Assembly (NCBI RefSeq): GCF_000760515.2
Contig: NW_013546445.1
Location: 1 to 40,100 of the forward strand
Origin: Mitosporidium daphniae
Lineage: Eukaryota; Microsporidia
Length of the DNA: 40,100 bases
Direction of reading: 5' to 3'
Shown: one piece after another, positions 1 to 40,100 of the stretch
Numbering within the stretch: position 1 is the first letter of the stretch
How the letters are laid out: each line of letters starts with the position of its first letter
Program-made: the position numbers and the translations under genes
Notes under the pieces: generated by a model
Told to the model about the DNA's origin: nothing
Database searches by the model: none
What the model saw: only the letters and a program-made list of their open reading frames with translations

Positions 1-608
1 TGAATATTATTAATATCATCCAGCGTAAATTGAAACTTTCTCCCAATAATTTGCCCAGAAAGCCATGTTTCAATGTCAAAGTTACATTCATCCCATTCGG
101 ATACCGTTTTGGACAGCTCAAAGGACGAACTGCTTTGCATTTTCAAGGTGGCCTCAATAGTATTCAACGAAAGATCTACATGCTCGAAGGATATCTTTAC
201 AACAAACTTGGGCTTTGCAGCATAGCTGTCAACGCCAATGGGCATATTTATGGCCTCTTGAACCCCCAAATAGTATACGTCGGAGAATAGGGACGTATAT
301 TTAGAACTGTTCGAAGGAAAGTAAACTGGATCCAAATCATAGGAAACACATTGTTCCTTAAATCCAAAAAGGTTGAGTGGATCGGAAAGATGTTCTTTTT
401 GAGATATAAACTCCTGCAGATCTTTGCAGAATGAGATGGTCTTAAAATATGATTTGGCAAGTCGGCTATCAACCGCTCTTTTATCTACAAATACATGCTT
501 TTCTGTCTCCGATGTATCCTCTGAATGTTCTTCGAAAGGGTATGGGAAATTTGATTTGATTTTTAGCTTTTTGGCCTCAATAGATGCGTTAATATGTGTG
601 GATTTCAT
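1..608 (-). CDS. GID4/Vid24-like protein, 3' part beyond the left edge
   Basis: An uninterrupted minus-strand frame starts at ATG 608-606 and runs off the left edge (about 202 codons visible). Near the visible end, KISFEHVDLSLNTIEATLK followed by LSGQIIGRKFQFTL resembles the GID4/Vid24 beta-barrel core, where family members have a Val-x-x-x-HVDL strand and then FFEGEIIG-K-x-F-L-T. GID4 is the substrate receptor of the GID/CTLH ubiquitin ligase, which recognises N-terminal proline degrons. Between the two conserved strands there is a serine-rich, acidic insertion longer than in the human or yeast proteins as I know them, and the 130-residue N-terminal part is unrecognised. The C-terminal half of the barrel is outside the window, so the assignment rests on two motifs only. 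It is divergently separated from nothing here: the next gene upstream on this strand is the Nop12-like gene, whose stop lies 122 bp away. Confidence 0.42.
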   Translation of the reverse strand, partial: MKSTHINASIEAKKLKIKSNFPYPFEEHSEDTSETEKHVFVDKRAVDSRLAKSYFKTISFCKDLQEFISQKEHLSDPLNLFGFKEQCVSYDLDPVYFPSNSSKYTSLFSDVYYLGVQEAINMPIGVDSYAAKPKFVVKISFEHVDLSLNTIEATLKMQSSSSFELSKTVSEWDECNFDIETWLSGQIIGRKFQFTLDDINNI

Positions 609-730
609 CGGATAATCAACAAAGCAATGTCAAGCCTATTTTAGTGACATTCAACAGGTTGAATTCCATTTGACCAATTAGTGGGACCAATGGAAAAGAT
701 CAAAATTTACTGATTTATAAATAATTAAAT

Positions 731-1899
731 TTAGCTTTGGAAGCACAGTAGCTTTCGCCTCTCTGCTCTATTTGGTAATCCGCTTTTTGCTAGTGCTGGA
801 GGGTGCCTTTTCTTTGTTTTCTCGGATTTTTTTAAAGGAAGCGATGGTATTTCATCAACAGATTTCTTTGCTCGTTTTACAGGGCTATTACCTTGACTGC
901 CCCTCTTTTGTTGGAGCTTGATGTCTACCCTCTTTGGCTGGGACTTGATGTCTTTAAATTTTTTATCAGAATCACTTTTACATTTAGAAACCCTTAATGA
1001 CCGGCCATCCAACACAAATATCGGGTTCTTCGCAGAAGATACCAAGCCAAGAACAAACTTTGCCGAATTACAATCCTACCATTTGAGAAAAATGACATGC
1101 CTTAAATTCAATGTACCCTACGCCCTTGCAATCTTGCGATTTGGAATCTCTTATTAGTCGAATTCTGGTAATAGATGTACACGAATTTGCTTCAAAAACT
1201 GCACGCAATGCATCTTCGCTCGCAGTCCTGGGAATATTTCCAATAAAAAGCGTTTTAGATTCATCAAATTTCTACTATGAGAGTGTTAAAATTTACCGAT
1301 CCGCTAAGCCCGTGCTCTGAGGCATGATCTGCCCTTAAATGCATCTCTTGGAATACCTTACCGTTTATCATTGTAACAGCGTCATCAAGCAATACCCCAC
1401 AATTCTCCAAGAAGCGCACATATGCAATAACGGACTGATGCGAAGGATTGAGCAACTTTTTTGAAATTGCAACCTTTTTTGGAAGTGGTGCTTTGCCATC
1501 TTTCATAGAAGAAGACAATACAGGTAGGCATCTGAATCTGATAGACTCGATAGCATTGGTGGTGCTTCCTATCCATACTGCCAATTGCTTAATAAATCTT
1601 TGTTTCATAGACTCATGAAGAGCGCAAGCCAATGGTACATTTGCAATAAAGATTGTATTTACAGTAAATCGGTCCGAATTATTCCCAGAATCACCAGTAA
1701 AGCCAGAAGGAGTGTCGGAACTGGGGCCAATCACAGCACTATTATCCTGGGGTTTGATTGCCTGTAGATATTCTTGAATTTTAGAATCAGACATCGAACA
1801 AGTAAGGTTGGGCTTTTCCCCATCACCAGTTTCAAATAACTTGCACAGTTCAGAATCAACCATAGACTCCGTGAGAGGGGTGGACTTTGGGGTTTTCAT
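731..1899 (-). CDS. NOP12: Nop12/RBM34-like nucleolar protein with two RRMs
   Basis: Three exons: 1899-1297, 1271-1101 and 1075-731. The first RRM carries TVNTIFIANVP (RNP2-like), then ESIRFRCLP, a PKKVAISKK stretch and a VIAYVRF RNP1-like strand; this order is characteristic of RBM34/Nop12. The second RRM only appears after removing a 25-nt intron (1272-1296): KTLFIGNIP is RNP2 and CKGVGYIEF is RNP1. A second 25-nt intron (1076-1100) begins GC rather than GT and joins IEFK to DCNSAKFVLG in frame. The tail is lysine-rich (KRAKK, KKSEKTKKRH), as expected for a nucleolar pre-60S factor. The family acts in large-subunit rRNA (5.8S/25S) maturation. Unspliced, the first exon would end in a stop just after the intron start, which supports splicing. 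Divergent from the CCDC174-like gene across 57 bp. Confidence 0.8.
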
Positions 1900-1956
1900 T
1901 AATTAATTTCACCAAAAAATAATTTCCAATTTAACTTTCAATAAACTTTAAGGGTC
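1900..1956. promoter_or_regulatory. 57-bp divergent promoter region (NOP12 / CCDC174-like)
   Basis: The two ATGs face away from each other with 57 bp between them. The spacer is A/T-rich and holds TAATTAATTT and AATTTAACTTT. No TATA box or other named element is clear. Similar AATT/TTTAAA boxes occur in the other short divergent spacers of this window. Confidence 0.4.
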
Positions 1957-2817
1957 ATGAATGTCAACAATAGCTACAAGTCTATCTCTCAATCCTCCAT
2001 CCTTAATTTGAAGGCAGAGCTTTTTAAAAAAAAGGCGTCCATTCAGCAAGTTTCCAATGCCAATTTAAATCAGGATCTCTATTTTTCAGTGAAGCCCAAA
2101 GTTTCGCCATCTCCTGTTGAAGAAGCTCAAATACCACCGCCAAAAAAAAGCGGCCCCCCACTGGAAAAGCCTCTCAATGAAAAGATCAAGTTGTCTCTCA
2201 ATATGAAGGCGGAAAAATACCGCAAGCTTTTGTTAAAATCGACATATGAAGATTACGAGCCACTAGAGGAAGATTCTCTTGTCGATTTTTCAAGAATGCC
2301 AGTTGAAGACACAGAAAAACTGCTTTCTCGTCTAATCAGGGAAGAAGAAAACAACGAGGAAGTAATCCACTCTCAGGGTCCTCAACATATCCTCACATTT
2401 GACGATCCACTTGAGGAAGTTATTGATGAATTTGGAAGGACGCGGATGGTCCCCCGTCATGAGGCCATTAGGATAAAACATGAGCAGGATGTGCATGGAA
2501 ATTCTCCAATCCCCCTCAGCATGAGTCCAATGGTACAAGATGAGTACAAACCAGTTCAAAATGCCCATTATTCTGAGGACTTTGAAATTCGAACCAAGTC
2601 CGTATTCTTCTACAGGTTTTCTGCCAACGAGGACATGCGACAAGAGCAAATGAAGGCCCTCCGTGCGCTTGAATCGCTATCTGATACACAAAGAGCTGCC
2701 GTGCAACAAGCAAAAAGACTCGATTTGCACCGACGAGCAAATCGTAAAGAAATTATTTTGAGTAAGAGGCAAGAATTTATCTCCTTGATGTGCGTGCACC
2801 CCTTAACTGAAGTATGA
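1957..2817 (+). CDS. CCDC174-like protein
   Basis: A single-exon frame of 286 residues. The middle contains DEFGRTRMVPR, the signature near the centre of CCDC174 (family consensus D-E-F-G-R-x-R), followed by a strongly charged C-terminal part with FFYRFSANEDMRQEQMKAL, matching the family's FYxFS-x-DE-x-R-x-x-QM helix. The N-terminal SSILNLKAELFKKK is the other conserved block (LKAEL-x-K-K). CCDC174 is a nuclear protein associated with the exon-junction complex component eIF4A3 in vertebrates; whether that role holds here is inference. The human protein is longer (over 450 residues). The last residues after the helical region lack homology and the true 3' end could involve another small intron, but the frame closes naturally at TGA 2815-2817. 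Confidence 0.7.
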   Translation: MNVNNSYKSISQSSILNLKAELFKKKASIQQVSNANLNQDLYFSVKPKVSPSPVEEAQIPPPKKSGPPLEKPLNEKIKLSLNMKAEKYRKLLLKSTYEDYEPLEEDSLVDFSRMPVEDTEKLLSRLIREEENNEEVIHSQGPQHILTFDDPLEEVIDEFGRTRMVPRHEAIRIKHEQDVHGNSPIPLSMSPMVQDEYKPVQNAHYSEDFEIRTKSVFFYRFSANEDMRQEQMKALRALESLSDTQRAAVQQAKRLDLHRRANRKEIILSKRQEFISLMCVHPLTEV

Positions 2818-2985
2818 TGAGCCTCGCTTCTTCAAATTTCGATTTTCTGTGCAATTCTTGTTTTGGACGGAATTTCGTGCCCTGCTGAAACTAAAATTTT
2901 ACCACCCCAGCTACTGTTTATGCAACGGATTGTGGCCACTTCAATAATACATATATATGGAGCATTTTATTTAAAAATAGCAAGA

Positions 2986-4101
2986 CTATTTTCTTCGTTT
3001 AATATCAATGTAGACATCCATAAGCTGCTCCAGGGCTGCTTTAATTGAACCCCATGCTCTGACTGAGCTGCTATCATCACAAGAATCTAAAATATCGAGC
3101 ATTCCCCTTTGAAGCTCTGAACGGAGTTTCGAGGCATCGTCGACGCCAGATTGAAGAAAAATAAACTTTGCAAAATGCTCTGATGAAACCAAAACATCAT
3201 CCGAGTCTGCAAGTTTCTTGGAATTGTATACATTGATAAGGGTAGATATGAGGAATTTTTTTTCTGCTTCTGGCATGCGGTTTAATACCACCTCGAGGTT
3301 AGTTGCTCCAGAAACCATTTTTATTGAGGAGCTTGTTTCTGAGATCGTATCAATAGAATCAAGGCCTACCGAAGCTTGGTCTGAGACGTCATGCTCACAA
3401 TTACCGCCAAAAAGTTGTTCAGCAAACTTGATCGAAGATTGATCTTCATATTCATTTTCATCTTTGTCTTGCCCATCATAAAGTTCCATCGTGCTTGGTG
3501 TCATACAGATGGCGGTTGGTATTATGTTTGTCGCTGAATTGATGGCGATATCTTCGATTTCTACTGTTTTAGCCGCGTCTGAATGTTGAACCCATTGAGA
3601 TCCTTTTATGTCTTTAATTTGAGGAACAATCGACTGTTGAGGTAATTGTAGGGTAGGCTCAATAGTTGTAAAATTTGATAAGATTGGGGTACTCATTTGT
3701 TGGGTAACAGTGACGGTCGAAACAACACTGTAACTACCTCGATCCCAGAACCTCCACCATGGAACGTAGGGTCTGGAATTGTCAACAAGTGGTAGGCTAG
3801 CTGTTTGAGTTTCAATCGACTCTTCTGGCTTAACAGGGGGCGTTTGTACAGGCGGAAACTTTGAGGGCGGAAACGGGCTTGTTATTTCATCCACAGTAGG
3901 CTTTTCCGGAGCTGGCGAAATTGAATCTGCGATCGGGAAACAGTTTTCCCCAATGGCGTGGCTATTATCGCTAGCGTCCTTGCTTCCTGAGAGTTGGTCG
4001 TTGTCCGCAAAAAATTCCACGAAATTGTGATGAGGATACACCACTCTGGCAAATGAGGAAAAACTTGCAATTAGTAAAAGTGATTTTGCGGGATACTTCA
4101 T
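2986..4101 (-). CDS. orphan secreted protein, 371 aa
   Basis: Not recognised. The N-terminus MKYPAKSLLLIASFSSFARV is a short basic start followed by a hydrophobic core, a credible signal peptide. Next is a proline/serine-rich low-complexity part (about residues 60-110, PPSKFPPVQTPPVKPEES), one aromatic patch RPYVPWWRFWDRG, a threonine/valine stretch, then an acidic middle (residues 215-235, DGQDKDENEYEDQ). The C-terminal 110 residues look helical (LNRMPEAEKKFLISTLINVY onward) and may be the folded part. It ends in the basic IKRRK. First of four minus-strand signal-peptide proteins within 6 kb. A role at the host or cell surface is speculation. Confidence 0.7.
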   Translation of the reverse strand: MKYPAKSLLLIASFSSFARVVYPHHNFVEFFADNDQLSGSKDASDNSHAIGENCFPIADSISPAPEKPTVDEITSPFPPSKFPPVQTPPVKPEESIETQTASLPLVDNSRPYVPWWRFWDRGSYSVVSTVTVTQQMSTPILSNFTTIEPTLQLPQQSIVPQIKDIKGSQWVQHSDAAKTVEIEDIAINSATNIIPTAICMTPSTMELYDGQDKDENEYEDQSSIKFAEQLFGGNCEHDVSDQASVGLDSIDTISETSSSIKMVSGATNLEVVLNRMPEAEKKFLISTLINVYNSKKLADSDDVLVSSEHFAKFIFLQSGVDDASKLRSELQRGMLDILDSCDDSSSVRAWGSIKAALEQLMDVYIDIKRRK

Positions 4102-4240
4102 CGTAAGTCTCGATTACATCTCCGCATCATTTATAAGGATGCATTCATGATCCTCGGTTGCAATAACAACAACAGCGCGTCCCTTGATTTGATGGTTGCA
4201 TTTCAAACTGATTTTAAATTCAATTTTCTTTATTAGTGCT

Positions 4241-4792
4241 CTATTGACCCACTGTTGGGGAGGGGTCACCGGTTACAAGCGGATCATTTGGCAATGTTTG
4301 GGTTAGGGTTTGGGGCTCTTCATTTGGATAGTTATTGTAACAGTTAACAGGCCCCACCACTTTTTTATATGGGGAATTACACCCGTTCAAATGCATTTGA
4401 TCTACACCGTTATATAAAGGATCATGGCCGAAATTACACATGGTTTGATAATGTGGTGGTCTAGGTTGGTTTACAAATGGGTTTGGACACACTTTTTCCT
4501 TCTTTGGAGAAAGTTGTTGATGCTCCACTCTGATGAAGGTAGGCTGATCATTATTCTCGGACGTGGTTTTGAAAACCTCTTCACAATTGAATCTAATAGT
4601 ATTATTTTTATGATTAACCACAATTGGAGCCTCCTTGCAAATTTTCCGATTGTCGTATTGATTATTGTAGATGTCAGAGCCAGAGCCAGAGCCAGAGTTC
4701 AGAAGAGAGGAGCATGGATTCATGCAAGTATTAGCGGAGGCGGTGGTAGCAAGAACGGCAGAACAGAAAAGGGAAGCGGTTATTAATTTCAT
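4241..4792 (-). CDS. orphan small secreted cysteine-containing protein, 183 aa
   Basis: Not recognised. MKLITASLFCSAVLATTASA is a textbook signal peptide ending in an A-x-A cleavage site. The mature part has eight cysteines (beginning TCMNPC) spread among many Asn, Pro and Gln residues, and an SGSGSGS run encoded by a hexanucleotide repeat near 4675-4697. The absence of hydrophobic segments after the signal suggests a soluble, possibly disulfide-bonded extracellular or lumenal protein. The C-terminus is Thr/Pro-rich and, by coincidence of codons, its DNA contains CCAAACCCTAACCCAAAC, which resembles telomere repeat. Upstream on the other strand, 216 bp away, is the MFS transporter. Confidence 0.7.
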   Translation of the reverse strand: MKLITASLFCSAVLATTASANTCMNPCSSLLNSGSGSGSDIYNNQYDNRKICKEAPIVVNHKNNTIRFNCEEVFKTTSENNDQPTFIRVEHQQLSPKKEKVCPNPFVNQPRPPHYQTMCNFGHDPLYNGVDQMHLNGCNSPYKKVVGPVNCYNNYPNEEPQTLTQTLPNDPLVTGDPSPTVGQ

Positions 4793-5008
4793 GTCTTTTA
4801 GCTTTATTCCTCAATTTTCACTTGTTTATATTTGCAGCAATTTTTGTCCATTGGCATGAATCCCAACCAGTACAATGTAGATATGCTTTCTATTCGTATT
4901 TTCTGCGTCAATTTCATTGGTCTTTAATTTGAAAATTTTGATTGGCAAATGCTTATGTCAAGTAGCATTCGCATGAAATTCAATTTAATTAGCTACATTT
5001 TAGTTTAG

Positions 5009-6385
5009 ATGAACGATCGATTGGCTAATTGCCCCCATCAAGCAAAAAGCGGCAATTATATCGAGAATGGTACGATTTCGATTGCCAGCAATTCGATCAA
5101 AAGGGACGAAATATCTTGGATCTATCTAGTGGTTTATTTGCTTTCGATTGTGTTCATTATATGCTCATTTGTTTTTATGAATGTGGGACAATCTTTTTTA
5201 ATTAGAGAACTCGATGCAAATGCAGATGTTCCATCTGATGCAATGAGCCTGGTTTTTTATGATGAGGTTCTTGCAATCATTCTGATCGGCATTTGGGGGC
5301 ATACCTCTGATAGGTTTGGCCGTAGATTAATTTATGCTACTGGATTTTCGCTCATCATGCTTTCAATGCTTTTGTGTTCTGTTGCTGCCAAAACGATATT
5401 TCCGGTCACCTTTTTTTCTTTCTTTTCTAGTCTTCTAGCATTTAGATTGCTATTTTCCATTGGTTGTTCAATGGTCGCCTCACTTATGACCGCTTTTCTT
5501 TCTGATATAGCGCCGCCAGAGTCCACGGGGCGCCTTGCTGGCCTGGTTGGAATAGCGTCGTGTATTGGTGGCCTGACTGGGGCAATCTTTTTCCCCTTGT
5601 TTCCCATCCGAATCGGCTATTTTGCATTAGCAATGTTTCTTGGGTTGTTGTCTATTTTGATCTTTTGCTTTTTTTCTGATTGTTCCTTGCCTTCATCGTG
5701 CACTCTTTCTCAGGCGAAGCGGCTTGGAATAAGAGAAATAATTTGTGTAACCTTGAGAGCCAGTAAGAGCGACAAGAATATTTTCCTCTCATACTTGAAT
5801 TCAATTGTATCTCGCTCGGTCTCAATGATAAATACGACGCTTCTTGAATCCTGGGTTTCTTCATACCTTTCTCAGTCGCCGGGACCAAATTCCAGCAAGT
5901 CTGTCGTGATTCGGCTAAATGGGACCTTGCAAGGAACTTCCCTTTTAATGGCCCCTATTTTTGGAATTATTTCATCGCGAATTTCTCCAGCTGCGGCAAC
6001 ACTTATTGCCGCAATGTTGGGGTCCATCGGTGATTTTCTGATGGTTTTCTTTGCTCAAAATCCAACTTCAAACTCGCAAATCGGCGTAATGTTTCTCAAA
6101 GGCGCTGGCCAGATTGGGTTGATCGTTTCAGGGATGGCCCTAGCATCTAGACATTCCCCTAAGGAGCTTAGGGGCGCCGTATCTGGAGCATACGGGTTTT
6201 TTGGTGCATTTGGCATCATTCTAAACTCCCAACTTGCCAAATGGGTGGGCGCATCTTCCGCGTTAAATCCATTTTTGTTGCTGTTATCATGGGAAACTCT
6301 TTTAGCCTTCTTTGCCCTTGCTGTGATGCTCCAGACCAAGGAAAAGCGGCACAGTGGCACAAAAAAGTGCAGCATACAAATATAA
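5009..6385 (+). CDS. major facilitator superfamily transporter
   Basis: A single-exon protein of 458 residues with about twelve hydrophobic segments in two groups of six separated by a central loop, and a hydrophilic N-terminus of about 33 residues. The loop after the second membrane segment reads GHTSDRFGRR, the MFS motif A (G-x-x-x-D-R-x-G-R-R). TM4-5 include RLLFSIGCSM and ESTGRLAGLVG. The second half has GAGQIGLIVSGMALAS and ELRGAVSGAYGFFGAFG, a pattern common in the C-terminal MFS bundle. The substrate cannot be told from sequence; nothing points clearly to sugar, drug or nucleotide transport. The gene lies among orphan secreted-protein genes, in what looks like an accessory stretch. It ends 51 bp from the convergent stop of the next gene. 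Confidence 0.9.
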   Translation: MNDRLANCPHQAKSGNYIENGTISIASNSIKRDEISWIYLVVYLLSIVFIICSFVFMNVGQSFLIRELDANADVPSDAMSLVFYDEVLAIILIGIWGHTSDRFGRRLIYATGFSLIMLSMLLCSVAAKTIFPVTFFSFFSSLLAFRLLFSIGCSMVASLMTAFLSDIAPPESTGRLAGLVGIASCIGGLTGAIFFPLFPIRIGYFALAMFLGLLSILIFCFFSDCSLPSSCTLSQAKRLGIREIICVTLRASKSDKNIFLSYLNSIVSRSVSMINTTLLESWVSSYLSQSPGPNSSKSVVIRLNGTLQGTSLLMAPIFGIISSRISPAAATLIAAMLGSIGDFLMVFFAQNPTSNSQIGVMFLKGAGQIGLIVSGMALASRHSPKELRGAVSGAYGFFGAFGIILNSQLAKWVGASSALNPFLLLLSWETLLAFFALAVMLQTKEKRHSGTKKCSIQI

Positions 6386-6436
6386 TACCGATGAGATTTA
6401 TTTATTTCCAATAAGGAGGGGAATCATCTATTGGGG

Positions 6437-7078
6437 CTAGGGCATTACATTTGGATCTACAAAGCAGTTGGGAAAGGAGAATGCATCTGAAATTCCAACA
6501 ATGGAGCTGTCTCCAAAGTTGTTACTGTAATCTCCATCATCAGATGAATTTAAATGTATCTTTACAAGGACAACCAGAGGAGACTCGACCGCCAGTAATG
6601 ATGTATCAGACCAGGGGTAAAACGCAATTTTATCTCGGAATAGGAAATATATGTTTGCTGCGTTCACACTATCATCATCGTCGGTTTGATCAGATTTACG
6701 TTGCGTATCTCCTGGAAGCTCTTCAATAATTATTGGGAAACGCGGTAAAATTAATTTCCAGGCCGAAGAATCAGAAAGCTCGCGCTTTGGTGCGATAAAT
6801 ACCTCATAATATGAGATTTGGCCTATTTCGGACAGCGGAAAATAGCCTATCAGGTTCCAAGTAATCATGACGTAGTCATTGCAACCAAGATGATCTGCCA
6901 CAGTGGCCTGCGGAGGTGATACATAGAACAAGAAACGATTTTCGCCATCAGATATTCTCAAATTCTGCTTTCTTTTAATCGTTTGAGGAATGGCGTTGGT
7001 GATATTAAAAGAAAAAAAGGCCGACAAACCAATCGCCAAAACAATGACAAAGGCCCTCATGACAGTCATTAGAAGCAT
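6437..7078 (-). CDS. orphan secreted or N-terminally anchored protein, 213 aa
   Basis: Not recognised. The N-terminal MTVMRAFVIVLAIGLSAFFS is a hydrophobic signal peptide or signal anchor preceded by two more possible methionines (positions 1 and 4). The rest is compact and looks beta-rich: LFYVSPPQATVADHLGCNDYVMITWNL, then YYEVFIAPKR, and LAVESPLVVLVKIHL. The alternating aromatic and valine pattern with TWNLIGYFP would fit an immunoglobulin- or fibronectin-type fold, but no signature residue proves this. There is an acidic loop (DQTDDDDS) in the middle and only two cysteines in the mature part. Third of the four orphan secreted proteins of this stretch. Confidence 0.65.
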   Translation of the reverse strand: MLLMTVMRAFVIVLAIGLSAFFSFNITNAIPQTIKRKQNLRISDGENRFLFYVSPPQATVADHLGCNDYVMITWNLIGYFPLSEIGQISYYEVFIAPKRELSDSSAWKLILPRFPIIIEELPGDTQRKSDQTDDDDSVNAANIYFLFRDKIAFYPWSDTSLLAVESPLVVLVKIHLNSSDDGDYSNNFGDSSIVGISDAFSFPNCFVDPNVMP

Positions 7079-7216
7079 TAAAATTCGCTACCAAATATGG
7101 CATTCATGTACCGCATCGATAAACTCCGATGCCGCAGAAAATCAAATCAATAAGAGGCATTGATGCAGATCAAATCCAAAATCCAAAATATTGCTGATCA
7201 AAATTTGAAAATCCTA

Positions 7217-8156
7217 TCAATCTGACTCTGCATCCGAAATGACGAAAGGATTTTTTTGCGATCCAATGTTGGCTTTTTGAAGATCAAGAGTTTGGGGTCT
7301 TTTCGCCTGACCATCTGTGACACTTTGACCATCAAAGATACCGGCTTTCCCTTTGGTCTCATCTTCCGCTACTATGAAGGGCTTCGAGGCACTGTCATTG
7401 AGAGTCCGTAATTGCCGTTCCCTAAAGACGGGCATTTTACCGTTGCTTCCCAAAATACGACCAGGAAAATAAGGGACAATTTTGTTGTGTTTTCTTTCTT
7501 TTGCATTTGATTTAGCGGGTTTAAATGGCTCAGAAATCTTTACAAAGGTGCCTCCACAAGCTTCAAGATGGCTTTTGAACCAAGAATCGGCTTTTTGAGG
7601 TTCTCTATTCATCGCTCGCCTTACCCATCCATAAAATGGAGGCCTTTCCCTGCATATGCCAGAGCATCGCCAAATGTGCCTTTTGTAGTAATTTACCTCT
7701 CCATGGAAAGAGTGATACACGGTAATATTTGAATTTGCCGCAACATTAATGGCCCTCATAAGAGCTTGGAAATCCGGGCCATGTCCGTCTCTATCTGTAG
7801 ATCGAGCAGCAACAAATAAGTAGGCGTGAATCATTTCGTGCTAAAAATTAAGTGTTTTCTCATACCAACAGGGTATCTTTTAGGTCTTCCACTGGCCTAA
7901 ATTTCAAAATAGGCTCAGATAGCTTAATTGTGCAAGATCCTGTCCGTCTGTGGTAGCAACATAAGCCTGCACACAGTGTCATTTTCGAGGACCATTTTAC
8001 CGTGACAGAGCTTAGTTTCCCTTCAAAATACAATCCGTTGTATTCGAGAAAAAGATCGTAAATCGATGGAAATGCATCGGGATGTACCTCATTTCTAGGG
8101 GAATGCTTGAAGAAATCCTTGTCATTATTGGAAGAGGCAAGCACGGTTTTGTTCAT
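7217..8156 (-). CDS. SPRTN: SPRTN/Spartan DNA-protein crosslink protease
   Basis: Two exons, 8156-7866 and 7840-7217, joined over a 25-nt GT-AG intron (7841-7865); 304 residues. The splice recreates the metalloprotease active site: KDTLLV... is cut exactly before HEMIHAYLFVAA, followed by DRDGHGPDF, giving HExxH plus the third zinc histidine. Downstream ITVYHSFHGEVNYYKRHIWRC and the zinc-binding CSGICRERPPFYGWVRRAMNREP plus CGGTFVKI are the SPRTN family's zinc sub-domain. The enzyme cleaves proteins crosslinked to DNA during replication. PYFPGRILG could be the p97-binding SHP box. The human C-terminal UBZ finger is not seen; the tail ends NPFVISDAESD, which looks like a SUMO-interacting motif (hydrophobic core plus acids). 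Starts 31 bp after the upstream gene's stop. Confidence 0.93.
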
Positions 8157-8187
8157 CGATTTTATTTAAAATTTGGTAACCATTGAA

Positions 8188-9117
8188 TTAATTAAAACTT
8201 GTGTCGTCGTCGATAATGTCACTTGACACCGTAGTCGTTTGAGCTGCTCTTGATTTCCTCTTTTTGCACAGGGTAGCCAACTGACATTCCTTGACATCCT
8301 TGATAGAGGACGAAACAGAAGAAAAGCTCGGGAGATTGGCAGCTGGGTATATTGAAGCTGTTGGTTTGGGGCAAGTCGAAGGGGGTAGGGGACATCCCAC
8401 TTCCTCATCAACCACAAACGTTGTCCAAGCAAAGGTTTGAACGTTGGTTTTGGTTTGCGTCAACGGAACATAATCTGTACGAACAACACTAAACGTGGTT
8501 GGGACAGCCAGTGTGGCAACCTCATAAACAACAGAAACTCTTTCAATCGGTGCAATGTGGTTGGCCTTTGTAATGATCTTTCCCGTCTGCCCACGACGCA
8601 GAAATACCTTTCCCTTGGTACAGCAAGTTGTTTGCACTGGTTCCGGGACCACAGAGACACAAGCACATGATTTTTGCACGATTTTCTGGGGTATAGCTGG
8701 CGCTTCACAGGCCACCGAAGGCGAAGGCTCAACAGCAGGGGGCGGGGCCACGGAAACGCATTGTTGAGTTGGGGTTTCTGACTGAACTTTATTTGGTTCC
8801 AAAGAGCAATTAGAAGGTTGCGTAGGTAGTGGAATACGCGAAACCATTGTGAGAAGCCTTAATGGCTGTTGCGGTCGTTGTTGCGGCTCAAAACACCGTT
8901 TATCTTCTTTGATGGGTTCTTCCGCTTTCTTTGGAGCGATTGAATTTTCACATTCACAAACCGACGGGGCCTTGTTTGAAAGCACAGGTGATATAAGGGG
9001 GCATCCGCTAGAGGAATCAACCGACAACGTAGCATCGTAAACACTCGCCGATTTACATGCTACAAGAAGCGAAAAAAATATAAGAAAAGATAGATACATG
9101 TTTATGCAGATGCACAT
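8188..9117 (-). CDS. orphan secreted Pro/Ser/Cys-rich protein, 309 aa
   Basis: Not recognised. After a short lead the stretch MYLSFLIFFSLLVACKSAS is a signal peptide; ATG at residue 1 or 7 could start it. The mature protein contains many cysteines (pairs such as CECEN, KSCACVS, TTCCTK), proline-rich spacers (VAPPPAVEPSPS) and a basic part (GKVFLRRGQTGKIITK). It has a Val/Thr-rich segment with FSVVRTDYVPLTQT that faintly recalls YSVVSTVTVTQ of the secreted protein at 2986-4101. It ends in a basic KKRKSR and an acidic DIIDDD tail. No membrane helix follows the signal. The family is probably lineage-specific. Confidence 0.65.
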   Translation of the reverse strand: MCICINMYLSFLIFFSLLVACKSASVYDATLSVDSSSGCPLISPVLSNKAPSVCECENSIAPKKAEEPIKEDKRCFEPQQRPQQPLRLLTMVSRIPLPTQPSNCSLEPNKVQSETPTQQCVSVAPPPAVEPSPSVACEAPAIPQKIVQKSCACVSVVPEPVQTTCCTKGKVFLRRGQTGKIITKANHIAPIERVSVVYEVATLAVPTTFSVVRTDYVPLTQTKTNVQTFAWTTFVVDEEVGCPLPPSTCPKPTASIYPAANLPSFSSVSSSIKDVKECQLATLCKKRKSRAAQTTTVSSDIIDDDTSFN

Positions 9118-9163
9118 GGCTGTGAGTTATTCCATCATAAGTATGGATTGTTGAGGTGGCGTT

Positions 9164-9463
9164 TCAAGCGAGTTTCCAGTAGAAACATTTGAGTGCCTGA
9201 AAAAATGTCCAATTGAAATGCGAGTGTCCAAATTTTAATTGCATTTCGGCGTTACACTTTAAAAGATCATAACATGACACGGCCTTCACAAAAAACCACC
9301 ACCATTCGTGATTTGGCATCAGCCAATTGGAACAAAATTTAATGTTTAGCAAGCAATTTCCGGAATTGGGTTGATATTGATATTTGGCATAACTTTTACA
9401 AACTTCACGCACCAAGCTCGAGGCATCGAAGATTCCATCTGAAATGCGATTTTCATGCAGCAC
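9164..9463 (-). CDS. doubtful 99-residue reading frame in the only gene-poor gap
   Basis: The 9118-9443 gap (326 bp) is the longest stretch here without a firm gene. It holds this minus-strand frame, which overlaps the first 20 bases of BCKDHA antisense. The translation is rich in Cys, Trp and Phe (for example NHEWWWFFVK and KFGHSHFNWTFF), has no signal peptide and matches nothing I recognise. It may be a chance frame, or part of a small spliced gene. Nothing else was seen in the gap. Confidence 0.2.
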   Translation of the reverse strand: MLHENRISDGIFDASSLVREVCKSYAKYQYQPNSGNCLLNIKFCSNWLMPNHEWWWFFVKAVSCYDLLKCNAEMQLKFGHSHFNWTFFQALKCFYWKLA

Positions 9464-10819
9464 ACGACAGTTTACAAGAAAATATGGACAGTTTACAAGA
9501 AACTATGGACAATTTGAAAGAAACTATGGACAATTTGAAAGAAACTATGGACAATTTGCTAAATTTCCTCACGACAAAATTCCCTACACCAATCGCCTTA
9601 AACCAACATTTGACCCTTCAGATCCCGAATACAAAGTAGTTCCTGCCTATCGGGTATTGCCTCTCGAAACGATTCCACACTATATATCCAAAAACGTTGC
9701 GCGTCAAATACTTGTCACAATGATAAAAAATAGGGTTTTAGATTCTATTTTGTACAACTTACAGAGGCAAGGAAAAATCGCGTTTTACATGACCTCTCTT
9801 GGCGAAGAGGCTGCCATTGTTGCGTCGACCGCTGCTTTAGCAGATGAGGACGTAATTTTCACGCAATATAGGGAGCAGGCATCTTTTTTGTACAGGGGAT
9901 TTTCTCTTCAAAACCTTGCTGATCAGCTATTTTCAAACGAAGCAGATTCGGGAAAAGGCCGACAAATGCCTCTTCACTATGGATCGATAACACACAATAT
10001 CCATACGGTTTCCTCCGTGCTTGCCACCCAACTTCCTCATGCTGTTGGATCGGCATATTCGCTGAAAATGAACGGAACAAGTAATTGTGAATTTTATATC
10101 GGCAAGAAACAATATCAGCCTGCTATTTTGGCGAAGCAAGCGCAAGCGAAGGGGATTTCCATTCTGCACTGAATTTCGCCGCAACGCTTCAGTGTCCAGT
10201 TTTGTTTTTTTGGTATCGCCAATGGCATTAATTAGTAGCAGAAATAACGGATATGCTATCTCGACGCCTCTTTGTGACCAATATAGGGGCGATGGGATTG
10301 TCTCAAGAGGAATTGGATATGGCATTAAAAGCTTTAGAGTTGATGGGACCGACGCCTTGGCCGTTTTCCATGTATGCTCGGAAGCAAGAACATATGCAAT
10401 CGAAACATCTTTACCCGTTTTAATAGAGCTCATCACATATCGGTAGGCAGGCAAGCTATCTAATGACACTAATTGCAAGAGTTGGGCACCACTCTACTTC
10501 TGACGACTTTACGCTATATAGATCAAAAGAAGAGGTTAAAGATTGGGAGCAAGAAGATACTGACCCTATTCTCAAGTTTAGCAAATGGTATGATCTAGCT
10601 TTTGAGCATCTTGACACGGAGGCTCTAAAAAAAGACACAAAAAAAGAATTATTGCACTGCTTAAAACTAGCAGAGTCAAAGAAAAAACCAAACATCGATG
10701 CATTATTCTGTGACGTTTATGACAATCTCACACCTAATTTAGAATTGCAAAAAAAAGAGCTGAAAAGGTTCTTGATAGAATATCCGCAAGCCATCGATAC
10801 TTCTTGCTTTTCAAAATAG
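9444..10819 (+). CDS. BCKDHA: branched-chain 2-oxoacid dehydrogenase E1 alpha subunit, mitochondrial
   Basis: Four exons: 9444-10080, 10107-10212, 10239-10442 and 10480-10819; introns of 26, 26 and 37 nt; 428 residues. E1-alpha decarboxylates the 2-oxo acids of Leu, Ile and Val using thiamine diphosphate (TPP). Landmarks in order: [35 protein letters not shown], then across intron 1 [19 protein letters not shown] (TPP motif beginning GE-x-x-x-x-EGD), RNNGYAIST across intron 2, [21 protein letters not shown], and VGHHSTSDD with YRSKEEV across intron 3 (the regulatory phosphorylation loop of the mammalian enzyme). The N-terminus is basic, serine- and aromatic-rich as a presequence, but much of it is four tandem copies of a heptad. 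No E1-beta, E2 or kinase gene is in the window. Confidence 0.95.
9468..9551 (+). repeat. four 21-bp in-frame tandem repeats in the BCKDHA presequence
   Basis: Four units of 21 bp encode [21 protein letters not shown] and QFERNYG; a degenerate fifth begins QFAKF. Units 3 and 4 are identical in sequence, which implies recent duplication. Each unit keeps basic plus aromatic residues but units 3-4 gain a glutamate. Confidence 0.9.
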
Positions 10820-10983
10820 CTAGATTTAGTGTCTTGGCCATCACTTCTACATTCTCGCAGCAAATAAAATGGCATTCAAATATTAATCAACTTGCCAAAA
10901 AAGAGTTCAAGTTCAAATTTAGCATTCCGGTCGTGATAACTTTACTATATGTTTGTATATTAACTATTAGAACTTTTCTAGCT

Positions 10984-11055
10984 ACGGCCTTGGCGCAATG
11001 GAAGCGCATTGGAATCCGGATCCAAAGGCTGCGGGTTCAAGTCCCGTGGGTCGTG
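10984..11055 (+). tRNA. tRNA-Arg (CCG)
   Basis: A full cloverleaf without intron. The acceptor stem ACGGCCT pairs with GGGTCGT, the D stem is GCGC/GCGC, the anticodon stem TTGGA/TCCAA encloses loop ATCCGGA (U33, anticodon CCG), and the T arm is GCGGG-TTCAAGT-CCCGT. Position 11055 (G) is the discriminator. The gene sits between BCKDHA and the uS3m gene. Confidence 0.93.
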
Positions 11056-11058
11056 GAG

Positions 11059-11065
11059 TTTTTTT
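11059..11065 (+). terminator. RNA polymerase III terminator of tRNA-Arg
   Basis: A run of seven T begins four bases after the discriminator base, as expected for Pol III termination. Confidence 0.8.
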
Positions 11066-11085
11066 ATACAATTAGCCACCATTTA

Positions 11086-12228
11086 ATGCGATTACCTCTT
11101 TCGAGTAAAAAAACGTCTCTGCTCCGTGAAAGACTTTCAAGAAATGTTCAGTTTCAATATCAAAATGAGATCATGGGCTTGGTAGCCTCCAGAATAGCAG
11201 GCTCTAACCTCCACTTCCATCCAAAAAGCGTAATCAATCCAATTTCTTCTGCAACCCTATTTTGCTCGATGATAAAAAATTACGCCATTAGAAACAATCA
11301 CTTTTCAAACAATCACATGAAACGGATAGAGGGAATATTGCACCCAAAGAATAAGATCTGGAATACAAATCACTGGCCCGAACCACGAAGGACAGCCGTC
11401 TTTGACACACTTGAAGAAATCAGGACTCGTCTAAAGCTGGATCTTGTCAAAAGAAACTATCTTAAAAAGACATTAAATTTATTTCCATCCTCCGATAGCT
11501 TGCAAGCGCTTTATCGGAGCGCAGATTTTCATTCACGAACGCAATATTCGAAGCAGATGAGTTTGTTGAATATCCTTCAAGCAATGCAGTTTAAAACGGA
11601 TGTCGTCTGCTCGTCTATTTTCCCTCGAACAGCCTCAAGTGCAGATCTATTAAGGGAAAACGCGTCCTCAAGCGCCAGCTCATCCTTCCTGAATGATACA
11701 ATCCAGCGTTCAAACGCACAGGTCTCGCATCTGTGCAATGGCTTGATGTCCGGAGAATTTGGCGATGAAAGCACCAATGCCGGCAATTCGGGATCAGGCC
11801 GCTCTTTGCTAGGTGTCTCCGTAAAGCTAAAGGGAGTGAGAATTGGCGGTGCACTTTCAAGCACATTTCAAAAATCCGTTGGACGGACTTCGATAAACTC
11901 TGTGTTTGGCAGAAAAGGCAAAGGCGGGCTGGTCTTTGAAAAGGCCTCTTGCCAAATAAGGACGAATCAGGGGATTGTTGGGTTGAAATTAACGGTTGTA
12001 TACGCCAAGCAAAGCGATTTGCTGTCCCCAAAATACGAACTTCCCTCTTTTTTGAAGCCCATGGATTCATTACTGCACAGAAATACCGCAAAAAACACTC
12101 CCGTATTTGGCTTTGAAATCGCAAATATAAATGCCGGTCAGACAAACGCTAAAAAGATCGCAATGGACCATGAGCTAAGCGCCGTTCTGTCCTCCTATGT
12201 AAAACCATCCTCTGGCCAAGTTGAATAA
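11086..12228 (+). CDS. mitochondrial small ribosomal subunit protein uS3m, nuclear-encoded
   Basis: 380 residues, one exon. The frame is open further upstream, but that part contains the tRNA-Arg gene, so I start at the first ATG after it. Residues about 240-310 read GVSVKLKGVRIGGALSSTF, then GRTSINSVFGRKGKGG, and TNQGIVGLKLTVVYAK. This aligns along its length with the C-terminal domain of bacterial S3 (G-V-x-V-x-x-x-G-R-x-x-G-A, G-x-x-x-L, T-x-x-G-x-x-G-x-K-V-x-I). The N-terminal 230 residues are basic and poorly conserved, as in other mitochondrial uS3 proteins. In many fungi this gene is in mtDNA. The N-terminus MRLPLSSKKTSLLRERLSR is basic and hydroxylated with no acid, fitting an import signal. 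Confidence 0.68.
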   Translation: MRLPLSSKKTSLLRERLSRNVQFQYQNEIMGLVASRIAGSNLHFHPKSVINPISSATLFCSMIKNYAIRNNHFSNNHMKRIEGILHPKNKIWNTNHWPEPRRTAVFDTLEEIRTRLKLDLVKRNYLKKTLNLFPSSDSLQALYRSADFHSRTQYSKQMSLLNILQAMQFKTDVVCSSIFPRTASSADLLRENASSSASSSFLNDTIQRSNAQVSHLCNGLMSGEFGDESTNAGNSGSGRSLLGVSVKLKGVRIGGALSSTFQKSVGRTSINSVFGRKGKGGLVFEKASCQIRTNQGIVGLKLTVVYAKQSDLLSPKYELPSFLKPMDSLLHRNTAKNTPVFGFEIANINAGQTNAKKIAMDHELSAVLSSYVKPSSGQVE

Positions 12229-12256
12229 TTTTAATTTATAAATTTTCAATTCTGTC

Positions 12257-12998
12257 ATGGCTACAAATAGGAATGGGATGTTGCTTCGTACAAATAGATT
12301 CATGAATGGACTTTCATGGACGAATAGGTATTTCTCTACATCCACATCTGGATGTTCAGCCGAACCTGCAGCTAGCGCTCTTCCCTCAAAGCCGCTTGAT
12401 ATGTATATGCTACGCATTCCGTCATTTGCAACCCCCTTTGAAGCAGTCTATTCCAACATTTGTGCAATGAAACATCGATTATCCCTATGGACGAATCTCA
12501 GAATGCGCAGGCAGTTAGAAATCGACTCGAGTGAGCTTTATTCCATTGGAAGCAATGAGATGAAATGGCAGCGAGCACAAGAGGCGCAGCTATGTTTTCA
12601 GCGCCACATTGCTGTCGTACAAGGGGTCCCTAATGCAGCTCTTGGGGTCAACAGAGTGGTAACTCTCTCCTTCAATCCAGATAACTTATTTCCTGAAAAT
12701 CGGAATGCTGTCCACGCTGTCCGGCTGCTTTGTGGTCATAGATACAGCCCGTTTACAAATATGGTAACCATCAAGGCAGATCGATTTCCGTTTCAGGAGC
12801 AAAATAGAAAATTCTTGAGAGACACGATTTATAGACTAAAGGAGGCGGCCATGGTATTTTTATCGTCTTGCTAACGAATAGAAACATGCAGAAGAGTATA
12901 AAGACATACCACTAAAGGAGAATGTCCAGAAAAAAGTGACCCAATTCTCCTTCCCTGATGCCTTAGCCAAAGAGCTAGAGAGAAAAAATAATAAATAA
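12257..12998 (+). CDS. RSM24: mitochondrial small ribosomal subunit protein mS35 (Rsm24-like)
   Basis: Two exons, 12257-12853 and 12882-12998, with a 28-nt intron containing the branch-like TGCTAACG; 237 residues. The core matches the MRPS28/mS35 domain: RVVTLSFNPDNLF, then VHAVRLLCGHRYSPFTNMV, IKADRFPFQEQNRKFL and DTIYRLKEAA. Splicing adds KHAEEYKDIPLKENVQKK, which corresponds to the family's C-terminal helix and a D-x-P-L motif; without splicing the protein would stop early. The N-terminus has arginines, Ser and Thr with FSTSTS, typical of a mitochondrial presequence. The final codons AAT AAA TAA also spell a poly(A) signal. Its stop is only 3 bp from the convergent stop of the next gene. 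Confidence 0.82.
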
Positions 12999-13001
12999 GG
13001 T

Positions 13002-13789
13002 TCATTTGAGCAGCATGGAGCGGCAAAAAGCCACCCTTAAATTCAAGTCTGAGATTGGTGCTCTGTTCTCAATATGAAATCCAAAAAGAAAAACCGATCC
13101 TTGGCCATATGTTGAAGAGACAACAGCAGGCAGCATCTCGCCAGCCATGTCGTACCAAGCGTGTATATGGCAGGGGAAACGAATATCCTGGAAATGAGGC
13201 CCACCATTATAATGGGCTAAGAATCCCAAATCCGACCAAATGCTAACAGTATCCGTGCAATAAAGAGACGGCATTTCATGATCCAACCTAATTGCGGTAG
13301 GAACCTTTACTTGCTGTTCGGAGCGCTCTGCCGATATTTCATCACCAACCATAGGATAATTGTAATGAAATGTGCCTGGAAACAGAGATCCAACAGCGAC
13401 ACATGGTACCAAATTCCATCTTGGACCGATAACTTCGTATGGGCTATTTCCCTCTTCAAAACGAATAAAAGATGAGGCCACATATGCGCCTGCGCATATC
13501 CCAATATAAATTCCACCAGTCGTAAGATATTTTTTGAGGTTATCAAGATTTCGACCGCTAAAATCCTGCACGAATGGTTGATCGCGTCCTCCAGGTATAA
13601 TAAAGAAAGACGTTGACGATGAGTTGTACCAGTGTTCATTAGAATTCATCTCCGCAGTGGTAAGAGGCATAATTAGATAATCGACTTTGGGATGGAGCAG
13701 TTTCAGCACGAGCCCAAAAAAATCACAAATCTCAGAAAATGAGTTAACACATGTTCCACGACCTTGGTATACATATACAAGTTTCGATT
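13002..13789 (-). CDS. free-standing biotin-protein-ligase N-terminal (BPL_N) domain protein
   Basis: About 260 residues. The sequence LVYVYQGRGTCVNSF, then FFIIPGGRDQPFVQDFSG, and GGIYIGICAGAYVASSFIRF with FEEGNSPYEVIG matches the N-terminal domain of fungal biotin-protein ligase (BPL_N, class I amidotransferase-like fold). The nucleophile-elbow cysteine is present in GICAGAY. Later blocks YNGGPHF and YGQGSVFLFGFHIE are also conserved. No biotin-ligase catalytic domain follows; the frame ends at 13002. The 5' end is unresolved: homology begins at about 13784 but no in-frame ATG exists before a stop upstream. A splice acceptor (TCTCAG) at 13790 would fit a first exon lying antisense to ARL2. 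The true start may therefore be further right than stated. Confidence 0.75.
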
Positions 13790-13850
13790 CTGAGATAGGT
13801 TGGATTTTGGCGATGTTGGGTTGTTTGTGCGAAATTTTTTAGAAAAACCA

Positions 13851-14532
13851 ATGGCTTTTCTCACCCTTGTCCGCAAAATCAAGCTCAAGGAGCGGGAAAT
13901 GCGGTTACTCTTATTGTATGCCTCGATATTAACATCTAGGGGTCTTGATGCGTCTGGAAAGTCTACTATCCTTAACTCTCTCATTCACGAGGATCCACTT
14001 GACGTCTCGCCGACATTGGGATTCCAAATCCGCACTGTGCCATTTTTTGATGACCAGTAGGTGTTTATTTGGCTTCCCTTGCACAATAGGTATCAGGTGC
14101 ACATCTGGGACATTGGGGGCCAGGTCTCTTTGCGCCCATTCTGGCGGAATTACTATGAAATGACCGATGGACTTGTATGGGTGATCGATGGGGCAAGTTC
14201 GCCACAGCGAATTCTCGAGTCAAAAAAAATGCTGCATGAAGTCCTGGCATCATCATCCTCATTATCGGGGGCTTCATTGCTTATTTTTTTAAATAAGATG
14301 GATCTTCCCAATCCGATTTCACCTAAAGAGCTAGAAGAGGTATGGTGGATACACTACTTTCCAGTAGCTTTTGGACTTCTCTGCAATAAGGGGTCATCGA
14401 TGGCACATTCAGCCGTGCTCAGCAATACTTTCACAAAATGTACAACAGGGATTTGATTGGGTCGTCCAAGAAATAGCTTCCCGTACATTTGGAGCTCTGG
14501 TGAATTCCAAGTCTCATGAGTTACACGAATGA
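13851..14532 (+). CDS. ARL2: ARL2-type small GTPase
   Basis: Four exons: 13851-13915, 13940-14056, 14090-14339 and 14368-14532; introns 24, 33 and 28 nt; 198 residues. It begins MAFLTLVRKIKLKEREMRLL, the ARL2 N-terminal helix. G-motifs are complete after splicing: GLDASGKST (P-loop), VSPTLGF (switch I threonine), WDIGGQ (switch II), NKMDLP and CSA. WRNYYEMTDGLVWVIDGAS and GHRWHIQPCSA are also ARL2-like. The loop before WDIGGQ is two residues longer than in human ARL2. Glycine 2, used for myristoylation in ARFs, is alanine. ARL2 regulates tubulin folding with cofactors C, D and E; TBCA and a TBCC-like domain are encoded later in this window. Confidence 0.93.
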
Positions 14533-14722
14533 CAAGGTCCATGGATCCTACCAGGGAACCTTTAGACATTAGCATCGCATAGTCTTACCAAAGAAAATAA
14601 AATGCCTTCTTCTTCCGCCTTGCGTACACTTTAAAGCGCCCACTTTATAATAAATCTCTGGAGCTTTAGGGCCACCACCCCTCGAACGAAAATATTTTAT
14701 TTGAACAGCAAGTAGTCCTTAT

Positions 14723-16932
14723 CTACTTAATGGCTAGGATATGGTCGAGAAGCATATTGCTTTCTTGGATGAGGGGCACTGGATTGATCGAGATTACTGA
14801 TAGGCGCATTTTCATTTCGCCCTGGTAGGTTTCTTGCTTGGCTCGTAGCTTGAAGCGCCATGTTGAAAAGTTAGCTTTCTTGAAGACCCGATCAAAAGCA
14901 GCAAGGTCACTCTCTCGCATTTTCACAAGATCTGAGGCAGGAAGCCCAAGAAGCTGCTCTCCAGCCTCATTGAAAGCATTCTAGGATGGGAAATGAAAAG
15001 GTTACCACCCAGCTTTGTCCGGTATGATCAGCCACATGTATGGAGAGAACGTAGCGGTAATTACAAGTATCATATGTTCGTTGGCATTTTTCGCATCGGA
15101 AGAGCGACGGCCCGACCTCAATTACCTTCTTTTGGCACTGGACATTTCCTTCAGAAAGCCCTGGGCAGGCAGCATATGCCACCATGCCATCAAACTTGAT
15201 GAAAGTGATTGTAGCCACAATGTCGGTATATTCGGCCTATGATTACGGCATAATTTGATTACCTTTTCATGAAACTGTGGTTCTTCCCGCATAAACTGAG
15301 ACAGAGTCCTTCGCTCACCGATCGAGGTAGAAAAGGATGATCCGCTAGCTGCAGAAATGCTTTGAGAATTATCGTCACCCAAGCCGCTGCCCGCGCTGAG
15401 GTTGCGAATAGCTGCTGTGCGCGCAATAGAGGCGCCGACAGAATCATACCATCCGCGAAGCGTCAAGGCCTCTTCTATATCGGTCGGTTGCAACAAGATT
15501 TGCGAAGAACTAACAAGAGAAAGCGTGCGGCCAGACCAATCAGAGACCTTTGCCCCTTTTATAGCTAAAACTGGCTCTGATCGCCAATCAGACCCTTCCG
15601 CCTCTTCTGCCTGTTTTCCCCAAAGCGTGGCTCTAATAGAGGCATTTGAAGCATCAACAAGTACAAGGTCCCTTCGAGTTATTTGTTTGCCTGTTGATTT
15701 AGCAACAATAGTGGAGCATGGATGGACATCAAGAACGATTCCAATTACATCTACAATGGCGTCTTTTGGATATTCCGCGATTTTTGAAATTGGAACGATA
15801 GAGTATGTGGGTGCAGGTACAGATGCCGCCTCTGTACCTAAAAGTGGCTTGATAACTGTGTCTTTTTCAAGAGTGAGGTCGTAGGGATTAGCGTTGGCAG
15901 CAGATGCTGCTGAGGTGGATGCAGCACCAAATCCCCTCTTTGCAATCTTCACTTGTCCCTTGGAAATGGAATAGACTCGACCCACTTCAAAAAGTGGGAA
16001 GAATTGCGTCACCGCGTCATTGAAGGCAGTTGCTCTTATTTCGCCTGAAGCGTCCATGAGAGTTAGCGAAAAAACTTTTCCTTGTCCACGAGCATTTGTG
16101 AATACACGGATGTCTTGCTTTGAGATACATCTTGCTTTTATGGTCCAGCGATTATTGTAAGGCGATAAGGAAGCAATTGGAGTGTAGTCTGATGAAGCAT
16201 CCAATGAGCCATATGATACACCGTTGGGGATCAACGATGGAGCCTTAGATTTCGGAGTTAGAAGTGGTGGTATCGAACTGCTAGAAGCAGGGCTTTCCAT
16301 GGTCGAAAATGGCATGTTTGAAGAAGGTGGATCTGAGGAAACAAGGGATGCTGAGCCAAATACGTGAGATTCAGAAGCTACTGCACAAGGGCCGCCAGAA
16401 GCCGAATGGGAGGGAGAAGGCGAAAACGATGGCGATGGGAGAACCGTATTTTGCGCGCCTGAAGAGGCTGGGTTTGTCTTTCCAGCAACAAGTTCTTCAA
16501 TATTAATGGGATTTCCTATTTTTGAATTGAGGGAAACAATTTTCTCGGGCACAATGTCTAGAACGATTAAAATCTTTCTCTCTTTGACGAGAGAGCATGT
16601 AAACTTTCTCAAATAGACAAGAGAATTTAAAGAAATGCGGCCATCTTCTACAAATGGATTCAAATTTGCAGCGAGCATCCCTATGACAATTAATGGGATC
16701 ACGAACCTTGGAAGTATGCAACGCCATCTGAAAAAATCACACGATAGCGATCTTGGATGGCGCCGGAATTTGGACCGGAGGGAACCGGGCCCGACAATTT
16801 CTTTAAATGAATGATTTGTAGCACAGGGTTGACGTACGATGGATGATTCTTGTCATCCTTAAAAATTGCTTCAACCGTCCCTGGAGTAAGGGAAGCCATG
16901 GAAATGGGAATGGAAGAGCTGTTGGCCATCAT
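14723..16932 (-). CDS. RPA1: replication protein A 70-kDa subunit
   Basis: Four exons: 16932-16707, 16680-15263, 15236-15006 and 14980-14723; introns 26, 26 and 25 nt; about 710 residues. RPA70 binds single-stranded DNA in replication and repair. Order of domains: N-terminal OB fold (SLTPGTVEAIFK, YRVIFSDGVAYFQG then MLAANLNPFV), a Ser/Pro-rich linker (about residues 130-215), DBD-A (YNNRWTIKARCISK, FSLTLMDASGEIRATAFNDAV), DBD-B (KDAIVDVIGIVLDV, RRDLVLVDAS, IRATLWGKQAEE), and DBD-C with a four-cysteine zinc ribbon (YAACPGLSEGNVQCQKK then FRCEKC). Splicing in DBD-C joins GQSWV to NAFNEAGEQLLG, the conserved trimerisation-core segment. The start is the first of two adjacent ATGs, close to the tRNA-Tyr gene. 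Confidence 0.95.
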
Positions 16933-16942
16933 TATTTAAATT

Positions 16943-16947
16943 AAAAA
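16943..16947 (-). terminator. RNA polymerase III terminator of tRNA-Tyr
   Basis: Five T on the minus strand, a few bases after the tRNA 3' end and ten bases before the RPA1 start codon, so it overlaps the RPA1 promoter space. Confidence 0.6.
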
Positions 16948-16950
16948 TAA

Positions 16951-17035
16951 TCTCGAAAGCCGGATTTGAACCAGCGACCTATAGATATCAGCTTTCAACT
17001 ACAGTCTACCGCTCTACCAACTGAGCTATTTCGAG
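16951..17035 (-). tRNA. tRNA-Tyr (GTA) with a 12-nt intron
   Basis: The minus-strand cloverleaf has acceptor CTCGAAA/TTTCGAG, D stem GCTC/GAGC, anticodon stem GTAGA/TCTAT, and T arm GCTGG-TTCAAAT-CCGGC. The anticodon loop reads CTGTAG followed by the intron TTGAAAGCTGAT (16987-16998) and then A38, so the intron is at the canonical 37/38 site, as in eukaryotic tRNA-Tyr genes. This implies a working tRNA splicing endonuclease and ligase. Confidence 0.92.
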
Positions 17036-17108
17036 GTCAAAATATGCAGATAAAGACTGATTTGTATAATAACAATTATGATAAATTTTATTTTACATCA
17101 GAATTTAC

Positions 17109-18257
17109 ATGATGGAAGATAAAGAGCTGGCTCTTTCTCGTGCACAGGCAAATTTGGTGTTCAAGTCTCTTCGTTCGATCCCTGGAAATAATGCATGCTT
17201 TGAATGCTCACTTAGTAGGTTTTAATTTATAACCCGGTATCCTAGGTGGTCCCACATGGGCCTCTGTTTCTTTTGGAATCTTTCTTTGCATGAATTGCTC
17301 TGCCCTACATCGAGCGCTTGGGGTCCATGTTTCGTACGTTAGATCAACTCTTCTTGACGACTGGACGCTTCGGCAGATTAGACGCATGAAAGTTGGTGGA
17401 AATGCGATGATGGAAAGATCGGCTCTATCGAAAAGTATTTGGCTTTACATTTATTTTTAGCTGATGATATCAGCCTTCGATACTCAGGCCCCGCTGCAAC
17501 GTCTTTTAAAAGTCAGCTGGATGAACTCGCCGAAAAGGATGCGCAAAAATTTCCCTCTGTTGATGGATTTATCCAATCGCTTCAGCCATCGTCTCCTTAT
17601 CCTTCCCTGATCTCTGTAAACACGCCGTGTGACACGCCGCAGTATACGGCTGGAAATTCTCATGGGTCGCGTCTTACAAAACTGGGGATTAAAAAATCGC
17701 TTATTACGACGGACAAAAATTCATCCCCCTCACCTATAGACTTTGACCAGCTAACCCAGAAAGCAGCTGAAGTCTCGTTATCCAAATCTCCGTTCTCTGC
17801 AAGTTCGCCAAAATCCATACCTGGCCAAACCCAATCTGCATCTTCATCTATTTCCCAAGAGCCGCTATTTGCGACCAGCTTTTGCCAAGAAGGCGAATCT
17901 GATGATCGCCTTGGAATGGGCAACATGAGACGACATAAACTTGCTCCTAATTCGGGCTCGTCAGTCTCGTCTTCCTCGTTGTCAAAAGATACTAGAGGCA
18001 CATCTTCAAGTGATTATTTCTCCTCCAATAAAGAGCATGAGGAACGCCAATCCTTAGAACGCCTACGTAGCCTACAAGGGGCCCAATCGATTTCCTCTGA
18101 AGATTTCGACCCTAGCCCCGCCAACACTGTAAACAAGCATAACTCATTATCACCCTCAAGTAGCTTTAATGATCTTACTCAAGCAGGGATTGAAACGCTC
18201 AAAGATTTCCTGTCCAAATCCAAGTCAAAGGTGCGAAACATTGAATTTTATTTGTAG
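17109..18257 (+). CDS. ArfGAP, ARFGAP2/3 (Glo3-like)
   Basis: Three exons: 17109-17214, 17246-17434 and 17461-18257; introns 31 and 26 nt; 363 residues. The zinc finger is recreated across intron 1: [17 protein letters not shown] then FLCMNC, giving C-x2-C-x16-C-x2-C, followed by [16 protein letters not shown] with the catalytic arginine. [18 protein letters not shown] and, across intron 2, [19 protein letters not shown] correspond to the ARFGAP2/3 catalytic domain end. ArfGAPs stimulate GTP hydrolysis by Arf1 on COPI vesicles. The remaining 230 residues are Ser-rich and disordered, and end with a helix including [14 protein letters not shown] further intron may exist at the 3' end (18231-18257, GTGCGA...TTTGTAG), which would replace the last residues by a short tail ending near 18325. 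Confidence 0.9.
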
Positions 18258-18382
18258 ATTTATACCACGATCAGCAACTACTCGTCTTCACCACCCACAC
18301 GCAGATATTAGTTTACCCCGAGACCGTCGACCAATAAAATTTGGCATAAAAATATTTGTCTGAAATTATTAATTTACTTGAA

Positions 18383-20207
18383 ATGATTGTCTTTGGGGAT
18401 AATCTGCTAGGGAACGCATCGGCCGCCAATGATTCCCTTGTAACGGTTTCCCCAGAGCTGAATTCATCCTGCAACACGGCCGGGAAAAAAAATCGAATTG
18501 GGGGGGAATCGACCTGTTTGCATTATGACCAATTGTCATATGCCTCCAGGCTTTTCATTGCAAAGACACTTGTATTTTTCCTCCGTCTCTCAATGAACTT
18601 GCCATTGCAGTTTGACAGTAATTTAGATAGCCCTTACACGTAGGACTTAAATGCAGCGCCTGCACGCATCTTGGCAAGGCAACTCGAAACATGCTGGTTT
18701 GTCTGCAATGTTCTCTGATGTTTTGCGGTGGATCCCTGGGACTGAAGAAAGACAAGCACTCTTTTTTTATGGAATGTTCGTTTAACCATTACCAGACCGA
18801 CAACCATGCCATTTGTATGTGATTGTAGAGCTTATTTTTGTTTAGTCTTTGAGTTGCGCTCGTGCTCGCTTCTTTGCTTTCTTTGTAAAGGGCTGATTGG
18901 CTCAACTGTTTTCACTCAGCTTTTGACTCTTGCGACTCGCCAAAGGTCCTCGCAGGCAGCCCCATTGCCCACAAACGTTGCCCCGCTTGGGCTTTACAAC
19001 CTCGGAAAGACGTGCTTCCTTAATTGTATTTTGCAGGTTTCTTTTCTAAACAATCCGTGCCTTCAAAGATTTTTTTTGTCTTCTGGACATGCCTCCCATG
19101 AATTTTCATTGAAAAATGAAGCAAAGTAAGTTTGGTCACTTTTTTTAGGGTGCTTGATTTGTGGACAAATATTTCCACATTGACTGAGGAGATTCAATCG
19201 GAGTGCATTGCCTGTTTATTTGATCTGCTTTTCCAATCGGTAAGTGTTTATCTGGTTGTAACCCTAGTATGCCATTAACAGTGCCAGTTTAAGGCCTTCT
19301 TCTTCTTCCTCTTCTCCAAAACAGCCTGCCATAATAACATCTCCAATGGCGGTCCCAATATCGCCCACTTCTCTTCTTTGCTCTTTGTGGAACCTGACAG
19401 CCACATGCTCTTCGTCCATTTCTGCCGACATATATGACGTACACCCTGGTCCGGACCTGACAGGCTACTTGCAACAAGATGCCCATGAGGCCTATATCTG
19501 TTTGCTATCGCGGCTGCACTCTGCACTGTCTGTAAGAAACAATTTTGTAAAAAATGATCCATGCTCATGCATAATCCATGATGTGTTTGGAGGAAAGCTA
19601 GCATCCACCATCTCATGCCCCGCATGTGGATACTCCTCAACAACATATGACTCTTTTTTGGATTTATCTTTGGCCATCTCTATCCCCAGCTTAGGACCGC
19701 TAAGCCTAATCAAGTCAATTGAACACTTTTTATCTCCAGAACACATTGATGATTCTTGTCCAAACTACTCGCTCGGAAAGTGTTCTGGATCCCCTAAATT
19801 GGGGAGTGGAGGTCTTTTGAAAAGCTTCAAGCTCACCAAACTACCACAAACGCTTTGTCTGCATTTAAAGGTCGGAATGTACAATCTTACTAATCGATTA
19901 GCGATTTGAGCACTCCAAAGATAGTGCCAGAAAGATCGATACGCTCATCAACTTTCCGTTACAAATTGATATGAGGTCGTTTATTGATGAGCCAATGGCC
20001 AAAATATACTATGAATATTCACTCTTGGGTGTTATTCTTCACTCTGGAAGCATCAACTCCGGCCATTATACTTCTTTTGTTAGAGTTGGGGAGACATGGT
20101 TCAAGGCTGATGATTCCTCCATTACCCAGGTGAGTGTAGAAAGCATTCACTCTTCAAACCCATATATTCTCTTCTATATTCAACGTGCTCATGACACAAG
20201 CGGGTAG
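18383..20207 (+). CDS. UBP8: ubiquitin carboxyl-terminal hydrolase, USP22/Ubp8-like with ZnF-UBP
   Basis: Six exons: 18383-18617, 18644-18814, 18846-19125, 19149-19239, 19268-19870 and 19902-20207; introns 26, 31, 23, 28 and 31 nt; 561 residues. The N-terminal zinc finger begins STCLHYDQL and continues after intron 1 as LKCSACTHLG, VCLQCSLMFC, DKHSF, DNHAI and SLLCFLCKG. The protease follows: catalytic Cys box GLYNLGKTCFLNCILQ, GYLQQDAHEAYICLLSRL, CPACGYSSTTYDSFLDLSL, HLKRFEHS (across the last intron), and the His box GSINSGHYTSFVR with WFKADDSSIT. Domain order and the ACGYSSTTYD block fit the SAGA histone H2B deubiquitinase Ubp8/USP22. The usual GNTCF is GKTCF here, though the oxyanion-hole Asn two residues earlier (YNLG) is kept. 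Confidence 0.88.
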
Positions 20208-20356
20208 GGGCGTTTTCTAATTTATTTGGTTGCAATGTTTGGCAACCCGCGCCCCTTCCTCGTTCCGCTTCTTTCCCTTTCCCTGCTTTCCATAATCCAT
20301 TAGAGTCGCCGATAAACATATAATAAATATTTATTTTATCGACCTTTTAATGACGA

Positions 20357-20965
20357 CTATGTGTGTGACCTATAATAACCGCCAAAGTAATCAATCATTT
20401 GCCTTGTAAATGGGTGGGGAATTTCGCTGATTTTTGGAGACCTCAAGAAAGTCAAGGTTCCCGTTGCCAAATTTGTTTCAATGTAGGGAGGCTGATATGC
20501 CCAGAATCGCATAAACGGGTTTTTCGAATGGATCTCAATAGCTTCCTTTAGAGCCTTTGGCCCAAGCTGCACCATGTCCATATCCTTAAGCTTAAGTGAT
20601 GGGTGGCCAATGATTTTCGCACCATTTACATAGACTTGACCGATCGAAATCAATTTTCGAGCCTCAAAGACAGATGGCGACAGCATGGCTCGGAAAAGCA
20701 CATTATCGACGCGTCGTTCCATTTCGCAAATGGTTCTATAAATATTTCTAAAGTTTTCGCCGTTGAATTCGCGTCGATACATGCGATGAGTAACGTCCCC
20801 ATTAAAAAAGAGACGACAAAGCGTTTTCGATTTCCATTCCGCCGCAAAAACGTCAAGCTGGTGGTCCTTCAGTGGCGTGAATCTCATTAAATTGAATACA
20901 TTTGCCGGGTTCCAAGACAGTTTTGGTTGCACCCTTAACAGGCAATACCGAAATGAGCGCCTCAT
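20357..20965 (-). CDS. NAM9: mitochondrial small ribosomal subunit protein uS4m (Nam9-like)
   Basis: 202 residues, single exon, from ATG 20965-20963. The C-terminal S4 RNA-binding domain is clear: ERRVDNVLFRAMLSPSVFEA then RKLISIGQVYVNGAKI and LKLKDMDMVQL. Upstream RRLFFNGDVTH-type and FRNIYRTICEMERR helices correspond to the S4 N-terminal helices. The extension after the S4 fold, with NPFMRFWAYQPPYIETN and LRSPKISEIPHPF, is typical of the fungal mitochondrial protein Nam9. The N-terminus MRRSFRYCLLRVQPKLSW is arginine-rich and fits an import signal. It assembles into the mitoribosome small subunit. The gene is 20 bp downstream of the RRM gene on the same strand. Confidence 0.85.
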   Translation of the reverse strand: MRRSFRYCLLRVQPKLSWNPANVFNLMRFTPLKDHQLDVFAAEWKSKTLCRLFFNGDVTHRMYRREFNGENFRNIYRTICEMERRVDNVLFRAMLSPSVFEARKLISIGQVYVNGAKIIGHPSLKLKDMDMVQLGPKALKEAIEIHSKNPFMRFWAYQPPYIETNLATGTLTFLRSPKISEIPHPFTRQMIDYFGGYYRSHT

Positions 20966-20985
20966 CGATGGCAAGGGTTTAAATT

Positions 20986-21366
20986 TTAAATTTTATTTGC
21001 CGATGCGTTTTGGTCGCCATTGTTGTTATTCATATGCATGGAGCCTCTGGCTTTAAAGGCAAAGCAGGCCCGGCCATCTATTTCATGCCTATTTGACGGG
21101 AGCATGGTCATGTTAGCAGACGATTCATTCTCAAAAGTTACGAATCCAAAGCCTCGAGAATGTCCGCTTAGAATGTCCATTGAGATTTGCGCTCTAACAA
21201 CGGGCCCAAACCGGCTGAAATATTGTGCCAATGAATTCTGTGATGTTGAAAAAGAAAGCCCTCGGACAAATATTTTATTGTTTTTAATGGGCTCTTGCAC
21301 TGTGTTCATGCCATACTTGCTTTCAGAGAAGAATCTCTTCAATACGAGATTGCAACGGTGGTTCAT
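20986..21366 (-). CDS. small single-RRM protein, probably mitochondrial
   Basis: 126 residues. One RRM occupies residues 30-105: KIFVRGLSFSTSQ is RNP2, and HSRGFGFVTFENE is RNP1, with YFSRFGPVVRAQI between them. The N-terminal MNHRCNLVLKRFFSESKYG is basic and lacks acids until residue 16, resembling a mitochondrial presequence; similar small RRM proteins serve in mitochondrial RNA metabolism, but cytosolic cold-inducible proteins look alike. The tail is short and rich in Met and Asn. AATAAA lies in the last codons (Asn-Lys-Ile-stop). Divergent from UTP6 across 35 bp. Confidence 0.8.
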   Translation of the reverse strand: MNHRCNLVLKRFFSESKYGMNTVQEPIKNNKIFVRGLSFSTSQNSLAQYFSRFGPVVRAQISMDILSGHSRGFGFVTFENESSANMTMLPSNRHEIDGRACFAFKARGSMHMNNNNGDQNASANKI

Positions 21367-21401
21367 AAATTTTTAAAAATTGAAATGCTTTTATTTTTTA
21401 A
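21367..21401. promoter_or_regulatory. 35-bp divergent promoter region (RRM protein / UTP6)
   Basis: Only 35 bp separate the two ATGs. The spacer is almost pure A/T apart from one short mixed segment and contains the palindrome-like AAATTTTTAAAAATT. Any core promoter must be inside it or extend into coding sequence. Confidence 0.45.
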
Positions 21402-22255
21402 ATGCCCAATCCCGTTCAACAAAGGATGGAAGACATGATTCCAGAGCTTGATGCATATCACAAACAGGATATATTTTCAGAGGACGAGATTTTCCAAATA
21501 GTCGAGAACCGTCAGAGATTAGAGAATCGGCTAAATAGGCGCATATCTAAGCTTGAAGATTATCTTCGCTTAGCAAAGTACGAACTTGGCTTGGAACACA
21601 CCCGTAGATCTAGGATGGCGGAAAAAAAGATCCAATCCCCTTATTTACGACCAACGCCCCCAACAAGTACTGCATTATTTCAATATTTTTAGAAAGAAAA
21701 AGGAAAAACATCAGTTGCGATTATGCCATAACACGTCGCATCCATTCAATTTTCCGCGCAGCATTACGGAAGCATTATGGGGATATTTCGCTGTGGCTTA
21801 CCTATTTTGACGTTGCCACCTTTCTTGGTTCGAAGAAAGTTGTGTCCCAAATATACGGAACTGCACTTCAGAAGCATCCTACTCAAGTCGGCTTTTGGAT
21901 AATGGCGGCCTCCTTCGAAGCAAACGAATGTCACACTCCAATGAGTGCACGGGTTATTTTCCAAAGAGGAATTCGTGTAAATCCCGACTCCCTGGCGCTT
22001 TGGCTCGAGTTTTTCAGATTTGAGGCCATTTTTGCTGTCTTGAGACGGCTATCTGAATCGACCACCAGCGGTGACGAAAATCTCTCCAGTATTGCTAATG
22101 GGGCTCTTGCATTGGCAGTCTTTGACAGTAAAAAGAGCGTTTCAAAACCTGCATTTGTTCAAGCTTGCCTCGAGATATACAGGAAAATATTGTGCCAATT
22201 TTCCGATATGTCCTTGCCTCTGTTAGAGGCTGCCTTTTCCGAACAGTCTAAGTAA
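21402..22255 (+). CDS. UTP6: U3 snoRNP protein Utp6, shortened
   Basis: Two exons, 21402-21666 and 21693-22255, with a 26-nt intron; 275 residues. The N-terminus VQQRMEDMIPELDAYHKQDI with FSEDEIFQIVENRQRLENRL matches the start of Utp6 (Q-x-x-LE-x-M-x-PEL and I-F-x-x-x-EI-x-x-I-V-x-R-R). After the intron there are HAT-repeat helices: RIHSIFRAALRKHYGDISLW, LTYFDVATFLGSKKVV, and YGTALQKHPTQVGFWIMAAS. The protein is part of the small-subunit processome, which processes 18S rRNA. Yeast and human proteins are far longer (yeast about 440 residues), so several C-terminal HAT repeats are missing. A possible extra intron at the stop (donor GTAATT at 22251) would add about a dozen residues only. Confidence 0.82.
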
Positions 22256-22323
22256 TTAAAAAATAATTTATCGTGCAAAGACAATTGCCCTCTTTCGTAA
22301 ATGAAAGCATTCCGCTTTAATGT

Positions 22324-22359
22324 TTTGGTGTCCATTTTGAGCCCGTTTGGTGTCCATTT
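22324..22359 (+). repeat. 14-bp direct repeat downstream of UTP6
   Basis: TTTGGTGTCCATTT occurs at 22324-22337 and again at 22346-22359. It lies in the 193-bp space between UTP6 and ISA1 (convergent genes), where I see no other feature. Confidence 0.6.
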
Positions 22360-22448
22360 ATTGCCGCTGCTGTTATTGAAAGTGCTTCAAGTTGAAAAAA
22401 TTTAAGGGCACGCTTGCTGTCAATGATGCAGGCGTTGAAGCCGAAAAT

Positions 22449-23022
22449 TTATTCAAAATTTTTCTCGTCTATTGTAAAGGACTGTCCACAGCCACAAGTC
22501 TCCTTTACATTGGGGTTTGCAAATAGAAATTGAGATGAAAGCTTGTCTTCGACCCATTCAACTTCAGACCCAATGATAGAAATCAGGGCGCGTGGTTCGA
22601 TGGCTATTTTAATTCCATCTTGTTCTATTATTTCTGTTCCCTTTGACTCTGAGGCGATGTCAAATATCCATGACAAATTATAGGAATTACCTGAACACCC
22701 TTTGGATCGGATCCCGATTTTTAAAATAGGGGGCTTTCCGTCATCAAATTGTGTCTGAAGCTCCCTTATCCTAGCGACGGCGCTTGGTTTCTAAAATGTA
22801 AGTCATCACGATCGTTACAAGGGTAAGCAACTTCGCCTGCCGAGGTCTTCTTAACATTGGCCGTATAATGGGCGAAGCGGATGTTCCTGTACATGTTGTT
22901 GTTGTTGAATTGAAGCGTAGACCTCTGTTTAAATAGGTGCTTGCACGCGCTTGACATCGAATGTGCGCGTGAAAAGTTCTACATTTGGAAAGGAAAATGA
23001 CATAGGAACGCCAATTAAACAT
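22449..23022 (-). CDS. ISA1: mitochondrial A-type iron-sulfur assembly protein (Isa1/IscA)
   Basis: Two exons, 23022-22819 and 22790-22449, with a 28-nt intron; 181 residues. After splicing the domain begins LLTLKPSAVARIRELQ and continues ILKIGIRSKGCSGNSYNLSW, EQDGIKIAIEPRALISIIGS and NPNVKETCGCGQSF. The three cluster-binding cysteines are in GCSGNSY and CGCG. The first 65 residues (MFNWRSYVIFLSKCRTFHAH, then many Arg and Ser) look like a mitochondrial presequence. A-type carriers deliver [4Fe-4S] clusters to enzymes such as lipoyl synthase, which BCKDH depends on for its E2 lipoyl groups. The alternative reading from the ATG at 22957 is out of frame after splicing. AATAAA overlaps the stop codon. 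Confidence 0.93.
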
Positions 23023-23206
23023 TTTGGCAATCTAAAATTACGCCCAAAGTTTGTATGTCACTTTAATTTTAGTAAAAGAAAACTGCCAATCTTTAAAAAC
23101 AGCATTCATTGCCGTAACAATGGAATGGTGGTTGGTATCTAACATTTATAATCTTTAATTTCCTCGTGCTGTCCCTGCTCGGCAAAATAAATAATGTAAC
23201 TGGTTT

Positions 23207-24824
23207 TCAGCTTTCCATCCTGAAGAGATGGACTTTTCCGTTCTTGCTGGCGGCAGCAAGAAGACATGTCTCTGCAAATGGAGACCACCTTACACTTGTA
23301 ACGGCTCCAAGTGCAGGCATCATAGATGGTGAGGGCCATCCCTGCAATGTTTTGGCAGATATACTTCCCGAGGCTCCGTGTAAAATACTCGAAATTCGAG
23401 CAGAGCCCTTTTCATGGGAAGAGGAAAAGGAAAGATGCTCGTTTTCATCATAAGACCATGATATGGAATCAATGGGTGTCCTCAGCGATTCGATTTCCTT
23501 TAAAATAGAAGGTTTTGACTTGTAAAGCGGATTTCCGCCATCCATTCCTTTGGCCCCCAAAATCGAGGTTATACCGCTATCGGTTCCCACGGCAATATTC
23601 GCACCAGAAGGGGAGATGCACAACGAAGTGCCCTTCAGGCCAGAAGAATGTAAGGGTATTCTATTGATGCAATTGCCACGCCCCGATGAGAGGGACTCTG
23701 AACATATTGCTCGCAAATCCCACTGTGACAAAGTACTTCCTGTCTTGTTTCCTTCTAAAGTCCATAGGGTGGGATGTGGGGAAATGGGGTCCCATTCGAC
23801 CGCCACAACACCAGAATCGTCTCCGGTCTTGATCCGTGTGACCAAAGATAGGGAGGTCGAATCCATTATTGCAACATAGCCATTACCTTCACCAATGGCA
23901 ATGAAATTTTTGGAAATTGAAACCACAGTTCCAATCATGGATGGATCATCCCCTTTAAAGATGCCAGCGTGTCTTCCAAAAGAAGAATGCGGAATTGCTG
24001 TTTGAGATTCAAGATCCACAATGTAAAAATGGCGCTTCATACCACTTACGAAGGCGGAACTGCAAGAGGGCATCCATTTAACGCATTTAATTGGGAACGC
24101 TTGTAGCTCGATTTCGCTTCCCAACAATTGTGGCTTCATTGTAGACGAGATTTTACTATCAAAATCTTCTTCCTCGGAAAAAGACGCATTGGATAATGAA
24201 AAAAGCCTTATCGTTTTATCCTTGTCACCACCTGTGAGGATAGAAGCGCCGGTTATTGGATTCCAATCAATGCTCAAGGTAGATGTCTAAGGTAAAAAAT
24301 CAAACTCCTACACTTGGGTTTACAACACACTGTGTAATGTTACCACAATACTTGATGTTACTGATGTTGGTTGAGTTCTTCACCGGCATTTTTGGTGAAG
24401 ACATCTTTGCATTCCCCTTTTTCTTTGAAAGAAACGCATGAATGCAATCAAGCTCGCCATCCTCGTCGTCAGACAATTGAGAGGCTCCTTCAAAAATATT
24501 CGTATCCGCAAAAGTGGGCTTGACCCATTTAGGCTTTGGATTGATTTTCTCGAATTGGTCTCGTAGCCGAGATTGATACTTGGATCCATCTATCGAACCA
24601 GACATCATAGGATTTTCATCCGCTTCCAGATCCTCTGGCCTACGAAGCTTTTTCAATTGGGCTTGCGAATTGAGATTTACAGAAATCGAATCGTCATCTG
24701 AATCATGCCAGGCAACCTCTGAGCTGTTGGGGCTCTTTTTGATTGCAGCCTTTGAATCCAAAGCGGCCGTATCCCGAGTTTGAAGATGTTCATTACTTGG
24801 ACGTTTATCTATGACAAAGCTCAT
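23207..24824 (-). CDS. UTP18: U3 snoRNP WD-repeat protein Utp18
   Basis: Two exons, 24824-24312 and 24286-23207, with a 25-nt intron joining CVVNPS to TSTLSIDWNP; 530 residues. The N-terminal third is acidic and holds VAWHDSDDDSISVNL and KYQSRLRDQFEKINPKPKWV, both typical of Utp18 (W-x-D-x-D-D..., Y-x-x-RLR-x-QFE). The C-terminal part is a WD40 propeller: GGDKDKTIRLFSL, FPIKCVKWMP, FIAIGEGNGYVAIMD, GVVAVEWDP, GANIAVGTDSGITSIL, and LQGWPSPSMMPALGAVTSV then AAASKNGKVHLFRM, the last being the Utp18-specific W-P-x...LG-x-V block. Utp18 also docks the Mtr4 helicase through an AIM motif; I could not identify one with confidence. Confidence 0.88.
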
Positions 24825-24867
24825 AAAAGAATAAAGAAAAAATTTCACTTTAAACTTTAAATTTTTA

Positions 24868-26111
24868 TTATTTTGACACCAATTCATTTAAAGACGTTTC
24901 AGCATGTTGAAGCCACGTAGAAAATCGCATGGAAAGCTGCTTGCAGTTGGAAATGGTCAAAGATCGTGGATGAACCCATGAATATTTGAATATATGAGTT
25001 GTCTCATCGATAAACCCCTTTGCCAGCTTTTGCGATATCAGCTTCATTAATGCAAACTCGACCTTGTCTTCAGGGATGTTGGCGCTTTCAGCGATTTCTT
25101 TAAATGAAACATCACGGGAGCCCCCTGAAAGTGAGCGTTGGAAAAGCAGATTGGTAATGGACATGAGAGAGATTTTCTCCAGTACAACGGAAACCTCGGA
25201 GGCTGAAATGATTGCCTCCTAAATGGTAAGCTAAACCCGAAAAACAATACCTTCAAATGTTCTAAAAGCGAAATTGAAGCTGATGCCTGTCCGTATTCCA
25301 TGTTTTCAACCAACAAGCCGATATTTGAAACGGAGGGAGAATTTTTTGTTGCCTTCAACGCGGGAAACGCCCTTGAATTTATCTATCAATAAAGCAAAGG
25401 CGCTTACAAAATCGCCAAAAAAATAAATGTTTGGACCCGTCAAGGCGGCAATTCCTATTGCCGTAGCCCATGAAAGTTTGTCGTCATCAGATAAGTTACA
25501 AAGATCTACACAGTCCAAGTATTTGATGGCATTCAGATAAAAGGAGTCCCTATCATTTGAAAGCTAAAGGTTGACCAAAACGACACTACCTTGGCAATAT
25601 TGGTGACAAGCAGCCAATGGCTGGCAAATATGGCCTTATCAATGCAAGGGGTATTCTCAATAAACTTTGCGGAGTCCTTGGAATTTTGAACAGCCTCTTT
25701 AATGGCATCCGCCCTTTTGGAGTCCAGCAACTTTAAGGACAATTGTGTGAGCAGTAAGGAATGTGCAGCAGGGTCTGAAAGGACCTCTTTATGCTCCTTG
25801 AGCTTTAAAAGGAAAGCCTCCGCCTCTGACGCCGCAAGAGTATCAACGGTTAACACGGCTAGCTTGATAAGGGCTACCGGCTGGATGAAAGTAGCGATGG
25901 TTTGCACGACTTGCGTAAACAGGCGAAAACGGAGCTTGGCGGTTTGTGGGGAAGAGAAAAACGCCAATAGCCGCAGTGTAAGTGGATGCCATAGCTTATG
26001 ATCATATAGGCTTTGAATGTCCCTTAAAAGCTCGATATTGTCTTGCGATAGTTCGGCTGATTTTGAAATGGACGACAGAAATGATGATGCGCCAGATAGA
26101 TCAATATCCAT
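24868..26111 (-). CDS. RPN9: 26S proteasome regulatory subunit Rpn9/PSMD13
   Basis: Four exons: 26111-25590, 25563-25408, 25382-25251 and 25218-24868; introns 26, 25 and 32 nt; 386 residues, the usual length for this lid subunit. Matching features are the N-terminal helical repeats (LYDHKLWHPLTLRLLAF), DRDSFYLNAIKYLDCVDL after intron 1, LSWATAIGIAALTGPNIYFFGDF then FINSRAFPALK after intron 2 (family: A-x-x-A-A-L-x-G-x-x-I-x-N-F-G-E-L), and the PCI winged helix VSFKEIAESANIPEDKVEFAL with LAKGFIDE and YSWVHPRSL (family VKG-x-IDE and TWVQPRVL). Each splice restores the family frame. Rpn9 holds the proteasome lid together. Divergent from TIM23 across 42 bp. Confidence 0.93.
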
Positions 26112-26153
26112 TTTAAAATTAAATTGGGCTATAAAGCTTGCTTTTTATTTTTA
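26112..26153. promoter_or_regulatory. 42-bp divergent promoter region (RPN9 / TIM23)
   Basis: 42 bp lie between the two start codons. TTTAAAATTAAATT sits directly against the RPN9 ATG and TTTTTATTTTTAA against the TIM23 ATG. No other motif was recognised. Confidence 0.4.
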
Positions 26154-26837
26154 ATGTCCCTGTTTACGTTTGGCAGCGAAGCCTCGATGCCTGGCAAGGA
26201 AGCACTATCCGATGCGTACGCCTTTCAATTTGCCAGAAATCAGGAGCCCAGTAAGACAGAAAGCCCCATGCCAAAGGACCAGATTTTTACAATCAAAGAC
26301 ATGATGGATAGCCTTGGAATGGCACCTACAAAGGCCATAGCCAAATCAGACTCGGCGCTTGAATACTTGTTTGAGGACGACGAAAAGTCAAACGCTCCTC
26401 GCCAATCGTTTGGGTCCAGATTGGCTTACGGAACGGGCATCACATACTTTTCCGGCCTGATGTTTGGCGGCCTTTGGGGGTTTTCGGAAGGGTTTTTGCT
26501 CCCAGGCAAGCACTCCACCAAAATGCGCTGGAATATGATTCTAAATTCTTGTACACGTAGAGGCCCCTTTTTGGCAAACAATCTTGGCCTTATAGCTCTT
26601 TTTTACAATGGATTCCATGGCGGCTTGTTGAAGGCGTTAGACCAAGATTCCAATGTTTTAACAACGGCAGGCTGCGCATCGCTTGCTGGGGCCATTGTAA
26701 GATCGCCTGCTGGCGCAAAACCAGCATTGGTTGCCGGCGTTGTGACAGGCTCCGTGATGGCGTTGTTTGATATTACTAGAAATTTCTCTTACTATTCGGA
26801 GGCTCTCAATGAGATCTTTTCAAATAAAGCCACATAA
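26154..26837 (+). CDS. TIM23: mitochondrial inner membrane translocase subunit Tim23
   Basis: 227 residues, single exon. I start at ATG 26154 because the longer frame lacks an upstream ATG. The first 85 residues are hydrophilic. The membrane domain begins RLAYGTGITYFSGLMFGGLW and continues GFSEGF, NMILNSCTRRGPFLANNLG and ALFYNGFHGG, then AGCASLAGAIVRSPAGAKPAL: the GxxxG helices and the PRAT signature of Tim17/22/23. The TRRGPFLANNLGLIALFYN block distinguishes Tim23 from Tim17. It forms part of the TIM23 presequence translocase that imports matrix proteins such as BCKDHA, GCDH and ISA1 of this window. The stop is one base from the convergent HEATR6-like stop, and AATAAA lies inside the last codons (26823-26828). 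Confidence 0.93.
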   Translation: MSLFTFGSEASMPGKEALSDAYAFQFARNQEPSKTESPMPKDQIFTIKDMMDSLGMAPTKAIAKSDSALEYLFEDDEKSNAPRQSFGSRLAYGTGITYFSGLMFGGLWGFSEGFLLPGKHSTKMRWNMILNSCTRRGPFLANNLGLIALFYNGFHGGLLKALDQDSNVLTTAGCASLAGAIVRSPAGAKPALVAGVVTGSVMALFDITRNFSYYSEALNEIFSNKAT

Positions 26838-26838
26838 T

Positions 26839-29449
26839 TTAATTTGATTGGTTTGATTTACACAGGTTGGTTGCCTCCCCTAAATGGTGTACAAGCTTGT
26901 CTCGAATCTCCTGTAAACCCTGCAGCAAATTCTGCCGGCTCAAGGCGAGCCGAAGATCCACAAGTCTATTAAAAATGCCGGATGTCAAAAACAGCTGCTT
27001 CATTTCACTGCATGGCACGATATATGTTTTTAAAATGCAATTTAGCGCTTTACAACAAGATAATTGCACCTTGAGGTTCTGGCAATTGATGATGTTGCTG
27101 ACCAGCCCACTATATATGTCGTTGAGGATGTTTCCGGGGCAAAGGATTTCACAAAAGTTTGCTTTAGTGATGAAATGAACTAGCTTTTCGTTGAGGAAAA
27201 AAATTTCAACGGCATGGGCAGAATTCCATCTAACTTTGTGTTCGCCCACTGAAATGGACTCTTTGAGGATTCTAAGCGCATGGAGGATATTGATCTCAGC
27301 ACATGGATCTGTAAGACCCGGGTCTAATATGGAAAACAAGAGACCAATCGCCCTGATAGAATGGGACTTTACAGATGGAAATACCAGCAAGGCCTTGAAA
27401 ATAATCTGAAAGTAAAAATCCACTTGGTCGCTTGAAAATGCAGTAGGCGATGTGGAGCCGGTTAAATTAGAAATTGAACACGTGAATAGCTCCAATGCTT
27501 TGATACCAAGTTTGACAAAACATGGCGAGCAACGAAAATCGACCAGCCGCTTTTCAAAGGCCTGGATAAACTCAATGCTAAAGCCATGATCGTAAAGAAA
27601 AGGGATGTGTTTTAGAAAAATACAAAGTATGTCAAAATATTTGGTAGAAACCTCTGGATCACATGTAAACATCATATCGCCACTGAAGACAGAAAGGGTA
27701 TTAAGCTTTAATAGCCCCATGCGCTTTGAGATGGTTGCGTTAGATGCAAACAAAGAGCCAAAATCGATGCTGGGATTTAGGTCCAAAAAGGATTTCAACA
27801 TGTTCATCGACTCCAGCCATGCCGTTTCATCACAAACCTCAAAGGCTTTCGCAACTAAAAAATGCACAGAGTTGATGACATCACATACCAATTGAGCTTG
27901 AGAAGATTTTATAAATGCAATGAATAGTTTCGATGTGAACGTTCTTGACATGATTAGTGTGGACATATATACGGAGGATTTCTCAGAACAAATTATTTCA
28001 AGTAGCCTTGTAAGGAACAATTCAAACTTTCCAGCAAACAAAGAAAGTTCAACACCGCTCAAGTGTGGCAGCAGAGAGTCAAAAACAGCAAAGACTTGAA
28101 GCAGAAAATCGGTATAGCCCTTTTCGTGGCCAGTAAAAAAACACGCTTCATCAACAATGAAAAGACCTAACAGGCTACTATAGTGGGCCATGCTTTTTTC
28201 TATTGGGAATTCGCTCAGAATAGCCACAAGGTAATGCAAAAGTTGGTATTTGGAAGAAAGCTTGTATTTACCTTGATGAGCACATAGTATATTGATCAAA
28301 AGGTGAACAGAATGGTCGTTTTTCAATATCAACGGCTTGAATGCTGAAAAAAAGGTGGCCAAAATATCGACAGCAAGCGCACATATGGGCTCAGGAGAAC
28401 CCTTGACGATTCGAAACAAAAAATTGAACAAGTCAAAGCAAAATCTTTCAAACGACACGCTGATTGAAATAAACGATAAAATGCGCCCAGAGGGCCGCCT
28501 AGACATGCCATTGGCCTGGAAAATATGTAGAAACCTGGAGTTTGCCTTCAAAATGAAAAATATATTTTCAAGAATAAGAGACTGAACTAGCATGTGGCCC
28601 TCAAATCTAGAGGCGCGCTGATCAATGCCATCGGAGCCGGCCTTGATCGACGAATATTCGACATATACGCTTAGCAAGGATCCGTCAAGCTTTTTCAGTA
28701 GAAACAGATTTAAAGCGACTTGGGCAAGTTTTGGGTCATTGTACAAAAAAGTGCTCTTAATTAGCGATTTTAAAAGCCTCAGGGCATTTCTAATCAAATA
28801 ATCTCGCAGGGTAAAGGAAACATCTGAAGCAACCTCAGTTTCAGAATAGAAAAGCTCCTCCGAATGGGAGTCCACATTGAATATGCAGTCGCTTAACCTC
28901 TCCAATAGATTTTGACATTCCGTCTTGGATACAAGCGACTGCCAGTCAAAAGCCCCGCCCAACGAAAGATGGATCTGATTGAACGAAAAAGCAAGGGACC
29001 TGAAAAGATTGCTCAGTATCTAAAATTTAAAGGCCCGTGCATACCTTAGCAATGGCTATGGTGGATGGCTTTGGGAGCCTACATAGTAAATCCAACTGTT
29101 TGCGAATGCAAACTGAAAAAAAATCGACAGAAAAGACTTTCGAGTCTTCCGATAGGGATGATCTTATAGCCAACTGTGCTATTATTCTTGAACCTGTTTT
29201 AACCAACGCACAACTGTTGGCATCTGATTGGTCAAAGCACTGGAAAAGATGCAAATCAATGTAATCGACCAAGGCATACTCCATTGCCTGCAAAACGTAA
29301 GAAAGAAAGCTTACTTGGAACGCCGTTTTATTTCGAAAGTCAATATGTAAGCCCAACAAATACGAGCAAAATCTTTCATCAGTTATGGGCGATTTGGAGT
29401 TAAAGAGAACAAGTAAGGCTTGAAAAAGATCATGCCCATTTTGTACCAT
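26839..29449 (-). CDS. HEAT-repeat protein, HEATR6-like
   Basis: Two exons, 29449-29045 and 29019-26839, with a 25-nt intron; 861 residues, almost entirely alpha-helical (Leu/Phe/Ser-rich repeats). Near the C-terminus KVRWNSAHAVEIFFLNEKLV followed about 40 residues later by NLKVQLSCCKALNCIL is the pattern I know from the C-terminal repeats of HEATR6 (KVRWNACYA-x-G-N and N-x-KV-x-I-x-AA-x-AL). The rest diverges too far to align by eye. HEATR6 is a poorly characterised vertebrate protein; its presence in a compact genome implies a conserved function. An importin- or Tti-type HEAT protein is the alternative. Confidence 0.55.
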
Positions 29450-29470
29450 AAATTAAATTTAAACTTTTGG

Positions 29471-30953
29471 CTATTTATTTCCGAACGCCGAAATTCCAGT
29501 GATTCCCTTTCCCAGTATCAAGGCGTGAATGTCACTTGTGCCTAAGACGTGTTTAGATACTACACCAAATACCCTCATATGTGTTGACGCCTTCAAGGTT
29601 CAAAACATGTCTAATTATGTGATATTCGTCACAGATCCCATTTCCGCCAAGCATGTCTCTGCAATCTCTGGCGATTTTCAGAGCCTTGTGGCAGGAATTT
29701 CTTTTCACCAATGATATTAATTCTGGAGGGCAGGTGTCGTTGTCTTTCAATTTTCCAACCTGAGCGCAAGCATTTAGACCAAGGGATATCTAAATGGGTA
29801 AAGCCATGCAAACCTCTGTGACCGCATCGGCAAGCTTTTTCTGAATTAGCTGGAATGATGCAAGAGGCTTCCCAAATTGTGAACTGGCGGAAATTATGGA
29901 AACAACATCGTACCGCTCGATAACATAATTTCTGGCCCTATGTAGACAATCTTCTGCCGCCCCTAACGCACCCCAGGAAATCCCATATCTGGCATTATTC
30001 AAACATTGAAAAGGGCCCTAGAATCAAAATCCGCCGTCTCTCTACCTGCAATCCTTTTGCTTTTGGAAGGATATTTTCCATGGGAACACAAACTTCGTCC
30101 ATTAAAATCGATCCGGTGATCGAGGCACGAAGCGAAAATTTCCCCTCTATCTTGGGAAATGAAAGTCCCTTCATTCCCTGGCCCCTTAATAGATATGGCA
30201 TACCTTTTCTAAAATGAATCCTCTAACGGCATTCTTTTCCTGAGGAACCTTTGCCCATACAACTGCCAAATCAGCAATTGGCGAATTTGTGATCCTCAAG
30301 TAAACATTGAATTGGTACCATTGTTTAGACCCCTGTAGAACATAGTGGTCTTCTTTGAAGGTTGCCGTGCACTCCATGCTTGACGGATCGCTTCCGTGAT
30401 TTGGCTCAGTTAATCCAAAGCAGCCAATAAGTTCGCCGGTAGCTGTAGATTAGCCTAGTGAACTTACCCAATTTTCTCAAATACTTTTCTTTTTGTAGAT
30501 CGCTGCCAAACTTCCAAATCGGAAACATGACTAGGGACGATTGGACACTCATCGCTGAACGATATCCAGAATCAATTCTTTCCACTTCCCTGGCAATAAG
30601 TCCATATGCAATGCTGGAAACACCTGGACATCCATAGTCATTGATGGTTGAGCCAAGAAATCCAAGCTCACCCATCTTCCTTAAAATTATCGGGTCGAAC
30701 GCTAAACATTCAAAAATTGAGTGTTACCTTCATTTCTAAAGTCATCCTTTACCCTTGGCAAAAGATAGCTTTTGCAAAACTGCGCTGCTTGGTTTCTACC
30801 GTCAATTTATTAAAAATGCCTAATGGTGATTTCTTCTTCCGTTAAAAGCAAAGTTAAAGCGAGAGGATCTTCCCAAGAAAACGAGGTCGAAGGGATCCTA
30901 GACGTATAAAACCGTCTAAAGGGCAAGAAAAGCGTCGATATGTTTATCGACAT
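29471..30953 (-). CDS. GCDH: glutaryl-CoA dehydrogenase, mitochondrial
   Basis: Ten exons: 30953-30820, 30795-30728, 30701-30468, 30442-30319, 30294-30204, 30177-30046, 30017-29914, 29883-29814, 29789-29573 and 29541-29471. The nine introns, 5' to 3', are 24 (GC-AG), 26, 25, 24, 26, 28, 30, 24 and 31 nt; the product has 414 residues. It oxidatively decarboxylates glutaryl-CoA from lysine and tryptophan breakdown with FAD and ETF. Family blocks in order: [123 protein letters not shown] and [10 protein letters not shown] with the catalytic-base glutamate. It begins [18 protein letters not shown], a good mitochondrial presequence. Length and motifs suggest a working enzyme. Confidence 0.95.
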
Positions 30954-31035
30954 TAATTGCATTCAAAGTCCAATTTGTTAAATGGTGATTCAATGTGTAC
31001 ATTGCACATCATGAAAAATAATTTCATTAAAATTG

Positions 31036-31041
31036 AAAAAA
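31036..31041 (-). terminator. RNA polymerase III terminator of tRNA-Ala
   Basis: Six T on the minus strand, five bases past the tRNA 3' end. Confidence 0.7.
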
Positions 31042-31046
31042 CAAAA

Positions 31047-31119
31047 TGGAGAATCGGGGTATCGATCCCCGTGCCTCTCGCATGCTAAGCGAGCGCTCTA
31101 CCATTTGAGCTAATCCCCC
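31047..31119 (-). tRNA. tRNA-Ala (AGC)
   Basis: Intron-less cloverleaf. The acceptor GGGGGAT pairs with ATTCTCC (two G-T pairs), the D stem is GCTC/GAGC, the anticodon stem CTCGC/GCGAG holds loop TTAGCAT (anticodon AGC), and the T arm is CGGGG-ATCGATA-CCCCG. The discriminator is A at 31047. The gene lies between GCDH and TBCA. Confidence 0.93.
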
Positions 31120-31197
31120 ACGACAAGAACGAAACTATTTTTAAATATAAATATTTAGCTTGGGGGTTTTAAACCGTTTTTGAATTACCGTTATCTA

Positions 31198-31661
31198 ATG
31201 ATTTCGATTGAAGAAAGATTGAAAAATCTTTTAAAGCATAAAAAGATTTCTGAAAGGTTGCCCCTCCAATGATTTGATATTTAGAATCCACAAAGAATTG
31301 CGATACTACCTTGATGAAGAGGTTATGATTTCCGACAAGATAGATAAGCTATTTGCTATCGACAAGGATGATTATGATATCAAAAAACAGGTATTTATAT
31401 CCTTTAAGGTCTTTTTAGAAAGAATGCCTCGCTGAAACTCGCCAAATGATTTATGATTCCAAAGCTAGATTATCCATAGCCATCAAGAACCTCAAAAATT
31501 TGACGGTAATCCTGTCAATTTCAATTTAGGCGTACGAGCAAGAGTGTAGCGATGTTGCTATTATTGACTCTGACATTTTCAAGTCTGCCCTAAGTGTCAT
31601 TCAGATGGCCCCCATTTTGCAAGATGACGACGAAAATAACTCTGTTTTATTAGTGCTATAA
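31198..31661 (+). CDS. TBCA: tubulin-binding cofactor A
   Basis: Four exons: 31198-31256, 31285-31390, 31419-31505 and 31530-31661; introns 28, 28 and 24 nt; 127 residues, close to the usual 108-120. The spliced protein is a three-helix bundle: LKNLLKHKKISERIHKELRY continuing YLDEEVMISDKIDKL, then DDYDIKKQKECLAETRQMI and ARLSIAIKNLKNLTAYEQ. The segment YDIKKQ followed by E-x-R-x-M-I-x-D is the TBCA signature. Cofactor A captures beta-tubulin released from the chaperonin. ARL2 and a TBCC-like protein of the same folding pathway are also in the window. Each exon alone is too short to look like a gene, so it is only visible after splicing. Its stop is 7 bp from that of SDHAF2. Confidence 0.88.
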
Positions 31662-31668
31662 AATATTA

Positions 31669-31977
31669 CTATTTATTTTTTTCTAAAACATATTGCTGTA
31701 AACGGGATAGAATATTAGAATGCAACCAGGCTTTTGGAATGGTCTCCATGACCCTGTCTCGCTCGCCAGCCGATGCTAGCCGTCGACAAGTGATCCACTT
31801 AAATATGTCGATATCGTTGACTTCATTGAGGAGCTTTTCGTATTCAAGCAATGAAGCCAATGGAAGTTTGTGCAAAGAATCCCTTGCAAAAGCTCCCAAT
31901 AAAATGTCGTTTTCAAGAATGCCACATTTAGACGATCGGTAAATCAATTTCTTCAAAAGTTGATTTGAAGCCAGCAT
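31669..31977 (-). CDS. SDHAF2: succinate dehydrogenase assembly factor 2 (Sdh5)
   Basis: 102 residues, single exon. KKLIYRSSKCGILENDILLG is the family signature (L-x-Y-x-S-x-K-RG-x-LE-x-D-x-L-L), then AFARDSLHKLPLASLLEYEK and LLNEVNDIDIFKWIT (LL-x-E-x-D-x-D-x-W-x-W). It promotes covalent FAD attachment to the SDH flavoprotein in mitochondria. There is almost no N-terminal extension (MLASNQ), so the import signal would be short or internal; a 5' exon is unlikely because the next gene starts 23 bp upstream. The final Asn-Lys-stop codons spell AATAAA. An implied complex II fits a respiring mitochondrion. Confidence 0.9.
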   Translation of the reverse strand: MLASNQLLKKLIYRSSKCGILENDILLGAFARDSLHKLPLASLLEYEKLLNEVNDIDIFKWITCRRLASAGERDRVMETIPKAWLHSNILSRLQQYVLEKNK

Positions 31978-32000
31978 GAATTTTAATTTTTAATAAAATT
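31978..32000. promoter_or_regulatory. 23-bp divergent promoter region (SDHAF2 / ZCCHC9)
   Basis: The shortest intergenic space between divergent starts in this window: 23 bases, all A/T except one G, with TTTTAATTTTTAATAAAATT. Both genes must be driven from here or from within each other's coding sequence. Confidence 0.45.
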
Positions 32001-32509
32001 ATGAAGTCCAGCAAAAGCGTAAATGCCAACCTTTTATCTTTTTAGGTAGTATGCTTTTCATGTAGAAGCCGGGGGCACATGCTTGAAGAATGTAAAAACA
32101 ATCCATCAGCCTCTAAGGGGAAATCTTTGAAAAAACATAATGCTGTTGTTTGCTATCGATGTGGCAGTACGGAACATTCTTTGAAATCATGCAACCAAGA
32201 AATTAAGGTCTCCCAATCGAATAGCTCTGGTAAGCCTACATAATTTTACTTTAAGAAAACTTGCCATTTGCTGAATGCTTTGTTTGTGGTGAAAAGGGAC
32301 ATCTTTCTGGAAAGTGTCCAAAAAACCCAAATGGCCTGTATCCAAATGGCGGCGGCTGTAGGTTCTGTGGCGATAACAGGCATTATGTCAAAGATTGTCC
32401 AAATAGAAAACCCATCAATAACAACGATGAATATGCGCCCGTTAATGACCAATTGCCTACAAATGCAGATGCTCCCCCTAAAAAGAAGAAGGTTGTGTTA
32501 TTTAAATAA
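32001..32509 (+). CDS. ZCCHC9: ZCCHC9-like zinc-knuckle protein
   Basis: Three exons: 32001-32018, 32046-32229 and 32256-32509; introns 27 and 26 nt; 151 residues. The first coding exon is only 18 nt. Four CCHC knuckles follow: VVCFSCRSRGHMLEEC, VCYRCGSTEHSLKSC, ECFVCGEKGHLSGKC and CRFCGDNRHYVKDC. The linkers NLPFAECFVCGE and NPNGLYPNGGGCRFCG, and the terminal KKKKVVLFK, match vertebrate ZCCHC9 closely (FPFAKCFVCGE, NP-x-GLY-x-x-GGGC, K-VV-x-F). ZCCHC9 is nucleolar and linked to rRNA processing/exosome factors. The long N-terminal region of the human protein is absent. Confidence 0.9.
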
Positions 32510-32536
32510 AGAATTTTGATTTATTTTGCAGCAAAG

Positions 32537-33680
32537 TTATTCCTGTGCAGATTCCTCCTCTTCGGCAGACTTGAGCCACTCGATTAAAGGAGCCGCATAT
32601 GCTCTTAGAGCCTTGCTTTTTTCCTTGTCCCGAACAAATGTCTTTGACGGCTTTTCAGCCCATTCAAGGATTACTTCCTCTTCAACCACATCTTCATTGT
32701 AAAGCTTTTGCAAATAAATGGGAATCTTTCTTGGGATGCTATCTTGTGACGAATAAGCATGTAGTGTGCGTTCAATGCTGTTGAGGATGTTTTTTTGGCT
32801 CTTTTTATCACCGGCAATGTCTTTCCAAATTGGGATTTTGTTTGAAAATAGCTCCATGAATGCCTTGTCGTCTGAAATGTTTTCCAAAGCAACCTGGACA
32901 AGAACGGCGATCGAATAGTGGGGCTTGATTTCGAGCTCATCAATTTTCCGAAGAATTTCTTCTGAGGTTGCGTCTGGATTTTCAGAAACAAATACCCCTA
33001 AAAGCTCATAGGGATCCACTGTTATAGGTGATAAGAAACTTACAACTCACCTCGTTCAAGCTCGTCCTCATCATTTTCGTTAGTGCAGCCATTTTGATAT
33101 AAATTTAGATTTGATTCAAAGGAATTGGCCAGCTGAGAATCGGCGTCTTCTTTTTCGGCGTTAGATGGCCCTGTTGATACTGCAGCATGTTGGCCTGCTT
33201 TGAAGGCCTTTAACGTTGGCACTGCCTTTTGGATAAAAGCAGCAATCTTGTGGCGATTGTCAACAAGCCTCTTTTCACCGCAAGCCTTACAAATGGAGTT
33301 GATCATAGAAGCATCGTCAAGGATAAGATCGGTTTCCGGATTGCTGCAATTGCCACAAAGAACGTATTTGGTGATAAATTGATAGAGAATTTCCTGCAGG
33401 CGGCTGGCCTCATGGGTTCCATTTACAATATAGCGATTTGACTTATCATCACAGATCACTTGCGCTCCAAGTTCAGATCCAAAAAATTTTGTGGGCCACG
33501 AGGCAGGGCGATTGAGAGCTCTGGCAATGTCCATCATATTTGGAATGACTGTTTTGATGCCATTTCCTTTGCCTTCGATCTAAAAATAAACAAATAGCGA
33601 CAAACCTTTGATTGCACGGCAGGCATTTTGTAGCGGTAAAACTTGTCGTCGACATCTTTTCGAATGTTTAATGAAGACAT
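32537..33680 (-). CDS. TIF5: translation initiation factor eIF5
   Basis: Three exons: 33680-33606, 33579-33051 and 33018-32537; introns 26 and 32 nt; 361 residues. The start MSSLNIRKDVDDKFYRYKMP contains the N-terminal arginine-bearing segment used for GTPase activation of eIF2; after the first splice come GKGNGIKTVIPNMMDIARAL, NRPASWPTKFFGSELGAQ, and the zinc ribbon VLCGNCSNPETDL and ICKACG. The C-terminal W2/MIF4G-like domain, joined by the second splice (ELERVDPYELLG), ends with helices rich in acidic and aromatic residues and EEEESAQE. eIF5 is the GAP for eIF2 in start-codon recognition. Stop lies 27 bp from the ZCCHC9 stop. It is somewhat shorter than the yeast 405-residue protein, mainly in the linker. 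Confidence 0.94.
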
Positions 33681-33734
33681 ACACGAAAGGAATTAAAATT
33701 GACACCCCATTTAAATTTAATAAAATTTAGGAAA
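33681..33734. promoter_or_regulatory. 54-bp divergent promoter region (eIF5 / small ORF)
   Basis: 54 bp between the two start codons, with ATTTAAATTTAATAAAATTT on the right half. The same AATTTAAATT-type box is seen in other divergent spacers. Confidence 0.4.
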
Positions 33735-34118
33735 ATGAATGCCATCCCCAGAGAAGTTGTTTCCTATGTTGATGTGGACGTTTCCACCTCATCGGGTGAA
33801 ATTGGGTGCAAAAAAAAGGATTCCAAAAAGAAAGCAAAAAAGCAAGAAAGAGCCGAAAAGGTAGACTGCAGCGATTCTGATGCTTTTGACGAGCCAGAAA
33901 GCTTTCAAACGGTCGCCCTTCCCGTCGCTGCTTTTTTGTCCAATCCAGAGTTGGGCCCTACATGTGGGGAGGAATATTTATTTGTGGTTAAGGAAGAACG
34001 CAAGTTACTTCCCCCAATCATTAGCATTGGGGATGCTGTTTCCTCGACATCAAATTTGCTTACCATGGAGTCGTTGATACAAATGGGGTTTTCGTTTTCC
34101 GCCACCGGCCCCGTTTGA
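33735..34118 (+). CDS. small unknown protein, possibly related to Gemin2/SIP1 N-terminus
   Basis: 127 residues. A lysine-rich stretch (KKKDSKKKAKKQERAEK) is followed by an acidic segment (CSDSDAFDEPESF) and then VALPVAAFLSNPELGPTCGE with EYLFVVKEERKLLP. The order ALPV ... G-x-EYL-x-x-V-x-x-E-x-x-x-LP recalls the conserved N-terminal block of Gemin2/SIP1, a spliceosomal snRNP assembly factor, but the rest of that protein (about 200 residues) is absent. This similarity is weak. The gene's position, divergent from eIF5 with a 54-bp spacer, supports its being expressed. It could equally be an unrelated nuclear protein. Confidence 0.5.
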   Translation: MNAIPREVVSYVDVDVSTSSGEIGCKKKDSKKKAKKQERAEKVDCSDSDAFDEPESFQTVALPVAAFLSNPELGPTCGEEYLFVVKEERKLLPPIISIGDAVSSTSNLLTMESLIQMGFSFSATGPV

Positions 34119-34222
34119 AAATGGGTCGTGAATATTTAAATGGGCCGTTTGAAAAAGCCGCTTCACTAAGCCATGTTACCAAGCCATTTCATTAAACTAC
34201 TTTATTGCTACATCTGAAGAGG

Positions 34223-34727
34223 TTATTTAGAGTTTGAATATGTAAATAAAACTATCGCCATTATAAGCCCGTAAAGACCCAAAATCTCGGCAAAAATAAG
34301 CAAAAAGACGAACATGATAAAGAGTTTTGGATTGTTAACAAATGCATATGCGCCGATGTTTCCGATATCTCCGATTACATAGCCTGCAGAAAGAGACCCA
34401 ATGCCAACACAAAGACCTGCCGCGAAATGGAGGGAGGCGCTGTAGAATTCATACGTGCCATCTGAAGATATGCTTCCATTTATAAGAACGCCAATTACAA
34501 GGCCATAGATTCCTAAAATGCTGGCCATGATGACCGGCATTAGGGCTTTCATCATTTTATCTGGGTTTTGCGCGCAAGAAGAAACAATACCGACACCAGA
34601 TTTGCAAATACCATAGCATGCCCCCAAAGCTAGAAATAAGCCAATGCCGAATACCTGAAAGGACCATGGCTATTGAGATACCGGCCAGCCCAAAAAAGGG
34701 GGAAACCCAAAGCCAAACATTTGTCAT
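34223..34727 (-). CDS. VMA3: V-type ATPase proteolipid subunit c
   Basis: Two exons, 34727-34655 and 34629-34223, with a 25-nt intron; 159 residues, the standard size. Four transmembrane helices: SPFFGLAGISIAMVLSALGA then YGICKSGVGI (helix 1, recreated by splicing), MKALMPVIMASILGIYGLVI, LHFAAGLCVGIGSLSAGYVI, and MFVFLLIFAEILGLYGLIMA, where the glutamate of IFAEILGLYGLI is the proton-carrying residue. The ring of c subunits translocates protons into vacuoles and endosomes. Sequence fits c (Vma3) or c' (Vma11); the FFG-x-x-G-x-x-x-AM-V-x-SALGA start slightly favours c. Confidence 0.93.
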
Positions 34728-34807
34728 TAAATTAATTTAGAATTTTATTCCATTCAAATGGGTCCAAATTTTTACATTTTATTGATTAAAATTTGGCCTT
34801 TTAAGAA
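34728..34807. promoter_or_regulatory. 80-bp divergent promoter region (VMA3 / kinesin-like)
   Basis: 80 bp between the VMA3 and kinesin-like start codons. TAAATTAATTTAGAATTTTA lies next to VMA3 and GATTAAAATTTGG near the other gene. Confidence 0.35.
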
Positions 34808-37798
34808 ATGATTATATCTCACTGCAATACCGCTGCTCGGCTGTTGTCTATCAATGCAGAGAGCCACGCAAGCTCAGCTTTGCATGCCTTTAGATCTTTT
34901 TTAGAGGTTTCTGAGGGGGATAAACTTGTATTTTACCACGAACATCAAAAGACCACGGGTAACCCCTAATCATCTAACGTTTAGCGGATCAAGCCCTAAA
35001 ATTGTAATACCCGTCGCTTATGCGTAGATCGTTCAAATTCGATGCTTGTGTTCATGAGAATCATAGCAGCTACAATTCGATTTCCGATTTTTGCGAGCAT
35101 ATTGGAATCCCAGCATTAGTTGAATGTCTTTTGCAGGGTATGCAGTACTTCGTCTCTCATATAAAGGGTACAACGTTGCACTGCTCTCGATGGCATTTGG
35201 CGATTCCAAAGAAATCGTCAAGTCCAGGTGCTGTAATGAAATTGGCTTATCGTAGAATGTCGTTGATTGTCGAGGCACTGCAAATATTGCGCCAAGTTTT
35301 ACAAGGTGTCAGGGCAGATTTGTCGTTTGGGTATTTCCTCGCTTTTTTGATGGTAGATTTGTTTCCATCGTGTCAAACAATTATCTTGTTGATGTTTCTT
35401 GTGCCGAAAAGCTGTCGCTTTCAGATATTGTACATAGGGATGACTTGTCGATTTCCTCTGCATGTCTCGATGAGATGTTTGACCACATTTTCAAACATCA
35501 AGACTCGATGCTTTCATCAATAATTTGGATCAACGCTACGTTCAAATCTAACGATGGAAAGTGTCTTTCACCGACCTTCTTTTTGTCTGATTTGGGGGAC
35601 TATTGCGGCTCGGTTTTGTCGGATTCACAATCTCATTTTTCTCACATCCGTAAATTGGCGTTATGATTTTTAGGGAAAATCGCCAATATTTTAGATAATC
35701 CCACCTCGTGCCTAGAGGTGCCATATTCGAAGCACATTGTTACAGAGTTTCTAAAGGAGGCATTTGGAGGCCATTGCCAAACGTGCATCGTTGCTCATCT
35801 GCAGAACGACAATTCTTCCATTGAGGATAAAAGCACGTTTTTAGACGGACTTGGGCTTCTTGAAATGGTCAGGAGCATTCGGACTTTTCCAATCCATATG
35901 GAGGTTTCGCCCTTTGATGTTGATGACCAGCAAAAAAAACTTTTGCAATTGAAGTCAGAATATGAGGTTTTTCTGCACAATAATCCTAGTTGCTTTATGA
36001 AGAAACAAATACAAATATGGGTCAAATGAAGATGCTTCTTGCAAGCTGTTACAAGCAAAATGAAATTTCGATTGCCCTTCTGGAAAAGGTAGGTGATGAT
36101 TGTGATGTTTATTCGCAGAAAGCAAGCTCTGCACTGATTTCAAAGGACTTGAATGGCATTTTAGAGGCCACCATTGATGTCAATAGGATCGGATATGCAA
36201 TTGAAAGGCAAGACAAGGAGTTTGAGACCCATGCAGCGTACGTTAAATATTTTGATGCATTTCAAAAGATTTTGACCCAATCGGTACAAAATTTTCAGCA
36301 ATCGTGTGCCATGCAGCTGCAAAGCGAGACCAATGTCAAGTTGAAGGATCGCATTTGCACCATTCAGTCTGAAAAGCAAAAACAGATCTCCGATCTTGAG
36401 TCTCTAGCAACGAGAAAGGCAGAAGAATCTTGTACATTAAGATCCGAAATACTGCAACTTAAGGATGAGATAAAAACATTAACAGCCTCCTTCAACGGCC
36501 AGCTTGCGCGGCTAAAAGAAGAGCATGGAAGGGAGCTGGAATCCTCTGCCTCTGCTCTTAAAGTCCAGCTTTTAGAGCGGGAAAAGCTCTCGACGGAGAG
36601 TTTGATCGCAAACTACTTTTCTAGAGAAAAAGAATTGAGCTCCAAATATGAAAAGACTGTTGAGAATCTTTCATGCCAATTATCTCTCGTTTGTACGTCC
36701 AAGGATGAAGCTACCAACAAATACGAGGCAATCGAAAAATCACTTCGAGATTACGAGATCAAAAACGTAAAATTGGAGGCAGAGATTGAAAAGCTAAAAT
36801 CCGAAAATCAGCGTTTGCTCCAGGCATCTTTGCAGGTAAAAGAAACGATCCCCAACCTCAAAAAAGGTTGTCTTCAACAAGAACCATCAAAAATACCTGA
36901 ACTGCACCAATCTCGGCCTTTAGAACACTTGGTTGGGCAATCGCATGAAGCTCAAGATAAAGATACCTCTACGCATCTGAAAAGACCGCCACAATTAATA
37001 TTTTCTTCATCAGAAGAAGAGGAAGACCCTGATAAGGTCGCCTTATTTGCACAAAACAAAAGTCCTCAAATTAGAAAGGGTCACAAGGTTTCCAGATGCC
37101 GCTTATACTCGCCAAAGAAGACCATACAGAGGCAAAGGAAAAGTGTAAAAATTGCATCTCCAAATGAAACCGACCCCACACCCCCAAGAGTTTCCATACC
37201 AGCTCAACATATTCTGGGGCCTCCTGATTCCAATATCCAAAAGAAGCAACAGAATTCTCCAACGAAAAAGCATAAAAATTCTGGCCAGGATACAGATCAA
37301 AAAATGGAACAAACAAACGAACAGGCTGGCGAAGCACGGGGCCAAACAAACAAACAGGCTGGCGAAGCACGGGGCCAAACAAAGGTCCAATCCAAATTAC
37401 CCATCCCAGATCCTCTGGATGTTCCTTTGAAGAATACTAGCATCGCTGATAAAAGAAAAGCTCAACGGGCTGCCACGAACCCCACTTCTATCAGTTCAAC
37501 TAACGAACCGTGTTCTTCCCTATTGAAAAAGTCAACCTTCAGGCCGTTGGGACCCAAATTGGCATCTTCAATCCTATCTGAAGAGAATAGTTCATTTTTG
37601 TCAAACCTTTCCCTGTCTTCAGCTAGTTCGGAAGACTCCTTCTCGTTCAGTCGGCAAAAGCATCCGGCTGCTCTTTCAATTGCCCCAAAGGTTCGTTCCA
37701 TTTGCTTAACGCTTTAGTCTTCAATTTTGCGAACAGACCCAAGCTCCATCAGCGATGCAATCAAATCTGCATTCGCCATCCGCCAGCCCAAGTTATAA
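34808..37798 (+). CDS. kinesin-like protein with a degenerate (ATPase-dead) motor domain
   Basis: Nine exons: 34808-34958, 34985-35003 (19 nt), 35028-35137, 35167-35227, 35256-35330, 35357-35649, 35674-35966, 35990-37690 and 37718-37798; introns 26, 24, 29, 28, 26, 24, 23 and 27 nt; 927 residues (909 if the last intron is kept and the stop at 37717 is used). The N-terminal 330 residues follow the kinesin motor: LSFKFDACVHENHSSYNSIS (F-x-F-D-x-V-F), ALVECLLQGYNVALL (V-L-x-GYN), LSPTFFLSDLGDYCGS (switch II place), and VPYSKHIVTEFLKEAFGGHC then QTCIVAHLQND (VPYRDSKLT-x-LL-x-x-x-LGGN-x-x-T-x-x-IA). But the P-loop G-x-x-x-x-GK-S/T, SSRSH and DLAGSE are all lost. About 300 coiled-coil residues and a basic, Pro/Ser-rich tail follow. 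Confidence 0.78.
37310..37375 (+). repeat. two 33-bp in-frame tandem repeats in the kinesin-like tail
   Basis: Two almost identical 33-bp units encode QTNEQAGEARG and QTNKQAGEARG; a third begins QTK. They differ by one base in the first half. The repeat extends a disordered, hydrophilic tail. Confidence 0.88.
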
Positions 37799-37873
37799 CA
37801 ACTTGTGATTGTACACTATGGTTTCATTATCAATTTTGAACTTTTCATTAAATTTTTGAGCTTTCTTAACTTT

Positions 37874-38281
37874 ATGTTAATTCAGGACAGGGCAAACCAA
37901 TCCATCAACATCAATGAAAGCGACAACGACAGCACGGTGCTCACCATGCTCAATTTGAATAGACTGTCAAATTGCACTATCGAGATTTCCCTGCAAACTA
38001 CGCCTCTTTGTATTTGTGTGGATGCAATGACGAAATGCAGGGTAATATTTAAACATCCCGTTCTTCTTAATCAATTTCGAATACATAGCTGCTCGGATTC
38101 GGTCTTTGAGATAAATTCAGATAAAGCTGGATCAATCATATTGGAGAACTGCAATCGCTTGAGGTTTTATTCACACCATGCCGAAAAAATATCCATTTTT
38201 GATTTTTCAGATCCACTTGGTTTGTGCAGAAATTACGAATTATTTGGCTTTGCCAATTTATTTTTGGAAAATAAAATTTAG
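37874..38281 (+). CDS. TBCC/RP2-type C-CAP domain protein
   Basis: 135 residues from ATG 37874. The beta-helix pattern LNLNRLSNCTIEIS, PLCICVDAMTKCRVIFKHPV, LLNQFRIHSCSDSVFEI and SIILENCNRLRFYS follows the C-terminal domain of tubulin cofactor C and RP2 (L-x-x-C-x-x-x, Q-x-R-x-H, P-IIE-x-C-x-x-x-x-F). The Q-F-R-I-H arginine corresponds to the arginine finger by which TBCC and RP2 activate ARL2/ARL3. The N-terminal tubulin-binding helical domain of TBCC is absent. The start is uncertain: TTAATTCAG just before GACAGG could be a 3' splice site linking to an ATG at 37817. AATAAA lies in the last codons (Asn-Lys-Ile-stop). Confidence 0.68.
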   Translation: MLIQDRANQSININESDNDSTVLTMLNLNRLSNCTIEISLQTTPLCICVDAMTKCRVIFKHPVLLNQFRIHSCSDSVFEINSDKAGSIILENCNRLRFYSHHAEKISIFDFSDPLGLCRNYELFGFANLFLENKI

Positions 38282-38319
38282 CTATTTAATTCACAGACTC
38301 GGCATTTCGCGAATCAGAG

Positions 38320-39615
38320 ATGAGTATTTTGCATTTTATTTTTTCAAATACAATGGTCTCACCTCTTTCAGTTTCGCCGGATACCCCAACATATATAGCG
38401 TTTATCTTGAACTTTACCATCGGGTTTTGCAATTACATTCGATTTTCTGCAGTCAATCTGATTGGCAGTGAGCTAGAGAATATATCTGACTGGCTCCTTC
38501 GGATCTTCCAATTGACCGATAATTCGCCTCAATATGTCATAAATGTATGCCAGGTGTTCTATCTTTTGTGTGCGCTGGTAAAGTGTGTTCAAAATTCTTG
38601 GTCAAACCACAAGTCTACCCTCGACTCTCTGGAGAACTCTAGGCATCACGGAATATCAGCCATCGTTCCAAGAGTATTAAAAAATCATCAAGCTCAAAAG
38701 AAGCCGTTTACGCCTTACGATAAACTCGTTCATACTTTAAGGCTAGTTTTTGGAATTGCTTTTGCACTCGCATTACAAACCGGCATTCCTTCTGTGATCC
38801 TCGAAGCATACTCTGCGAACCCGATCGATGCCTTTGCAGACGAGGATTTGTACTTTGAAAGGTTTTTCTCGATCTCTAAATATTCGGCATTCTTGCTAGC
38901 CAACACGGCAAGCTCTATTTTTTGGCTTTGGGCATCGTGTTTATATGTATGTCCGGATGTTCCGTTTAAAATTGTGGTTGTCCCCGTTGTTTATATGATT
39001 AAGGTCATCTTATTCTTTGTCGTTAGAAGGATATTCCGCAATTGTTGGAACCCAGATGCCTCCAATGTGGGAAGTTATGTCCAGCTCTACTTGTCTCCAT
39101 ATACAGCTTACCCCTGCATTTTGTTCTCTTTTGGAATGCTGGTGTTGATTGCCGGTGTGATTGGCACTCCAGATCCTGCTATAACGGGCCGAATCAAGAT
39201 CCCTTCTATTTTTCTATTTATTGTTTTGTCGAGCCTTAGCGGGATATTAATTTCCAACATCAACTTCCTGCCTAAAATGCTTTTCGAACTTTTAAGATCC
39301 GATATTTCAAGCTCAGGTTCGTATGTGCTTGCCTTGCATTTCTTTCCGTTTAATTACAACGGAAACCTGTCATCATTCGCATTTTGCATGCTTACTTTCC
39401 TAATGTTCATGGAAACCGGTGCTCGCAGTGCCTCTTCGTCTTTCAAAACCCCTGTAAACTCGTGGGGTGAGGCTTTTCAAGAAATTTACAAGTATCTGAT
39501 GTGCGTCTCTTCTGTCATTTCCAGTGTGGAACGCTATCCTATCTCCGTGATTGCAGCTGCATTTTACCTGATTAAGCCCTTTAAAATTACGCTCCCATCG
39601 GTTAATAGCGAGTAA
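38320..39615 (+). CDS. orphan polytopic membrane protein, 431 aa
   Basis: Not recognised. Roughly eight hydrophobic segments: FILNFTIGFCNYIRF, VINVCQVFYLLCALV, LVFGIAFALALQTGIPSVIL, SAFLLANTASSIFWLWASCL, FKIVVVPVVYMIKVILFFVV, ILFSFGMLVLIAGVIG, IFLFIVLSSLSGILIS and FAFCMLTFLMFMETG. A soluble loop of about 60 residues separates segments 2 and 3. There is no clear transporter, glycosyltransferase or GPCR signature. It starts 38 bp after the stop of the TBCC-like gene on the same strand and probably has its own promoter. It may be lineage-specific. Confidence 0.75.
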   Translation: MSILHFIFSNTMVSPLSVSPDTPTYIAFILNFTIGFCNYIRFSAVNLIGSELENISDWLLRIFQLTDNSPQYVINVCQVFYLLCALVKCVQNSWSNHKSTLDSLENSRHHGISAIVPRVLKNHQAQKKPFTPYDKLVHTLRLVFGIAFALALQTGIPSVILEAYSANPIDAFADEDLYFERFFSISKYSAFLLANTASSIFWLWASCLYVCPDVPFKIVVVPVVYMIKVILFFVVRRIFRNCWNPDASNVGSYVQLYLSPYTAYPCILFSFGMLVLIAGVIGTPDPAITGRIKIPSIFLFIVLSSLSGILISNINFLPKMLFELLRSDISSSGSYVLALHFFPFNYNGNLSSFAFCMLTFLMFMETGARSASSSFKTPVNSWGEAFQEIYKYLMCVSSVISSVERYPISVIAAAFYLIKPFKITLPSVNSE

Positions 39616-39676
39616 CCCCGAGCTTTGCAATAAAAAATCCATGTTATTGATTCGAGCTGTGTCGCTTACTTAAATT

Positions 39677-39699
39677 AAACCCTAACTCTAACCCTAACC
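39677..39699. repeat. short telomere-like tract (CCCTAA)
   Basis: AAACCCTAACTCTAACCCTAACC holds two full CCCTAAC units and one imperfect CTCTAAC unit. It lies in the 205-bp space between two convergent genes. The unit equals the common fungal and animal telomere repeat TTAGGG. This is an internal position, so it is either a chance match, a relic of a repaired break, or a binding site for a telomere-repeat-type factor. Confidence 0.55.
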
Positions 39700-39820
39700 A
39701 AATCTTTAAAAGCCATCCCAATAGAGTCATTAAATGTTACAACACATAGTTTGCTCGCTCGCTGCTACCTTCCACGTCATTTGTTGGTGTATGCCGTCTA
39801 TGTTGCGCCCACATATTCAA

Positions 39821-40100
39821 TTAGGCATATTTTATTTCATCATCAATATCGGAATCAGAGCCAATAGAGGCCTTCAACAGTTGAAATTCCGCCTCTACAT
39901 TAGATAATAGACCGCTAATTTGATACTCGTCGTAATACTGATCGATTTTATCAATTGGCAATCGAAGCAGGTCAAAGATGGCGTAAACTGCTGTCAATTT
40001 CCTGTCCTTGGCAAACGAATACGATGTTGCTACTGAGGGAGGAGAGGCAACCGGATAGCGCTGTGAGAAATGCGTCAATATTAAATAGCGTATCAAATTA
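39821..40100 (-). CDS. TRZ1: RNase Z (long form) C-terminal end, 5' part beyond the right edge
   Basis: The minus-strand frame is open through the right edge and ends at TAG/TAA near 39821; about 92 codons are visible. LIRYLILTHFSQRYP is the C-terminal histidine motif of tRNase Z (A-x-LTHFSQRY), whose histidine helps bind the metal pair. It is followed by SYSFAKDRKLTAVYAIFDLL and RLPIDKIDQYYDEYQISGLL, corresponding to the family's A-x-D-x-M-x-V/I segment and a helical acidic C-terminus (SIGSDSDIDDE). The enzyme removes 3' trailers from pre-tRNAs, and in the nucleus or mitochondrion would serve the tRNA genes of this genome. The metallo-beta-lactamase core lies outside. Confidence 0.78.
   Translation of the reverse strand, partial: NLIRYLILTHFSQRYPVASPPSVATSYSFAKDRKLTAVYAIFDLLRLPIDKIDQYYDEYQISGLLSNVEAEFQLLKASIGSDSDIDDEIKYA

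What the first reader, a model, noticed from the sequence alone, without database searches (positions are those of the whole stretch)
34808..36000. Kinesin-like protein that has lost all three nucleotide-binding motifs
After splicing, residues 1-330 retain the scaffold of a kinesin motor (F-x-F-D, V-L-x-GYN, VPY-x-K-x-x-x-x-x-L-x-x-x-FGG, a T-x-x-IA strand, then a terminal helix), but GYNVALLSMAFGDSKE replaces the GQT-x-x-GKT P-loop, HQDSMLSSIIW replaces N-x-x-SSRSH and DLGDYCGS replaces DLAGSE. No frame in 35130-35330 contains a GKT/GKS P-loop. The only analogues known to me are the Vik1/Cik1 motor-homology domains of yeast kinesin-14 partners. Here the pseudo-motor is N-terminal, followed by a coiled coil and a long basic tail. 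It may be a non-catalytic partner of an active kinesin, or a microtubule tether.
Basis: partly seen in the sequence, partly recalled or inferred. Interest (0 to 1): 0.82.

Follow-up and report, generated by a model that had tools for sequence, protein, structure and literature searches.

The report
Motor-dead kinesin relative in Mitosporidium
A parasite of water fleas appears to carry a gene for a kinesin, normally a protein that walks along the cell's microtubules, whose head has lost the parts needed to use ATP and probably the part that grips the track, so it most likely works as a scaffold rather than a motor.

Summary
The gene (34808-37798, 8 short introns, 927 aa) belongs to Mitosporidium daphniae; its public model, DI09_35p290, is mis-spliced and shows no kinesin domain. 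The N-terminal ~316 residues are homologous to a kinesin head: two collinear blocks match (28.4 bits against at most 10.4 in 5000 shuffles), and a global profile alignment covers 288 columns at 17% identity. The P-loop, switch I and switch II motifs are absent, and no tested splice pattern restores them (0 of 555 joins; 0 of 197 open paths). Best reading: a dimeric non-catalytic pseudokinesin working as a scaffold or adaptor, as Smy1 and KIF26A do, not a microtubule tether through its head. A Vik1/Cik1-like partner role stays open. At least four ordinary kinesins lie in the held 4.66 Mb; word-based searches of 5.8 billion proteins found no relative of this one. Expression, fold and binding are untested; the structure prediction was partial and of low confidence.

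The parts
34808..37798 (+). Whole gene, 9 exons, 927 aa (public model DI09_35p290, 807 aa, is mis-spliced)
   Evidence: Spliced open frame; frame-specific codon usage; public model
34808..34958 (+). Exon 1 (aa 1-50): would hold strand beta-1; RLLS stands where kinesins have RxRP
34959..34984 (+). Intron 1, 26 nt
   Evidence: GT-AG
34985..35003 (+). Exon 2
35004..35027 (+). Intron 2, 24 nt
35028..35137 (+). Exon 3: FKFD and VECLLQ, kinesin block 1 (aa 31-101 together with exon 4)
   Evidence: Block 1, 11.5 bits; hhalign to four native kinesins, residues 56-139 of the 7-intron model, E 5.5e-4, probability 30%
35138..35166 (+). Intron 3, 29 nt; its removal yields GYN at the kinesin position
35167..35227 (+). 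Exon 4: YNVALLSMAFGDSKEIVKS; AFGDSKE (35193-35213) replaces the GQTxxGKT P-loop
35228..35255 (+). Intron 4, 28 nt
35256..35330 (+). Exon 5: RMSLIVEALQILRQVLQGVRADLSFG, place of kinesin helix 2
35331..35356 (+). Intron 5, 26 nt, closely like a 23-nt intron of the native kinesin-14 gene
35357..35649 (+). Exon 6: FVSIVSNN (place of EIYNE), HQDSMLSSIIW at 35496-35528 (switch I gone), DLGDYCGS at 35589-35612 (replaces DLAGSE)
35650..35673 (+). Intron 6, 24 nt
35674..35966 (+). Exon 7: kinesin block 2; EVPYSKHIVTEFLKEAFGG at 35715-35771 (loop 12/helix 5 without its basic residues), TCIVA strand, last part of the head, start of stalk
   Evidence: Pfam Kinesin E 3.6e-6; 14.3 bits; charges
35967..35989 (+). 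Intron 7, 23 nt
35990..36907 (+). Stalk (exon 8, following the end of exon 7; aa to about 640): no proline from residue 320 to 621; heptad-like windows starting at 450-482, 552-556, 592-596
   Evidence: the same simple score also flags two windows in the head (102-111, 210-218), so it is only suggestive
36908..37798 (+). Tail (aa 641-927): net charge +16, 5 SP/TP sites, ends with the stop codon; contains intron 8
37691..37717 (+). Intron 8, 27 nt

Best explanation
The gene encodes a non-catalytic pseudokinesin. An ancestral N-terminal-motor kinesin of unresolved family lost nucleotide binding and, very probably, the usual microtubule grip, while parts of the head's conserved core, the stalk and the basic tail were kept. 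SHOWN: homology of the head to kinesin, loss of the P-loop, switch I, switch II and RxRP motifs, loss of the basic loop-12/helix-5 residues, an acidic head, a long stalk and a basic tail with SP/TP sites, coding-like exons. INFERRED: the stalk dimerises it; the head is used as a protein-binding module; the tail anchors or localises it, perhaps under cell-cycle kinases; it thus works as a scaffold or adaptor in the manner of Smy1 or KIF26A and not as a motor.
For: Homology: two collinear blocks, 28.4 bits against at most 10.4 in 5000 shuffles; hhalign global alignment of 288 columns, probability 71%, E 4.7e-6, 0 of 150 shuffles reach it; Pfam E 3.6e-6; best PDB sequence match KIF18A, E 7.3e-4. 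Loss: it keeps 22 of 82 columns conserved in at least 85% of 56 kinesins, and the lost ones include the nucleotide motifs; no tested splice pattern restores them. Not a motor on microtubules: loop-12/helix-5 segment charge -1 against 0 to +3 in the 53 of 56 heads where the motif was found; head charge -15 against -5 to +22 in 56 heads. Not plain decay: 9 of 9 exons open, assigned frame best of three + frames in 9 of 9. Gene-specific: the four other kinesins read in the same assembly keep their motifs, while this one's branch is 7-10 changes per column against a median of 0.31.
Confidence: 0.6

Rival explanations
1. Non-catalytic partner of an active kinesin: the stalk pairs with one of the organism's active N-terminal-motor kinesins (kinesin-12 or kinesin-4), so that one live and one dead head form a heterodimer, as Kar3 does with Cik1 or Vik1.
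For: Head, stalk and tail are laid out as in an N-terminal-motor kinesin; intact candidate partners exist in the same assembly; the Kar3 precedent shows that dead heads can set processivity and speed (passages).
Against: In Kar3/Cik1 the dead head itself holds the microtubule (passages), whereas here the basic loop-12/helix-5 residues are gone and the head is acidic. The Vik1 head lies at the C-terminal end (neck and head are aa 351-647, passage). No stalk pairing was or could be tested.
Confidence: 0.22
2. Microtubule tether through a nucleotide-independent head.
For: Parts of the kinesin scaffold are kept; KIF26A's divergent head is reported to bind microtubules without ATP hydrolysis (passage).
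Against: Loop 12/helix 5 basics replaced and head net charge -15, outside the range of 56 kinesin heads. The basic tail (+16) is the likelier microtubule-binding part if there is one.
Confidence: 0.08
3. Decaying pseudogene of an ordinary kinesin.
For: Extreme divergence, no relative found, and only a mis-spliced public model.
Against: All 9 exons open over 2781 coding bases with 8 GT-AG introns of 23-29 nt; assigned frame best of three + frames in 9 of 9 exons. A gene decayed enough to lose all these motifs would be expected to carry stops and frameshifts.
Confidence: 0.05
4. Assembly or gene-model artefact hiding an active kinesin.
For: Two other kinesin genes of this assembly carry an N, and the C120 gene also an in-frame TAA; the gene model rests on no transcripts.
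Against: The lost motifs lie in several separate exons and are replaced by open, coding-like sequence; no tested splice join or path restores them. Independent base errors at every motif are not plausible.
Confidence: 0.03
5. The head is not derived from kinesin; the resemblance is chance.
For: Pfam score under its cut-off; 17% identity; single-sequence fold without confidence.
Against: Two collinear blocks together, and the N-terminal part alone, exceed 5000 shuffles, and the global profile alignment spans 288 columns with 0 of 150 shuffles reaching it.
Confidence: 0.02

Closest known systems
Smy1 (kinesin-11 in some schemes, kinesin-1 in another), budding yeast
   Same: A fungal kinesin-related protein reported not to bind microtubules and to act through a class V myosin (passages).
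   Different: Smy1 passed a published Pfam score threshold of 100 with an older model (passage), while this head scores 26.6 bits with the current model; the two scales are not directly comparable. No Smy1 sequence was compared here. No DIL domain was found in the held assembly (controls silent).
KIF26A, with KIF26B and VAB-8 (kinesin-11), animals
   Same: KIF26A: a divergent kinesin head that cannot hydrolyse ATP, in a signalling protein (passages).
   Different: KIF26A's head is reported to bind microtubules; here the usual contact residues are lost. Different lineage; no sequence of this family was compared here.
Vik1/Cik1, kinesin-14 accessory chains of Kar3
   Same: A kinesin-like head lacking the elements to bind and hydrolyse ATP, in a dimer with a motor (passages).
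   Different: The Vik1 head is at the C-terminal end (aa 351-647 with neck); this head is N-terminal. No Vik1 or Cik1 chain is named among the 48 PDB sequence matches at E up to 10.
pseudoKinesin-21, an orphan group reported as unique to fungal taxa (J Biol Chem 2016)
   Same: A fungal group named as pseudokinesins (one passage).
   Different: The passage gives no sequence or residue features, so membership could not be tested.
Other Mitosporidium kinesins (C15 kinesin-4, C131 kinesin-12, C107 kinesin-14, C120 kinesin-10-like)
   Same: Same genome, same style of very short introns, same domain ancestry.
   Different: All four keep a P-loop, SSRSH and DLAGSE.

Membership tests
Kinesin superfamily (PF00225, motor ATPase) | Sequence homology over the motor domain | tested here: met
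   28.4 bits against at most 10.4 in 5000 shuffles; hhalign global 288 columns, 0 of 150 shuffles. It misses Pfam's curated cut-off (26.6 of 29.3 bits).
Kinesin superfamily (PF00225, motor ATPase) | P-loop GQTxxGK[TS] | tested here: not met
   AFGDSKE in its place; 0 of 555 joins and 0 of 197 open paths hold GxxxxGK[ST]
Kinesin superfamily (PF00225, motor ATPase) | Switch I NxxSSRSH and switch II DLAGSE | tested here: not met
   HQDSMLSSIIW and DLGDYCGS; 0 of 555 joins and 0 of 197 open paths
Kinesin superfamily (PF00225, motor ATPase) | Basic microtubule-binding loop 12/helix 5 (YRxSKLTR) | tested here: not met
   YSKHIVTE; segment charge -1 against 0 to +3 in the 53 of 56 kinesin heads where the motif was found
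Kinesin superfamily (PF00225, motor ATPase) | Kinesin fold | tested here: inconclusive
   Half-domain model, pLDDT 57.6; the best seven Foldseek hits are kinesins but at E 0.023 or worse; circular use of a kinesin alignment
Smy1 / kinesin-11 | Clusters with kinesin-11 or Smy1 in a tree | not tested
   No row named Smy1 or kinesin-11 was among the 120 listed proteins; this head's branch is too long to place in any family
Smy1 / kinesin-11 | Partner class V myosin present | tested here: inconclusive
   PF01843 (DIL) 0 matches in the held 4.66 Mb, but all 14 controls were silent too; myosin heads on C142 and C108
Vik1/Cik1 | C-terminal motor homology domain after an N-terminal coiled coil | tested here: not met
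   The head is residues 1-316, the stalk follows
Vik1/Cik1 | Heterodimer with Kar3 (kinesin-14) | not testable with these tools
   A kinesin-14 gene is present on C107; binding cannot be tested
pseudoKinesin-21 | Sequence membership of the published clade | not testable with these tools

The most novel reading that the evidence does not exclude
A lineage-specific pseudokinesin in which an N-terminal kinesin head has been completely repurposed: it has lost both nucleotide binding and the microtubule contact and survives only as a protein-binding domain on a coiled-coil scaffold with a phospho-regulated basic tail, in an early branch of the microsporidian lineage with few other kinesins (four read in the held 4.66 Mb).
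Probability: 0.4. Interest if true: 0.6.

Novelty: new variant of a known kind. Interest (0 to 1): 0.45.

Why it matters
Kinesin heads that lost catalysis are few, and each has taught something about what the fold can do without ATP. In this one, by sequence, both the nucleotide motifs and the usual microtubule contact appear to be gone. It lies in a small genome on the branch towards Microsporidia, where only four other kinesins were read in the held part, which makes its retention noteworthy. It is also a clear case of a gene hidden by mis-splicing of 23-29 nt introns: Pfam sees no kinesin domain in the public model.

Tried and rejected
A 7-intron model with a 39-nt intron at 35217-35255 was replaced by the 8-intron model. 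Both give nearly the same profile score (28.0-28.4 bits), and some paths with long introns score a little higher (29.1 for introns of 75 and 72 nt), so the choice rests on intron length, the likeness of intron 5 to a native kinesin-14 intron, and codon usage. Searches run before that change used the 7-intron protein.

Homologue searches gave no relative but itself at E up to 10: full protein, 1 hit among 7991 scored candidates (candidate limit reached), and residues 1-345, 1 among 2339. The method needs shared 5-residue words, so diverged orthologues may be missed. No paralogue was found in the held assembly (5 matches, all this gene).

Family placement was dropped: the head's branch is 7-10 changes per column and its letter make-up is odd. 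In the list I saw no row named as kinesin-1, -8, -11 or -13; many rows are unnamed. Kinesin-family names of the four native genes are mine: kinesin-12 and -14 sit in supported clades with rows named KIF15 and carboxy-terminal kinesin 2, kinesin-4 in a supported clade that holds rows named KIF4 but also ones named KIF3A and Kip1p; kinesin-10 rests on its tail and recalled motifs.

Rows dropped: of 120 proteins listed, 115 had a usable motor and 52 remained after redundancy removal; with 4 native heads this made 56, of which one (P0002) is the same protein as the native kinesin-4. The native kinesin introns were read by eye.

The relaxed pattern GK[ST] gave 17 strings; the 12 printed all come from one site near 35680, in a frame with stops and without the rest of a P-loop. 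Alignment A3 of the public model with kinesins was visibly misaligned and not used. Fold searches list unrelated folds (APOBEC, LasR) at scores like those of kinesins; no Vik1 or Cik1 row was seen there, which excludes nothing. Dynein_heavy and DIL searches were empty, but so were their controls. The heptad score also flags two windows inside the head.

Literature: 'Mitosporidium daphniae' with 'kinesin' in 0 papers; 'pseudokinesin' in 1; in the listings I saw no paper on this gene. Passages only were seen of PMC5076506, PMC3472504, PMC4338441, PMC10585591, PMC2867816, PMC8950801, PMC4839718, PMC12534020, PMC5701793, PMC9330073 and PMC3338639; no whole paper was read. Smy1's 1998 paper is not held.

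Full report
WHAT IS THERE. The window is contig C76 of a 4.66 Mb assembly. The one protein that the collection search returned for this gene at E up to 10 is DI09_35p290 of Mitosporidium daphniae, a parasite of Daphnia (passage). The published genome is 5.64 Mb in 612 scaffolds (passage), so about 83% is held here. The gene runs from the ATG at 34808 to the stop ending at 37798 on the + strand, with nine exons and eight GT-AG introns of 23-29 nt, and encodes 927 residues. Of thirteen introns that I read by eye in the four other kinesin genes of the assembly, twelve are 23-35 nt and one is 84 nt, so the intron style is that of the genome. In 9 of 9 exons the assigned frame has the best codon-usage score of the three + frames; in exon 1 one - frame scores slightly higher (2.1 against 1.5 bits) but has three stops. 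The codon table came from 12 open frames of this window that are not verified genes.

THE PUBLIC MODEL. DI09_35p290 (807 aa) starts at a later ATG, reads the exon that replaces the P-loop in another frame, drops three pieces of the head region and ends early. Pfam finds no kinesin domain in it at E up to 10; in the re-spliced protein it finds one at E 3.6e-6, 26.6 bits, under the curated cut-off of 29.3.

HOMOLOGY TO KINESIN. A profile of 56 kinesin heads matches residues 31-101 and 247-288 in the right order, total 28.4 bits for residues 1-320 against at most 10.4 in 5000 shuffles of the same residues; residues 1-240 alone score 13.1 against at most 8.6. hhalign gives a global alignment over 288 columns at 17% identity, probability 71%, E 4.7e-6, with 0 of 150 shuffles reaching its score, and local alignments that pick out one block each, at 29-30% probability. 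Against PDB sequences the best match is KIF18A, E 7.3e-4, with both blocks aligned (6.1 and 13.8 bits, neither significant alone). The matched stretches within exons 3 and 7 are contiguous in DNA and do not depend on my splicing choices; the GYN tripeptide does depend on intron 3.

WHAT IS LOST. Of 82 columns conserved in at least 85% of the 56 kinesins, 22 are kept. RxRP reads RLLS, the P-loop reads AFGDSKE, switch I is shortened to HQDSMLSSIIW, DLAGSE reads DLGDYC, and EIYNE reads SIVSNN. I asked whether other splicing could bring the motifs back: 555 single-intron joins (15-90 nt, GT or GC donors) over 34700-36100, and 197 open paths with up to two introns (20-75 nt, GT donors) between the fixed introns 3 and 6, gave none of the three motifs. 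A GKS occurs near 35680 in a frame with stops and without the rest of a P-loop.

The segment that in kinesins reads HIPYRDSKLTR, whose basic residues contact the microtubule (recalled for kinesin-1), reads EVPYSKHIVTE: R to S, K to I, R to E. Its charge is -1 against 0 to +3 in the 53 of 56 heads where the motif was found, and the head as a whole has -15 against -5 to +22 in 56 heads. The tail has +16 and five SP/TP sites; the stalk has no proline from residue 320 to 621 and heptad-like windows at three places, by a simple score that also flags two windows in the head. Coiled coil and dimer are therefore inferred, not shown.

SETTING. The held assembly encodes at least four other kinesins, all with intact motifs: kinesin-4 (C15, P0002), kinesin-12 (C131), kinesin-14 (C107) and a kinesin-10-like gene (C120, with an in-frame TAA and an N). 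The search scores only best candidates, so this count is a lower bound. No second copy of the pseudokinesin was found. Myosin heads lie on C142 and C108 and formin FH2 matches on C80 and C104. The next open frame downstream looks like tubulin cofactor C (E 1.9e-4, under its cut-off), and the divergent upstream gene is a V-ATPase-type proteolipid (PF00137). Adjacency alone shows nothing about function.

HOW IT MOST LIKELY WORKS. Shown: a kinesin-derived head without nucleotide-binding motifs and without the usual basic microtubule contact, a long stalk and a basic tail, in a coding-like gene. Inferred: dimerisation by the stalk, protein binding by the head, anchoring by the tail. The nearest working precedents are Smy1, reported not to bind microtubules and to act through a myosin (passages), and KIF26A, whose head is reported to bind microtubules without hydrolysing ATP (passage). 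The Kar3 partners Cik1 and Vik1 show what a dead head can do in a heterodimer (passages) and remain a live rival.

KNOWN OR NEW. Motor-dead kinesins are a known kind, and a fungal orphan group has been named pseudoKinesin-21 (one passage). This protein is best called a new variant: a pseudo-motor at the N-terminus with both nucleotide and microtubule contacts apparently lost, so far seen in one species. Its family of origin is not resolved. The paper searches gave nothing on it that I saw (listings and passages only). Interest is moderate: the sequence case is strong, the function is untested.

Noticed in passing
window 37874-38281, + strand: Open frame just downstream of the gene that resembles tubulin binding cofactor C (PF07986, E 1.9e-4, 21.7 bits, under the 24.8 cut-off).
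   Followed up: partly
window about 37313-37384, + strand: A tandem repeat with a 33-nt period in the tail region encodes QTNxQAGEARG twice.
   Followed up: no
L014 (G000 C120): The kinesin-10-like gene has an in-frame TAA directly before SGSINKSL and an N elsewhere in the head, which may be an assembly error or a damaged gene. Described only.
   Followed up: no
window 39677-39699, + strand: Telomere-like AAACCCTAACTCTAACCCTAACC stretch inside the contig between open frames.
   Followed up: no
window 38290-39615, + strand: A 441-residue open frame, hydrophobic by eye, without any Pfam match at E up to 1 (431 aa tested).
   Followed up: no
P0001 (DI09_35p290): The public gene model is mis-spliced in the head, which hides the kinesin homology; introns of 23-29 nt may cause the same elsewhere in this genome.
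   Followed up: partly
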